A stretch of 64,000 nucleotides of DNA, from NCBI GenBank assembly GCA_029880285.1, contig JAOUOS010000008.1:1-64000 (forward strand). The letters run 5' to 3'. This document shows, piece by piece, positions 1 to 64,000 of the stretch. The position numbers and the translations under genes are program-made. The notes beneath the pieces are model-generated. The model ran no database searches, was not told the origin of the DNA, and was given only the letters and a program-made list of their open reading frames with translations. Numbering within the stretch: the first letter of the stretch is position 1; each line of letters begins with the position of its first letter. The DNA comes from Spirochaetia bacterium (lineage in GTDB: Bacteria; Spirochaetota; Leptospiria; Turneriellales; JAOUOS01).

Positions 1-6
1 GATTTT

Positions 7-86
7 TAACGCAGAGGCGCAAAGAACGCAAAGGAAAAGTGTTGAATTTACGGATTTCTCTGCGTCCTCCGCGTCTTTGCGTTTAA
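7..86. repeat. Imperfect inverted repeat of the type found beside GxxExxY genes
   Basis: The arms at about 8-34 and 58-86 are imperfect reverse complements built from the words GCAGAGG, GCAAAG and AACGCAAAG, around a short AT-rich spacer. In my knowledge such 'cgcagag/gcaaag' arms often flank small GxxExxY-family genes in many unrelated bacteria. Here no gene remains between the arms, so this looks like an emptied copy. It lies downstream of ilvC and could also act as a transcript-end hairpin. The link to GxxExxY elements is recollection of the family, not a search. Confidence 0.55.
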
Positions 87-266
87 TCTTTTCTTTGTTT
101 TTGCACGTCCCCATGACTATGCGTGACATCAGGTTTTGCAACTCTCTATACGATCGAATGCTTACGAACCTGAGTTTCATTTGGTCGCATTTTAAGCGCT
201 TATGACTTGGCAGTTTTAGAAAAACTCACAACAACCAGAACGCTTAAGTAGAACTTATAACAATTT

Positions 267-1271
<1,005 letters not shown>

Positions 1272-1367
1272 TTAAGCTCCTGTATTTTTTTTAATTAAAT
1301 TGATTTGGTATAAATTATGATGAAAAACACACCGTCAAGTTAATAAGTATAATTTATAGAAAGCTCA

Positions 1368-2144
1368 TTAACAAAGTTTTATGACCTGCGGATGTATTTT
1401 TGCGTTGGACGCTATAATTTCTGGAAAATTGATATCAAAATCTTTGCCGTCAAATTTACTGGCCATACCTCCCGCTTCAATAAGTATGCGATAAGCAGCC
1501 GCAGTATCCCATGGTTTTAAGCCTTCTTCATAATACGCGTCTAGTCTTCCGGCTGCTACAAAACAAATATCAAGAGCTGCTGAACCTGTTCTTCTCATAT
1601 CATGAACCACATTTAAAAAGTTACCCAGCCGGTTTAAAATTCTTTGCATATGTTCGCGTCTGTAATAAGGAAAACCGGTACCAATAAGAGCTTTATTAAT
1701 ATTATCTACTGTGCTTACATTAATTGGTTTACTGTTTAATTTGGCTCCTGAATTTTCATACGCTTCAAAATATTCATTATAAAAAGGGTTATAAACCACC
1801 CCTAAAACGGGAATATTTTTTTCATTAACAAGCGCTATTGAAACCGCGAAAAAAGGAAAATTATGCGAAAAGCTGGTTGTACCGTCAAGAGGATCAATAA
1901 CCCATGTATAGCCCGATTTACTTTCAATTTTATGATTTTCTTCGGCTAAAATTCCGTCGTTTGGAAAAAGTTCTTTTAAGCTCTTTACAATATAATTTTC
2001 ACTTTCTTTGTCGGCCTCGGTAACCATGTTTATTTCTTCTTTATACTCAATTTTTTTATCTTTTAATAAATAGCTCATGATTATTTCGCCCGCTTTAAGA
2101 GCGATTGGTTTTATTTGAGAAGATATGTTAGAAAGATTTTTCAT
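1368..2144 (-). CDS. Inositol monophosphatase family protein (SuhB/IMPase-like)
   Basis: This is a Mg2+-dependent sugar phosphatase of the FIG superfamily and probably hydrolyses myo-inositol-1-phosphate or a related phosphomonoester. The 258-residue length is typical. Metal-site motifs are present in order: GILAEE near residue 65, WVIDPLDGTTSF near 82-93, and KPWDTAAA near 210, whose Asp is the last metal ligand. The common WDxAAG sequence ends in Ala-Ala here rather than Ala-Gly, a mild variation. No clear Shine-Dalgarno sequence precedes the ATG. Substrate cannot be told from sequence: members act on inositol phosphate, histidinol phosphate, NADP or fructose bisphosphate. The gene follows ilvC's strand but has no obvious functional tie to it. 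Confidence 0.9.
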   Translation of the reverse strand: MKNLSNISSQIKPIALKAGEIIMSYLLKDKKIEYKEEINMVTEADKESENYIVKSLKELFPNDGILAEENHKIESKSGYTWVIDPLDGTTSFSHNFPFFAVSIALVNEKNIPVLGVVYNPFYNEYFEAYENSGAKLNSKPINVSTVDNINKALIGTGFPYYRREHMQRILNRLGNFLNVVHDMRRTGSAALDICFVAAGRLDAYYEEGLKPWDTAAAYRILIEAGGMASKFDGKDFDINFPEIIASNAKIHPQVIKLC

Positions 2145-2185
2145 AATATTGTTTTATTCTAATTCCGAACACGGGTATCTTAAAG

Positions 2186-2402
2186 ACCACAGGGTACACA
2201 GAGCACACAGAGATGAAATGCACAAAGCGCTGAAATTCTCTTAATCTCATCTATTGATTTTTTTTGCCAAAATTGACAATTGGGCCAAGCTTTAGCTTTG
2301 ATGTTTTCAAGAAATCCCGATCCTAAGATATTATGCAATTCTATAACAAAGCTAGTAATTTTTATCCATAGGCTCTGTGTTCTCCGAGGCCTCTGTGGCT
2401 TC
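2186..2402. repeat. Inverted-repeat-bounded GxxExxY-type element
   Basis: The arms at 2186-2213 and 2371-2402 are imperfect reverse complements made of 'acacagag' and 'ctctgtg' words, a well-known arrangement around GxxExxY genes. They bracket about 160 bases that hold a decayed reading frame (separate entry). The element sits between the IMPase gene and the plus-strand surface-protein run. I see no transposase and no target-site duplication. Confidence 0.6.
2223..2370 (-). pseudogene. GxxExxY-family protein remnant
   Basis: On the minus strand between the repeat arms, the frame encodes a segment like the N-terminal helix of GxxExxY proteins: FVIELHNILGSGFLENIK, compare the usual hxVHxxLGxGfLExvY. 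The signature Tyr is replaced by Lys, and the frame then runs into unrelated residues and the repeat arm. About 40 of the usual 120-130 residues are recognisable. Intact members belong to the PD-(D/E)XK nuclease-like group of unknown role. This copy cannot be functional. The family assignment rests on that one motif and the flanking repeats. Confidence 0.6.
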
Positions 2403-2621
2403 AACTATAAAAACCCACCTGTATCTTTTTATATTTTATGATAGATTATATACTTGTCAACTTGTCAATAAAATGATTTTTATAAGGTAAAATTATTAAT
2501 ATATTTTACGCCTGAATTTTTATAGGATGTTAAATCTTGCATAGAAAATTTTTTTATGGCTATGTTTTTCCATAGCTATATAATTCATTTACAGTCTAAA
2601 AAATAAACTAAAACATCCCCC

Positions 2622-3476
2622 ATGCCAATAGATAGTGACATTCTTCAAATTCCCGCTAAGCCAGTTTTATTGGCTCCTTTAATTTATTTAAAAAGAAAAA
2701 ATAAAACTTATTCTTTTTTTAATGAAGAATATAAATCTTCAAGTGAAATTTTTATTAATACATGGCCCTCTGAAAAAGAATGGAAGTCTATATTCTTATT
2801 TTATCCTGTTTTAGATAAAACTATTTTTGCCAGATATTATTATAAATTAAAAAGCTCAAAAGAAATAAACGCAAGCGAAGATGAATTAAGTAATCTGCTT
2901 TCGGGCTATGGATTAAAAATAAATAATAAAACAAAAGAAGAGCTTGGTTTTTTATCAAAAACTAAAGATATTTTTGCTAATTTATACAATAAAAAAAATA
3001 TACCGGTTAAAATATTAATGATATTAGAAAAAATAAATTCAAAAAACCTCGAAGAGTTTATTAAATTTATTGAACCAGAACATATAAATAATAACACGGC
3101 AAAAGATTTATTAAATATTTATATTGACTTTGATGAAAAAACACGATCTGTTTTATTAGACGAATTATCTGCTATTCGAAGTAAAACCCATACCGATGGG
3201 AATTTTTTGCTGGCAAATAAATATAAAGAAATTATGCAAAAATTAAGGTTCCCTCTTTATACAAAAATAAATTCTCAATTTAAGACAATGATACAAGAAA
3301 TTCATCTTCCTAAATTTATAAAACTAATTTATCACCCTTATTTTGAAAAAAGTGAAATAAATTTAGAAATTCAATTAAAAAATAAAGATGATTTAATAAA
3401 ATGTGAATATTTTTTTTCTAAAAAAGAAAATATAGAGGCAATTAATAAAGTTTTAAATAAAATACAAAATTTATAA
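2622..3476 (+). CDS. Conserved-looking protein of unknown function
   Basis: I do not recognise this 284-residue protein with confidence. It has no signal peptide or membrane segment, is Lys/Asn/Ile-rich and looks cytosolic and mainly helical. The central stretch (about 105-180) alternates short helices in a way loosely reminiscent of ParB/KorB-type linker domains, but I see no clear helix-turn-helix or CTPase motif, so I do not assign it. The start follows a small imperfect hairpin (about 2555-2580) and an AT-rich promoter-like region with a tandem CTTGTCAA repeat near 2453-2469. No Shine-Dalgarno sequence is evident. It is the first gene of a tightly spaced plus-strand run reaching 7813. Confidence 0.6.
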   Translation: MPIDSDILQIPAKPVLLAPLIYLKRKNKTYSFFNEEYKSSSEIFINTWPSEKEWKSIFLFYPVLDKTIFARYYYKLKSSKEINASEDELSNLLSGYGLKINNKTKEELGFLSKTKDIFANLYNKKNIPVKILMILEKINSKNLEEFIKFIEPEHINNNTAKDLLNIYIDFDEKTRSVLLDELSAIRSKTHTDGNFLLANKYKEIMQKLRFPLYTKINSQFKTMIQEIHLPKFIKLIYHPYFEKSEINLEIQLKNKDDLIKCEYFFSKKENIEAINKVLNKIQNL

Positions 3477-3526
3477 TTAAAATACTACTTGTAGACACAA
3501 GTTAATTTTAATTTTTTGATAAAATC

Positions 3527-4093
3527 ATGATTAGCGTTTCGGGCAATAAAACTACTTTTTCTTTAGAGCATCGTATTTTTAATGTAGTATGTTTTATTGG
3601 TTTTATCGGCTGCATCATTTTGGGAATATTAAATTATGTGTTAGATATGCCGAGAACACTCGCTATTCTAGCGTTAATATTATCAGTTATTGTTGGCTCT
3701 TTTTATTATATTTCTCGATTTAAAAATCAGTATCAAATGTTCGTATGGCCATTGATATTACTTTTTTTAACAGCATTTTCATATTTTTGGTTTTTAGGGG
3801 CGGGATTTCAAGGGACAACTTTATACGGATTTATATGCGTATTTTGCGGAGCTATAATTATTTTACCTGAAGATTCAAAATTATTTTTTTATACCGATGG
3901 AATTATTGACGCGGTAAATCCGCAAAATACATCTTACCGTTTTGAAGACGGTCCCTTGCTAAAATTTCTTCAGGAAAATAAAGATAATACACCCGAAGGT
4001 TTTATATTAAACCTTTATGAAAATTTAGTTGAATTCAGAGGAGACTCTTCGTTTGAAGATGATATTTGCATGATAGCAATGAATGTTGATTAA
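3527..4093 (+). pseudogene. Membrane domain fused in frame to the tail of a SpoIIE/PP2C phosphatase (internally deleted)
   Basis: Residues 1-112 form a membrane domain with about four or five hydrophobic segments, like the N-terminal sensors of bacterial phosphatases or kinases. Residues 114-188 match only the C-terminal third of a SpoIIE-type PP2C phosphatase: KLFFYTDGI corresponds to the late metal-binding TDG motif, and the EDDI near the end to the final DDIT motif. The early motifs that build the active site (VGGDYY and GDVSGHG, both visible in the complete paralogue at 19394-20731) are absent. An in-frame deletion of roughly 200 codons best explains this. The frame is open, so a protein may still be made, but it cannot be an active phosphatase. 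The next lipoprotein gene starts 12 bases later. Confidence 0.75.
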
Positions 4094-4105
4094 TTAAATT
4101 ATATT

Positions 4106-4441
4106 ATGAAATTACTTTTTAATATTAGTTTTTTAGTTTTTAGTATCTTTGCATGCGCCAATGAAACCGCGCCAGAGCCTCCGGCAAATGTAAAAGCCAG
4201 TCAGGGCGCTTATTCAGATAAAATTAAGGTAGAATGGGACGCGGTATCGGGTGCTACTGCTTACGCGGTATCTAAAAAAAAAGAAGGAGAATCACAATTT
4301 AATAAAGTTTATTACGCCGATTATTTGTTTTATGAAGACTTTTCTGTTTTAACTTCAATAAACTATTACTATTATGTTACTTCAATAAAAGGAGAAACAG
4401 AAAGCGATCCCAGTGAAATTGTAACGGGCTTTATTAAATAG
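4106..4441 (+). CDS. Small lipoprotein with one fibronectin type III domain
   Basis: The 111-residue protein has a short hydrophobic signal ending in FSIFAC, with Cys17 as the probable lipid-attachment site. The rest is a single FnIII-like fold: PPANVKAS, then a KVEWDAVSGATAY strand pair and a YYYYVTSIKG strand, ending soon after. FnIII domains mediate protein or carbohydrate contacts, so a surface or periplasmic adhesive or scaffold role is likely, but the partner is unknown. The gene is only 3 bases before the next one, a predicted outer-membrane protein, which suggests translation coupling and a shared function. The 1849-residue lipoprotein at 27428-32977 carries several domains of the same family. 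Confidence 0.75.
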   Translation: MKLLFNISFLVFSIFACANETAPEPPANVKASQGAYSDKIKVEWDAVSGATAYAVSKKKEGESQFNKVYYADYLFYEDFSVLTSINYYYYVTSIKGETESDPSEIVTGFIK

Positions 4442-4444
4442 AAA

Positions 4445-5341
4445 ATGAAAAAAATAATTATTACTGCTTTTTGTTATCTTTGTTTAAATATATCCTATTT
4501 ACTATACGCAAATGAAACACAAAATTTAAATTTCTGGCTGCCCGTATTAGAAGAAAGCCAAAATATTAAACGCTATTATATTGAGTATGCCCGCGGCACA
4601 TCATCTTCTGTTACTTCTTCTCTTGATTTAAAGTATAATAATACAGACATACATATGAAAGATGTAAATTTTGAACCAGAAGCCTATAGCTGGGGACAAT
4701 CACAAATTCGCTTTTTTACTATTTTATTTGGCAGTGATGAAGGTAGTCTAATAGGCGCATTAACAGAACCATATTACGCGTTAAGATTTAATTATTTTTT
4801 TGAAAAATATCCTTTTTTAGGCATTGGTATTGAACACACGCATTTTAAAATTTTCTTAGACGATTTAAATCAAAATATTCAGGTATCAGGAAAATATATG
4901 GGAAGTCAAATAAACCAAAATGATCCCATAAAAAAATATTTTTCAATGTATAGTGTTTCTCACGGGGTAAATCATATTGGTTTTACGGCGTCGTATAGAC
5001 TTATGCTTTTAAGAAAACCTGAAATTCCCGATGGCATTATTCAGCCCTATGTTAGTTTCAGTATGGGGCCGGCCATACCTCATGTTGAAGTTATTTATCT
5101 TGAAGACGGTATTCCAAAAGGCAACGCATATGAATACCAGCTTAACTTTGCTAACTGGGGCCTTAGTTTTAACGCGGGAAGCCGCTTTAAGTTTCTTAAC
5201 AACTTTGGAACATACATAGAATCTAAAATAGCTTACTCTATTTTACAAGGCATGAGCTTTCAGGGCAATAGCGGCGAAGGAAGCATAGGCTCTAATTTTT
5301 TCTCGTATCATTTTCAGCTTGGCCTTTTTTATGCTTTGTGA
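4445..5341 (+). CDS. Predicted outer-membrane beta-barrel protein
   Basis: The 298-residue protein begins with a signal peptide (about residues 1-22, ending near YAN). Alternating hydrophobic/polar strands rich in Tyr, Phe and Gly follow, for example the segments around YALRFNYFF, GIGIEHTHF and FTASYRLML. The last strand (FFSYHFQLGLFYAL) ends in an aromatic residue close to the C terminus, as outer-membrane barrels do. I cannot name the family. Its length would suit an 8-12-strand barrel. It lies 3 bases after an FnIII lipoprotein and 7 bases before another lipoprotein, so the three probably work together at the outer membrane. Confidence 0.65.
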   Translation: MKKIIITAFCYLCLNISYLLYANETQNLNFWLPVLEESQNIKRYYIEYARGTSSSVTSSLDLKYNNTDIHMKDVNFEPEAYSWGQSQIRFFTILFGSDEGSLIGALTEPYYALRFNYFFEKYPFLGIGIEHTHFKIFLDDLNQNIQVSGKYMGSQINQNDPIKKYFSMYSVSHGVNHIGFTASYRLMLLRKPEIPDGIIQPYVSFSMGPAIPHVEVIYLEDGIPKGNAYEYQLNFANWGLSFNAGSRFKFLNNFGTYIESKIAYSILQGMSFQGNSGEGSIGSNFFSYHFQLGLFYAL

Positions 5342-5348
5342 TTTTATT

Positions 5349-5960
5349 ATGAATATAAAAAGCAAGATTTTGATTTTCTTTTTATTGTCTTTTTTTTTCT
5401 TTTGCAGTTTTGATAATGTAGAATACAAAGAAGGTATTTTAAAAGAATCTTCTAATAATACTGATAAACAATGCGTAAATATGAAATTTGATTCTACAGT
5501 TGATGAAACAGAAGGAGTCTTTGAAGTTTCATTATCTTTAAATGATGTTGATATTGAAAGAGAAAATCTTTTTATAGACGGATATAAAGATATATTTATT
5601 AAAGATTCGTATCATCTTCATACCTCTATTTCGTGGGGTTACTCGCTTCATATACATTTATTAAACCCCTTTATAGAATCTAAGACAATTTCACCCGATA
5701 ATTTTACGGTAAATTTAATTTTACAAACTCCATGCTCGCTATCATGTGTAAATAACACTTACTACGCGGGTTATATTAACGGTATAAATTACGGCAGCGG
5801 CGTAGTAGATATTAAAGAAGATATCTTGGGAAATACTGTTATTTCTTTCGATATAACTTTTGTAAATTCAAACCTTACTTTTACAGATACGATAAATTTA
5901 ACCGGCACATTAACTGAAACTCCAAAATGTTTTGAAGAAGCACAGGAATATAATTGTTAG
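5349..5960 (+). CDS. Putative lipoprotein of unknown function
   Basis: I chose the ATG at 5349 instead of an upstream start at 5319 that overlaps the previous gene. From 5349 the protein opens with a canonical lipoprotein signal, MNIKSK plus a Leu/Phe-rich core ending in FFFC (Cys19). It is 203 residues long. The mature part looks beta-rich and has several late cysteines (in TPCSLSCVNN and near the C-terminal CFEE and NC), so disulfides are possible. I recognise no family. The reading frame ends at 5960, overlapping the start of the next gene by a few bases, which points to coupled translation. Confidence 0.65.
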   Translation: MNIKSKILIFFLLSFFFFCSFDNVEYKEGILKESSNNTDKQCVNMKFDSTVDETEGVFEVSLSLNDVDIERENLFIDGYKDIFIKDSYHLHTSISWGYSLHIHLLNPFIESKTISPDNFTVNLILQTPCSLSCVNNTYYAGYINGINYGSGVVDIKEDILGNTVISFDITFVNSNLTFTDTINLTGTLTETPKCFEEAQEYNC

Positions 5961-7402
5961 CTATCAAAAACACTTTTATAAAGTTTTCATTTTATTTTTT
6001 AATTCTAAATATATTAATTATTAAAAATATATATTCAACAGGCTGGGATAGACTTATACCAGAAAAAGACGATAGTATATATTTTTTAGAATCTGATGGT
6101 TTTATGACTTATACTTATTCTAATGTTGATGATAAAAATCTTCCCTTTCGACATTCATATCTATGGACTCACATAAACGGCTCTGTTGAATTTGCTGATA
6201 ATTATTGGATATCATCTCTTTTAAGTGTTCAATATTTTTCTCTTTCTTACTCTTTAAACGAATTCAATTACCTGTTATCAAAAAATATATCTTTTTATCC
6301 TTTAATCCATTTTTCTGGAACACCTCTCGAATTATTTTTAATTTCATCAAATCAAAATTCATTACATCAAATTAATATGACGTTAGGCACACTGCCAAAC
6401 TACACCCACGCGAAAGGACTTTTTTATTCTCAATATACAGGGTTAGGCGCTCATGTCGATTATAATTTTAAATATGCATCATTCAATACGGCTTTTCTAG
6501 GTTCAGGCTACTATCAATCAGACGACGTTATAAGTCTTGAAATACAATCATATAAAAAATTTATTGGAGCTCAATGCCTTTTTGAAAGAAACACTCCTTT
6601 AGGTGACCGCTTAATATCGGGATTAAATTCTGAAGTTTCATTTAATAACCTAATTTTATTCACTGAAGTAAGTTATTCTGCAATTACAAAAAGAAAAAAT
6701 AATTATCTTTCTGATTATGAATGGACCACCTCTCAAAAAAAAGATTATTCAAATTATGATTATAAGTACTATAGCAATTTAGAAAGACTTGATGATTATC
6801 TGCAGTCGATAACATTTTCAAAAAGAATAAATAAAGATAATATTTCTTCGCTCATAGGTTTTCAATGGATATTTAACTGGAATATCTTAAATACTACAGG
6901 CTCTATAGCCGGAGACTTTAGATATTACGGTAAAAATATTTCTAATTTTTACGCTTATCAGCGATATTTTGGCTTTGATTTTTTTACTGACATTGTAAGT
7001 GATGATAAATATAATAATCAGCCATTTAATTACTATGTTTATCCGGGCGAAAAAACTGGAATATATCTTCGTCAAGAGCTTGAATCTAATATCTATAAAA
7101 ATTTCTTTTTACGAATTAGAAATGAATTCTTATATATTAAAATATCTTCAAAAGAATTTAAGAACTCAAAAGCCGTATATGGCAATAATATATTTAAAGT
7201 AAATTTTGCCGTAAAAATGACAAAAAACTTTGAATATGGATTGCAGATATCTAACATGCAAATTGGTTTGTTTGAATCATATAAATATGAAACTGATCAA
7301 GAAAAAAAAGTTGATTTTAATTCTAAAAGAAAACCGCTTTTTCTTAAAGCTGAGAAAAATTTATTGTTTGATCTATATTTATATTATTATTTTGATGTAT
7401 AA
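5954..7402 (+). CDS. Large predicted outer-membrane barrel protein
   Basis: The start is a TTG at 5954, inside the end of the preceding gene. It is supported by an AGGA ribosome site about 8 bases upstream and by the signal peptide it gives (hydrophobic residues 10-28, probably cleaved after NIYS). The 482-residue protein is strongly aromatic (many Tyr/Phe), with repeated amphipathic strands and a C-terminal run LFDLYLYYYFDV ending in a barrel-like strand. Length and composition suit a 16-18-strand barrel such as a porin or a capsule-assembly (Wzi-like) protein, but no diagnostic motif lets me choose. It closes the dense part of the surface-protein run. Confidence 0.6.
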   Translation: MLAIKNTFIKFSFYFLILNILIIKNIYSTGWDRLIPEKDDSIYFLESDGFMTYTYSNVDDKNLPFRHSYLWTHINGSVEFADNYWISSLLSVQYFSLSYSLNEFNYLLSKNISFYPLIHFSGTPLELFLISSNQNSLHQINMTLGTLPNYTHAKGLFYSQYTGLGAHVDYNFKYASFNTAFLGSGYYQSDDVISLEIQSYKKFIGAQCLFERNTPLGDRLISGLNSEVSFNNLILFTEVSYSAITKRKNNYLSDYEWTTSQKKDYSNYDYKYYSNLERLDDYLQSITFSKRINKDNISSLIGFQWIFNWNILNTTGSIAGDFRYYGKNISNFYAYQRYFGFDFFTDIVSDDKYNNQPFNYYVYPGEKTGIYLRQELESNIYKNFFLRIRNEFLYIKISSKEFKNSKAVYGNNIFKVNFAVKMTKNFEYGLQISNMQIGLFESYKYETDQEKKVDFNSKRKPLFLKAEKNLLFDLYLYYYFDV

Positions 7403-7429
7403 TTAAAATATACCGATGTTTTAAATAAT

Positions 7430-7813
7430 ATGGATAATAAAGAAAAAGCTGAACTTATAAGAAAAGGAAACGCCGCCTTTAATGAAGGCAATATCGCATT
7501 AGCCGCTAAGCTATTTAATACCACCGGCTATAAAGACGGATTAATTCGCGTAGGTGATTATTTTTATTTTGACAAACACCAGCCTCTTATGGCATACGGA
7601 TACTATAGAAAAGCAAACCATAAACAAATGATAGATAGATTATTCGACGGATTTGTCTTTGCCATTCAATGCTGGATGCATGAAATTGATTCAGAAAAAT
7701 CAGACAAAAAACTAACCGAAAAACAAATAAAAGAAAATAAAACCGACAAAGACATTAAAAATATCGGATCTGATTATACCGTATCCGATTTACCTAAAAA
7801 TACAAATACTTAA
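7430..7813 (+). CDS. Small TPR-like cytosolic protein, unknown function
   Basis: The 127-residue protein lacks a signal peptide. Residues 5-75 look like two helical-hairpin repeats of TPR type: the pattern LIRKGNAAFNEGNIALAAKLF, with small residues at the packing positions, and a second hairpin around PLMAYGYYRKA. The C-terminal 45 residues are Lys/Asp-rich and probably disordered. TPR hairpins act as protein-binding scaffolds. The gene follows the barrel gene by 27 bases and ends before a hairpin that separates it from a convergent copper-protein gene. No specific function can be given. Confidence 0.55.
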   Translation: MDNKEKAELIRKGNAAFNEGNIALAAKLFNTTGYKDGLIRVGDYFYFDKHQPLMAYGYYRKANHKQMIDRLFDGFVFAIQCWMHEIDSEKSDKKLTEKQIKENKTDKDIKNIGSDYTVSDLPKNTNT

Positions 7814-7839
7814 AATCTCGAATTTAATTTTCTGCTTCG

Positions 7840-7880
7840 GCATGAAATCCATTTTCTAATTTTAAAATATGGATTCATGC
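7840..7880. terminator. Hairpin between convergent genes (bidirectional terminator)
   Basis: The arms at 7840-7852 and 7869-7880 pair over 12 bp with one bulged A, around an AT-rich loop. The position, between the plus-strand gene ending at 7813 and the minus-strand gene ending at 7924, is what a shared terminator would have. A strong U-tract is lacking on either side, so the strength is uncertain. Confidence 0.55.
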
Positions 7881-7923
7881 TTTCACAGATTTTATACAAA
7901 ACCTTGTATATCAAGATTTATAA

Positions 7924-8376
7924 TTATATTTTTTTGCAGGCTTTAATGCAATCGGCACAAGCTTCGGCGCACTCTTCGCATGCCTTATGTTTTTTTGCGT
8001 GTTTATTACATTCTTTTTCACAAGCGGCGCAAATATCAATACAAACCGCCGCCAATTTTTTTAAATGAACTGAATTGTAATTCGATAATGACGCTAATGC
8101 CCTGCATGCCGCAATGGCTTCATTTACTGTCGCAATACACTGCGCGACAGATGTATCGCCCGCTTTAATAATTTCAACACAATGGTTTACGCACTCTTCA
8201 CCTTTTGAAACACACTCTATAGCCGCCTCTGCCACTTTTGAAGCCATATGGGCGCCATGATCATGTTTTTTATCTGAGGCAAATGCGTTTATCGAAGGCA
8301 CAACAGCAGCGAGAGTTCCCGCTGTTAATAAAAATTTTTTTCTATTTAATTTGATATTTTCATCTTTTATGTTCAT
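7924..8376 (-). CDS. Four-helix copper-storage-like protein (Csp/DUF326 type), exported
   Basis: The protein has 150 residues with 14 cysteines in the mature part. They are spaced CxxxxxxCxxxC or CxxC so as to line the inside of a helical bundle, for example CIDICAACEKEC and CEECAEACADCIKAC near the C terminus. This is the signature of copper-storage proteins, which hold many Cu(I) ions. The N terminus carries an export signal with NRKKFLL before a hydrophobic stretch. It resembles a Tat signal but has Arg-Lys instead of Arg-Arg, so the route is uncertain. A His-rich patch (HDHGAHM) follows the cleavage region. Periplasmic Cu(I) buffering or detoxification is the likely role. No copper ATPase or regulator is adjacent. 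Confidence 0.85.
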   Translation of the reverse strand: MNIKDENIKLNRKKFLLTAGTLAAVVPSINAFASDKKHDHGAHMASKVAEAAIECVSKGEECVNHCVEIIKAGDTSVAQCIATVNEAIAACRALASLSNYNSVHLKKLAAVCIDICAACEKECNKHAKKHKACEECAEACADCIKACKKI

Positions 8377-8450
8377 AAATAACTCCTATTAAATAATAAT
8401 TTATTATCGTTTTTACGTGTAAATAAGTTTTTTTATCTTAAAATAAATTT

Positions 8451-10538
8451 TTAATATTCAGGAAACTGAATATTCTCCTGTCTTTTTTGTTCTTCTCTAA
8501 TATTTTCAAACCAGTAGGTTTGAGATTCTATAACTTCTTTTATTTCTTTTAATAAATTCTCTTTTTCTTTATAATCAGACGAATCTTTTGAGACATTAGT
8601 ATCTCTAACTTTATAATAAAAGTTTTGCCACTTGTATCTTCTTTCTTCATCTCTCATTAATTTAAAAATCCATTTTAAATAAGTTACGGCGTTTTTACTG
8701 TCTTCTATAATTAATGTTTCTGCCCATTGATTTGATTTTTCTTTGTTATTTTGCCAAAAATATAGCTCGAGCAATTGTTTTTTATCTTCAATAGTATTCT
8801 TTTTTGTTATTGAAATATACTTTTCAATATACTGAATTTGCTCGTTTATTTTACCCAGACTACCGCAAATTAAAGATAACTTTTTGTATAATGTATCTAA
8901 ATTTTCAAAATACGGTACTAAACTTTCATAAATTTCAAGAGATTTTGAAAAATCTGACTTTGCTTCATAATCATCAGCAAGTATTGTTGAAAAAGAAAAC
9001 AAAAACTGTTTTTTATCTTCTGAAATTTTTTCAGGTAATATTGAAAAATTCTTATTATAAATAAAATCATCTGATATATTTTCGTTTTTTCTATCTATAA
9101 CAAAAAAAATATTCTTTAATTCTTTTTCCCGTAAAATATTTTTCAATTCAGAAAATCCTTTCATCGTTGAATAGGGATATAACTTTTCAAGCGAAAATAT
9201 AAAGTAAGTATTTTGATTTTCTTCTATTTCTTTTTTTAATTCATTTAGATTCATAGTAAAAAAAACAGACGCGAATTCGCGGTATTTTATGCTTTTAAAA
9301 AAATCCTGTTTTTTTGAAACCTTATCAATAACCTCGGCAGAAAATATATCGGTAATTATACTCGCATTCTTATTAAAATTTAAGAAAGACACTACCGTGG
9401 GATAATTTATATCAGGTTTTCTTCTTACAAATTCTGAAAAATATTCTCTGGTAAGCGTACTATTAAATTTTGTAAAACCCGCGAAAAACCACATTAAAAT
9501 ACCCGCGCTGAATAAAACAGCAAACAAAGGTCTAAACCTTTTAAGGGTAAATATCATAACTCGAATTAATACCCCCCCTATAAGTAAAGGCAATAGAATT
9601 TGTACCCATGAATATGTTAAAAAATACGCTGAAATTGTTATCATTAAAACTATGGCTATTATTATTTGCTCCCGTTTTAGATAACCCTGCGTGCTTTTCT
9701 GAAAATATATATCTTCCCAAAAAGCTAATAAAACATATCCTATAGCAGCCGCATAATGAAATGGCAAAAAAATATAAAAAAGAGATAATGCCGTTATAAA
9801 AAATGAAAAAACAATAATACCGTATTTCAGTTTATATTTCTTCTTTTCAATTCGTAAAAGCACATATTGAAACAAAGTTCCTAAGATAAGTATTAAAACC
9901 GTAAAATAAAATCTTTCTCTATATTCATCAAATATGCCAAATAACGAAAAACCTAAAAATAAAAATCTTATAAAATCGATACTTTCTCTTAAAATCGGTA
10001 ATTTTTCGTTTTTCTTTAAAAAATCAGGCTTTATTTCTTTTAAAAATTGATCGGGTAATAAACTTATAAAGGCTCCGCATAAAAAAATATAATATCCATT
10101 TTGGGTTAATTCAAGAGGAACAATGCCGGGTAAAATGCCAGCTGATAAAGAAATTCTATTGGCGACAAAAAAAGGAAGCTTGGCCGCGAAAATAAAAAAA
10201 TGTATAAGAACCTGAAAAGTAAAAAATAAAGGATAACCATATCTGTAACCATCTTCACCCAATAAAAAAAGAACCGCTAAAAAAATAATTGTGTTTATAC
10301 CCACGGCATATAAAAATATTATTTTTTTCTTTTTTACTTTTTTTTGAAACTGAAAATGAAACCAAAAAGAAATCCATACCACAAGAACAAAAAGATAAGC
10401 TAAAAAACTTAAGTTTAAATTTGAGGCCCAAAAAGGATAAATATTATCTAGTGCGTATCGAAACAATAAGACAAAAACAAAGCCCCATAAAAACGCGGCC
10501 AGCCTAGACATCCAAAAAGTTTGAAAGCGGGCTGACAT
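8451..10538 (-). CDS. Polytopic membrane protein with C-terminal TPR-like region, last gene of the ExbBD operon
   Basis: I do not recognise the family of this 695-residue protein. Residues 1-360 contain about ten hydrophobic membrane segments. Residues 375-500 form a soluble alpha/beta-looking domain. Residues 505-695 look like TPR helices: YEAKSDFSKSLEIYESLVPYF and later hairpins, with a charged tail. The gene begins 19 bases after exbD and so belongs to the HD-GYP/exbB/exbD transcription unit. With no TonB or TolA candidate beside this ExbBD pair, the protein could be a component that works with the motor, but that is inference from position. Alternatives are a membrane-bound biosynthetic protein or an O-antigen-type protein. 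No catalytic motif is visible. Confidence 0.7.
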   Translation of the reverse strand: MSARFQTFWMSRLAAFLWGFVFVLLFRYALDNIYPFWASNLNLSFLAYLFVLVVWISFWFHFQFQKKVKKKKIIFLYAVGINTIIFLAVLFLLGEDGYRYGYPLFFTFQVLIHFFIFAAKLPFFVANRISLSAGILPGIVPLELTQNGYYIFLCGAFISLLPDQFLKEIKPDFLKKNEKLPILRESIDFIRFLFLGFSLFGIFDEYRERFYFTVLILILGTLFQYVLLRIEKKKYKLKYGIIVFSFFITALSLFYIFLPFHYAAAIGYVLLAFWEDIYFQKSTQGYLKREQIIIAIVLMITISAYFLTYSWVQILLPLLIGGVLIRVMIFTLKRFRPLFAVLFSAGILMWFFAGFTKFNSTLTREYFSEFVRRKPDINYPTVVSFLNFNKNASIITDIFSAEVIDKVSKKQDFFKSIKYREFASVFFTMNLNELKKEIEENQNTYFIFSLEKLYPYSTMKGFSELKNILREKELKNIFFVIDRKNENISDDFIYNKNFSILPEKISEDKKQFLFSFSTILADDYEAKSDFSKSLEIYESLVPYFENLDTLYKKLSLICGSLGKINEQIQYIEKYISITKKNTIEDKKQLLELYFWQNNKEKSNQWAETLIIEDSKNAVTYLKWIFKLMRDEERRYKWQNFYYKVRDTNVSKDSSDYKEKENLLKEIKEVIESQTYWFENIREEQKRQENIQFPEY

Positions 10539-10557
10539 ATATAAAATTTTTTATTGT

Positions 10558-10950
10558 TTACTTTGGCTCTGTGGCGAGATTAAAATGGGTTATACCTGCC
10601 TGATGAACGTAATCCATAACCGCGACAACGGCTTCATAACTGGCAGATCTATCTCCGCGGATAATTACATGATCTTTATCTTTATCAGTCACTAGTTTTT
10701 TTATTTCAACCGGTAGATTTTTAAGTTCTACTTCATTTTCATTTAAATAAATTTTATTTTCACCGGTAACATGAATAATTATTTTTTTCTCAACTTCTGA
10801 CTGCGCGGTTTCTGCTTTGGGCAGTTCAATTTTTATAGCCGGATTTCTTATAAGAGTAGAATTAATTAAGAAATATGCCACAAGAAGAAATACAATATCT
10901 ACCATAGGGGCAAGCTCAATGCCAGACTTTAATGCTAATTTAGATTTCAT
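10558..10950 (-). CDS. exbD: ExbD/TolR-type biopolymer transport protein
   Basis: The protein has 130 residues. A short cytoplasmic N terminus is followed by one membrane helix containing PMVDIVFLLVAYF, whose Asp (about residue 18) is the proton-path residue of ExbD/TolR. A periplasmic ExbD-fold domain (about 45-130) includes the typical IIRGDRSASYEAVV segment. With ExbB it forms a proton-driven inner-membrane motor that energises outer-membrane processes. Its ATG overlaps the end of the exbB gene by 4 bases, a classical coupled arrangement. TonB is not encoded nearby. Confidence 0.9.
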   Translation of the reverse strand: MKSKLALKSGIELAPMVDIVFLLVAYFLINSTLIRNPAIKIELPKAETAQSEVEKKIIIHVTGENKIYLNENEVELKNLPVEIKKLVTDKDKDHVIIRGDRSASYEAVVAVMDYVHQAGITHFNLATEPK

Positions 10951-11570
10951 TTTCTTATTATACGGCTATCTTTTTTTAATTCTTCTTGCACCATTTGAAC
11001 CAGAATATTGGTTTCTTCTGTTAAAGTATTTACTCTTCTAATATAGTAATTATACATAATTAAAGCTGGTATCGCGACTATTAAACCTAAAGCGGTTGTA
11101 ATTAAAGCCTCATCAATACCTCCCATAAGCTGCGCACTTCTTGAACCTGTATCTTCAAAGGCTCTAAATGATTTAATCATACCGGTAACCGTACCTAAAA
11201 GACCCAAAAGAGGGGCAATGGTACTAATTGTACCCAATGTAGGCAGATATTTTTCCATCATATTAAGCTGGTTTAATATTTCTTCATCTGAAATTGCCTT
11301 TATGTCAATTTCACTGTTTCGGGCTTCTATCATAGCAAGAGCTACTTTATACGCCGGATGGATCTGTGACCGGCAAAATGAAGCCGCGGTATCGTAATCT
11401 TTATTTCTTAAATATAATACTAATTCTCTTTCTTTTTCAGTATTTATTAAGTCAAACTTTTTTAGAAGGGTCCATCCGCGCTCTAATATAATTGTTAAAG
11501 CTAAAACTGAAACAATTAAAATTATTACCGGAATAAACCAGCCTGGTATACCCGCGATTAATGTACTCAT
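10947..11570 (-). CDS. exbB: ExbB/TolQ/MotA-family proton channel
   Basis: The protein is the pentameric channel partner of ExbD. I chose the ATG at 11570 (protein begins MSTLIAGIPGWF) because an AAGG site lies a few bases upstream. A TTG frame opening at 11606 adds 12 residues without a better site. From 11570 the length is 207 residues. It has three membrane helices: one near the N terminus, then two after a cytoplasmic stretch. The second and third lie in the conserved MotA/ExbB block, with TIAPLLGLLGTVTGMI and the later EALITTALGLIVAIPAL, both hallmark motifs. It overlaps exbD by 4 bases and follows an HD-GYP gene by about 70 bases. Confidence 0.92.
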   Translation of the reverse strand: MSTLIAGIPGWFIPVIILIVSVLALTIILERGWTLLKKFDLINTEKERELVLYLRNKDYDTAASFCRSQIHPAYKVALAMIEARNSEIDIKAISDEEILNQLNMMEKYLPTLGTISTIAPLLGLLGTVTGMIKSFRAFEDTGSRSAQLMGGIDEALITTALGLIVAIPALIMYNYYIRRVNTLTEETNILVQMVQEELKKDSRIIRK

Positions 11571-11642
11571 ATACAGCCTTTTTTTAAAAAAGTTTCCTGT
11601 ATACAAGTCATTTTCTAATTATTTTATATTTTCAGAATAAAA

Positions 11643-13028
11643 TTAAATTAAAAACCCGTCGTTTTGAAATTTTTCTTTATTTTCTGAAGTTAGTAAATTT
11701 GTCATCTCGGCCATGGGTTCTTTGTTTAAATCTCTTTTTGAACGCCTTTTATTGGGTTTAATTTCGCGTGATTTCATATTGGTCATATTACCCAATATCT
11801 GCACTACAGGTTTATTGGGAGCGTCTTTATTTGGTTCTATAATTTCAGCAAGACTTAACCCCTGTACATTTTTATGAGAATCATATTCAGAAATCCAGCA
11901 GTAATCACCCTCTTGAACAAAGAACTCTCCCATTATATTTACAGAACACATTTTTACAAAGGCGTCAACCAATTCGGGAAAAAAATCAGTTTCTCGCCGG
12001 TTAAAAATAAAAATCATAACATTTTTAGGTGTCCAGTTGTTTTTATAGGAACGCTTGGCCGATAATGCCTCTACAACATCGCATATAGATATCATATTCG
12101 CGATTCGCATAATGCCCAGTTCGGCGGGATTAATTTCAAGATTAGGATAACTTCTTCTTCTAGTATTGTACTTTACATGATGAAAAAGAATAACCTGCTT
12201 AATCCGCTTAGATAAAGTTAAATGCCGTGTTCTTTTATAACCGTTTTCTGGATGTTCTTTTATTTTCATAAATTCATCGTCTGTTAATGTTCCATCTTTT
12301 TCTAATATTTCTTTAGGAATATCAAGCTTACCCAAATCGTGTAAAAAGGCTCCTACCGCTAAATCAATAACAAACTCTTTTTTTTGAACTTCTTTTTTTA
12401 TTGTTTTGTAATCTTGTTCAAGCTCTCTATCTACCCAAGCGAAAAAACTTTCATTTTGAATAGCCTGATTTGCCCAATGGAGAGTCATTAACGCAACATT
12501 TAAAGAATGTATATGAGTTTCACGATGGTATCCCTCTAAATCTTGAACCAGATTAAAATGAAAATTCTGCGCGTTACTTCTATCTATTAATTTTGTATTT
12601 TCAGAAGCTAAATATTCTCTAACATCTTCAAAAAGAGATTTTGTTACTATTTCATTTTCAGTGATTGATTTAAATACTAAATCTTGCAGGCGCATTCCCT
12701 GAGAAATTGTCTGTTCGTTAAATGCACTTTCTTGTACTTTTTTTTCAGAAATTCTATTACGAAAAAGTTTTTCTAAAGTTTTGTAACCTTCTTTATTAAC
12801 ATATAAACTCCAGCTTTCAAGTCTACTAAAAGTATTCTGGTCTATAAATATATCGCTTTTTATAAGTTTTTTTATCTGTAAATCATGTCTAAAATTAAAA
12901 TTTTTAGGTACACCAAAAATATCTGCCTTAAACTTTACATCGGGTTTTATTTCAAAAGTTTCTAGGGGAATATATCCCTGACTTATTAATGATTCATCTA
13001 TTTGTTCTTTAAGTCTTGAGCCCATCAT
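11643..13028 (-). CDS. HD-GYP-type domain protein (probable cyclic-dinucleotide phosphodiesterase)
   Basis: I placed the start at the ATG at 13028 (MMGSRLKEQ) because a GGGGGA ribosome site lies 8 bases upstream. The frame stays open to 13070 but without a site. The protein is about 461 residues. Residues 1-150 are an uncharacterised N-terminal region. The HD domain follows: the first His is in ETHIHSLN, then HDLGKLDIP, KEHPENGY and FHH. The usual GYP loop is altered to RRRSYPNLE, and the DxxDALTxxRPY element reads DVVEALSAKRSY. So the metal ligands seem kept but the substrate loop diverges. It may cleave c-di-GMP or a related dinucleotide, or only bind one. It heads the ExbB/ExbD operon, suggesting second-messenger control of that motor. 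Confidence 0.8.
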   Translation of the reverse strand: MMGSRLKEQIDESLISQGYIPLETFEIKPDVKFKADIFGVPKNFNFRHDLQIKKLIKSDIFIDQNTFSRLESWSLYVNKEGYKTLEKLFRNRISEKKVQESAFNEQTISQGMRLQDLVFKSITENEIVTKSLFEDVREYLASENTKLIDRSNAQNFHFNLVQDLEGYHRETHIHSLNVALMTLHWANQAIQNESFFAWVDRELEQDYKTIKKEVQKKEFVIDLAVGAFLHDLGKLDIPKEILEKDGTLTDDEFMKIKEHPENGYKRTRHLTLSKRIKQVILFHHVKYNTRRRSYPNLEINPAELGIMRIANMISICDVVEALSAKRSYKNNWTPKNVMIFIFNRRETDFFPELVDAFVKMCSVNIMGEFFVQEGDYCWISEYDSHKNVQGLSLAEIIEPNKDAPNKPVVQILGNMTNMKSREIKPNKRRSKRDLNKEPMAEMTNLLTSENKEKFQNDGFLI

Positions 13029-13225
13029 AGAAGTATCCCCCGCACATACAATAATATATAATATATACAATAAATTTATTTTAAGTTTTGATTTAAGACG
13101 AATTTAAAAGACCATACAAAACAACAATGCTAAAAAATAATTGCCAGTAAACAAATTTTTTAATAGAATTATAACTAAATAAAAATATTATAATGTTCTA
13201 AACAACATTTAACAAGGAGAAATTA

Positions 13226-13681
13226 ATGATTCAAAGAAAAATAAACAAAACATTATTTACGTTTACTATATTTTTAATTATGGTAAATTTTTCTATGAAC
13301 TGTAAAGATGAAATGAGCGCTAGTGACAGCCGGTCATCATCCCCAAAAATATCTAATGAAATTTCTTTTAAAAATTTTTTAGATGAGTATAAAAAAGATT
13401 CTAACATAAAGGTTTTAGATGTAAGAGAAGTTAATGAATATAACAGCGGCCATGTACCCAAAGCAAAGCTAGCGCCTCTTTCAGCCTTGTCAGAATCTGC
13501 TGAAAAGGCACAAAGTATAATACCATATTCAAAAGATGATAAAATTTATGTTATTTGCCGTTCAGGTAAAAGATCATTAACCGCTGTTGGTATTATGAAA
13601 AATCTGGGATATTCAAATTCTGTGTCTGTTCAAGGCGGCACAATGGCATGGATAAACAGCGGGAACAACGTAGAAAAATAA
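13226..13681 (+). CDS. Rhodanese-domain lipoprotein
   Basis: The 151-residue protein has a clear AAGGAG site before its ATG. A signal sequence with a hydrophobic core (10-22) ends in FSMNC, with Cys26 as the probable lipidated residue. A Ser-rich linker follows, then one rhodanese domain (about 45-150): VLDVREVNEYNSGHVPKA is the typical entry, and the active loop CRSGKRS starts at Cys111. Single-domain rhodaneses move sulfane sulfur or act as thiol carriers. Being exported and lipid-anchored, this one acts in the envelope. The gene is a single-gene unit followed by a strong terminator. Confidence 0.88.
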   Translation: MIQRKINKTLFTFTIFLIMVNFSMNCKDEMSASDSRSSSPKISNEISFKNFLDEYKKDSNIKVLDVREVNEYNSGHVPKAKLAPLSALSESAEKAQSIIPYSKDDKIYVICRSGKRSLTAVGIMKNLGYSNSVSVQGGTMAWINSGNNVEK

Positions 13682-13731
13682 TTTTGTAATTGAATTAGGG
13701 AATGCGTATCGCATATTTCATTCGCAAAGGT

Positions 13732-13747
13732 TCCCGCTTACGCGGGA
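13732..13747. repeat. Small GC-rich hairpin
   Basis: The arms TCCCGC (13732-13737) and GCGGGA (13742-13747) pair perfectly around a TTAC loop. Short 'cccgcttacgcggg' palindromes of this kind occur as dispersed intergenic repeats in many bacteria. Whether others exist in this genome cannot be seen here. It lies just before the main terminator. Confidence 0.5.
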
Positions 13748-13754
13748 TCATATT

Positions 13755-13790
13755 TAAAAAAAAGCCGGCTTAAGCCGGCTTTTTTATTTG
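13755..13790 (+). terminator. Rho-independent terminator after the rhodanese gene
   Basis: The stem GCCGGC/GCCGGC, extended by A/T pairs on both sides (loop TTAA), is followed by TTTTTT on the plus strand and preceded by A8. It can therefore serve both the plus-strand rhodanese gene and the minus-strand repeat lipoprotein gene ending at 13848. It is the clearest intrinsic terminator of the window. Confidence 0.9.
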
Positions 13791-13847
13791 ATTTTTATAC
13801 TATGGCCTTAGTTACAAAAAGACCGTAAGATTTGCTTAAATTATAGT

Positions 13848-15746
13848 TTACTCTATTGGAACGTAAGTAATAGGTACGGATGTTAACCCTGTATTAGTTT
13901 GATAATAAGCAGTTGATGACCAGGAATTAAGATAATAATTATCATAATTCCCATTATAATCTTCAGCAGAAACTCTTATATATTCATCACCAATTATTGT
14001 ATTACCAGATATCGTAAGTGAACATGAATATGTATTACCCGATACATAATACGCATAGCAACTACCAAACCAGCCCCAATTTGAGTTGTACAAATCAAAA
14101 TAAACAGTATTTACGCCTACGCCAGCATCAGTAATATCAGCACTTACGGTAATAACATCACCATAAGTATATTTACCTGTAGGTCCCGAAGGCGTGCCGC
14201 TTATGCTTACGCTTAAAACTTCGGGCGGTGTACTGTCGCAGTCTTGTATGCATGAAGCTTCAGTTTCTGTACCTGTGCAATACCCATCACCGCAAGCTTG
14301 AACAGGCTCTTCTATTTGTACGTATGTAATAGGTACGGATGTTAAACCTGCACTATTTACGTAATGAGTAGTTGAGGTCAAGGAATCAAGATAATAACTA
14401 TCAGAATTCCATTTATTATCAGTAGCAGAAACGAATATGTATTCATCACCATTTATTGTATTATCAGTTATCGTAATTGTACATGAATATGTGCTTCCCG
14501 ATACATAATACGCATAGCAACTATCAAACCAGCCCCCATTTGAGTTGTACAATTCAAAATAAACATAATATACGCCTGAACCGGCATCAGTAATATCAGC
14601 ACTTACGGTAATAACATCACCATATGTATATTTACCTGTAGGTCCCGTGGGCGTGCCGCTTATGCTTGCGCTTAAAACTTCGGGCGGTGTACTGTCGCAG
14701 TCTTGTATGCATGAAGCTTCAGTTTCTGTACCTGTGCAATACCCATCACCGCAAACTTCAGCAGGCTCTTCTATTGGTACGTATGTAATAGGTACGGCTG
14801 TTAACCCTATTGTATAATTTACGTAAAGAGTAGTTGAGGTCAAGGAATCAAGATAATATCTATCATAAGTCCAATTATTATCATAAACAGAAATTCTTAT
14901 ATATTCATCACCATTTATTGTATTATCAGTTATCGTAAGTGAACATGAATATGTATTACCCGATACATAATACGCACTACAACTACCAAATAAATTCCCA
15001 AATGAATTACGTAAAGCTATAAAAACTTCACCAACGCCTACGCCGGCATCAGTAATATCAGCACTTACGGTAATAACATCACCATATGTATATTTACCTG
15101 TAGGTCCCGTGGGCGTGCCGCTTATGCTTACGCTGGTAACTTCAGGCGGTGTTGTATCTCCAGCAGATATACAATCGCCAGGACAGGTGCCTGAAGTTTC
15201 ATTGCCGTTACAAATACCGTCACCGCAAACTGGCGGACAATCTGCCGCGCATGTGGCGTTTGTCTCACCGCCGTTACAAACTGTGTCGCCGCAATATTCA
15301 CCAAGTAAACCTGTTATCTGTGCGGTGCAATCGGCATTACAAGTAGTACAACTTGCCGTTCCGTAATTGCATGCTGTTTCATTTGTTGTATTGCCGTCGT
15401 CACATACCTCTGTACCTTCTATTCTACCGTCACCGCAGACAATAGGACAATCTGTCGCGCATGAAGTATTGCCTTCACTACCATTACAAACGCCGTCACC
15501 ACAAGATTCACCACAGTCGCTTGCGCAAGTTGCTGTAGTTTCGCTGCCATTACAAACGCCGTCACCGCAAGAAGCTGTTGTTGCATCAGAGCAATCTGCG
15601 GGGCATGAAACGATAGTTTCACCGTTATCGCAACTACCATTGTTGTTACAATTTTCTTCAGTTAAATTACCCAACCCTTCAACAGTGCAGCTCATATAAT
15701 TAAAAACGCTTAATATTAGTGCTGTTATAATTATTATTTTTTTCAT
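13848..15746 (-). CDS. Repeat-built Cys-rich surface lipoprotein
   Basis: I chose the ATG at 15746, which has an AAGGAG site and yields a lipoprotein signal MKKIIIITALILSVFNYMSC (Cys20). The frame is open to 15824 but that extension has no site. The protein is about 632 residues. The first 200 residues are a series of short CGDGxCxGxE...C..DC motifs (calcium-binding-loop-like, Cys-rich, as in DUF4215-type proteins). Then come three beta-sandwich repeats, each starting TPPEVxSxSISGTPxGPTGKYTY, separated by further CGDGYC modules. The repeats recur about every 459 bases (153 residues) and are nearly identical in DNA. The fold suggests disulfide- or calcium-stabilised adhesin-like stalks. No partner gene is adjacent. 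Confidence 0.8.
   Translation of the reverse strand: MKKIIIITALILSVFNYMSCTVEGLGNLTEENCNNNGSCDNGETIVSCPADCSDATTASCGDGVCNGSETTATCASDCGESCGDGVCNGSEGNTSCATDCPIVCGDGRIEGTEVCDDGNTTNETACNYGTASCTTCNADCTAQITGLLGEYCGDTVCNGGETNATCAADCPPVCGDGICNGNETSGTCPGDCISAGDTTPPEVTSVSISGTPTGPTGKYTYGDVITVSADITDAGVGVGEVFIALRNSFGNLFGSCSAYYVSGNTYSCSLTITDNTINGDEYIRISVYDNNWTYDRYYLDSLTSTTLYVNYTIGLTAVPITYVPIEEPAEVCGDGYCTGTETEASCIQDCDSTPPEVLSASISGTPTGPTGKYTYGDVITVSADITDAGSGVYYVYFELYNSNGGWFDSCYAYYVSGSTYSCTITITDNTINGDEYIFVSATDNKWNSDSYYLDSLTSTTHYVNSAGLTSVPITYVQIEEPVQACGDGYCTGTETEASCIQDCDSTPPEVLSVSISGTPSGPTGKYTYGDVITVSADITDAGVGVNTVYFDLYNSNWGWFGSCYAYYVSGNTYSCSLTISGNTIIGDEYIRVSAEDYNGNYDNYYLNSWSSTAYYQTNTGLTSVPITYVPIE
13850..15180. 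repeat. Tandem ~459-bp coding repeats (three units)
   Basis: Matching landmarks such as the GGGCGGTGTACTGTCGCAG word occur at about 14222 and 14681 (459 bases apart), and a diverged copy is near 15143 (462 bases on). Long stretches between the first two units are almost identical. Such units can expand or contract by homologous recombination, changing protein length without breaking the frame. Confidence 0.85.
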
Positions 15747-15904
15747 ATTTTTTCTCCTTTTTAATTCTAAAAAAATTAAATCGCGTTTATTTATATGTAT
15801 ATGGTTAGTCTTAAATAATAACAAAAAAACGCGTTTATTAGTACCATTAAATTAATTAATTATAAAATGTCAATTTTATATATACTTTTCGGATCAACTT
15901 TAAA

Positions 15905-15950
15905 CTGGTGGTCGGGAGGGTTGGTTCCGGTCAACCCTCCCGACCACCAG
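15905..15950. repeat. Perfect 19-bp GC-rich hairpin between divergent genes
   Basis: The arms at 15905-15923 and 15932-15950 are exact reverse complements of 19 bases, far richer in G and C than the surroundings, around the loop GTTCCGGT. They lie in the 267-base gap upstream of both the minus-strand lipoprotein gene and the plus-strand typA gene. A terminator is not expected there, and there is no U-tract. It may be a dispersed palindromic repeat, an RNA leader element or a recombination site. Beyond this hairpin I see only AT-rich promoter-like DNA in the gap. Confidence 0.85.
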
Positions 15951-16013
15951 AAATATTCATACAAATATTCTCCTTTCGCTTTACGGCCTGTCTCGTAAAA
16001 AAGAAAAGGCTTC

Positions 16014-17825
16014 GTGAATATTCAAACAGATAAAATAAGAAACATTGCCATTATAGCGCATGTTGACCACGGCAAAACAACACTTGTAGATAAAATTTTA
16101 AACTTTTGCCAAAGCATTGAAAAAAAAGAAAATACCGATAGAATTATGGATTCAAACGATCTTGAAAAAGAGCGCGGTATAACCATATTATCAAAAAATA
16201 CCGCTGTTCAATATCAAGATTACAAATTTAATATCATTGATACACCGGGGCATTCTGATTTTGGCGGCGAAGTAGAAAGGGTACTTAGAATGGCAGACGC
16301 CTGTCTTCTTTTAGTAGACGCTATTGAAGGTCCTATGCCGCAGACAAGATTTGTTCTTCAAAAAGCGCTTTCATTAAACTTAAAAATTATTTTGGTAGTT
16401 AATAAAATTGACCGTCCGGGATGCGATACAGCCAAAGTAGTTGACGATACATTAGAACTTTTTTTAGAACTTGGTGCCGACGATTCACAGCTTGATTTTC
16501 CCGTAGTTTACGCTAGCGCGAAATCTGGCTATGCTGTACTAAATATAAATGATGAAAAAAAAGATATTGAACCTCTTCTTGAAACTATCATCAGTCAAGC
16601 GCCTTCCCCTGAATTAAATATAGATAAACCTTTTGTTTTTCAGGTAACAACTTTAGACTATAACGATTATATAGGCCGAATTTGCATAGGTCGTATTTTT
16701 AGCGGAAAGATAAAAATTAACGATGAAGTAATATTAGTCTCTGTAGATGAAAAAAATAATGAAATTAAAATCAAACATAGAGTAACAAAATTATTTTCAT
16801 TCATGGGATTAAAAAGAATAGAAATACCCGAAGCCATCGCGGGTGATATCGTGGCCATAGCCGGAATTCCAGAAATGACAATAGGAGATTCTCTTTGTCA
16901 GCCAGAAAATATTAACACAATGAAAAGAATTCTGGTAGAACCCCCTACTGTATCTATGAGTTTTAAGGTAAATGATTCGCCTTTTTCTGGCAAAGACGGC
17001 AAGCTTCTTACATCCAGACAAATTCGAGAAAGACTATTTAAAGAAATTAGAACGAATCTTTCTATAAAAATTGAAGAACAGGGCGAGTCTTTTCGCGTTA
17101 TGGGACGCGGAGAACTTCAGCTGGCTATTCTTATTGAAAACATGAGAAGAGAAGGCTTCGAGCTAGGTGTTTCAAAGCCTGAGGTTATATTAAAAGAAAC
17201 AGCTGAAGGTAAAATGGAACCCTATGAATCTGTTGTCATGGATATCCCAGAAATTTATTCGGGTACAATAATTCAAGAGCTTAACAGAAGACGCGGGATA
17301 ATGCTTCATATTGAAAAAATAAGCGATAACTTTGTGCGCGTTAAATATGAAATTCCAACACGTGGTATTATTGGTTTTAGAAATTTTTATTTAACCGAAA
17401 CCAGAGGGCAGGGTTCATTTCACGCTAATTTTCTAGAATACAGACCATATATAGGTAAAATGGAAGGCAGGGTAAGAGGTGTATTAGTAAGCATGGAAAA
17501 CGGCGCCACAACAACTTATGCTTTATACGCACTGCAAGAAAGAGGTGACCTTTTTATTCCTGCAGGAACTCCGGTTTATACAGGTATGATTGTTGGTTTA
17601 CATTCTAAAGAAAATGATCTTGATATTAACCCCGTAAAAGAAAAAAAACTGACAAATGTTAGAGCCTCTGGTTCAGATGACGCGTTAAAGTTAACCACGC
17701 CAAGAGCTTTAACTCTTGAAGCCTCTATGGATTTACTTAACGAAGACGAAATTCTTGAAGTCACCCCTAATCATTTAAGACTCAGAAAAAAAATATTAAA
17801 TCCGTCGCAAAGAAAGAAAAAATAA
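16014..17825 (+). CDS. typA: Translational GTPase TypA/BipA
   Basis: The 603-residue length is standard for TypA. The start is GTG with an AAGG site upstream. GTPase motifs are complete: AHVDHGKTT (15-23), [24 protein letters not shown] and the SAK of YASAKSG. The C-terminal part has the EF-G-like domains III and V and the TypA-specific C-terminal domain (for instance the [15 protein letters not shown] segment). TypA binds the ribosome and helps 50S assembly and growth at low temperature or under stress. It stands alone here. Its gene end meets the convergent Cache gene after 7 bases with no visible terminator. Confidence 0.97.
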
Positions 17826-17832
17826 ACAATTC

Positions 17833-19332
17833 TTATATAGCATTATCGTTTTCATAACCTATAATCTCTTTTATAACCAAAGCAAGGTTTAGGCTTAATG
17901 ATGCGTCTTCAGTTTTCGAATTTTGAATATCGGTATTCCATTTTACCATTATATAATTTTCAGAAATATCATAAAATATGTTAACGCTTTCATAATTTGG
18001 TTTGTATAAAAAATGAATGCTTGAAATTTCTGATCCATATGAAATTATTTTATCAACCGCTTTTTCAAAAGATTCATTATGCGTAGCAATAATATAAAAT
18101 TTTAAATCTTTTTGTTCATAAGGATGTATATTGTGATACTTTATGCGAGTTAAAAGTCTTGAAAACATATTTGTTTTTTTATCGCCTAAAAATAAATTAG
18201 ATAAAAAATTTGAAACATATATAGAATCTACAGGTGTTATATGCGCCAAGTATCCAAATTTTTCAGGAAAACTCACCACAATTGAAGTACAAGTAGAAAC
18301 GCCCAGCGTATACAATACATCCCCCGGCTTTGCTTTGATATATTCATTTAAATCTACTTTTTTTAGTTTAGCGGTTAAATTTATATTTTTATCTGTTCTA
18401 TAGTCTTTCTTCGACATATATTCTGATATTTTAGCTATAAAATAACTTTTGTGCTTTAAATAAAAATCAGATAAAATTTCATCTTCATCAATTTCAGCCA
18501 CAATGGCCCAAACGGCGCCATAAATTTCAAACTTTTCATAAGAGCTAAAAACATTTATACCCCTGTAATCGGTTATTATTTTTTCGCCGCTGCCAAAGTT
18601 AAAAGCGTCTTTAACTGCCGTCGTTTCTATTTTCATTTTTAATATGGTGCTTTCTTCAAAAAAACGGGAATCAGTAAGCATTTCTTCATTACTGTTAACC
18701 AAATAGACTTCTCCTGTTCGGCCCAGGTCTTCATAGTTTTGCGCTATTTTATTTATTTGATTGATAGCTGCCTGAAGCACAAACCATCCTATAAATTGTC
18801 CGTCTTTTTTGACCGGTACAATAAAAAACGCGGCGGGCTCTTCTGAAGGATCATAGTATTCATAGTCGGTAAAAAATAATTCTTCTTTTTTTAACAAAGC
18901 GTTTGCCCATTTAGTATTTGTTAATTCAAAGATATTTTTATGATAATCAGATTCTCTTTTTATCGTATGAAAAACGAATCCTTCTTGATCTATAAATAAA
19001 ATGTCATAAAACAAATTATAATTTTTTACAAAGTTTCTATCTATTTCAATTAGGTCTCTTTCTTTTTGCGCCACTTTGTTATTATATTGACTCTCAAAAA
19101 AATTTTTCATAATAATATCATTTTTTATAGACTTAGCTTTTTCCTGCGCCAAAGAAAAATAGTCTAAAATTCTTTTTTTTCTTTCTTCTCTAATATCTTT
19201 TAATCTTGAAAATGTTTCTTGTTTTAAAGCTTTACCCAAAGGTATAGGTTTATAACTTAAAAAAAAGATTAAAGCGAACAAAAAGATTGAAATAAGACCA
19301 AGTATTGATTTTTTATTTTTTAGTATTTTCAT
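17833..19332 (-). CDS. Cache-type sensor fused to a CheD-like domain, single membrane anchor
   Basis: The protein has 499 residues. One hydrophobic helix (about 8-27) follows a Lys-rich start. Residues 35-285 look like a double Cache ligand-binding domain, including the ILFIDQEGFVF core and the late segment GAVWAIVAEIDEDEIL. No second membrane helix follows. Residues 325-425 then resemble CheD, the chemoreceptor glutamine deamidase: VLYTLGVSTCTSIVVSF with T342 and C348, and LAHITPVD with H364. The spacings T-6-C and C-16-H agree closely with the CheD triad. With one N-terminal anchor, the CheD-like domain should lie on the same, outer face as the Cache domain, which is unusual. The gene is 61 bases downstream of an RsbU-like phosphatase gene. 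CheD assignment is by motif only. Confidence 0.7.
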   Translation of the reverse strand: MKILKNKKSILGLISIFLFALIFFLSYKPIPLGKALKQETFSRLKDIREERKKRILDYFSLAQEKAKSIKNDIIMKNFFESQYNNKVAQKERDLIEIDRNFVKNYNLFYDILFIDQEGFVFHTIKRESDYHKNIFELTNTKWANALLKKEELFFTDYEYYDPSEEPAAFFIVPVKKDGQFIGWFVLQAAINQINKIAQNYEDLGRTGEVYLVNSNEEMLTDSRFFEESTILKMKIETTAVKDAFNFGSGEKIITDYRGINVFSSYEKFEIYGAVWAIVAEIDEDEILSDFYLKHKSYFIAKISEYMSKKDYRTDKNINLTAKLKKVDLNEYIKAKPGDVLYTLGVSTCTSIVVSFPEKFGYLAHITPVDSIYVSNFLSNLFLGDKKTNMFSRLLTRIKYHNIHPYEQKDLKFYIIATHNESFEKAVDKIISYGSEISSIHFLYKPNYESVNIFYDISENYIMVKWNTDIQNSKTEDASLSLNLALVIKEIIGYENDNAI

Positions 19333-19393
19333 TTATTTATAATATTATATTTTTCTCTTGAGAAATGCTAAAAAAAATTTAAACTAAAATTAA

Positions 19394-20731
19394 TTATAAT
19401 TTTTTACAGGCAAGTAAAGTTATATCGTCAATTTGCCTGTTTTGATAATTTTGAACATCAGAAATTATATTTTCTACCAGCTCTTTCACAGGTTTTTTAC
19501 TGTTTTGTTCAAACATATTTATTAGACGATTTTGATCATACATTATTTCTTTTCGATTTTGGGCCTCAGTAAGACCATCTGTAAAAAGCAATATTATATC
19601 ATCTTTTTCAATTTCTACTTTTTCATTTGTCAAATATTCTTTCATATTATCAATAATACCTATCCAGGTACCCTTGCTTGAGACAGATTCCACTTTTCCG
19701 GTTTTTGATCTAAAAATTAATATATCCTGATGTTTTCCTGAATGAAAAAAACAATTACTTTCTAACTTTAAAATAGAAAGCGTCATGTACCGCTGTACAT
19801 TTAATCGACGAATGTTTTCTTTTATAACATAGTTCACTTTATTTAAAACTTCTGATGGTTTTGAATTTTTGTTTTGATTAATTAAACTATAGATACTGGT
19901 ATGCGTCATCATCATAATCAAACCCGATTCTACACCATGACCAGAAACATCACCTATTGCAAGCCATGTTTCATTATTAGGTGTTTCAATAATATCATAA
20001 TAGTCGCCGCCTACCTCTTCGGCTGGTATCATTTTCGCATAAACTTCGTACCCTGTTATTGAAGTATTATCAGGCAAAAGAGCTGTTTGTATTTTTTTCG
20101 CAATTTCCATCTCGCCCCACAGAGCGTCTCTGGCTTCTTTTAACTCGCGTCTTAATTGAAATTCTTGTCTAATTAAATTATGTCTAACATAATTGATACT
20201 AACCGCGATAATAACTGTAGCCGTCATAAAAAAAAGATTGTTAGCCAAAATTCTTTTATCAAACTCCTGCCCTGAAATAATATTTAATATTAAATAAATA
20301 AAAATTGTAATACTGCCATTCGCGGCTGAATGTTTTGTGTGCCACGGAATTAAAAGATTTACGCCTATTATTACAAGATTTAATCCCTGATAATAACTAG
20401 AATTAAAACCGCCTAAACTTACTGTCATTTCGGCAATAATAAAACTGGTAAAACCTGATGCAAAATAACCGTGTAAGAATGAATAACGACTGGGTTTTGT
20501 ATATCGAATAACAAAAAACTGCGCGACTAAAATCAGAGTATTTAAAAAACGATATATGCCAAATTCCTGTAATAGTTCTTTTGGCATTGTAAAATAATCT
20601 AAAAAACCGAAAATAGGTATTAAAGTAAACCCTAAGGCTGTTAAGGTTTTTGACCAGGAATGAATAATACTGTTTATATATACTTTGAATCGATCAGCAG
20701 CAAAATAAACATCATTCTTAAGATAATTCAT
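19394..20731 (-). CDS. RsbU/SpoIIE-type serine phosphatase with membrane sensor domain
   Basis: The protein has 445 residues. The N-terminal 190 residues hold about six membrane helices. A short coiled coil follows (about 195-220, RRELKEARDALWGEMEIAKKI). Then comes a complete PP2C/SpoIIE domain: AEEVGGDYYDI, AIGDVSGHGVESGL, LLFTDGLTEA and the final DDITLL. All Asp metal ligands are present, so it should be active. Such enzymes dephosphorylate STAS-domain anti-sigma antagonists. The substrate is plausibly one or both STAS-like proteins encoded just upstream in the same cluster (22236-22592 and 23096-23473). The gap to the methyltransferase gene is about 100 bases, so it may have its own promoter. 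Confidence 0.9.
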   Translation of the reverse strand: MNYLKNDVYFAADRFKVYINSIIHSWSKTLTALGFTLIPIFGFLDYFTMPKELLQEFGIYRFLNTLILVAQFFVIRYTKPSRYSFLHGYFASGFTSFIIAEMTVSLGGFNSSYYQGLNLVIIGVNLLIPWHTKHSAANGSITIFIYLILNIISGQEFDKRILANNLFFMTATVIIAVSINYVRHNLIRQEFQLRRELKEARDALWGEMEIAKKIQTALLPDNTSITGYEVYAKMIPAEEVGGDYYDIIETPNNETWLAIGDVSGHGVESGLIMMMTHTSIYSLINQNKNSKPSEVLNKVNYVIKENIRRLNVQRYMTLSILKLESNCFFHSGKHQDILIFRSKTGKVESVSSKGTWIGIIDNMKEYLTNEKVEIEKDDIILLFTDGLTEAQNRKEIMYDQNRLINMFEQNSKKPVKELVENIISDVQNYQNRQIDDITLLACKKL

Positions 20732-20832
20732 TATATTTTAGTTAATAAACTTTACAAAAAAAACTTATACTGAAATTTTTTATATCAGTATATTGATTAT
20801 TTTTTTTTGAAACAGACGGTCAATTTTAAAAC

Positions 20833-22224
20833 CTAAACCGGTTTTTCAATAACCAAAAACATCTGACATTTAGTATCTTCAAAAACAACAGCCTTAAAAT
20901 TAGCCTCAATATTATCTGCCAGCTTTTTTAGCTCTTCTTCAGAGCGGTAATACAATACCCAATCTCCCCAATAATCCATATAGATTTTTGTAGAATTTTT
21001 TTCATGATAATTGCCTATAATCATCCACCCGCCCGGTTTTAACAATGAATATAGCTTTTCAAGAATAGCCTGAGCAACTCTTGTTGACAAATAATCAAAA
21101 AGTCCCATTGAATATATAAAATGGAATGTTCCTATTTTTTTTTGAAGATCTTTTTCTCGAAGCATTGTTCTAACGGAATCTGTTATCAATTTATAATGAA
21201 TCTTTGAATTAAAGCGGTTTTCAATTTCTTTTATGCTGTTTTCTGCCTCATTTAAAGCCTCTTGATCCTGATCTAACAAAGTAAAATGATAGTCTTCGCA
21301 GTGAAGCGGCGATATAAGTATATTTTCAAGTTCTTTTGTAGGTCCGCAGGCGACAGATAATATATTAAATTTATCTTTTAGTTGTTCAAAATTTTTTCTT
21401 GCTCTTGCGATAATAACAGGTATCATTGTTTTTCTGTTTCTAACCGCTTTTGCCGATTTCGTTTCAATGGGATGTTTATGCATTAATTTAGAAAATATAC
21501 TTTCGCCTTCATATGAATTTTCATAAATCATAGACATCATTTCTGAGTCTCCGGCATAACCCCGCGGTTTAACATTTGTTCTAGTTAAAAAAGAAGAAGA
21601 AATAATAATATCCCATACTTGACGGCGAAAATAATAAGCGTGAGTTTCATGCTCTTCTAGAGTAAATTCTGAGGTAATGCTTTTTAATTCTTCTAATTTT
21701 TCATCAAAAAAATTAAAAAATTTTCTACCCTCTTTTTCAATAATTATATTTTGAGTTTCTTTGTAAATTGCAGGGGGTTCTTTTTCATAAATTTTATCAA
21801 GCTCGTCAAAATACTTTCGGTATACTCTTAAATCATATGTTAAATTAGACGTATATTTTCGAAAAGAATCTTTTATTTTGTTTTTTAATCCTAAAATTAA
21901 CGGCATACTTTGAAAATAAGTTTCTAAATTAGAAGTTTTTTTCATAGAAAAAATACTATAAAAATCATAAACATCTTCAAGAAAAAAAAGTCTGCCAGAA
22001 AAGTTTGGCGCGATATGCTCTAAAATGATTTTGCATCGACCAAATTTGAATTCTTTGTTTTCTAAAGTAAAACTAAAAGCTTCAAATTCAGTATTATCTT
22101 TTACCGTTTGATTAGTCAATAAAACAACCAACAGTGAATTTTTTGATCCATAGGTTATTTTAACAGGAATTTTTTGTTTGTTTTGATATAAAATACCATC
22201 AAATACAATATTTATTTCTTTCAT
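20833..22224 (-). CDS. SAM-dependent methyltransferase with PilZ-like N terminus, partner-switch cassette member
   Basis: The protein has 463 residues. The C-terminal half is a class I methyltransferase: NILSVACGPTKELE is the SAM-binding loop, a TLLDQDQEAL acidic strand follows, and then FHFIYSMGLFDYL and LLKPGGWMIIGN. Before it lies the block RGYAGDSEMMSMIYE. I know that block from methyltransferases annotated as 'extracellular factor 3-hydroxypalmitate methyl ester biosynthesis' (PhcB-like), so a fatty-acyl or other small-molecule substrate is possible but unproven. Residues 1-110 are beta-rich, possibly PilZ-like. The gene starts 11 bases after the second STAS-like gene, so it clearly belongs to this operon. 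Confidence 0.75.
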   Translation of the reverse strand: MKEINIVFDGILYQNKQKIPVKITYGSKNSLLVVLLTNQTVKDNTEFEAFSFTLENKEFKFGRCKIILEHIAPNFSGRLFFLEDVYDFYSIFSMKKTSNLETYFQSMPLILGLKNKIKDSFRKYTSNLTYDLRVYRKYFDELDKIYEKEPPAIYKETQNIIIEKEGRKFFNFFDEKLEELKSITSEFTLEEHETHAYYFRRQVWDIIISSSFLTRTNVKPRGYAGDSEMMSMIYENSYEGESIFSKLMHKHPIETKSAKAVRNRKTMIPVIIARARKNFEQLKDKFNILSVACGPTKELENILISPLHCEDYHFTLLDQDQEALNEAENSIKEIENRFNSKIHYKLITDSVRTMLREKDLQKKIGTFHFIYSMGLFDYLSTRVAQAILEKLYSLLKPGGWMIIGNYHEKNSTKIYMDYWGDWVLYYRSEEELKKLADNIEANFKAVVFEDTKCQMFLVIEKPV

Positions 22225-22235
22225 AATATCTTTAA

Positions 22236-22592
22236 TTAAATTGATAAAATATTAATTCGGTTATCGTTTGTTTTGAAAATTTCAAGAGCCGAAAAACTTA
22301 ATTCCTGCCATTTTAAATCTTTAGAATACAGCAAGGATAATTTTTCTTTTCCATTTTTTATTTGTTCAAGAATTCTTATTATAGGAGTAATTGTCGATGA
22401 GTTCATATATTCAAAGTGTCTGAAATCCATAATAAGAGCTTTTTGTTTTCTTAATAGTTCGGTAAAAACGGGGTTTAAAAATTCTCCTGGATTCATTTCG
22501 GTACTTTTGCCTCGCCAGATTATTTTAATTTCATCTTTCAATTCTTCAATTTCTAAAATTAATTCTTTATTTATTTTTTTCTCATTTATCAT
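22236..22592 (-). CDS. STAS-like anti-sigma-factor-antagonist family protein (second copy)
   Basis: This 118-residue cytosolic protein is a paralogue of the product of 23096-23473. Shared landmarks are NPxEFLxP, the LIMDFRHF strand, MNSS (residues 63-66) followed by TITPIIRIL, and a C-terminal WQELSFSALEIFKT. MNSS stands where SpoIIAA-type proteins have the phosphorylated Ser of MDSSG. Thus Ser65 or Ser66 could be phosphorylated by the neighbouring kinase-like protein and released by the SpoIIE phosphatase. The family is diverged enough that this is a fold-level inference. It begins 3 bases after the HATPase-like gene. Confidence 0.65.
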   Translation of the reverse strand: MINEKKINKELILEIEELKDEIKIIWRGKSTEMNPGEFLNPVFTELLRKQKALIMDFRHFEYMNSSTITPIIRILEQIKNGKEKLSLLYSKDLKWQELSFSALEIFKTNDNRINILSI

Positions 22593-22595
22593 AAA

Positions 22596-23090
22596 TTATT
22601 CCTTTTTTAATTTAAAAACAGCAGACATTGCTAAAATATCATTTTCGTTTACATAAAAATCAAGAATAGATTGACCTTCATAGGCTATTCTCACAAGACC
22701 CAATCCGCTTTCACCTTTTTCAAGCTCTTTGGTTGAGATATGTTTAAGCTTTTCAATATAAGCTTCAAAAGGGTTTTGATATCCCCGTATCCATTGAATT
22801 GTTTCATCTAATCTTTTAAGATCAGAATCTTCAATATCTTTTATTTTATTCTTTACTTCTGTAATAATTTCATTTTTTTCAATATCAATGGTAATAGAAA
22901 TAATATCTTTTTTTATGCTATCTGCGCCATATTTTACTGCGTTTTCACACAATTCACTTGCTGTCATAACAATAGCGTGAATTTTATTTATGTCAAACTT
23001 ATTTTCCGTAAGAAATTTATGTACCTGATCTCTAACAACATCTATCTCTTCCCAAACAGGTTTTATGTTCAGCTTCAATGAACTGGGCAT
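22596..23090 (-). CDS. RsbW-like HATPase-fold protein, degenerate
   Basis: The protein has 164 residues. An N-box SELCENAVKYG at 45-55 carries the Glu and Asn expected of GHKL ATPases, and GESGLGLVRIAYEG (125-138) is the G2-type glycine loop. The DxGxG (G1) motif that normally lies between them is not visible: that region reads as Lys/Asp-rich linker. The protein may therefore bind ATP weakly or work purely as a binding partner. It sits between two STAS-like genes with gaps of 3 and 5 bases, the layout of a partner-switching module in which an anti-sigma-type kinase binds antagonist proteins. No sigma factor gene is adjacent, so the final target is unknown. Confidence 0.7.
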   Translation of the reverse strand: MPSSLKLNIKPVWEEIDVVRDQVHKFLTENKFDINKIHAIVMTASELCENAVKYGADSIKKDIISITIDIEKNEIITEVKNKIKDIEDSDLKRLDETIQWIRGYQNPFEAYIEKLKHISTKELEKGESGLGLVRIAYEGQSILDFYVNENDILAMSAVFKLKKE

Positions 23091-23095
23091 TAATT

Positions 23096-23473
23096 TTATA
23101 AACCCCTTATTTGTACTTTTTTATCGGGAGTTTCAAAAAGTTTTAGCTCTCCCAAAAGAACTTCTTGCCATTGTATATTTTTATTGTATAATACCTGAAT
23201 TGTACCTTTGCCGTCTCTGGCGCTCTTTAATATCTTTATAATAGGAATTATAGCAGAAGAATTCATAAAAGAAAATTTTTGAAAATCTAAAATAATTTTC
23301 TTCATAGGTTTTTGTAAACTTAAATTTAATTGATCAGTTAATATAGGATCTAAAAATTCCGCCGGATTTTTTAATGTACATTCTCCCAGCCATCTAATTC
23401 TTATTAAATAAGAGGCTGTTTCTATTTCGATTTTTAATTTATCTTTTTCATATAATTTTTTTTCATTTTCCAT
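23096..23473 (-). CDS. STAS-like anti-sigma-factor-antagonist family protein (first copy)
   Basis: This 125-residue protein opens the partner-switch operon. It shares with the 22236-22592 protein the pattern NPAEFLDPILT, IILDFQKF, MNSSAIIPIIKIL (Asn71, Ser72, Ser73) and WQEVLLGELKLFET. The MNSS site is placed like the phosphorylatable MDSS of SpoIIAA. Having two paralogues flank a HATPase-like gene suggests either two inputs to a single kinase or an antagonist/decoy pair. It has no membrane segment. The gene has a short upstream gap of about 90 bases after the malic enzyme gene, so a promoter may lie there. Confidence 0.65.
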   Translation of the reverse strand: MENEKKLYEKDKLKIEIETASYLIRIRWLGECTLKNPAEFLDPILTDQLNLSLQKPMKKIILDFQKFSFMNSSAIIPIIKILKSARDGKGTIQVLYNKNIQWQEVLLGELKLFETPDKKVQIRGL

Positions 23474-23564
23474 TTTTCTTCCTTTTTATTATTTATAATA
23501 CGAAATAATACTTTTTTTTTCAACATTATATTTTACTTTAATAAGTAAAGCGATAAATTAAACT

Positions 23565-25835
23565 CTAAACATAATTCTGCGCTTTTACTACGGTTACAGC
23601 CGCCAAATCGGTTATTTCATTTGCTTCGGCATTTCTTTGCATAATGTTAAAAGCCTTATCGGTATCGGTAAGAATTGGTCCTATAACCGTGGCGCCGCCC
23701 AATCTTTGAAGAAGCTTATAGGCTATGTTCGCAGAATTTAATTCAGGAAAGATAAGAAGATTAGCTTTTTCTTTTAACAATGAAAAAGGAAAATTTCTTT
23801 GAAGTATTTCTTCTACAACCGCCGTATCTGCCTGCATTTCTCCATCAACAATTAAATCGGGCTGCTCTTTATTCAGCCTTTTAACCACTCTTTTAATTTT
23901 TAAAGTTTGTGGATGATCGGTACTGCCAAAGTTTGAAAAAGAAAGCATGGCAATTTTAGGCGTATAGCCAAATTCTTTTACCAAACGGCTTGAGTTTACC
24001 GCGATTTCATATAATTGATTTTCATTGGGCTCTATTGTTAAAGAGGTATCAGAAAAAAAGAAAACATCATTTTGAATTATAACAATATAAACACCCGCTA
24101 CAAGAGCATGTCCCTTCATGTTACATATCTTTAGCCCCGGACTTACAGCGTCAGAGTAAGGTTGATCAATGCCCGAAATATAGGCGTCCGCGTCTTCATT
24201 TAAAACCATTAAAGGCGCGAAAATATTTTGCTCAAGTACTCTTTGCTTGGCTCTTGCCCATGTAAGGCCCTTTCTTTGGCGCATTTCATAATATTTTTTC
24301 GCGTAACTTTCAAATTTTTCAAATTCAGGCGGATGTATTATTCTAAAATTTTCAATTACTTTTTCAGGAATTCCAATTTGAGTAATCTTTTCTTTAATAA
24401 CAGAAGCCTTGCCAAGAAGTATCGGCTTTAAAAAACCTTTCAGAAAAGATTCATAGGCGCCGCGTATTACTCTTTCATTTTCGCCGTCAGTAAAAACAAC
24501 TCTTTTAGGGTTTGATTTCGCTCTTTGGTATATTTTATCCATAAAAACAAAATTTTTATTGGTAATATACATTAACGATTTTCTATACTCTTCAAGTTCT
24601 TCTTCACTTTTAAGGGGATTTTTTGCGACACCCGATTTTGAAGCCGCCCATGCCACCGCCGGAGCCTCCCACAATAGAACCCGCGGATCAAAAGGTTTTG
24701 GTATAATATATTCCGGGCCAAAAGAAAATCTTTCGTCGCTATAGGCATGAAAAACTTCTTCAGGCACAGGCTCTTTAGCAAGATTAGCCAAAGCATGAGC
24801 AGCCGCTACTTTCATTTCGTTATTTATTTTTCTCGCTCTAACGTCAAGGGCGCCTCTAAAAATAAAAGGAAAACCTAAAACATTGTTCACCTGATTGGGA
24901 AAATCAGAACGGCCGGTTGCCATAATTAAATCGCTTCTTACGGCTTTTGCAACGTCATAGGGAATTTCAGGATCAGGATTTGCCATCGCAAAAATAATAG
25001 GTTTTTCATTCATCGATTTTACCATATCTTCTGAAAGTAAATCTTTAGCCGCTACACCCATAAATACATCAGCACTTTTCATGGCGTCAGCTATTGTTCT
25101 GGCATTAGTGTTACAGGCGAATCTTTCTTTATATTCATTCATTCTATCGGTTCTGCCTTTATAAACAACGCCTACAGAATCAACCAGCATGATATTTTCT
25201 CTTTGAACGCCAATATTTAATATTAAATTGGCGCAGGCAATACCGGCTGCCCCCGCTCCGGCTATTACAACTTTTATATCAGATGCTGATTTTTTTTGAA
25301 GTTCAAGAGCATTCATTAAGCCAGCTGTCGCTATAATTGCCGTACCATGCTGGTCATCATGAAAAACGGGAATATCAAGAATTTCTTCTAATTTTTCTTC
25401 AATATAAAAACAGTCCGGCGCCTTAATATCTTCGAGGTTAATACCTCCGAAAGTAGGCTGCATCATGCTAACGCATTTAATAATATCATCGGGAACTTTT
25501 GAATTTAACTCTATATCAAATACATCAACATCGGCAAAGCGCTTAAATAAAACAGCCTTGCCTTCCATAACCGGTTTGCCGGCAGAAGGGCCAATTGCTC
25601 CTAGTCCCAAAACTGCTGTACCATTTGAAACTACAGCCACAAGATTACCTTTAGCCGTATATTCATAAACGTCATCTTCGTTTGCGGCAATTTTATTGCA
25701 AACAACAGCCACACCGGGCGTATAAGCCAATGAGAGATCATACTGAGTATTGCAGGGTTTTGTTGGATGTACCGACAGCTTACCTTTTTTCTTGCGCGAA
25801 TGATATTCTAAAACGGATTTTTCTGTTATTTGCAT
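23565..25835 (-). CDS. maeB: NADP-dependent malic enzyme with phosphotransacetylase-like C-terminal domain
   Basis: At 756 residues, this is the long 'MaeB' form. Residues 1-430 are the malic enzyme: the active-site Tyr/Lys region ([13 protein letters not shown] and the [17 protein letters not shown] segment), the HDDQHGTAI metal-site motif and the dinucleotide fold [12 protein letters not shown]. Residues from about 435 to 756 match phosphate acetyltransferase but usually regulate rather than catalyse in this family. The reaction is oxidative decarboxylation of malate to pyruvate with NADP+ reduction. The ATG has an AGAGG site. No other carbon-metabolism gene is adjacent. Confidence 0.95.
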
Positions 25836-25970
25836 AGGAACCTCTTTGTCTTTTATTTTGTAGTTACTTTCAATTTTGCCGCATAGCTTTGTAAAGAATG
25901 TTTTTATAGTGTAAAATTTTTAAAAGCACATTTAGTTAATAATACAATTTTTTGCGATTAAATACAAAAA

Positions 25971-26549
25971 TTATGTAAATCCCCAATATTGATTAACTGA
26001 AAATAATTTAAAACTGCGGAAATCCATAGCTAGAATATTATTTTTCATACTTCTAAAATCATTAATTTCAAAAATTATCTTAATCCCATACCAGAAAAAA
26101 TTTTCTTTACTGACTTTTTTCTTTAATAATCTATCTAAAAACATAGCTATGGAAATCCGTATCAATTGAGAAACCGAAATTCTTAATTGAATGGCGGTAT
26201 TTCTTAATAACAACTCATCTTGGCCATAAAGACAAAGTTGATGCCGATGAGTTTTTTCTGAAATATTTTTCTTAATATTTTCATGAATAATCTTTAAATT
26301 ATTTGTCCAGCGGATATTCTTTTTCAATAACAATTGAAAAACGCAGTATCGGACGATCCATGAAAAACTCCTGCTGTGGATTTCCGCAGCTATTATTATA
26401 TTTTCCCAAACATGTACATTCAAATGTACATCCCAAACATTTTTAATTTCTTCTTTTGCCCAATGTGGTTGTTTATTGCACTTCATAATATATAAATACC
26501 CCGAAAATTCAAAATCATTCCCCAAAATATTAATTTTTTTTAGAAACAA
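25971..26549 (-). CDS. Unrecognised protein with a possible short DNA-binding-like helix pair
   Basis: The reading frame gives 192 residues. An internal ATG at 26486 (MKCNKQPHW, 171 residues) is an equally good start, and no ribosome site separates them. It is rich in Ile, Lys, Trp and Arg. Two blocks look conserved-like: FSWIVRYCVFQLL and HRHQLCLYGQDELLLRNTA, followed by QLRISVSQLIRISIAMFL, which could be a strand-helix-helix unit like ribbon-helix-helix proteins. I have a vague recollection of similar proteins in spirochaetes but cannot name a family. It stands alone between the malic enzyme gene and a divergent DUF4382 gene. Confidence 0.5.
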   Translation of the reverse strand: MFLKKINILGNDFEFSGYLYIMKCNKQPHWAKEEIKNVWDVHLNVHVWENIIIAAEIHSRSFSWIVRYCVFQLLLKKNIRWTNNLKIIHENIKKNISEKTHRHQLCLYGQDELLLRNTAIQLRISVSQLIRISIAMFLDRLLKKKVSKENFFWYGIKIIFEINDFRSMKNNILAMDFRSFKLFSVNQYWGFT

Positions 26550-26715
26550 AATAAAAAATGGTGAGATTATCTTGACTACCGTCAGAGAATATTAATATTA
26601 AATTTTCCAATAAACAAAATCTTTTTCTAAAATTATAACATATTTTGGACAATTTTAATTTTTTTACTATATATTTAACCTTAAATATATATATTTTTAA
26701 TAATGAAGGAGATAT

Positions 26716-27252
26716 ATGAAAAAATTAATTTTACTATTTGCGGCCATTTTAATTATTTTTAACTGCTCAAACGAGGGTACGGGAACATTAAAGGTAAAGC
26801 TTACCGATGCGCCAACTGACGAATTTGAAGATGTCACCATAAACATAAAAGAAGTTAATATGATTGGTCAAAAGCAGACTACCGGCAAAGCCATACTTTC
26901 TTTTGCCGACGGCGAGAAAAAAATGAATCTGCTTGATTTACAAAATACATCTACTTTATTAGGTGAAGCTGAAGTTACAGAAGGTAAATACACACAAATT
27001 CGTTTGGTGGTTTATGAAACAGGCAATACAGCAAGACCGGTAGACGGCGAAGATAAACCCTTAACTATTGCCAGCGGCGATGTAACAGGCGCCAAACTGG
27101 TGATTTCGGGCGGTCTTGAAATTACCGCTGATGAAGAAAAAGAAATTACTTTAGACTGGGATTTAAATACCGAAAACTCAACACAAATAAAATTAAACAG
27201 CGACGGCAGTTACCACATGACACCGGTTTTAAAACTACAAAGCGTTAAGTAA
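26716..27252 (+). CDS. DUF4382 lipoprotein
   Basis: The protein has 178 residues. A signal ends in IIFNC with Cys17 as the lipidation site. The mature part begins GTLKVKLTDAPTDEFEDVTINIKEVNMIG, which matches the start of DUF4382 domains (GxLxVxLTDAPxD...VxVxIxxVxV). The later EITLDWDLN segment and a C-terminal PVLKL strand also fit. DUF4382 proteins are exported beta-sandwich proteins of unknown role. The ATG has a GAAGGAG site 6 bases upstream. A perfect 12-bp stem lies before the end of the convergent giant lipoprotein gene. Confidence 0.85.
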   Translation: MKKLILLFAAILIIFNCSNEGTGTLKVKLTDAPTDEFEDVTINIKEVNMIGQKQTTGKAILSFADGEKKMNLLDLQNTSTLLGEAEVTEGKYTQIRLVVYETGNTARPVDGEDKPLTIASGDVTGAKLVISGGLEITADEEKEITLDWDLNTENSTQIKLNSDGSYHMTPVLKLQSVK

Positions 27253-27346
27253 ATAATATAACTGATAAAATCAAGAACAAAAAAAACCAAAAGTTAAACC
27301 ATGGTTTAGAGTAAAGGTTGGTTTTGGTTATTAAAAATTCAATATC

Positions 27347-27374
27347 GATAGAAACTGCCAAAGTGGTTTCTATC
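27347..27374. other. 9-bp hairpin upstream of the shared terminator
   Basis: The arms at 27347-27355 and 27366-27374 pair perfectly over 9 bp around a 10-base loop. It precedes the stronger 12-bp stem by 16 bases, so together they form a tandem terminator region. A few bases earlier lies a 14-base palindrome, TAAACCATGGTTTA. No U-tract follows. Confidence 0.5.
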
Positions 27375-27389
27375 AACTGCAGCAAGTGA

Positions 27390-27417
27390 TTTTGAGGCGT
27401 TTAATAACGCCTCAAAA
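27390..27417. terminator. Bidirectional terminator hairpin
   Basis: The perfect 12-bp stem (27390-27401 with 27406-27417) and TAAT loop begin with TTTT and end with AAAA. It lies between the converging ends of the DUF4382 gene (27252) and the giant lipoprotein gene (27428). Typical of a shared intrinsic terminator. Confidence 0.8.
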
Positions 27418-27427
27418 TTGTATCGAG

Positions 27428-30400
27428 CTAAGGGTTTTTCACAAGACGAAAGCCCAAGTCGTTATTTTCTAAATACGGTCCATTACCGCCCAAGTTACCA
27501 ACACGCAATACATCCGCCGGATTAAAATAGCTTCCGCCGCGGCTTCCACGAAATGATCCGATTGTATACCAATCAAATATCCACTCCGATACATTTCCAC
27601 ATATATCATAAAGCCCAAGAGCATTGGCTGTTTTAGTCGCTGTATCATGAGAAACGCTACCACTGTTTACCATATACCAACTGTAATTACCCAATATAGT
27701 AGAGGCATTATAGGGCGCCGATGTATCGCCGCTTATGTGAGAACCCGGATAATATTCACCCGTAGCCATAATATCGTTATCTGAGTTAGAGTCATCAATA
27801 TATCTTGCCGCAAGCTCCCATTCATTACTTGTAGGCAGTCTAAAACCTTTCGCATTCGGGTTTACATAGGGATTATCAAAACTGCCTGCTGTCATGTTTG
27901 TACTTGCGCCATATGCTCCATCGGCAGAACTTCGCATGGGTACGGTATATGCCGCGTCAGAGGTATATGCTACCGCGTATGAAGTACCATTTTGAGTATT
28001 ATAATATTCGGTCAAAGCATTTGCAAAAACCATCGCATCCCGCCAGTTTATGGTTGTTACAGGTTCCAGTTTCGCGGCTGTCGGCGCACCCCCTGCCATA
28101 CCATCATTGCCCTCTTTGCCCGCGTTGGCAAATATATAACCATTCGCCACTGCCCATGTTCTAACAGCATACCAAAGTTCATAAGTTACTTCGGTTTCGG
28201 CCATTAAATAAGCATTTGATAGAGTTACCGTACCGCTATCGTTTATACCAGTAAAAAATTTTTTACCCTCTATGTATCTCATATTAAAAGCAACAGCGCC
28301 GGCGTTATGCGCTACCCTGTCAGCCGCTTTTGGCGGTTCTGTACGGGTAAAGCGAAAGCCTATATTGGCAACTTCTGTATAAGGAAAGTCAGACATTGGG
28401 ACACTAATTTGTGTATAAAATGTACTATTGCCAAAGTCACCTCCGCGTCTGTATCGGTAATTACCAATATTTTGCCAGCTAAAAACCCATTCCCATACAT
28501 TGCCGCTCATATCATAAAGCCCAAGCGCGTTAGCTGTTTTTTCGGCGGTATTATGCGCGGCGCCGCCGCTGTTACCTGAATGCCATGCCACATTGTCTGT
28601 TGCTGTCGTATCAGTATATGCAGCTGTCGCCCCGCTGGCATAATTTCCCGGATAGTACTCACCCAGGTCAAGAATATCCCCATCACTATTTGTATCGTCA
28701 AAATATCTTGCCGCAAGCTCCCATTCGTTACTTGTAGGTAGCCTGAATCCATTTGATATATTGTTTGTCATATCTGTATTGCCATCAGTATCGGCTTTAA
28801 TATAAGGATTATCACATGCTCCCGCTGTTGTGTTTACAACTGCGCCGCATACAGCATCGCTTGAATTTCTATTTGGTGTTGTATATGTGCCGTCTGTATA
28901 ATAAACCGGCTCAAATGAAGTACCATTTTTTTGATTATAATATTCCGTAAGCGCGTTCGAAAACACCATAGCGTCGCGCCAGTTTATTTGGGTAACAGGT
29001 TCTTGATCATTTGTTGTAGGCACAGCTCCGTCTACACCGTCATGACCTTCTCTACCCGCGTTGGCAAAAGTATATCCATTCGCTGCGGCCCATGTATACA
29101 CCTCATACCAAAGCTCATAAGTCACTTCTGTTTCGGCAATCCAGTAATTATGGCTCACCGAAGCTGTACCGTTGTCGTTTGTACCTGTTTTAAAAACCTC
29201 TGAGGGCACATAAACTTCGGCAAATCTGGCACCATTTAAAGAATGAATTTTTTTATTACCCGCGATACCGTCAAAATGCGGCTGAACGTTAGTTGTAATG
29301 CCTGTTGAAATATTACCAAGGATATCCACTGTTTTTATAGTAAAAATATATAACGTTTCATTTGTTAATGAACCCGCCGTATATGTCTGCGTATCGGCTG
29401 GTATTGTTTGATACCCCGCGCCGGGCGACCATGTTATTTCAACATGATCAAAATCATTGTCGGCAGGGTCGCTCCAGCTTAATGTTATTTCTGCGTCGCC
29501 AGCATGCGCATATAAACCGCTTACTTCGGCAGGGGCCGCTTTATCAATAGTATAAATAGCGTTTGAAATCGTTGAATTCATATAACCGGCTTTACAGGCA
29601 ATTGCCTTGAGTGTTGTTGTTACTGTTGAACCCGGCGCAGCTGTTATACTTACCGGCGCAGAATAAAGACTTCCTGATGTGCATGAAGGCATTGTGTCAC
29701 AGGCAGGCACCGCACCATCTGTGGTAAAACATATAGTAACCGGCGCGCCTGTTGTAGTGCTTATAATAATGCTTTGATCTGTATTGAATGTTTCGGCTGC
29801 CGGAGTAAATACCGGAGCGGCCACTGTACCAAAGGTTACTGCTGAAGCTTCATCGCTTGGTATACTAATATTACCCGCATAGTCTTTAGTTCTTACCTTA
29901 AAATAATAAGTTGTCTGAGCGTTTAAACCCGTTATATCTGTCGAATTATTACCGGCTGCCGTTGTTTTACTTATCGTAAACGTATCGCATCCTCCGGGTG
30001 TATCGCTTTGACATATTTCATACCCAAGATTTTCTGAAGCGGTAACATCGTCTGAAGAAATATCCCATAATAAATTAATTTGACTATATCCTGTTGCTGT
30101 CGCGACAAGGCCGGTTACTTGCTCGGGCGGCCATTTATCTATAGTATAGACAGCGCTTGAAATGCTTGAATCCGCATATCCAGCTTTACAGGCAATTGCT
30201 TTAAGCGTTGTTGTAGTTGTTGACCCTGCTGAAGCTGATATGCTTACCGCAGAAGAATAGGCACTTCCCGCTGTGCAAGAAGGGATCGCGTCGCAGGCAG
30301 GCAGTGTAAATCCGTCTGTGGTATAACAAATGGCGTCAGGCACGGCAGTGGTTGTGCTTATATCTATGGCTTGATCGGCCGCGTAAATTCCTGACGAAAC

Positions 30401-32977
30401 GCTAAACGTAGGCGCATTTACTGTTCCCACGGCATTGGTTGTAGCTGTCGCTTCAATACTGGGCATGCCGATATTTTCTACATTGTCTTTGGCCCTTACT
30501 TTAAAATAATACGATGTATTTGTATTTAGGCCGGTTATATCTGCCGAAGTAACTCCCGCTGCTGTTGTTTGACTTACCGCAAATGGTTCGCACCCGCCTG
30601 ATATATAGCTTTGGCATATCTCATAAACAAGATTTTCAAAAGCGGTCTTATCATCAAATGAAGCGCTCCAAAGTAGATTAATTTGATTTTCTCCTGCCGT
30701 TGTAGCTGTAAGGCTGGTTACCGGCGAAGGTGGTGTTTTATCAATAATATAATCTATGCTTGAAATAGAAGAATCAATATAACCCGCTTTACAGGCAATT
30801 GTATTTAATGTTACCGCTGTTGTAGAATCTGCCGCGGCTATTATATTAACCGGTGAAGAGTATAAATTTCCCACGGTGCAAGAAGGCATCCCATCACAGG
30901 CAGGCATTGTAAATCCGTCTGTGGTATAACAAATTATTACAGGCGCGGATGTTGTCGTTGTTACAACAACATTTTGATCTGTCCCATAGACACCTGCAGC
31001 AATATTAAATTCAGGCATACTTGCTGTACCTGTAGAATTGGTTGTCGCCGTCGCTTCATTGCTTGCTATACCGGTATTTGCGGTACTGTCTTTAGCTCTT
31101 ACCTTAAAATAATATGCCGTCATGGGAGTTAAGCCTGTTATATTGGCCGTAAGTTCTCCCGCTAATGTTGTTTGACTTACAATAAAAGCGTTACATCCCC
31201 CTGAAGTATCGCTTTGACATATCTCATAAACAAGCGATTCTGGAGCGGTTTTATCGTCTGATGAAATATTCCATGAAAGATTTATTTGGTTGTCTCCCAT
31301 GGTTTCGGCGGTCAAATTGGTTACCTGCGCGGGCGGTGTTTTATCAATTGTATAATTGATACTTGATACTGACGAATCAATATAACCCGCCTTGCAGGCA
31401 ATTGCATTAATAATTGTTGTTGTCGTTGAACCTGTCGATGCCGTTATACTAACCGGCGAGGCTGAGTAAGTAACACCCGCGATACATATAGGCGTTTCGT
31501 CACAGGCAGGCATTGTAAACCCGTCTGTGGTATAGCAAATTTTAACGGGAGCGGACGTTATTGTTGTAATAGCAACATTTTGATCTGTACCATAGTCGCC
31601 TGCTACTACGCTAAAAATAGGATCGTTTACTATACCTATGGCATTGGTTGTAGCTGTTGCTTCAGAGCTTGCTATACCGGCATTTTGTACGCTGTCTTTG
31701 GCTCTTACCTTAAAATAATAGGCCGTCATAGGAGTTAATCCTGTTATACTGGCCGTAAGTTCTCCTGCTGATGTTGTTTGACTTTCCGTAAAAGTATTAC
31801 ATCCCCCTGAAGTATCGCTCTGACATATCTCATATATGAGCGATGCCGGTACAGTTTTATCGTCTGACGATTCGTTCCATGAAAGATTTATTTGGTTGTC
31901 TCCCATGGTTTCGGCGGTCAAATTGGTTACCTGCGTGGGCGGCGTTTTATCAATGGTATAATTGATACTTGATATAGATGAATCAATATAGCCCGCCTTG
32001 CAGGCAATAGCCTTTAGCGTTGTCGCTGTTGTAGAGCCTGACGGTGCTACTATACTTACAGCAGAAGAATAAAGACTTCCCACTGAACAAGAAGACATCG
32101 CGTCGCAAGCCGGCAGTGTAAATCCGTCTGTGGTATAACAAATTGTTACAGACGCGGATGTTGTTGTTGAAATAACAACGCTTTGATCTATTCCATATGT
32201 ACCTGTTGTTACGTCGAATGTAGGCGAATTTACAGTACCAGCGGCATTGGTTATTGCCGTTGCTTCATCACTTGGCATACCAATATTACCCGCAGTATCT
32301 ACCGCGCGTACACGAAAATAATAAGCCGTCAAAGAATTTAAACTTGTTATATCTGCAGAAGTAACCCCCGCTGTCGTAGTCTTGCTTGTTGCAAAACTAT
32401 CACATCCGCCAGCCAATAGAGATTGACATATTTCATATATAATTTTTGCGGTATCGGCAGCATCATCCGATGACACGTTCCATGAGAGATGAATTTGACT
32501 TTCTCCGGCGGCTACAGCTATAAGACCGGTTACCTGCGAAGGAGGCGTAATATCATTCATAATTACATTAACCGTAAATGTTTTTGTTGTACTTTCTTCG
32601 CCTTTAGTGATTGTCGCTGTAAGCGTTACTGTAACATTGCCGCCTTCTGTAGGCTGTGTTACCAAAGCACTGCTACCTGTAAATGTGATAATGCTATTAT
32701 CGCTTGACCAGCTTATTTCTGAACCGTTGTTACCTTCAAGAGGCACAATAAAGTCTTGTGTTACTGACGCATCGTTATCTCCCGCGATAAAGGTAAAATC
32801 GTTAAAATCAAGAGCATCTTTATCGCCGGCCACCGCCGCTTTATCGGCCTTGCGTCCCTCAATATAATCTTGACTTTCGGGGTCATTAATGTTCGTGTGT
32901 TCTAATACCCCGCCTTGGCAGTTAAATACAAAAAAAAGACTTATCAGTAACAATATATTTAGTATTTTATTTAACAT
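27428..32977 (-). CDS. Giant repeat lipoprotein: Ig-like, five FnIII/chitobiase-like pairs, two FGE-sulfatase-fold domains
   Basis: The protein has 1849 residues. A signal ends in VFNC (about Cys20). An Ig-like bacterial domain spans about 55-145. Then come five units of about 190 residues, each an FnIII domain (starting near TPPxQVTxL) followed by a chitobiase C-terminal-like beta domain (with CYTTDGF and ACKAGY). A sixth FnIII domain follows. Residues of about 1215-1520 and 1530-1849 are two FGE-sulfatase (SUMF1-like) domains, each with GFRLPTSNEWELAARY and a GNVWEW/GNVSEW motif. The cysteines of formylglycine-generating enzymes are missing in both, so a binding role is more likely than catalysis. 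The gene follows a CsgG-like gene by 11 bases, hinting at dedicated secretion or assembly. Confidence 0.9.
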   Translation of the reverse strand: MLNKILNILLLISLFFVFNCQGGVLEHTNINDPESQDYIEGRKADKAAVAGDKDALDFNDFTFIAGDNDASVTQDFIVPLEGNNGSEISWSSDNSIITFTGSSALVTQPTEGGNVTVTLTATITKGEESTTKTFTVNVIMNDITPPSQVTGLIAVAAGESQIHLSWNVSSDDAADTAKIIYEICQSLLAGGCDSFATSKTTTAGVTSADITSLNSLTAYYFRVRAVDTAGNIGMPSDEATAITNAAGTVNSPTFDVTTGTYGIDQSVVISTTTSASVTICYTTDGFTLPACDAMSSCSVGSLYSSAVSIVAPSGSTTATTLKAIACKAGYIDSSISSINYTIDKTPPTQVTNLTAETMGDNQINLSWNESSDDKTVPASLIYEICQSDTSGGCNTFTESQTTSAGELTASITGLTPMTAYYFKVRAKDSVQNAGIASSEATATTNAIGIVNDPIFSVVAGDYGTDQNVAITTITSAPVKICYTTDGFTMPACDETPICIAGVTYSASPVSITASTGSTTTTIINAIACKAGYIDSSVSSINYTIDKTPPAQVTNLTAETMGDNQINLSWNISSDDKTAPESLVYEICQSDTSGGCNAFIVSQTTLAGELTANITGLTPMTAYYFKVRAKDSTANTGIASNEATATTNSTGTASMPEFNIAAGVYGTDQNVVVTTTTSAPVIICYTTDGFTMPACDGMPSCTVGNLYSSPVNIIAAADSTTAVTLNTIACKAGYIDSSISSIDYIIDKTPPSPVTSLTATTAGENQINLLWSASFDDKTAFENLVYEICQSYISGGCEPFAVSQTTAAGVTSADITGLNTNTSYYFKVRAKDNVENIGMPSIEATATTNAVGTVNAPTFSVSSGIYAADQAIDISTTTAVPDAICYTTDGFTLPACDAIPSCTAGSAYSSAVSISASAGSTTTTTLKAIACKAGYADSSISSAVYTIDKWPPEQVTGLVATATGYSQINLLWDISSDDVTASENLGYEICQSDTPGGCDTFTISKTTAAGNNSTDITGLNAQTTYYFKVRTKDYAGNISIPSDEASAVTFGTVAAPVFTPAAETFNTDQSIIISTTTGAPVTICFTTDGAVPACDTMPSCTSGSLYSAPVSITAAPGSTVTTTLKAIACKAGYMNSTISNAIYTIDKAAPAEVSGLYAHAGDAEITLSWSDPADNDFDHVEITWSPGAGYQTIPADTQTYTAGSLTNETLYIFTIKTVDILGNISTGITTNVQPHFDGIAGNKKIHSLNGARFAEVYVPSEVFKTGTNDNGTASVSHNYWIAETEVTYELWYEVYTWAAANGYTFANAGREGHDGVDGAVPTTNDQEPVTQINWRDAMVFSNALTEYYNQKNGTSFEPVYYTDGTYTTPNRNSSDAVCGAVVNTTAGACDNPYIKADTDGNTDMTNNISNGFRLPTSNEWELAARYFDDTNSDGDILDLGEYYPGNYASGATAAYTDTTATDNVAWHSGNSGGAAHNTAEKTANALGLYDMSGNVWEWVFSWQNIGNYRYRRGGDFGNSTFYTQISVPMSDFPYTEVANIGFRFTRTEPPKAADRVAHNAGAVAFNMRYIEGKKFFTGINDSGTVTLSNAYLMAETEVTYELWYAVRTWAVANGYIFANAGKEGNDGMAGGAPTAAKLEPVTTINWRDAMVFANALTEYYNTQNGTSYAVAYTSDAAYTVPMRSSADGAYGASTNMTAGSFDNPYVNPNAKGFRLPTSNEWELAARYIDDSNSDNDIMATGEYYPGSHISGDTSAPYNASTILGNYSWYMVNSGSVSHDTATKTANALGLYDICGNVSEWIFDWYTIGSFRGSRGGSYFNPADVLRVGNLGGNGPYLENNDLGFRLVKNP
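29530..32540. repeat. Five tandem ~570-bp coding repeats
   Basis: The FnIII plus chitobiase-like units of the giant lipoprotein gene repeat every 570-580 bases. Neighbouring copies (for example around 31300 and 31900) share long near-identical stretches, such as a run ending in TTTATTTGGTTGTCTCCCATG. Unequal recombination could change copy number. Confidence 0.8.
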
Positions 32978-32988
32978 TTTATTCCCCT

Positions 32989-33915
32989 TTAATTAAATAA
33001 TTTTTTATACGAAAAATATAAATATTCATTACATATGTTCTTATTGTAGCCTGTATGTATTCTGCTAGAAAAATTTAATCCACTTCTGCTATGGAATTTT
33101 ACAGCTGTACTTGAAGCCGTATAATTTTTACCCGTGATTAAAATATCCGTTAAAATTGCCGCGGTCACACCTAAAAACGCGTAAGAAAAATAAGCTCTTA
33201 GGTTCATAGCGCTGTTGGCTTCGTCATAAGCTTGCGTAACGTTATCTTTATCTGCGTCATCATATTCTTTTTGTTTGCTTGTATAATTCAAATGCGACCA
33301 TAAAAAACCTGAACCTGCGGCAGACCAAAGGCCAAGATAAATATATCCTCGTTTTTGATTCGCATAAATATGTCCCCAGCCCGGCACAAGAGCATTTCGC
33401 CAAATCATACCGGTATATGAAATACCGCCTGATTCAAAAGAATCACCGGTTAGTTTTGTCACCACCTCTTTAGCCGCTTTCGGGAAGTCATTTTTATCTT
33501 TAACACTTACGTCGGCGGCATTTTCATACTGCTGTAAAACTACATCTAAGACTTTGGCGTTAATAGAATATTCGCCGAACGCTTCACCCGCCGAGCCGAC
33601 CAGCATTTTTTCACATTCCAGTGCGTTGCCTAAATTGATAATGCACTGTTCAGTATTACACGAACCGGGACCTACACCCTGTTTTTTGGCCTCAACGGCC
33701 ATCATAGTTTCAATTTGATCGTTGCTTATAACTTCATACTGTCTGGTTTGAATTAAAGCGCTTCTTACTTTTTCAGTTAAATACCTGGCTTCGTCTTTTG
33801 TAATGGCACCGCTGTATTCAAATTGCATTACGGCAATTCGTTTTTTGGCTTCTTGACTGTTTATTGAAGATATGCAAAGTAATAAAAATATAAATACTTT
33901 TAGTAATTTATACAT
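32989..33915 (-). CDS. CsgG-like protein with DUF5683-type C-terminal domain
   Basis: I chose the ATG at 33915 because a GAGGG site lies 9 bases upstream and the product then starts with a clean signal peptide (MYKLLKVFIFLLLCISSINS). The frame is open upstream to 33963. The protein is 308 residues. Residues 25-155 are CsgG/HfaB-like: KKRIAVMQFEYS, then YEVISNDQIETMM and the CNTEQCIINLG segment with two cysteines. From about 175, RNALVPGWGHIYANQKRGYIYLGLW matches DUF5683-type domains with hydrophobic segments. CsgG-related proteins assemble at the outer membrane. It lies directly upstream of the giant lipoprotein gene and is probably cotranscribed with it. Confidence 0.8.
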   Translation of the reverse strand: MYKLLKVFIFLLLCISSINSQEAKKRIAVMQFEYSGAITKDEARYLTEKVRSALIQTRQYEVISNDQIETMMAVEAKKQGVGPGSCNTEQCIINLGNALECEKMLVGSAGEAFGEYSINAKVLDVVLQQYENAADVSVKDKNDFPKAAKEVVTKLTGDSFESGGISYTGMIWRNALVPGWGHIYANQKRGYIYLGLWSAAGSGFLWSHLNYTSKQKEYDDADKDNVTQAYDEANSAMNLRAYFSYAFLGVTAAILTDILITGKNYTASSTAVKFHSRSGLNFSSRIHTGYNKNICNEYLYFSYKKLFN

Positions 33916-33963
33916 ACCCCGCATCCCTCGATTTTCCCTTTTAGGTTTAAGGTTAGTATGCAA

Positions 33964-34081
33964 TAAATTTTTATTTATAATTTATTTTTTATAAATATAA
34001 TTTTTTCAGACAATATATGGAAAATCTAAATATCATTATTAAAAAATATAACTAAAGTATTGATATTCTGGCTATTTTTTC
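33964..34081. other. AT-rich stretch without genes
   Basis: Together with the antitoxin remnant that follows, this makes up the largest gene-free gap of the window (33964-34357). The first 118 bases are runs of A and T with no reading frame, hairpin or promoter that I trust, apart from being upstream of the minus-strand CsgG-like gene. Confidence 0.5.
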
Positions 34082-34260
34082 TTATTTTTTTAATTTTTTT
34101 GAATAGTATTTTTTTTTTGATTCATGCAGCGCCGCTTCTAGTTCACATTCTCTTAAATAATTGTAATGCTCAATAGGCATAACTATAAAGAGCACTGTTT
34201 GCCAAAAAGTTACCAAACGCTATTGCTTCTTTGCTACGCTTACGAACTTCTTCTCGTCTT
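34082..34260 (-). pseudogene. Phd/YefM-type antitoxin remnant, frameshifted
   Basis: The minus strand from about 34192 down to the stop at 34082 reads LFIVMPIEHYNYLREC, then ELEAALHESKKKYY. That is very like the C-terminal half of Phd/YefM antitoxins (xxVMDIEHYxYLRExELEAALxES). The upstream piece KRSKEAIAFGNFL, in a different frame (down from about 34260), resembles the middle of the same protein, so at least one frameshift separates them. No intact N-terminal DNA-binding part and no toxin gene is present. This is therefore a decayed toxin-antitoxin locus. Confidence 0.6.
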
Positions 34261-34357
34261 ATTTCAATCAGTATTAAAAAAACAAACAAATATTTGCCAA
34301 TTATACGATTTATGTATAAATTTACTATATTCGTAATGTAAAAGGTACATCGTAAAT

Positions 34358-34972
34358 ATGTCAACTACAGTTGAAATGAAAAAAGAAAAAACAACTGACG
34401 AACAAAATGAAAAGTATACGGCTCTTTTAGAAACAGGGCAAAAATTATTTTTCAAATTCGGCACGAAAAGGGTCAGCGTTGAAGAAATATGCCAAAAGGC
34501 AGATGTAAGTAAAATGACTTTTTATAAATATTTTAAAGATAAAAATGATTTAACAAAAATTATTTTGCAGAAAATTTTTGACGAAGCCATGCAACAATAT
34601 CATAAAATCATGAAAGAAAAAATTTCATTTACTGAGAAAATTGAAAAGATTATTAAACTAAAACTTGAAAAATCAAACGAGTACGGTGATGTTTTTTTAG
34701 AAGAGCTTCTTGAAACCAACGAAGAATTAAAAGCCTTTGTTCAAAAAAAATCTTTAGAAGCCTACAATCTTAATATTGATTTTTTTAAGAAAGGACAAAA
34801 AGAAGGCGTTATTAGAAAAAACATGAAGCCTGAATTTTTTATGCTTTTAATTGAAGATATAACAGAAATGCTGCATAATGAAAAATTAAAAACAATAATA
34901 CCCGATGTACATGAAAGGTTTGAAGAGCTTTTAAATTATTTTTTTTATGGAATTGCAAATGAAAGATCGTAA
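34358..34972 (+). CDS. TetR/AcrR-family transcriptional regulator
   Basis: The protein has 204 residues. The N-terminal helix-turn-helix is clear: LLETGQKLFFKFGTKRVSVEEI, CQKADVSKMTFYKYFKDKND, which is the TetR signature (with the FYKYFKDK motif). The rest is a helical ligand-binding or dimer domain. The start is the ATG at 34358. An ATG 7 codons later is possible, since the ribosome site is weak. It precedes a LolA-like/porin-like/ABC transporter operon by about 150 bases on the same strand, so it probably represses that operon in response to a compound or envelope stress. That is inferred from position only. Confidence 0.88.
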   Translation: MSTTVEMKKEKTTDEQNEKYTALLETGQKLFFKFGTKRVSVEEICQKADVSKMTFYKYFKDKNDLTKIILQKIFDEAMQQYHKIMKEKISFTEKIEKIIKLKLEKSNEYGDVFLEELLETNEELKAFVQKKSLEAYNLNIDFFKKGQKEGVIRKNMKPEFFMLLIEDITEMLHNEKLKTIIPDVHERFEELLNYFFYGIANERS

Positions 34973-34983
34973 AAGAAAAATTA

Positions 34984-35053
34984 GACAGGATAACAGGATG
35001 AAAATATTTATAAAAGAGAATGGCCAAATGATTAGGTTCTGTAATCCTGTATT
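34984..35053. repeat. Short inverted repeat of 'acaggat' words
   Basis: GACAGGATAACAGGATG at 34984-35000 and TTCTGTAATCCTGTATT at 35037-35053 are imperfect reverse complements. 'Caggat' arms of this type are another form of the intergenic repeats that flank GxxExxY-like elements in many bacteria. Nothing coding is recognisable between them. It lies between the TetR gene and the operon it likely controls. Confidence 0.45.
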
Positions 35054-35129
35054 TTCGACGTATGACAAAGCCATGGGCAAAAATATTTTTATATAACTTA
35101 AATAATAAAACTATAAGGAGAAACTATTT

Positions 35130-35876
35130 ATGAAATATAAATTAAAATTTTTAGGTTTTATATCCCTTTGGATATTCTCTTTCGTGCAAATACTGGCAAT
35201 TACGCCTGAAGAGATTATTCGTAAGGTAGATAAAAACGCCGAGTTTAACACGCAAAGTTTTGCCATTACTATGAAAATACAAAAAGGAAAGCGAACCTTA
35301 ACTAAAAAAATAGAGGGTTTTGGGATGGTTAACGGTAAAAAATCTTTCATGAAGTTTACCAATCCCGAAGATGACGGCGTTAAATACTTAAAAATTGAAA
35401 AAGAATTGTGGATTTATTTTCCCGACGCCGACGATATCATGAAAATTTCAGGTCACATGTTAAGGCAGGGCATGATGGGTTCAGACATCTCTTATGAAGA
35501 TATGATGGAATCTGGCGAGTGGGAAGAAAAATATGCAGCCAGACTTTTACCAGATGAAACCATTGGCGGTAATTTATGCTTTGTCATTGAACTAAAGGCT
35601 AAAGTTCCCGATGTCGCGTATGAAACCCAAATAATGTATGTAGAAAAAAATAATTTTGTTCCGGCAAAAGTTGATATGTACAGCGCGGGCGGCAGACTCA
35701 TAAAAAAAATAAGTTTTCATGATTTTCAAAAAATTTCAGGCCGAACCGTGGCCCAAAAAGTAATTATTAAAGATACCCGAAGAGCAGATTCTCTTACAAC
35801 TGTTGAATACGGCAATGTGAAATTTGACGTTAAACTGCCGCCAAATGTTTTTACCAAGGAGTATTTAAGAAGATAA
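35130..35876 (+). CDS. Outer membrane lipoprotein-sorting family protein (LolA-like fold)
   Basis: The protein has 248 residues with a signal peptide (about 1-23). The mature region has the LolA-like beta half-barrel pattern: SFAITMKIQKGKR, KKSFMKFTNPEDDGVKYLKIEKELWIYFP, and then the highly typical GSDISYEDM segment. These are landmarks of the family often annotated 'outer membrane lipoprotein-sorting protein' next to ABC or RND exporters. It may shuttle a lipid or lipoprotein across the periplasm. The AAGGAG site is strong. A porin-like gene follows after 15 bases, then LolCDE-like genes. Confidence 0.85.
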   Translation: MKYKLKFLGFISLWIFSFVQILAITPEEIIRKVDKNAEFNTQSFAITMKIQKGKRTLTKKIEGFGMVNGKKSFMKFTNPEDDGVKYLKIEKELWIYFPDADDIMKISGHMLRQGMMGSDISYEDMMESGEWEEKYAARLLPDETIGGNLCFVIELKAKVPDVAYETQIMYVEKNNFVPAKVDMYSAGGRLIKKISFHDFQKISGRTVAQKVIIKDTRRADSLTTVEYGNVKFDVKLPPNVFTKEYLRR

Positions 35877-35891
35877 AAAATGAGGTAACAC

Positions 35892-37001
35892 ATGAAAAAT
35901 GCAATACAAAATACCGCGCGCGTTTTAATTCTTCCAACGCTTTTTTTGCAGGCATTTTCATACCTTTACGCCGAACCAAAACTAACAGGCGTTTTTCGAA
36001 ACGATACTCTTATACTATCTAAAAATAAAACCGGACATTTTTCTGACATTCTAGAAAACCGTCTTGTATTAAAAAATAATTCTGACAAATGGAAACTTTA
36101 CATAGACGGTCGTTTTTATTTATACTTCGGAGAAATTACAGAACAGTTGGGCGATTACGACGCTGAATTAATGAGAAGTTTTATCAGATATTATGCAGGC
36201 TGGGCCGATTTTACGCTCGGTAAAACATATATCAATCTTGGCAATTCGGGAATTTTTAATCCCTTTGAGATTGATAAAACTTTGAACTTTTCAGATGTAT
36301 CTTATGCTAAAAAGGGAATACTCGCTTTTGAAAGCGTTATCCCCTTAGGGGATCTTTCAAGATTAAAAGCTTATGGCGGATACAATGATACCTTTAAAAA
36401 TTATTCAACAGGTTTTGACTTGGGTTTTAATATAAAAAGTTTTGATCTGGGTCTTGCCTCGATTCGAAACGGTACAAATAAGAACGAAAAGATTTTTATT
36501 CATATGCCTGAGTACATCAGTGAGTCAAGAAATATTGCCGGAGTTTATTTTAAAGGAGATCTAGAATTAGGTATTCAAGCCGCTTACGCGCATCACTTTA
36601 ACGACAAAATAAAGCATGATTTTATTGAGGCAAATTTCGGATTCGATTACAGTTTTTTTGGCGCCATGCTTTTATTAAATACTATTTTTTACTACAATGA
36701 AAACGGCGGTTCAAGTCCCAAAAATTACGCCTTACAAAGCGAAGCTTACTTTTTCGCGAAATACTATAATTACAGCGGATTGATATACGCTTATGACGAG
36801 TTTTTAAGTTTTGATTTGGGAGTGTTTTCAAACCTTAACGATAAAAGTTCTATTATTATAGCGTCGGTAAATAACACTATCGCTAACGGATTAAAAGTTA
36901 CTTTTATGACGGCTTTTCTAACGGGAAAAGCCGATGACGAATATTCCATCCACAAAACGGGTGAATACTTCGCGCTTGCTCGTATTGAGGGGAGGTTTTG
37001 A
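35892..37001 (+). CDS. Outer-membrane protein of the LolA-like/ABC operon
   Basis: The 369-residue protein has a signal peptide (cleavage near YLYAEPK) and then amphipathic strands with Tyr/Phe at their ends, for example KWKLYIDGRFYLYFG and SFIRYYAGWADFTLGKTYINLG. The C-terminal strand YFALARIEGRF ends in Phe, the classical barrel signature. Such barrels often accompany LolA-like plus two-permease ABC operons, probably as the outer-membrane part of an export path. I have no family name for it. A GAGGTAACAC leader lies before the ATG. Confidence 0.7.
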   Translation: MKNAIQNTARVLILPTLFLQAFSYLYAEPKLTGVFRNDTLILSKNKTGHFSDILENRLVLKNNSDKWKLYIDGRFYLYFGEITEQLGDYDAELMRSFIRYYAGWADFTLGKTYINLGNSGIFNPFEIDKTLNFSDVSYAKKGILAFESVIPLGDLSRLKAYGGYNDTFKNYSTGFDLGFNIKSFDLGLASIRNGTNKNEKIFIHMPEYISESRNIAGVYFKGDLELGIQAAYAHHFNDKIKHDFIEANFGFDYSFFGAMLLLNTIFYYNENGGSSPKNYALQSEAYFFAKYYNYSGLIYAYDEFLSFDLGVFSNLNDKSSIIIASVNNTIANGLKVTFMTAFLTGKADDEYSIHKTGEYFALARIEGRF

Positions 37002-37040
37002 AATGTTATATAAAAGTTGTGAAAAAGAATGTCGCCGAGT

Positions 37041-37142
37041 GGTTTGTACGCCGCATTTCGATACATCCCTCGATATGAATATCAGCTATAAAGATATCTT
37101 AGCGGGATACTCAATGACCGGCGTACAAATTGTATCGAGGCG
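37041..37142. repeat. Inverted-repeat intergenic element inside the ABC operon
   Basis: TTTGTACGCCG at about 37043-37053 pairs with CGGCGTACAAA at about 37119-37129, and CGATACA/TGTATCG words near each end add a second set of complementarity. The 100-base unit resembles the intergenic repeats containing 'tttcgatac...actcaatgaccg' seen in several bacterial groups. It interrupts an otherwise tight operon without breaking any gene, and could form a hairpin in the transcript. Confidence 0.55.
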
Positions 37143-37165
37143 TACCCCTAAAAAAGGAGAACACC

Positions 37166-37834
37166 ATGTTGTTAGAAATTAAAAAACTAAATAAAATCTA
37201 CGAATCGGGAAAGATAAAATTTCAGGCTTTATTTGATGTAGATTTGAATTTTAAAGAAGGCGAGTTTTCTGCTCTTGTGGGTCCTTCGGGTTCGGGTAAA
37301 ACAACGCTTTTAAATTGCATTGGCTGCATTGACAAACCCGAAAGCGGCGATATTCTTTTACAGGGCGATAATCTTACACAAAAGAAATCGGTTGAGCTTG
37401 CAAAAGTTAGAAAAGAAAAATACGGATTTATTTTTCAAACCTACAATTTAATGCCCGTATTAAATGTTTATGAAAACGTAGAACTGCCCATGAAACTTTT
37501 AAAAAAACATTCAGATTCAGAAATAAAAGAACTGGTTTATAATATTTTAGATGAAGTAGGATTAAAAGGTCTTGAGAAAAGAATGCCGCTTGAATTATCA
37601 GGCGGGCAGCAGCAGAGGGTTTCAGTCGCCAGAGCGTTAATTAAAAAGCCGCAAGTAATTTTTGCCGACGAGCCAACCGCCAATCTCGATTCAAAAACAG
37701 GCGAGGCCATCATTGACTTAATGCATGAATTAAACGAGGTAGAAAAAGTTACCTTTATATTTTCTACCCACGATAAAATGGTGATGAAACATGCACGAAG
37801 AATTATAGAATTAAAAGACGGTAAAGTAGTATAA
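37166..37834 (+). CDS. ABC transporter ATPase (LolD/MacB type)
   Basis: I chose the ATG at 37166, which has an AAGGAG site 6 bases upstream. The longer frame from 37130 enters the inverted-repeat element. The protein is 222 residues. It has Walker A GPSGSGKTT (about 37-45), the Q-loop FIFQTYNLMPVLNVYENV, the signature LSGGQQQRVSVARAL, Walker B VIFADEPTANLD and the H-loop FSTHD. The LNVYENVELP segment is typical of the LolD/MacB subfamily. It powers the two permeases encoded just downstream. Confidence 0.95.
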   Translation: MLLEIKKLNKIYESGKIKFQALFDVDLNFKEGEFSALVGPSGSGKTTLLNCIGCIDKPESGDILLQGDNLTQKKSVELAKVRKEKYGFIFQTYNLMPVLNVYENVELPMKLLKKHSDSEIKELVYNILDEVGLKGLEKRMPLELSGGQQQRVSVARALIKKPQVIFADEPTANLDSKTGEAIIDLMHELNEVEKVTFIFSTHDKMVMKHARRIIELKDGKVV

Positions 37835-37844
37835 GAAGGTTATA

Positions 37845-39062
37845 ATGGGATATCTGGCAAAAATAGCTTATAAGAATATCATAAAAGCCAAAAGGCGAAC
37901 CATACTTACTTTTATGATGCTTTCTTTTGGCTTTATGGTATTTCTTGTATTAGACGCTATGTATGAAGGCCTTGATGTTGTTTCATTTAAAAACTACATT
38001 GAATTTGAAACCGGCCATTTTAAAATCAGGAACATTAATTTTGACGAAGACGACCCATATGATTCTGAAAATTATCTCGAAAACACAAACGAAATAGAAT
38101 CTAAATTAAAAACAATGGATTTTGTAGAAGGATACGCTTCTCGCGTTTTATTTTTATCAGAACTTGATAACGGCATAGATTCTACGCCTATTATATCGGT
38201 TGGCATTGATCCTCAAAACGATAAAAATGTTTTTAACTTAGATCAGTATATTAGCGAGGGCAAGCTGGAAAAAAACGGCATTGTTCTCGGATACATACTT
38301 GCCAGAGACATGGGACTAAAATTGGACGATCTTGTTTTTATAACCTTTCGAAACCGCCATGGAATGTTTACATCCATTGAATTTACGGTTACCGGTATTG
38401 TAAAAGCCGCCGACCCGAGAGTAAATATGATGATGGCTTTTATAAATATTGAAGAGGCGCGTACATATATGGATATCAAGGGCGCCACTGAATTAACATT
38501 AAGAGTAAAAGATTATTTAAATATTGAGCCTTTTGAAAAAGAATTAAATTCAAAAATTACCGGCGTTAAAATTCAAAACTGGCAGGAACTCTCAAGCGAG
38601 TTCGCGGCCCTTCTTGATATGAAAAAAGCTGCAGGAAATTATATATTGCTATTTCTTCTGATAATAGCTTTGGTCGGCATTATTAACACCCTATTAATGT
38701 CGGTTTTTGAAAAAAGAAGAGAAATAGGAATGCTGATGGCGCTTGGTATGCAAAAAACCGAGGTACGAAATATATTTATTATAGAAGGATTAATCATAGG
38801 CATCTTAGGCAGTATAATGGGAATGATATTGGGTACACTGGCAAACTTATATTTTATTTACGTAGGTATTGATTACGCCTCAATGTTAGGTGAAGACGCT
38901 ATGGGGTTTAATATCACCGGCAGGGTAAAATCGGCATGGGTTTTTGCTTCTTATGTTAAATGCTTTGTTCTTGTGGTATTAACCAGTATACTGGCCAGTT
39001 ATTTTCCCGCGAAACGGGTCATGATGTTTGAACCCATGGAATGCCTAAGGGTAGCGCAGTAA
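37845..39062 (+). CDS. ABC transporter permease, LolC/E (FtsX-type), first copy
   Basis: The protein has 405 residues. It has one N-terminal membrane helix (FMMLSFGFMVFLVLDAMY), a large periplasmic domain (about 45-260) and three C-terminal helices with FtsX motifs: ILLFLLIIALVGIINTLLMSVFEKRREIGMLMALGMQ and the later LIIGILGSIMGMILG. With the ATPase and the second permease it forms a LolCDE-like type VII ABC complex that extracts lipoproteins or another amphiphile from the inner membrane. It starts 10 bases after the ATPase gene. Substrate is not known. Confidence 0.9.
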   Translation: MGYLAKIAYKNIIKAKRRTILTFMMLSFGFMVFLVLDAMYEGLDVVSFKNYIEFETGHFKIRNINFDEDDPYDSENYLENTNEIESKLKTMDFVEGYASRVLFLSELDNGIDSTPIISVGIDPQNDKNVFNLDQYISEGKLEKNGIVLGYILARDMGLKLDDLVFITFRNRHGMFTSIEFTVTGIVKAADPRVNMMMAFINIEEARTYMDIKGATELTLRVKDYLNIEPFEKELNSKITGVKIQNWQELSSEFAALLDMKKAAGNYILLFLLIIALVGIINTLLMSVFEKRREIGMLMALGMQKTEVRNIFIIEGLIIGILGSIMGMILGTLANLYFIYVGIDYASMLGEDAMGFNITGRVKSAWVFASYVKCFVLVVLTSILASYFPAKRVMMFEPMECLRVAQ

Positions 39063-39074
39063 AGGAGCATTGAT

Positions 39075-40274
39075 ATGTTAATAAAATTCGCGTTTCGAAA
39101 TGTTCTTAGAAACAAGAAAAGATCGTTTTTAACTTTTCTTTCCATATTTTTAGGGGCCATTATTGTAGGTATCGCGCAGGGCTGGATTAATGGCATGGTT
39201 GCCGTATATCAAAATAATTTTACCAAATACCAAACCGGACATGTTAGAATAACCACAGAAGAATACTTAAAACGACAAAAGTTTATGCCTGTAGATGAAA
39301 TTATTTCTGATCATGAAAAGCTGATTTCTAAAATAGAACATATAAATGAAATAAGAGACGTACAAGAAAGGGTCCGTTTTGGTATTTTACTGGGTCATAA
39401 AGAAAATACGGTATCGGCTTTCGGAATTGGCATTAACTTAAACGATAACGAATATAAATTAAAAGAAAAATTAATTGAAGGCGAAATTAAAGAATCTGGC
39501 ATATATATAGGCAGTATTCTCGCTAAAAAAGCAGGCGTAAAAATAGGCGACGATCTTTTAATCGCTTCAAAAACATCACAAGGCGGCTTAAACGGAATTA
39601 AACTTAAAGTAGAAGGAATTTTTAAAATCGCAATGATGTATGATAAAAACTCTTTTTTTATAAGTCTTGAAGACGCAAAAAGGCTCTTAAAAATATTTAA
39701 CGGTACAACCGAACTATATGTTTACGGCCATGATATTAATAACGTAAATATTTATAAAAACGAGATATCTTCATTTTTACCTAAAGGTTTAACGGCTCAA
39801 ACCTACCAGGAACAACTTGGCGACTTCATGAGCCTTATGGAAACAATGAAATCTGTATATATTTTTATTGAAGCGTTAATTTTATTTTTAGCCTGTTTTG
39901 TAGTCATAAACACAATGATGATGGCCATTTTTGAAAGACTGCATGAAATAGGCACACTAAAAGCCATGGGCATGACCGATAGGCAGCTTTTTTTTAATTT
40001 TACGATGGAAGGCGCCATTATAGGAACAGCCGGCGGTATTTTAGGCGCCATTGTGGGCTATTCTATTATCGCTTATCTTTCTCACAGGGGTATCGATTTT
40101 TCAAAAGAAGTCAAAGATTTAACCATCCCCATTGAATATATTATAAGACCTGTTATCGCTATAAAAGATTTGGCCATCGCGGTTATTGTTTGTATTGTTG
40201 TCCCCACAGTTTCAGCTATGATTCCCGCACGATATGCCAGAAAGCTTATGCCGGCAGAGGCCCTTAGAAAATAA
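39075..40274 (+). CDS. ABC transporter permease, LolC/E (FtsX-type), second copy
   Basis: The 399-residue protein is built like its neighbour: an N-terminal helix (FLTFLSIFLGAIIVGIAQGW), a periplasmic domain and three C-terminal helices with FERLHEIGTLKAMGMTDRQLF, the FtsX-type coupling motif. The two permeases are diverged copies, so the transporter is probably a heterodimer like LolCE. A GGAG site precedes the ATG 12 bases after the first permease gene. The operon appears to end here, followed by about 70 bases before the next signal protein gene. Confidence 0.9.
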   Translation: MLIKFAFRNVLRNKKRSFLTFLSIFLGAIIVGIAQGWINGMVAVYQNNFTKYQTGHVRITTEEYLKRQKFMPVDEIISDHEKLISKIEHINEIRDVQERVRFGILLGHKENTVSAFGIGINLNDNEYKLKEKLIEGEIKESGIYIGSILAKKAGVKIGDDLLIASKTSQGGLNGIKLKVEGIFKIAMMYDKNSFFISLEDAKRLLKIFNGTTELYVYGHDINNVNIYKNEISSFLPKGLTAQTYQEQLGDFMSLMETMKSVYIFIEALILFLACFVVINTMMMAIFERLHEIGTLKAMGMTDRQLFFNFTMEGAIIGTAGGILGAIVGYSIIAYLSHRGIDFSKEVKDLTIPIEYIIRPVIAIKDLAIAVIVCIVVPTVSAMIPARYARKLMPAEALRK

Positions 40275-40346
40275 TTTTCGATACCTCTTAAAATAAATAT
40301 TCATAATTGTTTACAATTCAAACCCAAGGCTTAAAATGACAAAAAT

Positions 40347-42320
40347 ATGTTTTTTCAAAAGTATAAATTTTTTTTTATTTTCTTAATTATATTATTTATT
40401 TTAAATTGCTCTGCTAAAGAAGAAAATTTTATCGTAAAAAACGGCGAAATTGATTTGTCAAATTGGGATTTCATAAAAGACGGAAGTGTTGAACTAAAAG
40501 GAACATGGAAGTTTTACTATAAAAAGCTGTTTTCTAACGGCACAGACCTATCTAAAGAAGAATATTCATTTTTATATTCCCCGGGCCTATGGAATGGTTC
40601 TACACAACAGGGCAAAGAAATAAACGGATTAGGCTACGGAACTTATAAATTAAATTTGATTCTTGGCTCTAATAGGCCGTCTTTAGCGATAAAAATGATC
40701 GATGCGGCGACATCATATAATATGTGGTTTAATAAAAAAAAAATATTGTCTAACGGCCAAATAAGCGAGAAAGAAAATTTATATAAGCCGCAATTTTTTT
40801 CTTCGGTTATTCTTTTAGAAAATCTTCAGCAGAATAATGAAATCATAATAGAGGTCGTTAATTTCAAACATAGTAAAGGCGGTATGTGGTTAGCGCCAAT
40901 TATTGGTAAGGCCGAAGAAGTTATAATACAAAAAAGAATAAATACTTATATAGATGTTTTTTTAGTAGGGAGCCTTCTAGTCGTGGCTATTTATAATATG
41001 TTTATGTTTTATTTTCATAAAAAAGATAAAGCCTCTTTATATTTTTCATTGTTTGCTCTGGCTATAATTTTTCGCATAATACTAATTAATGAAAAACCGC
41101 TTTACCAAATTTTTCCCAATTTTAACTGGTATTTAGGCAATAAGATTGAATATATAAGTTCATATTTATCTAATATTTTGTTTTTACTGTTTATAAATTC
41201 TATTTTTTCAAAATATCTTAATAAAAATATTCTAAATACTCTGTTAGCACTTTTTAGTACCGGAACTTTAGTTGTTATTTTTTTCCCGCTGTATTATTAT
41301 TCAAAAACAATGTTTTATTTTGAAATCTCAATGATAGTAGGAGGCATTTGGGTTTTGATGGTTATTTTAAAAGCGCTTAAAGAAAAGAAAAGTGAAGCTT
41401 TACTTGTTCTAATTGGTTTTATTTCTCTTTTTCTTGCGGTTATCAATGATATCTTGTTTAATGAGCGAATTATAAACACATTTCATTTGGCCCATTGGGG
41501 ATTGTTTGCTTTTATGCTTCTTCAAACCGGGAATATTTCTATGCGCTTTTCTAAAACATTATCTTTTACCAAAAAAATAGCTTTTGAGTTAGATATCGCG
41601 AAACAAGTGCAAGAAAACGTTTTAACTTTTCCAGATTATTATAACAATATAAAAGAATTTGAAATTGCTGTTACCTATTTACCGCAAAATAAAAAAGTAG
41701 GGGGCGATTATTATAATATTAGTCAACTTGAAGATAAGTCTGTTTCAATTATCATTGCCGATGCCATAGGACACGGTATACAGGCTGCTTTAAGAACAAT
41801 GCAAATTCATGCAATATATATGCAAAATAACAAACCCGAATCTTCCATGCAAACACTAAAAAACATGAACAACAATATCTTAAAAAGCAAAGACGTTTTT
41901 AGCCAGAATTATTTTACTGCTTTTCTTATTAATGTTAGAAAAGGCGCAATTTCATTTTCTTCTGCGGGTCATCCGGCGCAGTATCTTTATAAATTTAAAA
42001 CAAAAGAATTAAAAAAACTGCAGACATCAGGAAAAATTTTAGGGGTTTTAGATGATGCCGAAATTGAATTAAAAAAAGAAAAATTTGAAAATGCAGATAT
42101 AATTTTTCTTTTTACAGATGGTTTGTTTGAACAGCTAAATGATAAGGGAAAAGAATTTAGCGAAAAAAAACTTTATACCTTGTTTGAAAAAGCTGTAAGT
42201 AATGCTTCAGAAAAAAGCCTTGAAAAAATAAATTTATCGGTGATAAATGAATTAGATAGATATAAAGGAAAAGAACCATCTACAGATGATATTACATTGA
42301 TTTCAATTCGTTTAAAATAA
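40347..42320 (+). CDS. 7TMR-DISM receptor with SpoIIE-type phosphatase output
   Basis: The protein has 657 residues. A signal with a possible lipobox (FILNC, near residue 21) is followed by an extracytoplasmic beta-sandwich domain (30-195, 7TMR-DISMED2-like, with the TWKFYYKKLF and SPGLWNG segments). Seven membrane helices (about 200-400) come next, and then a coiled linker and a PP2C/SpoIIE domain with VGGDYYN, IIADAIGHGIQA, FLFTDGLFEQ and TDDITLI. The GDVSGHG motif reads ADAIGHG here, but the Asp ligands are kept. It should sense a ligand outside and dephosphorylate a STAS-type protein inside. It is a further output phosphatase besides 19394-20731. Confidence 0.88.
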   Translation: MFFQKYKFFFIFLIILFILNCSAKEENFIVKNGEIDLSNWDFIKDGSVELKGTWKFYYKKLFSNGTDLSKEEYSFLYSPGLWNGSTQQGKEINGLGYGTYKLNLILGSNRPSLAIKMIDAATSYNMWFNKKKILSNGQISEKENLYKPQFFSSVILLENLQQNNEIIIEVVNFKHSKGGMWLAPIIGKAEEVIIQKRINTYIDVFLVGSLLVVAIYNMFMFYFHKKDKASLYFSLFALAIIFRIILINEKPLYQIFPNFNWYLGNKIEYISSYLSNILFLLFINSIFSKYLNKNILNTLLALFSTGTLVVIFFPLYYYSKTMFYFEISMIVGGIWVLMVILKALKEKKSEALLVLIGFISLFLAVINDILFNERIINTFHLAHWGLFAFMLLQTGNISMRFSKTLSFTKKIAFELDIAKQVQENVLTFPDYYNNIKEFEIAVTYLPQNKKVGGDYYNISQLEDKSVSIIIADAIGHGIQAALRTMQIHAIYMQNNKPESSMQTLKNMNNNILKSKDVFSQNYFTAFLINVRKGAISFSSAGHPAQYLYKFKTKELKKLQTSGKILGVLDDAEIELKKEKFENADIIFLFTDGLFEQLNDKGKEFSEKKLYTLFEKAVSNASEKSLEKINLSVINELDRYKGKEPSTDDITLISIRLK

Positions 42321-42391
42321 TAATAATCTAAACCTAATAAAGCTATTTTAATGATTTACCAAAGCACAAAAAAATTTATCTTGGCTAATAA

Positions 42392-42799
42392 ATGAATATC
42401 GAATGGAACAATAAATATTTAATAGGTATTGAAAAAATTGATAATCAGCATAAACAGCTTGTTCAACAAGTAAATATATTTTTTAATTGTGTTAATAAAA
42501 AAAAAGGCAGGGATAAAGTTTTAGAAATTTTAGAATATCTATCTGAATATGTAGAAGAACATTTTAAAGATGAAGAAAACCTGCAAAAACAAATTAAATA
42601 CCCTGATTATGAAGAACATAAAAATAAACATGAAAACTTTAAGACATTAATTATCAAACTAAAAGATAAAATCATAAAAACCGACATTGACTACAATAAT
42701 ATTTTAGAAACCAATCAAATAATAACAAAATGGATAATTAATCACATTTACAATTCTGATAAAAAAATTGGAGAATACATAAAAAAAATTAAATCTTAA
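42392..42799 (+). CDS. Bacteriohemerythrin
   Basis: The 135-residue protein has the complete diiron ligand set of hemerythrins: His20 (in IDNQH), His57 and Glu61 (HFKDEE), His76 and His80 (EEHKNKH), His118 and Asp123 (NHIYNSD). It binds O2, and bacterial members serve in oxygen sensing, delivery or protection. It is cytosolic and has no fused domain. It lies 71 bases downstream of a receptor phosphatase gene and may be co-transcribed with it. Confidence 0.93.
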   Translation: MNIEWNNKYLIGIEKIDNQHKQLVQQVNIFFNCVNKKKGRDKVLEILEYLSEYVEEHFKDEENLQKQIKYPDYEEHKNKHENFKTLIIKLKDKIIKTDIDYNNILETNQIITKWIINHIYNSDKKIGEYIKKIKS

Positions 42800-42968
42800 A
42801 GTTTCTAAATAATCTAAGCTATTAAATATTTGTATTAAACATAATGCTTATTTATAAATATGTTAAAATATTTTAAGATAAATTTAAGTAATAAAGGTTT
42901 TTTTATTGTCTATCTATAACAAAAAAAAATTTTAAATCTGTATTTAATATTTTATATTCATAACTTAT

Positions 42969-43562
42969 ATGAAAATAGGTGAAATCTTAATTAAAGAAAA
43001 CGTTATTACAGAAGAAGAGTTAAATCAGGCTCTGGAACTACAAAAAAAAAGCTTCGATAAGTTAGGTAAGATTCTGGTAGATATGGGTCTTTTAGATTAT
43101 ATGGATTTAATTAAATATCTTTCTATTAATCATGTAAAACCGGCTTTAGGAGAATTATTAATTGCCACGGGTTTAATTGATGAAGATAAATTAAATTCAG
43201 CGCTTGAAAAACAAAAAAACAATCCTAATAAAAAAGTTGGCAATATTCTTGTTGAAAGCGAACATCTTGATAAAAATATTCTAGCTCATTTTTTAACCGT
43301 ACAGGCTTCTGGTTTTATTTCAAGAGAAACCGAGGTCGAAATAGAAAACGGGCATGGTTCTATACGTGGCAATAATGGCAGTAAATACACCGGCGGAATA
43401 AAAAATGGAAAAATGCATGGCAAAGGAATTTATTCTGATATAGAATGCCGATATGTAGGCGAATTTAATGATGGCAGCTTTCATGGAGAAGGCACCATGA
43501 CATCTAACGAAGGTTTTGTACTACATTCAGGAGAATGGCTAAGCGGTAAGCCTGTAAAATAA
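42969..43562 (+). CDS. MshEN-like c-di-GMP-binding region fused to MORN repeats
   Basis: The protein has 197 residues. The first 115 contain the MshEN pattern twice or more: KIGEILIKENVITEEELNQAL then LGKILVDMGLL, and ALGELLIATGLIDEDKLNSAL then VGNILVESEHLD. This LGxxLxxxxxI...L..AL..Q arrangement binds c-di-GMP in type II/IV secretion ATPases. Residues 125-197 are MORN repeats (KYTGGIKNGKMHGKGIY, RYVGEFNDGSFHGEGTM). The combination suggests a small c-di-GMP adaptor whose MORN part binds lipid or protein. The HD-GYP-type gene at 11.6-13 kb shows that a cyclic-dinucleotide system may exist here. MshEN is a motif-level call. Confidence 0.7.
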   Translation: MKIGEILIKENVITEEELNQALELQKKSFDKLGKILVDMGLLDYMDLIKYLSINHVKPALGELLIATGLIDEDKLNSALEKQKNNPNKKVGNILVESEHLDKNILAHFLTVQASGFISRETEVEIENGHGSIRGNNGSKYTGGIKNGKMHGKGIYSDIECRYVGEFNDGSFHGEGTMTSNEGFVLHSGEWLSGKPVK

Positions 43563-43665
43563 AGCTTGTAAAGGCAACAGCCGTATATCAAGAACTCATA
43601 AAATTATTTTTCTAAATAAACTTACATCTTGACATATCGTTAAAGTATTAAATAACGTATATCAA

Positions 43666-45507
43666 ATGTGTGGAATAGTCGGTTATATAGGCCCTAAAGC
43701 GTTAGATTCAGTACTTCTGGTTGGTCTAAAAAAACTGGAATATAGAGGATATGATTCGGCGGGAATAGCGGTTTTAAACAAAGATGAACTGTCAATTTGT
43801 AAGGCAAAAGGTAAAATAATAAACCTTGAAGAACAGTTGAAATCGCAGGGATTAAACGGACATGCCGGTATAGGACATACCCGCTGGGCAACACATGGTG
43901 AACCTTCAACAAAAAACGCTCATCCGCATACTAATTCAGATGCAAACCTTGCTGTTGTGCACAATGGAATTATAGAAAATTATTTAGAAATTAAAAATGA
44001 TCTAATTAGTAAAGGATATGTTTTTGTATCAGATACAGATACCGAAGTCATACCTCATCTATTAGATTATGAAATTAAGAAAAATATATCGTTACAAGAT
44101 GCTTTTTTAAATTGCCTAAAAAAAATAGATGGTAAATTTGCAATCGCGATGATAAGTGAAAAAGAATCAAATAAAATATTTTTTGCCAGAAACGGCGCCC
44201 CCCTTATCTTGGGTAAAGGTAAAAAATCTATACCTGAAAGTTTTATAGCATCTGACCTGCCGGCTATTATACCTATAGCTAGAGAAGTAATTTATATAAA
44301 TGACGGCGAATGGGGTTATATTGAAAATAATAAAATAGAAATATTTAATCTGCAAAACAGCCCTATTGAAGTAAAATTAGAGCCAATTGAAATAACAGAA
44401 GAAGAAATAGAAAAAGGAAAGTACCCGCACTTTATGCTCAAAGAAATATATGAGCAAACTTCTATTCTGCAAAAAATTATAGATACACGCCTTGATAGTG
44501 ACAACAGAATTATTTTTGAAGAATTAACTTTTGACAATGAATATTTATCTAGAATCGGCAGAGTAATTATACAAGCCTGCGGAACTTCACTTAATGCAGG
44601 GTTAATAGGTAAGCTATATTTAGAAATATTAAGTAAATTAACAACAGACGCCGATTTTTCATCTGAATTTAGATACCGAAATCCAGTCGCAGGCGGTGAT
44701 ACACTGGTTATAGGTATTAGCCAGTCAGGTGAAACTGCTGATACCTTGGCCGGATTGCATGAAGCAAAGGCAAAGTTCTTAAAAGTTTTATCTTTTGTAA
44801 ATAATAAAAACTCTAGCATTTCAAGAGAATCTGATTCTATTATAGATTTAATGGCAGGTCCCGAAATAGGTGTTGCCTCGACCAAGGCATATACAGCAGA
44901 ACTAGTAAGTTTGTTTTTATTTTCTCTTTATATGAGTTCTATTCGATGGGCAATGCCTAAAGAAGAAAAATTTAAATTAATAAATGAGCTAAAAACTTTA
45001 CCAGAAAAAATAGAACAAATATTACAAAAATTAGAGCCAATTCAAGAAATAGCTAATTATTTAAAAAATGTTTCAAATACTCTTTATCTTGGGCGAACGT
45101 TTAATTACGCGACCGCTCTAGAAGGCGCTTTAAAATTAAAAGAAATATCATATATTCACGCTTCAGGTTACGCGGGCGGTGAATTTAAACATGGTCCTAT
45201 CGCTCTCATTTCTGAAGAGGTACCTTCTATTGTTATTGTACCAGAGGGTGAAATAAGAAAAAAAACTATATCAAACTTACTTGAAGTAAAAGCCAGAAAA
45301 GGTAAAATAATATCAATTATAACAGAAAACGATAAAGAGGTAAAAGATATATCTGATTTTTACGTAGAAATTCCTAAAATCTGCGAACCTTTATCGCCAA
45401 TTTTAACAGTAATACCTTTACAATTGATTGCTTATTATACAGCGGTTTATAGAGGGTGTGACGTCGATAAGCCAAGAAATTTGGCAAAATCTGTAACTGT
45501 TGAATAA
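43666..45507 (+). CDS. glmS: Glutamine-fructose-6-phosphate aminotransferase (isomerising)
   Basis: The protein has 613 residues. The N-terminal nucleophile Cys2 is in MCGIVGYIG. GHTRWATHGEP and HNGIIENY form the glutaminase site, followed by two SIS sugar-isomerase domains, with SQSGETADTLAGL, GVASTKAYTAE and a C-terminal DKPRNLAKSVTVE. It makes glucosamine-6-phosphate for peptidoglycan and lipid A synthesis. I looked at the 100 bases upstream for a glmS ribozyme and saw none. A TTGACA at 43629-43634 could be a -35 box but no convincing -10 is paired with it. A sigma-like gene follows after 9 bases. Confidence 0.97.
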   Translation: MCGIVGYIGPKALDSVLLVGLKKLEYRGYDSAGIAVLNKDELSICKAKGKIINLEEQLKSQGLNGHAGIGHTRWATHGEPSTKNAHPHTNSDANLAVVHNGIIENYLEIKNDLISKGYVFVSDTDTEVIPHLLDYEIKKNISLQDAFLNCLKKIDGKFAIAMISEKESNKIFFARNGAPLILGKGKKSIPESFIASDLPAIIPIAREVIYINDGEWGYIENNKIEIFNLQNSPIEVKLEPIEITEEEIEKGKYPHFMLKEIYEQTSILQKIIDTRLDSDNRIIFEELTFDNEYLSRIGRVIIQACGTSLNAGLIGKLYLEILSKLTTDADFSSEFRYRNPVAGGDTLVIGISQSGETADTLAGLHEAKAKFLKVLSFVNNKNSSISRESDSIIDLMAGPEIGVASTKAYTAELVSLFLFSLYMSSIRWAMPKEEKFKLINELKTLPEKIEQILQKLEPIQEIANYLKNVSNTLYLGRTFNYATALEGALKLKEISYIHASGYAGGEFKHGPIALISEEVPSIVIVPEGEIRKKTISNLLEVKARKGKIISIITENDKEVKDISDFYVEIPKICEPLSPILTVIPLQLIAYYTAVYRGCDVDKPRNLAKSVTVE

Positions 45508-45516
45508 ATTGTTATT

Positions 45517-46476
45517 ATGTTTGAATCTGAAACAGCGGAAGCTTTATCAAAGAATGAAATTGCTATATCGGTAATTGAAAGACTTAAAAAAGGCGATTTA
45601 ACTTCAATTAATGAATTTTTTGAAGCGTTTTCTGAAGATATTTATAATTTTCCCATGAGATTTTATAACTTCAATGAAGATGAAGCCGGAGATTTTTATT
45701 TATACGCGTTTGAACATTTAAAAAATGGCAAAAGGCTTTCTGTGTTTCAACAAAAATCAAAATTTACTACATGGTTTTTTTCTGTATTACGAAATTTAAC
45801 AATCGATTTTTTGCGAACAAAAAAAGAGAAATTAAAAACTGTATCAATGACTAAAATAGATGATAACGGTAATGTCTTTGAGCCTCTTGAAAATATTGCT
45901 GATGAAAGAAATAATAGATCAGAAATTGAAAGCAACTCTTATTTTCAAAAATTCAGCAATAAACTTGAAGACCTTGATATACAAAAACGTATTTTATTTA
46001 AACTTGCCTATATTTATTATCTCGATCTTGATATAGAAGAAATTAAATGGCTCTCAGAAAAAAGAAAAGTCTCAAAAGAAATAATACTTAGAGAAATTTT
46101 AGAGTTAAAAGATATCGTTTTTGAAAAAGCGTCTGATGTAAAATTTTTAGAAAATAAGCTTACTGAAAATTTTCAAAAAATTCTTTCTCTTCAAAACTCG
46201 ATAGATAATTTTTTTAAAGAAAATCCGCATATTAAACCCAATAAACACAGCTGGTCTGTAGATTATGAAAATAGTGAAATTCCACCAAAAATTATAGATT
46301 TAATTAGGTCTTTAATAAAAAAGAAGAAAAAACAAATATCTTTGCTTGCGCATCAAGAGAAAAGTCTTATTTCTATTAGAGCTCCCTATAAAAATTTATC
46401 AAAAATGCTTAATACGAGCCAGGGGGTGCTTTCGGTTCAATTGCACAGAACAATTGAAAAATTTGATATTTTTTAA
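45517..46476 (+). CDS. Divergent ECF-like RNA polymerase sigma factor with extended linker
   Basis: The 319-residue protein is longer than usual ECF sigma factors (about 190). Residues 35-105 are a sigma-70 region 2: FSEDIYNFPMRFYNFNEDEAGDFYLYAFEHL, with KSKFTTWFFSVLRNLTIDFLRTKK matching the -10 recognition/core-binding helix. The end, YKNLSKMLNTSQGVLSVQLHRTI, looks like a region 4 helix-turn-helix. Between them lie about 130 extra residues of helical sequence that I do not recognise. The next gene begins about 70 bases on and has a zinc-anti-sigma pattern, supporting a sigma/anti-sigma pair. It starts 9 bases after glmS, which suggests a link to cell-wall precursor supply. Confidence 0.7.
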   Translation: MFESETAEALSKNEIAISVIERLKKGDLTSINEFFEAFSEDIYNFPMRFYNFNEDEAGDFYLYAFEHLKNGKRLSVFQQKSKFTTWFFSVLRNLTIDFLRTKKEKLKTVSMTKIDDNGNVFEPLENIADERNNRSEIESNSYFQKFSNKLEDLDIQKRILFKLAYIYYLDLDIEEIKWLSEKRKVSKEIILREILELKDIVFEKASDVKFLENKLTENFQKILSLQNSIDNFFKENPHIKPNKHSWSVDYENSEIPPKIIDLIRSLIKKKKKQISLLAHQEKSLISIRAPYKNLSKMLNTSQGVLSVQLHRTIEKFDIF

Positions 46477-46547
46477 ATTTTTTTATGTTGAATTTTTTAT
46501 TTTCTGTTCGTCATATTTAACATAAAAATGAAAATAAATGCAGGATA

Positions 46548-47405
46548 ATGAATATGAGCAATAAAATAAATCAAAAATGCGATTTCCCCGTAATAAAAGC
46601 CTATCTTTCAGGAAAGGATAAATCAAAAGCATTAAACCATATAGGTGAATGTGTTTTATGTCTTGAGAAAATAACGCACTTGCAAAACGCTCTTAAAGAA
46701 AAAAAAATAAATAATATATTAAATACATCAGAAAAGCAGTCTTTACCTGATGAAAAAATATATGCTTTGGCCGAAGCGTTTCATGAAGATTTAAACAGTG
46801 TTTCAAAAAAATATTCAAAAGAAAGCGATATTTTATGGCAAGACAATATTAGTCTGGAGCTTTTTCAAATATTTCTAACAATTTTAAATCCTAAATTTGA
46901 AGAAAAACAAAAAAAAGTTCCTGAATATCTTAAGCAAATTATCGCAAATCGCTTAGAAAATGAAAGTAAAGAGTCCTCTAAAAAAACATCAGATAAATTT
47001 ATTATTAAAATCAAAGATGGCCTTCAGTTGATATCGGGCATGGCTGAAAATTTATTTTTACTGCCTGAAAGAGCAGATGCAGCTTCTTTTCGATCTGCCG
47101 CGCATGCCGAACAGGAAAACTACCCTACATCCCTGAATTTTTTCACAAAAGATGAAAATAATGAAATTTTACTATACCAGGCAGTTCAAGACGGTCCCGG
47201 TACGGTAATGCTAACTATTAAGCTACAAAATTTTGCTAAAATTCCTAAGATTATTAACTTAAAAAAAGAAAATCGTATTTTACATTCATACGCATTAAAA
47301 GAAGAACATGCTTTTTTCCCGCATATTATTCCAGGAGATTATGAAGTTGAACTTAAAGATAATAGCGGTGCTTTGCTTAAAAAAATTGATATCTCGGTAA
47401 TATAA
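46548..47405 (+). CDS. Probable zinc-binding anti-sigma-like protein
   Basis: The protein has 285 residues. The N terminus has a Cys-x(n)-His-x3-Cys-x2-Cys pattern: KCDFPVIKAYLSG then HIGECVLC, the ZAS arrangement of zinc-binding anti-sigma factors. There is no clear membrane helix. The rest has a helical middle and a beta-rich C-terminal domain (from about 190) ending in HIIPGDYEVELKDNSGA. A cytosolic anti-sigma factor for the upstream sigma-like protein is the likely role, but the large C-terminal domain is unexplained. The ATG has an AGGATA site. It ends 6 bases before the convergent rplT gene end. Confidence 0.6.
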   Translation: MNMSNKINQKCDFPVIKAYLSGKDKSKALNHIGECVLCLEKITHLQNALKEKKINNILNTSEKQSLPDEKIYALAEAFHEDLNSVSKKYSKESDILWQDNISLELFQIFLTILNPKFEEKQKKVPEYLKQIIANRLENESKESSKKTSDKFIIKIKDGLQLISGMAENLFLLPERADAASFRSAAHAEQENYPTSLNFFTKDENNEILLYQAVQDGPGTVMLTIKLQNFAKIPKIINLKKENRILHSYALKEEHAFFPHIIPGDYEVELKDNSGALLKKIDISVI

Positions 47406-47411
47406 AAAATT

Positions 47412-47765
47412 TTAACTTAAGACAGCTTTTGCTTTTTTTACGATTTCTTTAAAAGCTTCTGGTTGTCTTATGGCAATTTCACTTAAGCTTTTTCGATTAA
47501 GAGTTATTTCAGATTTATTAATTGCATCAATAAATTTTGAATAGCTTATGCCTTCTTCTCTGCACGCAGCGTTAATTCTTACTATCCAAAGAGATCGAAA
47601 ATTTCTTTTTTTCTGTTTTCTGTCGCGGTAAGCCCATACATCTGACTTCATTATGGCATCTTTTGCCGTACGAAAAAGTTTTCTTCTACCGCCACGAAAA
47701 CCTTTAGCTCTTTTTAATATTTTTTTTCTTCTATTTTTTCTTATTGTGCCGTTAACAGCTCTCAT
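47412..47765 (-). CDS. rplT: 50S ribosomal protein bL20
   Basis: The protein has 117 residues with the typical basic N-terminal helix (RKKILKRAKGFRGGRRKLFRTAKDAI) and the conserved IVRINAACREEGISYSKFI region. It is an early-assembly 23S rRNA-binding protein and represses its own operon in other bacteria. An AAGGAT ribosome site precedes its ATG. It follows rpmI by 20 bases, the usual order. infC, which normally starts this operon, is not upstream but at 58468 on the other strand. Confidence 0.97.
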   Translation of the reverse strand: MRAVNGTIRKNRRKKILKRAKGFRGGRRKLFRTAKDAIMKSDVWAYRDRKQKKRNFRSLWIVRINAACREEGISYSKFIDAINKSEITLNRKSLSEIAIRQPEAFKEIVKKAKAVLS

Positions 47766-47785
47766 AAATAATCCTTAAATACTTT

Positions 47786-47980
47786 TTATATACCAAGCAT
47801 ACGTCTAATACCCGGAAAATTCGCGGGGTGCACATACGCCGTTTCTCTTAAAGAAGATTTTCTTTTTGCCTTTTTTTTAGTTAATATATGATTTTTAAAT
47901 GCCTTTGCTCTTTTTAATTTGCCCGAACTAGTTAGACGAAATCTTTTCGCCGCGGAACGGTTTGTTTTCATTTTAGACAT
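47786..47980 (-). CDS. rpmI: 50S ribosomal protein bL35
   Basis: The start is taken at the ATG at 47980 ([14 protein letters not shown]), which aligns with the normal bL35 N terminus. The frame is open three codons further to a TTG at 47989. The length is then 64 residues. The protein is basic with [25 protein letters not shown], the family signature. It is the first gene of an rpmI-rplT pair, and a GGGT-type ribosome site is weak. Confidence 0.95.
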
Positions 47981-48191
47981 ATTACCCAAAAATATAATTG
48001 AAACAAGCCGTCAATAATAAAGGAAAGTATGGGCAAATTTATTACTAATTTATACTAAAGCATATATTTGAGATACAAGATTTTACTAAATTATGCGATT
48101 ATTTTTGCCAAAATATATATTAAACTTTACACTGTATTTTATTTACTTGGTTTGGGTTTAAAAATTTATTAAATAAGGAGTTTTTTAGTCT

Positions 48192-49322
48192 ATGAAAACA
48201 CCAGTATTATTAATGAACAAATCAAAAATTATCAACAATTATAATGAAATTAGAAAAGCTTTTTTTGATTTTAAAGTGGCTTATGCTATCAAAGCCAATA
48301 ATAATACAGAAATACTTAACAGCTTATTAGAAGAAAACGCGTATTTTGAAACGGCTTCGTTTTTTGAGATAAAAAAACTATTATCTTTAGGTGTAAGCTC
48401 TAATAATATAATTTTTTCAAATCCAGTAAAATCTCCTGAAGAAATATATGCCGCAGTATCAAATAATATTACTGTTTTTGCTTTTGACAGCATTGGTGAA
48501 CTCGAAAAAATATATCCTTATAAAAAGAAGATTAATTTACAGTTTAGAATTGAAGTTCCTAATGAAGGCAGCTTATGGCCGCTATCTGGTAAATTTGGCT
48601 GTCCTGAAGAACTATGGGAAAAAGTGTTTTCATATATGAAAGAAAAAGAAATTGAGCTAAGCGGAATAACTTTTCATGTAGGGTCACAATGTGAAAGATT
48701 AAATAGCTGGCATATGGCTATGACAACAGCAAAAAAAGCGTTAAAACTTAGCCAAAAATATAATTTAAATCCAAATACATTAAATATAGGTGGTGGTTTT
48801 CCTGTGTATCTGGGAAGAGAAATCCCCTCGGTTAACGATATTTCAAAAATTATATATGAACATTTAAATAATTGGAAGAATGAAGGTATAAATATTACTA
48901 ATTTTTACGCCGAACCAGGCAGATTCATTACAGGCGACGCGGGAATAATAGTATCAAAAATTATCGGTATTGCAGAAAGAAAAGAAAAGAAATGGGTTTT
49001 TCTTGATACAGGTGTATTTACGGGAATGATGGAAACAATAGACGGCATTACCTATCCTATAAAATCAACCGGAAAAGGAAAAAAAGAGAGAGTAATGCTA
49101 TGCGGACCTACATGCGATTCGATGGATAAGATGTATGAAGCTGAAATCCCTTCACCTATTGTAGGGGATAAAATTTACTTTTTAAGCTCTGGGGCATATA
49201 CAACGGTTTACGCTTCAAATTTTAACGGATTTTCAATTCCTGAAGTTTTCTTATTAAAGAACATTCATGAAAAGAATTTTTTAGAATCAATTGAAAAAGA
49301 TATTGAAATAAGCTTAACTTAA
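48192..49322 (+). CDS. PLP-dependent ornithine/arginine/diaminopimelate-type decarboxylase (group IV)
   Basis: The protein has 376 residues, the length and layout of eukaryotic-type ornithine decarboxylase. K34 in YAIKANN is the PLP Schiff-base lysine. HVGSQ, GGGFP and EPGRF bind the PLP phosphate and ring. CGPTCDSMD near residue 300 carries the catalytic Cys supplied across the dimer interface, and a Tyr follows in SSGAYTTVY. The CGPTCDS form is the ornithine-decarboxylase version, so putrescine synthesis from ornithine is the best guess. A bifunctional lysine/ornithine enzyme is possible. An AAGGAG site lies upstream. No spermidine synthase is adjacent. Confidence 0.9.
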   Translation: MKTPVLLMNKSKIINNYNEIRKAFFDFKVAYAIKANNNTEILNSLLEENAYFETASFFEIKKLLSLGVSSNNIIFSNPVKSPEEIYAAVSNNITVFAFDSIGELEKIYPYKKKINLQFRIEVPNEGSLWPLSGKFGCPEELWEKVFSYMKEKEIELSGITFHVGSQCERLNSWHMAMTTAKKALKLSQKYNLNPNTLNIGGGFPVYLGREIPSVNDISKIIYEHLNNWKNEGINITNFYAEPGRFITGDAGIIVSKIIGIAERKEKKWVFLDTGVFTGMMETIDGITYPIKSTGKGKKERVMLCGPTCDSMDKMYEAEIPSPIVGDKIYFLSSGAYTTVYASNFNGFSIPEVFLLKNIHEKNFLESIEKDIEISLT

Positions 49323-49339
49323 AAACAGCTAAAAGTATA

Positions 49340-49585
49340 TTATTTACAAATTACACGGGCTGCCAGCTGATGAACTTTAACTATATTGCCTTCAGGTATT
49401 AATATCTCATGTAAAATACCTTTTTCAGGAGCCTCAAGCGAAAAAGAAGCCTTATCGGTTACTAAATCACAAAGTTCGTCACCTTTTTCAAATGATTCAC
49501 CCGCTTTTTTGTTCCATTTTACCAGTTCAATTGAATCTGTATCGCCAACATCAGGAATTACAAGGTCTGTAATTGGTTTAGTCAT
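49340..49585 (-). CDS. Stand-alone lipoyl-domain protein
   Basis: The 81-residue protein consists of a single lipoyl/biotinyl domain. The modified Lys would be K45 in the VTDKASF hairpin, which has the DKA form typical of lipoylated E2 subunits rather than the MKM of biotin carriers. PDVGDTDSIELVKWNKKAGE is the usual entry. Its gene begins at the last base of the preceding dehydrogenase gene's stop (TAATG overlap), so the two are translationally coupled. No E1, E2 core or E3 gene is near. It could be a lipoyl carrier for an unlinked complex. Confidence 0.85.
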   Translation of the reverse strand: MTKPITDLVIPDVGDTDSIELVKWNKKAGESFEKGDELCDLVTDKASFSLEAPEKGILHEILIPEGNIVKVHQLAARVICK

Positions 49586-50556
49586 TATTTTTGGGCTTTA
49601 ATTTTGTCTATACTTTCAAGAGCAATTCTTAGTGTTTCAATATCTTTTTCTTCAGGCACCAAAGGAGTTACGTTATCTGTAATACACTCATAAAAGTGTA
49701 TATGCTGGCTTTTAAGCGGATTGTCTTTATGCACATAAAGTTTTTCAACAAATGATTCCTGTGAATACTTAATTTCTTCTTTGGTAGTTAAAACAGCTCC
49801 ACTTGCCTGACGATGAATTTCAATATCTTGATTAGCATAGTTTAGCATAATATAACTTTTTTCTTGAGTAATATTCATAATTCTTTCTTTATTCTGACTT
49901 ACCCTTGAACCCACTAGCGTGGCAATACATCCATTTTCAAAGCAAAGCTGTAAAGAAGCAATATCTTCAAAATTTTCATTTTCAATATAACTACCCATAG
50001 CAGTAAAACTTGTAACCGGATATTTAACTAAGTTTAAAACAATATCTAAATCATGAATTAACATATCTAAAATTACACCTGTATCTTTAATTCTTGGCGT
50101 AAAAGGCGAAAACCGTCTTGCTTCAATAAGATATGGATCTGTTACTATTTTTTGCAGTTCAATTACCGCCCCGTTAAATCTTTCTACATGCCCTACCTGT
50201 ATAATTTTCTTTTTTGATTTTGCTATTTTCTGAAGTTCAACCGCTTCTTCTAATTTTGTTGTCATTGGTTTTTCAAGCAGAACATGGCAATCATATTCCA
50301 GAGCTTTTTTAGATATTTCATAATGTAAATGAGTAGGTACTGCAATAGTAATAGCCTCTACATCTTCAAGAAGCTTAAGATAATCTGAGTAGCTTTTCGT
50401 CTCAAATTTTGAGGCAAGCTCCATTGATCTATCTTGATTAGAATCAAAAACACCTACTAATTGATGAGTATTTAAACCCGAGAGAACATTTAAATGGTAC
50501 TGCCCCATTCGGCCTACACCTATAATGCCCATCTTCAGCTTACTTTTTTTGTTCAT
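49585..50556 (-). CDS. Gfo/Idh/MocA-family sugar dehydrogenase, GnnA-like
   Basis: The protein has 323 residues. The N-terminal NAD(P) fold is GIIGVGRMGQYH, then VPTHLHYE and the conserved EKP (LLEKPMT). GHVERFNGAVIEL and LDMLIHDLDI complete the substrate domain. The HVERFN/HDLDI pattern is what I recall from GnnA, which oxidises UDP-GlcNAc at C3 for making 2,3-diamino lipid A, as in Leptospira. No aminotransferase gnnB is adjacent, so the GnnA call is tentative and only the superfamily is secure. Coupled to the lipoyl-protein gene by a one-base overlap. Confidence 0.8.
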   Translation of the reverse strand: MNKKSKLKMGIIGVGRMGQYHLNVLSGLNTHQLVGVFDSNQDRSMELASKFETKSYSDYLKLLEDVEAITIAVPTHLHYEISKKALEYDCHVLLEKPMTTKLEEAVELQKIAKSKKKIIQVGHVERFNGAVIELQKIVTDPYLIEARRFSPFTPRIKDTGVILDMLIHDLDIVLNLVKYPVTSFTAMGSYIENENFEDIASLQLCFENGCIATLVGSRVSQNKERIMNITQEKSYIMLNYANQDIEIHRQASGAVLTTKEEIKYSQESFVEKLYVHKDNPLKSQHIHFYECITDNVTPLVPEEKDIETLRIALESIDKIKAQK

Positions 50557-50604
50557 AGCTAAAGTCTTTTTAAAATATTAAGATGCTATTGCAAGCAAAA
50601 GATT

Positions 50605-51732
50605 TTATCTAAAGCGGTTAAAAAATCCACTGCTTTGCGCTAATTCTTCTTCTAATTTTTTTACTAACTCTTTTGCCTTTGAGTTTAATGTCTTAGGTAT
50701 ATTTATAAAAACCTCTACAAGAATATCACCATACCGGCTGCCGCCTCCCATATAAGGCAATCCTTTGCCTCGTATTCGAAAGGTTGTTCCCTGCTGGGTT
50801 CCTGATGGAATTTTTAATCTTACCGAACTGCCATTTATTGTATCAACTGATATTTCACCGCCTAATATGGCCATAGTCACCGGAATTTCTATCGATGTAG
50901 TAAGATCCATTCCTTCGCGTTCAAACTTAGGATGTTTTTTTACCTGAATAACAACGTATAAGTCTCCGGGAGGGCCTCCTTTTGGTCCCGCTTCACCTTC
51001 TCCCGAAACTTTTAATCGTGTACCCGAATCAATACCGGCAGGTATACGAATATTAATAGTTCTTTTTTTCATAATCAATCCGCTGCCCCTGCACTTTGAA
51101 CATGGATTTCTAACTATTTGCCCTTCACCTGAACACTGACTACAGGTAGAAGCTATTGAAAAAAAACCTGAACTTCTTCTTACCTGACCGCTTCCCTGAC
51201 AAACCGGACATGTTTCAAGCTTACCATCATCTGAGCCGACTCCCCCGCATTTTTCGCAATGCTCTTCACGGGGTATTTGAATTTTTATTTCTTTACCATG
51301 AAAAACATCTTCAAGAGATACTTCAAGATTATATCGTAAATCAGCGCCTCTTCTTACCCTGCCTCTGGTTCGTGTTGAACCGCTGAATCCAAAACCACCC
51401 ATACCTGCAAATAAATTTTCAAATAAATCTTCAAAACTAGAACCAGAAAAAATATCTGAAAAATCGGTATATGCGCCCCTGCCAAAGCCCTGCGCCCCTG
51501 AACCCGATACACCGGCATGACCAAATTTATCATATAACTGCCGTTTTTCATCATCACGTAATACTTCGTAGGCTTCTGTCGCTTCTTTAAATTTTTCTTC
51601 TGCTTCTTGGTTTCCTTTATTTCTATCAGGATGATATTTTAAAGCTAATTTTCGATAGGCCTTTTTTATTTCATCAATAGTGGCAGAGCGCGATACACCC
51701 AGCACTTCATAATAATCTCTTTTCTCTGCCAT
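50605..51732 (-). CDS. dnaJ: Chaperone protein DnaJ
   Basis: The protein has 375 residues. It has an N-terminal J domain with HPDRN, a Gly/Phe-rich region (about 75-125) and a zinc domain with four CxxCxGxG units ([32 protein letters not shown]). The C-terminal substrate domains follow. It is a cochaperone that delivers unfolded clients to DnaK and stimulates its ATPase. Last gene of the hrcA-grpE-dnaK-dnaJ run, 16 bases after dnaK. Confidence 0.98.
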
Positions 51733-51748
51733 TTTTATTTATCCCAGT

Positions 51749-53662
51749 CTATTTCTTGGAATCATCATCTTCAACAACTTCTGCGTCTACAATTTTTTCT
51801 TCTTTTTCTGATTTTTTTTCTTCAGATGCGTCTTCAGGCTTAATGTTTTCCTGCTGTCCCGCCTGCTGATAAAGCTGTGAAGAATACTTGTTCATAACTT
51901 CAGTTATTTTCTGCTTTACTGTTTTCATCTTCTCAACATTTTTTTCCTGAAGTGCGTCTTTACCCTCTTTAACAGATGACTCAATTTCAGATTTTGCCGC
52001 GGCATCTAAATTTTTGGCCTCTGAAACGGCTTTCTCTATTGTATACACCATATTATCAAGCTCATTATATTCTTTGGCTGTTTCTTTACTCTTTTTATCT
52101 TCATCTGCGTGAGCTTCAGCATCCTGTACCATTTTATTTATTTCATCTTCAGAAAGACCGCTTGACGTTTCAATTTTAATTTTCTGTTCTTTATTTGTTT
52201 TTAAATCTTTAGCTGAAACATGAACAATCCCATTGGCATCAATATCAAAAGTTACTTCTATTTGAGGCATCCCTCTGGGAGCCGGAGGTATTTGAGCCAA
52301 TTGAAACCTTCCCAAGGTTCTATTGTTTGCTGCCATCTCACGCTCGCCCTGTAAAACATGAATATCAACAGCTGTTTGGTTATCAGCCGCGGTAGAAAAG
52401 ATTTCTGATTTCTTCGTTGGTATGGTAGTGTTCCGCTGAATTATTTTTGTCATAACTCCACCTAAAGTTTCTATACCAAGAGATAAAGGCGTTACGTCTA
52501 AAAGCAATACTTCATGAACATCACCAGCTAAAACGCCTGCCTGAATAGATGCACCCACGGCAACAGCTTCATCAGGATTTACGCTTTTATTTGGTTCTTT
52601 GCCAAAAATTTCTTTTACTTTATCTCTAACCGCCGGTATTCTCGAAGAACCGCCAACTAAAATTACTTCATGAATATCTGAAGGTGATACCCCCGCGTCT
52701 GCCAAAGCTTTTTTGCATGGTTCCACTGTTCTTTCTACAAGTTTTAACGTTAATTGGTTAAACTTTGCTCTGGTTAAAGTAATATTTAAATGGCGCGGCC
52801 CCGATGCATCTGCTGTTACAAACGGAATGTTTATATCAGATGTTTCTTTTCCTGAAAGTTCTATTTTTGCTTTTTCAGCAGCCTCTTTAAGTCTCTGTAA
52901 AGCCATTTTATCTTTACTTAAATCAATAGCTGTTTCTTTTTTGAACTCTTCAATAAGCCAGCTTATTATAGTTTGATCAAAATCATCACCGCCCAAGTGT
53001 GTATCTCCGTTTGTAGATTTTACCTCAAATACATTATCAGCCAGCTCTAATATAGAAATATCAAATGTACCGCCTCCTAAGTCATATACCGCAATTAATT
53101 CATTGTCTTTTTTCTTATCCAGACCGTATGCTAAAGCAGCGGCAGTAGGCTCATTTATAATTCTTACAACCTCTAAACCGGCAATTTTACCCGCATCTTT
53201 AGTTGACTGTCTTTGCTCATCATTAAAGTAAGCGGGAACTGTAATAACCGCCTTTTGTATAGAATAGCCAAGATAATCTTCAGCTGTTTGTTTCATCTTT
53301 TGAAGCACCCTGGCAGATATCTCTTCTGGCCTAAAATCTTTCTCACGGGTTTTTATTAATACTGAACTGTTTGCACCCTGCTTTATTTCATAGGGAACCA
53401 ATTTAATCTCTTCACCTACTTCATTAAATCTTCTTCCTATAATACGTTTTGCCGAACGTATTGTGTTTTCAGGATTCGTTATCATTTGATTTTTTGCAAC
53501 CTGTCCGGTTAAAATTTCACCTTTTTCTGTAAATGCTACAATTGAAGGTGTGGTTCTCGCGCCTTCTGAATTTGGTATAACAACGGGTTCCCCGCCTTCC
53601 ATAACAGCAACACAAGAATTTGTTGTTCCTAAATCAATTCCTATTATTTTTTCTTTTGACAT
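51749..53662 (-). CDS. dnaK: Chaperone protein DnaK (Hsp70)
   Basis: The 637-residue length is standard. The ATPase domain opens [34 protein letters not shown] and [14 protein letters not shown] follow, then the linker and the substrate-binding domain ([27 protein letters not shown]). The C-terminal tail is acidic (about the last 30 residues, Glu/Lys/Asp-rich). A strong AAAGGAG site precedes the ATG. Expression is presumably controlled by HrcA through the element before hrcA. Confidence 0.99.
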
Positions 53663-53682
53663 TTTTTTCTCCTTTTAGCTAT

Positions 53683-54288
53683 TTAAGTATTTGTTTCATT
53701 TTGTGTGTTTTCTTTTTCATTTGAGGCCTTTGGTTTAAACACTAAAACTTTTGCCGGTCTCAATACTTTGTTTTTAATAGAATAACCTTTTTGAAATACA
53801 TTATTTACTATATCTCTTTGTACATCCTCAGATTCCTGCACGGCAACGGCTTCCATACAGGAAGGATCAAAATCTTTATCAACAGGATTTAACTCTTCTA
53901 CATTAAACCTAGAAAAAAGATCTAATAGCTGTTTATGAATCAAATTTATTCCCTCAATAAATTTTTCGGCCGAATTTTCTTTTACAGTGCTTTTATCTTC
54001 TGCAGACGCAAACATTCTGTCAAATGAATCTAAAACAGGCATTAGCTCTGTAAAAAAGTTTCCTAATGTTAATGCTTCAAATGATTCTCTATCTTGAGCT
54101 ACTCTTTTTTTATAATTTAAAAATTCCGCTCTTTCACGTTGTAATATTATTTTTAAATCGTCTATTTCTTTATTTAATTTATTGTCTGTAGATTCGCTTG
54201 CTTGTTCATCTTCTTTTTTAATCTCTTCTTGATTTATTTCATTTTCAGGCTTGTTATTATTTTCAGCTTGCTCTTTTTTCTTACTCAT
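53683..54288 (-). CDS. grpE: Nucleotide exchange factor GrpE
   Basis: The protein has 201 residues. A charged low-complexity N terminus (Glu/Lys-rich, 1-40) leads into the long coiled coil (LKIILQRERAEFLNYKKRVAQD) and the GrpE beta domain with FEALTLGNFFTELMPVLDSFDR and VLRPAKVLV. It releases ADP from DnaK. The gene lies between hrcA and dnaK with short gaps (about 25 and 20 bases), as in one operon. Confidence 0.97.
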   Translation of the reverse strand: MSKKKEQAENNNKPENEINQEEIKKEDEQASESTDNKLNKEIDDLKIILQRERAEFLNYKKRVAQDRESFEALTLGNFFTELMPVLDSFDRMFASAEDKSTVKENSAEKFIEGINLIHKQLLDLFSRFNVEELNPVDKDFDPSCMEAVAVQESEDVQRDIVNNVFQKGYSIKNKVLRPAKVLVFKPKASNEKENTQNETNT

Positions 54289-54314
54289 CTTATAATTTAA
54301 AATTCTCCTTATTT

Positions 54315-55421
54315 TTAATTTCTTTTTTTATTTTTTGTTTCTATTAATTTCTTTCTAATTATTTTTTCGTTTATATCTTCAAACGAATATTCCATATTTT
54401 GGTTAAGATATTTAGACAATAATTCTGCTCCGTAATCTATGGTAGGAATTATTTTTTCATAGGGCATTCGGCTCATACCAATGACGCCAAGAGCTCCTAT
54501 ATCTCTGCCCCCTAAAGAATAACCTTTTGTTAAGATAGAAACTCCCGCTAGATGATCACCATTAATTTCTATACCTACCTTACCGCAAACTCCATTTTTA
54601 ATCTTTGTTTGATTGATAAGTTCACAAACAAAATCTTTATCTGCAAGTTTATTGATTACTTTTTCTGCTTTTTCTTTAGGCGGTATAGTTTCTAGTATCT
54701 TTTGAAACAAATTAGATTCTCCCTCTAGGTAAACTTCCTGATTAGGCGGATTATATACAAGTGACTGTACTATAACAGCGGCAATGTCACTTAAGTCTTG
54801 AAGTTCACTTGAAGCATCTAATATAAAGTTTAATTCTTTTTCTTGAATATCAGAAAGTTCGTAACCTTTTATTCTTTGATTTAGGTAACGGCTGATTTTA
54901 TATAACTCTTCCTGAGTAACCCTTTTTTCAATTCTAATTTTTTTTTGATATACAGAGTTTGAAGCGCTTACCATTATTAATAGTATTAAATTATCAGAAA
55001 CAGATACAAGTTCAATATGATTAATAATGCTGCTGGCCGCTTTAGGAGAAAGAACATATCCAGCAAAATTTGAAGTTGAAGCCAGCAAGTGAGCTGTAGT
55101 TTTTAACAGCTGATCAAACTGTAACGCTGCCTGCCGATATATTTCATCAATTTCAGCTTTTTGTGAAGCGGCGTCTTCATAAAACTCAGACAAGTTATTA
55201 ATATATAATTGAAATGCGTCATCGGTAGGCAGTCTTCCCGCTGATGTATGCGGACGGGATAAAAAACCCATTTGCTCAAGAATAGACATTTCTTTTCTAA
55301 CAGTTGCCGATGAAATATTCATGCCAAATTTTTGAACCAATACCTGTGAGCCTACAGGTTCCCCTGTCATAACAAACTCACTTACTATTGTATGAATAAT
55401 TTCAGCTTGTCTTTCTGTCAT
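54315..55421 (-). CDS. hrcA: Heat-inducible transcription repressor HrcA
   Basis: The protein has 368 residues. The N-terminal winged helix reads MTERQAEIIHTIVSEFVMTGEPVGSQ and then ISSATVRKEMSILEQMGFLSRPHTSAGRLPTD, the HrcA signature. The rest is the GAF-like domain ending in GVIGMSRMPYEKIIPTIDYGAEL. HrcA represses the heat-shock operon by binding a CIRCE inverted repeat and is activated by GroEL. It is the first gene of the operon, consistent with autoregulation by the CIRCE-like element 26 bases upstream of its start. Confidence 0.98.
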   Translation of the reverse strand: MTERQAEIIHTIVSEFVMTGEPVGSQVLVQKFGMNISSATVRKEMSILEQMGFLSRPHTSAGRLPTDDAFQLYINNLSEFYEDAASQKAEIDEIYRQAALQFDQLLKTTAHLLASTSNFAGYVLSPKAASSIINHIELVSVSDNLILLIMVSASNSVYQKKIRIEKRVTQEELYKISRYLNQRIKGYELSDIQEKELNFILDASSELQDLSDIAAVIVQSLVYNPPNQEVYLEGESNLFQKILETIPPKEKAEKVINKLADKDFVCELINQTKIKNGVCGKVGIEINGDHLAGVSILTKGYSLGGRDIGALGVIGMSRMPYEKIIPTIDYGAELLSKYLNQNMEYSFEDINEKIIRKKLIETKNKKRN

Positions 55422-55446
55422 AAATAGCGACCTTGCTTATAAACTG

Positions 55447-55473
55447 TTAGCGCTTAATGCCCTTGACTGCCAA
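55447..55473 (-). promoter_or_regulatory. CIRCE-like HrcA operator, degenerate
   Basis: TTAGCGCTT, a 9-base spacer and GACTGCCAA occupy 55447-55473. The CIRCE consensus is TTAGCACTC-N9-GAGTGCTAA, so each arm matches 7 of 9 bases and the spacer length is exact. The element lies 26 bases upstream of the hrcA start. With HrcA encoded next to it, it is probably its operator, although the arms are weaker than usual. Confidence 0.7.
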
Positions 55474-55607
55474 TATTAAATAAGGTAATAAATCGTAGAT
55501 ATATCGTCAAACATTATTTAATTTTAATATAATTTATTATTAAAAGATTTACAGCCAGATATATAAATAATAATTAATATTATACTAACATATAAAGAGA
55601 ATTTGTT

Positions 55608-57167
55608 TTGAAACCCAACAATCAAAAAGTGCTTCTTGTCATATTAGACGGCTTTGGAATAAATCCTAATGAAAATGAAATAGGAAATGCCATAAAAGAA
55701 GCCAAAACACCAAACCTTGATAAACTTTTTAAAGAATATCCCTCTTCTCAAATACATACATCGGGAAAACATGTGGGCCTGCCCGATGGACAAATGGGTA
55801 ATTCAGAAGTCGGTCACTTAAATATAGGAGCGGGAAGAATTGTATATAGCGATATTGTAAGAATTTCAAAAGGATTAAATTATAAAACGCTTAAAAAAAA
55901 CAGTGAATTTATAAACCTTATCTCTTATCTAAAAAAATCGGGCGGCAGACTTCATCTTATGGGTTTATTATCTGACGGGGGAGTTCACTCTCTTCAGGAA
56001 CATTTACATAAACTACTTTTATTATTAAAAGAAAATTATTCTGAAATTAATACTTATATCCATGCTTTTTTAGACGGTAGAGATACTGCGCCTAAAAGCG
56101 CGATCCACTTTGTAAATGAACTAATTGAATATACTAAATCTATTAAATACGCAAGTTTAGCAACAATTATAGGCAGATATTATGCCATGGATAGAGATAA
56201 CCGCTGGGAAAGAACCGAAAAAGCATACGCGCTATTATCAGAAGGCAGTGGTATGTTTTATACAAATGCCGAAGAAGCTATTCAGAATGCTTATGAAAAC
56301 AATGAAACGGATGAATTTATGCATTCAATATTAACAGATGAAAAAGGAATTATTAAAGATAAAGACGCCATATTATTTTTTAACTTTAGAGCAGACAGAG
56401 CCCGCCAAATTACAAGAGCTTTCACCGAAAAAAACTTTTCAGAATTTCAAAAGAATAAAAACTTAGATATTCATTTTGTATGTATGACCCAATATCACGA
56501 AGATTTTAATCTACCGGTTCTTTTTAAACCAATCTCTATGAACAATCTTTTAGGAGAAGTTATTTCAAAAAATAATTTAAAACAGCTTCGAATATCTGAA
56601 ACTGAAAAATACGCGCATATAACATTTTTTTTTAACGGAGGTATTGATACGCCTTTTCAAGGTGAAGATAGAAAATTAATACCATCACCAGATGTGTCTA
56701 CGTATGACCTGCAGCCAGAAATGAGTGCTTATGAAATAAAAGATAAAACAATAAAAGCCCTAAAAACAAGAAACTATGATTTAATAGTTTTAAATTTCGC
56801 TAATGGAGATATGGTGGGACATACAGGTATCTTCAAGGCCGCTGTTACAGCAGTAGAAACTCTTGACATTTGTGTTGGTGAAATTGTTAAAGAAGCCCTA
56901 AAAAATGAATATTCAATTTTAATAACGGCTGATCACGGCAACTGTGAAAAGATGCTTGCCGACGATAAAACAACACCGTTTACTCAGCATACAACATTTA
57001 ATACTCCTTTGCTGCTTATAGATAACCATTTTACTAATAAAAAAATTAAATTAACAAACGGTAGACTATGCGATATAGCTCCTACCATTCTTAAAATTAT
57101 GGGTATTTCAATTCCTAAAGGTGAAAACGGAATGACAGGTGAAGTTTTAATAGATAAACCTCAATAA
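55608..57167 (+). CDS. gpmI: 2,3-bisphosphoglycerate-independent phosphoglycerate mutase
   Basis: The protein has 519 residues. The nucleophile is Ser66 in [15 protein letters not shown], with ILDGFGIN metal ligands before it and [12 protein letters not shown] and [10 protein letters not shown] near the end binding two Mn2+ ions. [15 protein letters not shown] is also diagnostic. It interconverts 3- and 2-phosphoglycerate in glycolysis. The start is TTG at 55608, with AAAGAGA some bases before it. The protein N terminus fits the family from there. Confidence 0.97.
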
Positions 57168-57214
57168 TAAAAAAGAGTTTTCGCCGTATTAATTTACTTT
57201 TTTTTGACCACTCT

Positions 57215-58369
57215 ATGAATAAAAATTATCTATTTACATCTGAATCTGTTTCAGAAGGACATCCAGATAAAATATGTGATCAAATTTCAGACTCTGTACT
57301 AGACAGTTATCTTGCTCTAGATGAAAGTTCAAGAGTAGCATGTGAATCTTTAATAACAACCGGACATTTAACTGTAGCCGGTGAGGTATCTTCAAAAGAA
57401 GAAATAAAAAAAGAAGATATTGAAAAACTGGCCCGAAAAATTGTAAAAGAAATCGGTTATACCAGTGAAGAACTAGGCTTTGACGCCGATAACGCCGAAG
57501 TTACTGTAAGACTGCACCGTCAATCACCTGATATCGCACAGGGAGTAACCGGTGAGGGACTATATCAAGAAGAGGGAGCAGGAGATCAGGGTCTTATGTT
57601 TGGGTTTGCGATAAATGAAACCAGCGCCTTAATGCCAATGCCAATTTATTATTCTCATAAAATATTGCAAAAATTAGCCGAAATACGTCATAAAAAAGAA
57701 GTGGATTTTTTAGGTCCAGATTCAAAATCACAGGTAACAGTAAAGTATGTAGATAATAAACCTGTTTCTATTGATACTGTGGTAGTGAGTACCCAGCACA
57801 GTGAAAAAGCAACAAGAGATCAAATTTCAGAAGCTGTTATTGAATTAGCTGTTAAGAAAGTTATTCCCTCTGAATTAATAGAAAATACAAAATATTTAAT
57901 TAACCCTACAGGAAGGTTTGTTGTAGGAGGTCCGCACGGAGACTGTGGACTAACCGGCAGAAAAATAATAGTAGATACGTACGGAGGCTTTGCTCATCAT
58001 GGCGGAGGTGCTTTTAGCGGTAAAGACCCGTCAAAAGTAGATAGAAGTGCAGCGTATATGCTTCGTTATGTGGCAAAAAATATTGTGGCTTCAGGAATAG
58101 CCGAAAGATGTGAACTGCAGGCCGCATATGCGATAGGGGTTGCCAAGCCAGTATCGGTTTTAGTAAATACTTTTGGAACAGGTAAAAAATCTGATGATGA
58201 AATAGAAAAACTAGTAATTAAAAATTTTGATTTAACTCCTAAAGGTATTAGAGAAACTCTTAACTTAAGAAAAGTAAAATATCTGCCTACAGCTGCCTAT
58301 GGTCATTTTGGAAGATCAGGTGAATCATTTACATGGGAAAAGACTGATAAAATAGATGCATTTAAATAA
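57215..58369 (+). CDS. metK: S-adenosylmethionine synthetase
   Basis: The protein has 384 residues. [21 protein letters not shown] at the start and [12 protein letters not shown] are the ATP and methionine sites, with the Lys and Asp residues in [18 protein letters not shown] near residue 265 being the usual catalytic set. It makes SAM, the donor needed by methyltransferases such as the one at 20833-22224. It follows gpmI by 47 bases on the same strand, so a shared transcript is possible. Confidence 0.98.
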
Positions 58370-58467
58370 AATCTATAGCACAATAAATATTTAATGAATA
58401 AGTTTCTTTGTTTTCTAAAAAAGAATTGTCAAATTGAAGAATTTTTGACATACTTAACATAACAAGT

Positions 58468-59070
58468 ATGAGAAAATATAAAAAACTTTTTCGACCCAGA
58501 AGACCATTAAGAGAAAATCGTATTAATGAAGATATTACAGAGCCAGAGGTTCGTGTAATTACTGACAACGGCGCGCAAGTAATGTCGACCGAAAATGCAA
58601 TTAAACTAGCTCAAGAAAAAGGTGAAGACCTTGTTGAAATCACTAAATCTAAAGATATACCTATCGTTAAAATTATAAACTATGGAAAATTTAAATTTGA
58701 GAAAGCAAAAAAAGAAAAAGAAAGCAAGAAAAAACAAAAAGTTATTCAAATTAAAGAAATAAAAATGGGACCTAAAATAGATATTGGCGATTTTAATAGA
58801 AAATGTTCTATGGCAGAAAATTTTATAACCGAGGGCGATAATGTTAAAGTTACCATGCGATTTAGAGGTCGCGAAATGGCTCATACAGAATTAGGCTATG
58901 AAAAACTGGTAAAATTTTCTGAAAACTTAAAAGAAAATGCTGTAGTAGAAAAAGAACCTTCACTTGAGGGTAGAATTATGTTTATGGTATTGCGCCCTAA
59001 AAGTAAAAAAGTCGTTGAAAAAATAGAAGAATCTGAACAAATAGATACTTCTGAATCTGAAGATGAATAA
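58468..59070 (+). CDS. infC: Translation initiation factor IF-3
   Basis: The protein has 200 residues. The N-domain reads ENRINEDITEPEVRVITDNGAQ, and the C-domain contains KEIKMGPKIDIGDFNRK and VTMRFRGREMAHTELG, all typical of IF-3. A Glu/Ser-rich C-terminal tail of about 20 residues is extra. The ATG at 58468 has no Shine-Dalgarno sequence. It lies inside the right arm of a 7-bp hairpin (CATACTT/AAGTATG), so folding could hide the start codon. infC is not joined to rpmI-rplT, unlike in most bacteria. Confidence 0.95.
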   Translation: MRKYKKLFRPRRPLRENRINEDITEPEVRVITDNGAQVMSTENAIKLAQEKGEDLVEITKSKDIPIVKIINYGKFKFEKAKKEKESKKKQKVIQIKEIKMGPKIDIGDFNRKCSMAENFITEGDNVKVTMRFRGREMAHTELGYEKLVKFSENLKENAVVEKEPSLEGRIMFMVLRPKSKKVVEKIEESEQIDTSESEDE

Positions 59071-59307
59071 GAAAAATAGCGGGAAATAAACAACTGGTCC
59101 GGTCATAACTACCCAAAAGCTCGCGCGAAATAAGTATTTAAAAGTATTTATAGCTAATTTTTTATGATCTTTTTTAACCTTGTTCTCAAATTTGACCTTA
59201 TTTTTATGGCGCTGATAAAAATATTTTTTTTTCTTTTGATGAATTTCATTGAGAAGTATTTTTTCTAAGTCTTTAATTTGCTCTAGAATGTCTTTATATT
59301 CTTTCAT
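58960..59307 (-). CDS. Possible short membrane protein, truncated-looking, antisense to the infC end
   Basis: The frame encodes 115 residues on the minus strand. The first 75 (from 59307) look real: a Lys/Glu-rich coiled start (KEYKDILEQIKDLEKILLNEI), then KYLFRASFWVVMTGPVVYFPLFFLFIF, a membrane helix. I recall longer proteins with the same order (charged N terminus, 'YF...F...VKKLHK', then a helix with GPV/APV) in other bacteria. Those continue beyond this point, whereas here the last 37 residues run through the 3' end of infC on the opposite strand and look like shadow sequence. So it may be a truncated gene or a chance frame. Confidence 0.35.
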   Translation of the reverse strand: MKEYKDILEQIKDLEKILLNEIHQKKKKYFYQRHKNKVKFENKVKKDHKKLAINTFKYLFRASFWVVMTGPVVYFPLFFLFIFRFRSIYLFRFFYFFNDFFTFRAQYHKHNSTLK

Positions 59308-59404
59308 TTATAGAATATAAGTAAAGCTCATGCCTTGTCAATGTATAAAAAAATACTTGCCAGTTTCAATTGTATTAAATTAAACTTCTTTTTTTAAATA
59401 TTAT

Positions 59405-60094
59405 ATGTTTTCACGCATAAATAAAATTAAATATTTCTATAAGAAAAATCTATTATTTCTATTTCTTATTTTTGTACTAAAAATAAATTTTTTAGCAGCT
59501 TCAGAGTGGGAACAAAAAAAAAATAAATCGGGTATTGAGATTTATTTAAGAGAAATAGAAGGTTCTGAATATAAAGAACTTAAAGCTATTATGAAATTAA
59601 AAACAACTTTAGTAAGCCTTGTTTCTTTATTAGACGATACAGCGTCATATCCTTTATGGATTTATCAATGCACAAAAGCAAGCCTTCTTGAAAAAACAGA
59701 AATGGAAAATTCTGAAATAAGGTATACGTATACTGAGTTAGACTTTTCTATGATTACATCAAAAAGAGATTTAATAACCCAATCTACTTTAACACAAGAC
59801 AGCAATTCAAAAACTATATTTATTTTATTAAAAGGCTTTCCTGAATACATAACTAAAAAAGAAAATATAGTAAGAGTCGCAAAACTAAACGGTTTTTGGA
59901 AGCTAGAACCTGTTAATAATGGTGAAATCTTAATAACCTACCAATTGCATATGAATCCCGGGGGAAACCTTCTATCATGGATAGTAAATTCAACATTAAT
60001 AGATATTGGTTTTGAAACGCTCCATAAGATGAAAAAAATGGTTTTGCTGCCAAAATATAAAAACGCGAAAATAATAAAGATAAAAGAACCCTGA
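59405..60094 (+). CDS. START-domain protein, exported or membrane-anchored
   Basis: The protein has 229 residues. A hydrophobic N-terminal segment (about 14-31) leads to SEWEQKKNKSGIEIYLREIEGSEYKELKA, the typical START/SRPBCC entry. Then come LLDDTASYPLWIYQCTKASLLE, RDLITQSTL and NGFWKLEPVNNGEILITYQLHMNPGG, which match bacterial START proteins. The domain has a helix-grip lipid-binding cavity, so it could bind or move a lipid in the periplasm. It is a single-gene unit. The convergent metF ends 8 bases downstream. Confidence 0.85.
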   Translation: MFSRINKIKYFYKKNLLFLFLIFVLKINFLAASEWEQKKNKSGIEIYLREIEGSEYKELKAIMKLKTTLVSLVSLLDDTASYPLWIYQCTKASLLEKTEMENSEIRYTYTELDFSMITSKRDLITQSTLTQDSNSKTIFILLKGFPEYITKKENIVRVAKLNGFWKLEPVNNGEILITYQLHMNPGGNLLSWIVNSTLIDIGFETLHKMKKMVLLPKYKNAKIIKIKEP

Positions 60095-60102
60095 AAAAAA
60101 GT

Positions 60103-60963
60103 CTAACTTAAATTTTTAAATATCTCTAAAACTGCTTTTGATTTATTTAAAGTATAAAAATGAATTCCGCTTACTCTATGTTCCAAAAGCTCACGGCATT
60201 GAAGAAAGGCCCATTCAATACCAATCTTTTCAGCGTCTTCTTTATTGGCATTATTCATTTTTCTTAATAAAGCCGCTGGAAATCTAGCGCCAGCCGCGAG
60301 TTCGGCAATACGTGTCATATTGCTTTTTGATACAACCGGCATAATTCCAGCGATGATAGGCACTTTTATACCCGCAATTTCGCATCTCTCACAAAAATCA
60401 AAAAAATCTCTGTTATCAAAAAAAAGCTGTGTACAAATATAGTCGGCCCCCGCGTCTACTTTTTGCCTCAAGTAGTCAATTTCATGAAGACGATTTGGCG
60501 TTTCGGGATGACCTTCGGGAAAACCGGCAACACCAATGCCCATTGAAGAAAATTCTTTTTTAATAAATTGCACCAATTCAAAGGCATGTGAAAATCCACT
60601 TGAATCTGGTTTAAAAATTTCTGCACATTTAGGTATATCACCCCTTAGGGCCATTATATTTTCTATACCGCTTTTACTATAAATTTCTAAAATATTTTTT
60701 ATTTCATTTTTTGAAGACCCTACGCATGTAAGATGAGAAACCATAGGAATATTAGTTTCTTTTTGTAATTTAACTACTAATTCATGAGTTAATTCTCTAG
60801 TAGAACCACCAGCACCGTAAGTCACACTTACATAGGCTGGTTTTAACGGCTTTAGATCATTTACCGTATTATAAAGTGAAATAGATGCTTCTTCACTCTT
60901 AGGCGGAAAAAATTCAAAACTTAAAGCCGGATTATGATTTTCAAGAATTTTTGAAATATGCAT
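60103..60963 (-). CDS. metF: 5,10-methylenetetrahydrofolate reductase
   Basis: The protein has 286 residues. The TIM-barrel flavoprotein motifs are ALSFEFFPPKSEEA at the start, VTYGAGGSTRELT and a GDIP (ALRGDIPK) segment in the middle. It reduces methylene-THF to methyl-THF for methionine synthesis, which feeds the SAM made by MetK (57215-58369). No methionine synthase is in the window. Confidence 0.96.
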   Translation of the reverse strand: MHISKILENHNPALSFEFFPPKSEEASISLYNTVNDLKPLKPAYVSVTYGAGGSTRELTHELVVKLQKETNIPMVSHLTCVGSSKNEIKNILEIYSKSGIENIMALRGDIPKCAEIFKPDSSGFSHAFELVQFIKKEFSSMGIGVAGFPEGHPETPNRLHEIDYLRQKVDAGADYICTQLFFDNRDFFDFCERCEIAGIKVPIIAGIMPVVSKSNMTRIAELAAGARFPAALLRKMNNANKEDAEKIGIEWAFLQCRELLEHRVSGIHFYTLNKSKAVLEIFKNLS

Positions 60964-61045
60964 TAAATTTTATATCGGATTAAAAAGAAAATGGTATCAC
61001 AAAAAAAGAAATAAAGAGATTATTTAACTTATTTAAGTCTATAAG

Positions 61046-61564
61046 CTATATTTTATACTCGTTTTCATTTAATTTTTTATTGTCTTTAAATTCTCTTACA
61101 TCCAAACGCTTTTCAGCAATATTAAAATTATAAACAGCTTTTATAAGTTTGCCATTATTATTTGTGTATTTTTCAAGAGACACTAATTTTCCATCACTTT
61201 GATAGTTATAATGAACACTCTTTGTATCGCCATTTATGAATAAATAACTGCTGTAAGATATACGCGTATACCCCGCTGCCTGCCCGTTTTTTTCATAGTT
61301 TTGAAAGCTTTGTGCCACATTATTAAAAAAATTTTTCGTCTGCGTATTTTCTATAAAAGCCATTTGAATAAAAAAACTTTTTTCAAAGGTATCTAATAAA
61401 ACTGAATTTTCAAATCTTTTTTCAAGAAAACTAACATGCTGCTTTAATAAAGATTGAAATTCATCAATAATATATTTTTCTTTTATTTTTTTCTCTTCAG
61501 CAATACTCATTGAAAATAAGGCAAAGCCTAATAAAACACTAATAAATATTATTTTTTTCTTCAT
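61046..61564 (-). CDS. Exported protein of unknown function
   Basis: The 172-residue protein has a signal peptide (about 1-22, ending ...SIAEEKK) and a mature domain that is helical first (KYIIDEFQSLLKQHVSFLEKRF) and beta-rich later (ISYSSYLFINGDTKSVHYNYQSDGKLVSLEKY). The second half superficially resembles LolA-like outer-membrane lipoprotein-sorting domains, but I do not see enough to assign it. It starts 127 bases from the divergent rplM gene. Confidence 0.6.
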   Translation of the reverse strand: MKKKIIFISVLLGFALFSMSIAEEKKIKEKYIIDEFQSLLKQHVSFLEKRFENSVLLDTFEKSFFIQMAFIENTQTKNFFNNVAQSFQNYEKNGQAAGYTRISYSSYLFINGDTKSVHYNYQSDGKLVSLEKYTNNNGKLIKAVYNFNIAEKRLDVREFKDNKKLNENEYKI

Positions 61565-61690
61565 AATACACTATAATTATTTAATTATTTTCGTTTTGTC
61601 AATAAATATTTAATATAAATATAAAATATTTATTCTACAGCTTGAAAACAATTGACACTTAGTTTCAAAATAAAAAATTGACTAAAACAA

Positions 61691-62146
61691 ATGGAACCAT
61701 TATATAATCAAAAAACATATTATCCAACAAAAGATAAATTAAAAAACGAGTGGATAGTTATAGACAGCGCAGATCAGGTATTAGGAAGAATTGCTTCTAA
61801 AGCGGCAAATAGATTAATGGGAAAACATCTTCCTATTTTTCAGCCAGGTGCCACTGTAGGCGATTCAGTAATAATTATAAACGCTTCTAAAATAAAAGTA
61901 ACAGGAGCAAAACTAGATCAAAAAAATTATTATAATTTTTCAGGATATCGTGGCGGGCTTAGAACAGTAAAAATGAGAACTTTATATGAAAACACTCCTG
62001 AAAAAATTGTACTAATAGCTATTAAAGGAATGTTACCTAAAAACAAATATGGAAGAAAGCTTTTACGAAGAGTACGGGTTTTCGCGGGAGCAGAACATAA
62101 TATGACAGCTCAAAAAGCTGCTGAAGTATCTGCGAGCATTAAATAA
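61691..62146 (+). CDS. rplM: 50S ribosomal protein uL13
   Basis: The protein has 151 residues. WIVIDSADQVLGRIASKAANRLMGK and the VIIINASKIKVTG strand are typical, as is the late GMLPKNKYGRKLLRRVRVFAG. It binds 23S rRNA early in 50S assembly. rpsI follows 16 bases later, the standard rplM-rpsI operon. Confidence 0.98.
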   Translation: MEPLYNQKTYYPTKDKLKNEWIVIDSADQVLGRIASKAANRLMGKHLPIFQPGATVGDSVIIINASKIKVTGAKLDQKNYYNFSGYRGGLRTVKMRTLYENTPEKIVLIAIKGMLPKNKYGRKLLRRVRVFAGAEHNMTAQKAAEVSASIK

Positions 62147-62162
62147 TTCTGGAGAAAATTAA

Positions 62163-62843
62163 ATGTCAGAAAAAGAAGAAAAAAAGAAAACAGTAAAGAA
62201 ATCTGAAGAAAAAAAAGAAATTAAAACCACCGCGAAAAAAACTGAAGATAAAGCAGAAAAAAAGAAAACAGTAAAGAAATCTGAAGAAAAAGAAGAAACA
62301 AAAACTGTTGAGAAAACAATTGAAGAAAAATCGGATCACAAGGCAAAAAAAATAGAGATTAAAAAATCAACTGCAACCGATCAAAAGACTGAAGAAAAAA
62401 AAGAAATCACAGAAAAAAAACAAGAAAAACCAGAAGCTAAAAAAAGTAAAAAAGGTACTTTCGCTGTTTTATATACGGGCCGCAGAAAAACCTCTGTCGC
62501 CAGAGTAAGGGTTATAAAAGGAACTGGAATAATAAAAGTAAATAAAAAACCCATAGAAGAATATTTCGGTAGATTAACGCATCGTTTTAAGGTTTTAGAA
62601 CCTCTTAAATTAACGGGAACAGAAAATAATTATGATATCTTCGCGAATGTTAAAGGCGGGGGAAATACCGGACAAGCAGACGCAATATGTTTGGGAATAT
62701 CAAGATTTTTAGATTCTGAAGACGCAAAATTTCATAAAGAACTTAGAAAAAATGGCTTATTAACCAGAGATTCAAGAATGGTTGAAAGAAAAAAATACGG
62801 CCTTCATAAAGCCAGAAGAGCAACACAGTTTTCAAAAAGATAA
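62163..62843 (+). CDS. rpsI: 30S ribosomal protein uS9 with long charged N-terminal extension
   Basis: The protein has 226 residues versus about 130 normally. The conserved domain starts near residue 99: TFAVLYTGRRKTSVARVRV, then GGGNTGQADAI, and ends in GLHKARRATQFSKR, whose C-terminal Lys-Arg reaches the P-site tRNA. Residues 1-97 are almost only Lys, Glu, Thr and Ser, contain an 11-residue unit (KKKTVKKSEEK) twice, 26 residues apart, and are probably disordered. The ATG at 62163 has a GGAG site, and the frame is continuous. The repeat spacing in DNA is 78 bases. Confidence 0.95.
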   Translation: MSEKEEKKKTVKKSEEKKEIKTTAKKTEDKAEKKKTVKKSEEKEETKTVEKTIEEKSDHKAKKIEIKKSTATDQKTEEKKEITEKKQEKPEAKKSKKGTFAVLYTGRRKTSVARVRVIKGTGIIKVNKKPIEEYFGRLTHRFKVLEPLKLTGTENNYDIFANVKGGGNTGQADAICLGISRFLDSEDAKFHKELRKNGLLTRDSRMVERKKYGLHKARRATQFSKR

Positions 62844-62956
62844 TAATAACGTATATTTAGTTATTATATACGAAAAAAATCAACCAAAAGATTACAATAG
62901 TATAAAACTAATATTTAATTAGTTTTGAAAAAATAATTACACCCGATAATATAAAT

Positions 62957-64000
62957 ATGTCATCAAAAAAACAGGAAAAAAAGATAGATATAAATAGTCT
63001 ATATAAAAAAGATTTAAATAAAAATAGAAAACTTATAATAGGTTCTTCGATACTTGCAATTTTATTAATTTGGGCGGCCGATTTATTAATATGCGGGAAA
63101 AAATTACAAACCGACAAAGACATTGATGCGATTTTAGCTGAATATGACATTGATAATATCAGTGATGAAAGAGAAGAAAAACTAAGGGCACTTTTAAAAT
63201 TATTAGAAATTGAAGAAGATTATAGAACTCATCATGATATAGGAAAACTATTAACAGACTTAGAAAAGTACGAAAGTGCCATAACACATTTAAAAAAAGC
63301 GAAAGATCTGGCTTATAAAAAAAATGTAGAAAAGAAACAAATTTATGAAATATTAACCGATCTTGCACACGCCTACTCGAAAAAAGATGATTTTGACAAC
63401 GCAATAAATGCTTTAAAAGAAGCTAAAAAGATAAAACCAAAAGAAGCAGAAGCCTATAATAAAACAGGTAACATTTATGATTTAAAAAAAGAAGAAAAAA
63501 AAGCTAAGAAGGAATATGAAACAGCAAAGAAAGTAGATGTAAAAGATCCTGAAGCCTATAAAAATTTAGCCATTCAACAATTTAAAAATGGCAATGATAA
63601 AGAGGCAATAAAATTATTAAAAGAGGGTGTAGAAAAAAATTCAAAAAATTATAAATCTTATGAAAATCTTGGTGATGGATATTTTAAAAATAAAGATTTT
63701 GACAATGCCATCAAGTCATATAAAAATGCTATTACAAAAAATCCGAATAACGCAGATCTCTACTATAAACTGGCAAAAGCATATGAAAAAAATGGCGATA
63801 AATCGAATATGTTAAAGGCCCTAGCAAAAGGATACGAGCTTGACAAAAAAAATAAAAATATTTTAGAAAATTTAGCGGATATTGAATTACAAGAAGGAAA
63901 CTCAGAAAAAGCATTACAATTTTACAGAGCGGCGTTAAAACAAAACTCAAAAGATAAAACATTAAGAAATAAATATTTAAAAGCTAAGAAACAATATGAA
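62957..64000 (+). CDS. TPR-repeat membrane protein, cut by the window end
   Basis: The frame runs from the ATG at 62957 through 348 codons to the end of the window without a stop, so it is partial. After a charged start, residues 28-46 form one membrane helix (IIGSSILAILLIWAADLLI). From about 75 a row of TPR hairpins follows, for example YESAITHLKKAKDLAY, DNAINALKEAKKIKPKEAEAY, KEAIKLLKEGVEKNSKNYKSY and DNAIKSYKNAITKNPNNADLYY. At least six repeats are visible. TPR arrays are protein-binding scaffolds. The single N-terminal anchor would place the repeats outside the cytoplasm or just at the membrane. It follows rpsI after about 110 bases. Confidence 0.9.
   Translation, partial: MSSKKQEKKIDINSLYKKDLNKNRKLIIGSSILAILLIWAADLLICGKKLQTDKDIDAILAEYDIDNISDEREEKLRALLKLLEIEEDYRTHHDIGKLLTDLEKYESAITHLKKAKDLAYKKNVEKKQIYEILTDLAHAYSKKDDFDNAINALKEAKKIKPKEAEAYNKTGNIYDLKKEEKKAKKEYETAKKVDVKDPEAYKNLAIQQFKNGNDKEAIKLLKEGVEKNSKNYKSYENLGDGYFKNKDFDNAIKSYKNAITKNPNNADLYYKLAKAYEKNGDKSNMLKALAKGYELDKKNKNILENLADIELQEGNSEKALQFYRAALKQNSKDKTLRNKYLKAKKQYE

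Follow-up and report, generated by a model that had tools for sequence, protein, structure and literature searches.

In this study, we describe a partner-switching cassette in the window, i.e. the whole stretch of 64,000 nucleotides that was analysed, together with its occurrence in other genomes. It is well supported that the cassette is a partner switch in which a methyltransferase is invariably present and a sigma factor is missing. The most constant partner of this methyltransferase (MT) is a membrane sensor domain, here termed TM6, which in the window forms part of the phosphatase (PPM). The chances appear to us about even that the system is a self-contained four-part signalling cassette, in which MT makes a signal, the TM6-bearing PPM receives it and kinase and STAS protein relay it.

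Genes and proteins of the cassette

The cassette comprises five genes, all on the minus strand. They encode the upstream STAS paralogue STAS1 (23096..23473, 125 aa), the GHKL serine-kinase-like protein KIN of the RsbW/SpoIIAB/Slr1658 kind (22596..23090, 164 aa), the core STAS protein STAS2 (22236..22592, 118 aa), the class I SAM-dependent methyltransferase MT (20833..22224, 463 aa), recognised by domain matches and a structural model, and PPM, a membrane-anchored SpoIIE/RsbU-type phosphatase (19394..20731, 445 aa). The gaps between them are, in that order, 5, 3, 11 and 101 bases; gene places and spacings agree with those given in a sequence-only reading of the same DNA. No sigma factor gene is present in the cassette and no other gene is conserved beyond the four core parts. 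A promoter and terminator scan of the region gave at most a weak excess over shuffled sequence. The dCache protein encoded at 17833-19332 was considered as a sensor of the cassette and dismissed, as it does not accompany the cassettes of relatives.

Both small proteins had been read as STAS-like, which is borne out by a profile of 36 homologues matching TM1442 (4e-7) and SpoIIAA (8e-4) in the PDB. Alignments predict phosphorylation-site pairs at Ser72-Ser73 of STAS1 (23255..23260, minus strand), within the motif M70-N-S72-S73, and at Ser65-Ser66 of STAS2 (22395..22400, minus strand), within M63-N-S65-S66; Ser65 of STAS2 is invariant among the 36 homologues. The MNSS motif is present in both proteins as previously stated, but as the norm of the family and not as an oddity. 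The best family match of STAS1 is NF047705 of the slr1659 superfamily (1.2e-9, under the cut-off). In the tree, STAS1 and three near relatives form a clade of their own (support 100/100), and STAS2 groups with the single STAS protein of other cassettes. Judged from these sequences, STAS1 is a lineage-specific duplicate. Most cassettes carry one STAS protein, and a pair of paralogues was therefore rejected as a defining trait. Likewise, the earlier suggestion that two STAS paralogues relay a signal to MT finds no support in that form, since the conserved core has a single STAS protein to which STAS1 was added by duplication in one lineage.

KIN was assigned by family matches, conserved residues and the fold of its model. 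The N-box residues E46, E49, N50 and K53 are invariant among 33 homologues and the G2 loop is retained (ESGLGL). The usual place of the DxGxG (G1) box is taken by E78-V-K-N81, and none of the 33 homologues has this box. The pattern of a kept N-box and G2 loop with a missing DxGxG, as first read, is thus confirmed, and according to the alignment the absence is a trait of the family, not peculiar to the KIN of the window. The model (pLDDT 91) resembles SpoIIAB (TM 0.66/0.81) and SiaB (TM 0.66/0.64). PPM had been described as complete, and it has a full SpoIIE domain (PF07228, 1.6e-37) with the invariant aspartates D243, D246, D261, D385, D435 and D436. Its catalytic PP2C/SpoIIE domain spans residues 194-445 (19397..20152, minus strand). 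Residues 1-193 (20153..20731, minus strand) constitute TM6, a membrane domain of about 190 residues that no Pfam model matched. The genome of the window has a single TM6 protein.

The SAM-binding methyltransferase domain of MT covers residues 280-463 (20836..21387, minus strand). At the N-terminus, the model places a seven-stranded beta-barrel (residues 8-81; 21982..22203, minus strand), which probably is a degenerate PilZ-like domain. No Pfam PilZ match to this barrel was found, and RxxxR and DxSxxG are kept together only in the Leptospiraceae homologues of MT; on both grounds, control of MT by c-di-GMP via PilZ was rejected.

Distribution and neighbours of the methyltransferase

The core order kinase–STAS–MT–PPM, with a single STAS protein, recurs in 39 named genome loci of Spirochaetota, Desulfobacterota, Myxococcota, Calditrichota and Neomarinimicrobiota. 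Because it recurs across phyla, the arrangement is more than chance. The sequence-only reading had called for a search for this gene order, and the genes are repeatedly adjacent across at least five phyla; the cassette is no local oddity. MT adjoins kinase/STAS in all 38 loci that are not truncated ahead of MT and, among 393 Spirochaetota genomes, every kinase of at least 140 bits (16/16). One genome, G004, has PPM and the MT cassette on separate contigs.

Alternatively, the cassette could be a conventional partner switch whose target, for instance a sigma or transcription factor, is encoded elsewhere; MT would then be a mere passenger with a role in modifying membrane or small molecules. This is an unlikely explanation, even though Slr1658, the nearest characterised kinase relative, alters the expression of other genes (PMC7555055) and kinase/STAS pairs of the same superfamily without MT have unrelated genes as neighbours. 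Retention of MT next to kinase/STAS in at least five phyla is unlike the behaviour of a passenger.

The TM6 domain is associated with MT even where the switch is not. Nineteen Spirochaetota MTs reach 400 bits or more; 18 of them adjoin a TM6 protein and 16 adjoin kinase/STAS. TM6 is found in 23/27 genomes with MT versus 23/366 without MT (raw counts, kinship ignored). In proteins neighbouring MT, TM6 is fused to PP2C, to a HisKA kinase, to an Hpt/HATPase kinase, to an MCP or to a cyclase. MT relatives with a cNMP domain have no TM6 neighbour within the regions read. Many cassettes seemed to be followed by a second PPM, a result discarded upon recognition that the iterated profile had drifted: those tested against Pfam are TM6 histidine kinases, and some other such downstream proteins are a second, divergent TM6-PP2C. 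On the other hand, one in two Spirochaetota genomes with a TM6 protein lacks MT, and several TM6 proteins are encoded far away from MT genes. Since TM6 proteins also occur without MT, the domain may sense another cue, or many.

Two plasmids carry MT and TM6 in a different context. The gene order on a Paraburkholderia graminis plasmid is MT, TM6 histidine kinase and two response regulators, and on a Pseudanabaena plasmid MT, a TM6 histidine kinase and a response regulator are neighbours. These two kinases match the TM6 profile with 40 and 33 bits, respectively, compared with maxima of 11 and 8 bits in about 2000 class-preserving shuffles each. The link to the plasmid kinases came from the profile search; tblastn of the window TM6 against the plasmids gave nothing. 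Aligning the window proteins with those of the phc-like plasmid operon by hhalign gave 95% for TM6 and 99.9% for MT, with no alignment of the N-terminal third of MT to the Paraburkholderia MT.

This operon is a closer functional lead than chemotaxis. CheR similarity is weak in 25 of 33 members of the MT family (best 1.1e-5), and an MCP lies near MT at two loci, so that MT might methylate TM6 receptors or another signalling protein in a CheR-like manner, serving adaptation and not producing a signal. For the MT of the window, the match is short (residues 362-406, part of the SAM-binding region) and under the curated cut-off, and we regard this explanation as very improbable.

A proposed signalling circuit

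In the four-part cassette that we propose, MT would produce a small methylated signal, probably of the acyl or fatty-acid type as in its Phc-type relatives, and the TM6 domain of PPM would be its receptor. Judging from folds and conserved residues, KIN would phosphorylate the conserved serine in the MNSS motif of STAS and PPM, being both receptor and phosphatase, would strip this phosphate, so that the level of free STAS would report the signal. As the cassette has no other conserved gene, the state of STAS and kinase may either feed back on MT, closing an autoinduction loop, or act on an unlinked target.

By analogy with SiaABCD, MT could instead be the effector: unphosphorylated STAS would bind and switch MT, and the TM6-bearing PPM would sense an unrelated environmental cue. 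We consider this possible, with less than even chances. An enzyme output replacing a sigma factor has a precedent in SiaC, whose target is the diguanylate cyclase SiaD (PMC7647112). The genes of STAS and MT are adjacent, usually few bases apart, the kinase clade always occurs with MT, and no conserved gene of the cassette encodes a sigma factor or another output. However, homologous MTs pair with TM6 kinases, chemoreceptors and cyclases at loci without STAS or kinase, which shows that MT does not need STAS, and it is TM6 that constantly accompanies MT. The pairing of MT and TM6 fits a signal synthase with its receptor, as in Phc, at least as well as it fits MT as an output. Both can hold at the same time.

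More tentatively, the cassette may represent quorum sensing through a SpoIIE-type phosphatase receptor, with a kinase/STAS switch that also controls MT, i.e. a four-gene autoinduction circuit spread horizontally in at least five phyla. If this is right, two well-studied kinds of signalling are combined in a single portable cassette, and Phc-type methyl-ester signalling extends to Spirochaetota, Myxococcota and Desulfobacterota. It would moreover single out TM6 as a membrane sensor domain common to phosphatases, kinases, chemoreceptors and cyclases.

Comparison with known systems

The searched literature contains no description of partner switching with a methyltransferase, nor of a PP2C phosphatase that receives a quorum signal; it thereby agrees with the earlier statement that no system of such composition has been characterised. 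With RsbU/RsbV/RsbW and SpoIIE/SpoIIAA/SpoIIAB the cassette shares the folds and the logic of phosphatase, STAS protein and kinase, whereas it lacks the sigma factor and the G1 box of the kinase, and has a methyltransferase and the TM6 sensor in addition. The best family match is the Slr1658/Slr1659 superfamily of Synechocystis (8e-13 for the kinase, 1e-9 and 9e-7 for the STAS proteins), although the scores against NF047703 and NF047705 (48 bits for the kinase, 38 and 29 bits for the STAS proteins) are far below the cut-off of 100.

SiaABCD of Pseudomonas aeruginosa likewise has a PP2C phosphatase, a kinase of similar fold, a STAS-like phosphoprotein and an enzyme in the operon that is not a sigma factor. 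This enzyme is a diguanylate cyclase and not, as in the cassette, a methyltransferase. Matches of the cassette proteins to the SiaC (PF09345) and SiaB-type (PF19788, DUF6272) families all remain under the Pfam gathering cut-offs (19.7 and 20.7 against 24.5; 24.1 against 26.6).

In the Phc quorum sensing of Ralstonia solanacearum, the SAM methyltransferase PhcB produces the fatty-acid methyl-ester signal 3-OH PAME/MAME, PhcS is the sensor and the operon order is phcBSRQ (PMC10653808, PMC11960443); the phc gene cluster is reportedly limited in its distribution within Betaproteobacteria (PMC10653808). The operons of methyltransferase, TM6 kinase and regulator on the two plasmids have the same layout as phcBSRQ, except that the PhcR-like protein of the phc-like plasmid operon, unlike PhcR of Ralstonia, has no kinase domain. 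PhcB, with at most about 470 aa as deduced from published mutation coordinates, is similar in size to MT. The likeness of the cassette to Phc consists in a methyltransferase gene next to a membrane sensor, and the link runs through the phc-like plasmid operon, whose MT belongs to the family of the window MT and whose sensor kinase bears a TM6 domain homologous to that of PPM, and not through PhcB and PhcS themselves. Phc signals by a histidine kinase and response regulators, whereas the cassette has a sensor that terminates in a SpoIIE phosphatase, together with a kinase/STAS pair.

The cassette and its distribution

All five cassette genes lie on the minus strand, and the places and intergenic gaps that the sequence-only reading assigned to them agree with the window sequence: STAS1 (23096-23473), the kinase KIN (22596-23090), STAS2 (22236-22592), the methyltransferase MT (20833-22224) and the phosphatase PPM (19394-20731). 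Domain search identifies PPM as a SpoIIE phosphatase. The kinase and both STAS proteins find their best family matches in the NCBIfam slr1658 and slr1659 superfamilies, with scores under the cut-offs. A profile built from STAS homologues matched SpoIIAA and TM1442 in the PDB, and the predicted kinase model has the SpoIIAB fold. The reported lack of a DxGxG motif in the kinase was borne out; the box is absent in all 33 kinase homologues, so that its absence characterises the family. E46 and N50, by contrast, do not vary among them.

With the kinase alignment as query, 39 named loci were gathered from the own phylum and from contigs of named genomes. The gene order was indeed recovered in other genomes, a strict automatic test finding KIN-STAS-MT-PPM on one strand in 27 of the 39. 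Exceptions are a cut or broken PPM (L082, L085, L091), PPM preceding MT (L074, L075), an inserted cyclase (L076), STAS on the opposite strand after PPM (L104, L106, L107), PPM on a different contig (L073), a contig end (L094) and L103, where no PPM was found after MT. After careful ORF assignment, MT adjoins kinase/STAS in 38/38 loci not cut before MT. Named hosts are Spirochaetota, Desulfobacterales, Myxococcota, Calditrichota and Neomarinimicrobiota, with one further, short and possibly misbinned Lewinellaceae contig. At E <= 1e-20 the kinase occurs in 21 of 195 sampled Myxococcota genomes and in 2 of 198 from the phylum containing Desulfobacterales. Phyla are intermingled in the MT tree, which suggests horizontal spread.

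The cassette core contains a single STAS. The STAS tree places STAS2 among the core STAS proteins, whereas STAS1 and three near relatives form a separate clade (100/100); a third STAS is present in two relatives. Kinase/STAS pairs that belong to the same superfamily but are more distant lack an MT and stand beside unrelated genes and, in many cases, a phosphatase. Near a contig end (L117, G040:C23) a borderline-clade kinase (134 bits) adjoins a phosphomannomutase-type enzyme instead of MT.

Directly downstream of PPM, a dCache_1 membrane protein (17833-19332, minus strand), whose C-terminal half has no Pfam match and is CheD-like by eye (LGVSTC...YLAHITP), was not seen beside cassettes of relatives. 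Elsewhere in the window, unlinked to the cassette, another SpoIIE phosphatase (40347-42320, plus strand) carries a 7TMR-DISM sensor. A 1849-aa protein (27428-32977, minus strand) has an FGE-sulfatase domain at its C-terminus, together with a purple acid phosphatase N-terminal domain and six stretches of fibronectin type III.

Methyltransferase and TM6 sensor

In the confident AlphaFold model of MT (pLDDT 91), a barrel of seven strands and a helical part accompany a class I methyltransferase domain; its structural neighbours in the PDB are methyltransferases of diverse kinds, of which many act on small molecules. The barrel of Leptospiraceae homologues carries PilZ-type motifs, and in distant relatives of the same class (L033-L038) a cNMP-binding domain replaces the N-terminal barrel in 3/3 scanned; the sole neighbour tested of these (L037) resembles MPAB/Lcp oxygenases. 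An MT domain of this family also forms the C-terminal end of a type I polyketide synthase on Enterobacter ludwigii plasmid NZ_CP134637 (L144, 3709-6846). Two in-frame stop codons break the MT gene at L031 (7882-9297, G036), of which G021 has an intact relative.

The membrane sensor domain TM6, the first 193 residues of PPM, has no Pfam match. Its profile also matches histidine kinases, Hpt/HATPase kinases, chemoreceptors and one class III cyclase beside MTs. Among 1302 long ORFs, 78 matched TM6, and every one of these lay within 3 kb of an MT, in loci selected for kinase or MT and hence biased. Across 393 Spirochaetota genomes TM6 occurs in 46, 23 of them with MT, and 23 of 27 MT genomes have it; TM6 proteins unlinked to MT were also found. 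Of the 19 Spirochaetota MTs that reach 400 bits, 18 are direct neighbours of a TM6 protein, the exception being G004:C3, whose PPM is on another contig, and 16 lie beside kinase/STAS. The neighbour is a TM6-Hpt kinase at G004:C125 and a TM6 chemoreceptor at G029; at G047 a contig end cuts the locus, with STAS still visible. At L030 (9694-11256) and L114 (654-2294), near MT, a chemoreceptor signalling domain is fused to TM6, and chemotaxis to the MT product is possible.

A putative signalling loop and its likeness to Phc

The sequence-only reading was correct in its observation and in part in its interpretation; we judge the wider finding of more interest. KIN would phosphorylate STAS at the MNSS serine and PPM would dephosphorylate it, TM6 would sense the product of MT, and the state of STAS would affect MT or else an unlinked target. 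A closed loop, from signal through receptor-phosphatase and STAS to MT, would explain the lack of any further conserved gene in the cassette.

On Paraburkholderia graminis plasmid NZ_CP024936, MT (468 aa) is followed by a TM6 histidine kinase and two response regulators, the layout of Ralstonia phcBSRQ; on Pseudanabaena plasmid NC_019690, MT, on the opposite strand, adjoins a TM6 histidine kinase and a response regulator. The MT profile scores 207 and 178 bits, respectively, bit scores being fairer than E-values that refer to a six-protein set, and TM6 scores 40 and 33 bits on the two kinases (shuffle maxima 11 and 8). Hhalign probabilities against the Paraburkholderia proteins are 99.9% for MT and 95% for TM6. 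R22 of PhcB (PMC6989110) is likewise R22 in the MT of Paraburkholderia, and position 230, the phospho-histidine of PhcS (PMC11960443), has a counterpart at 233 in the Paraburkholderia kinase, both circumstantial agreements with Ralstonia. Ralstonia PhcR has a kinase domain, whereas the PhcR-like Paraburkholderia protein is a lone receiver, and we therefore go no further than calling this operon phc-like. The widespread cassette may couple the making and sensing of a Phc-type signal with partner switching.
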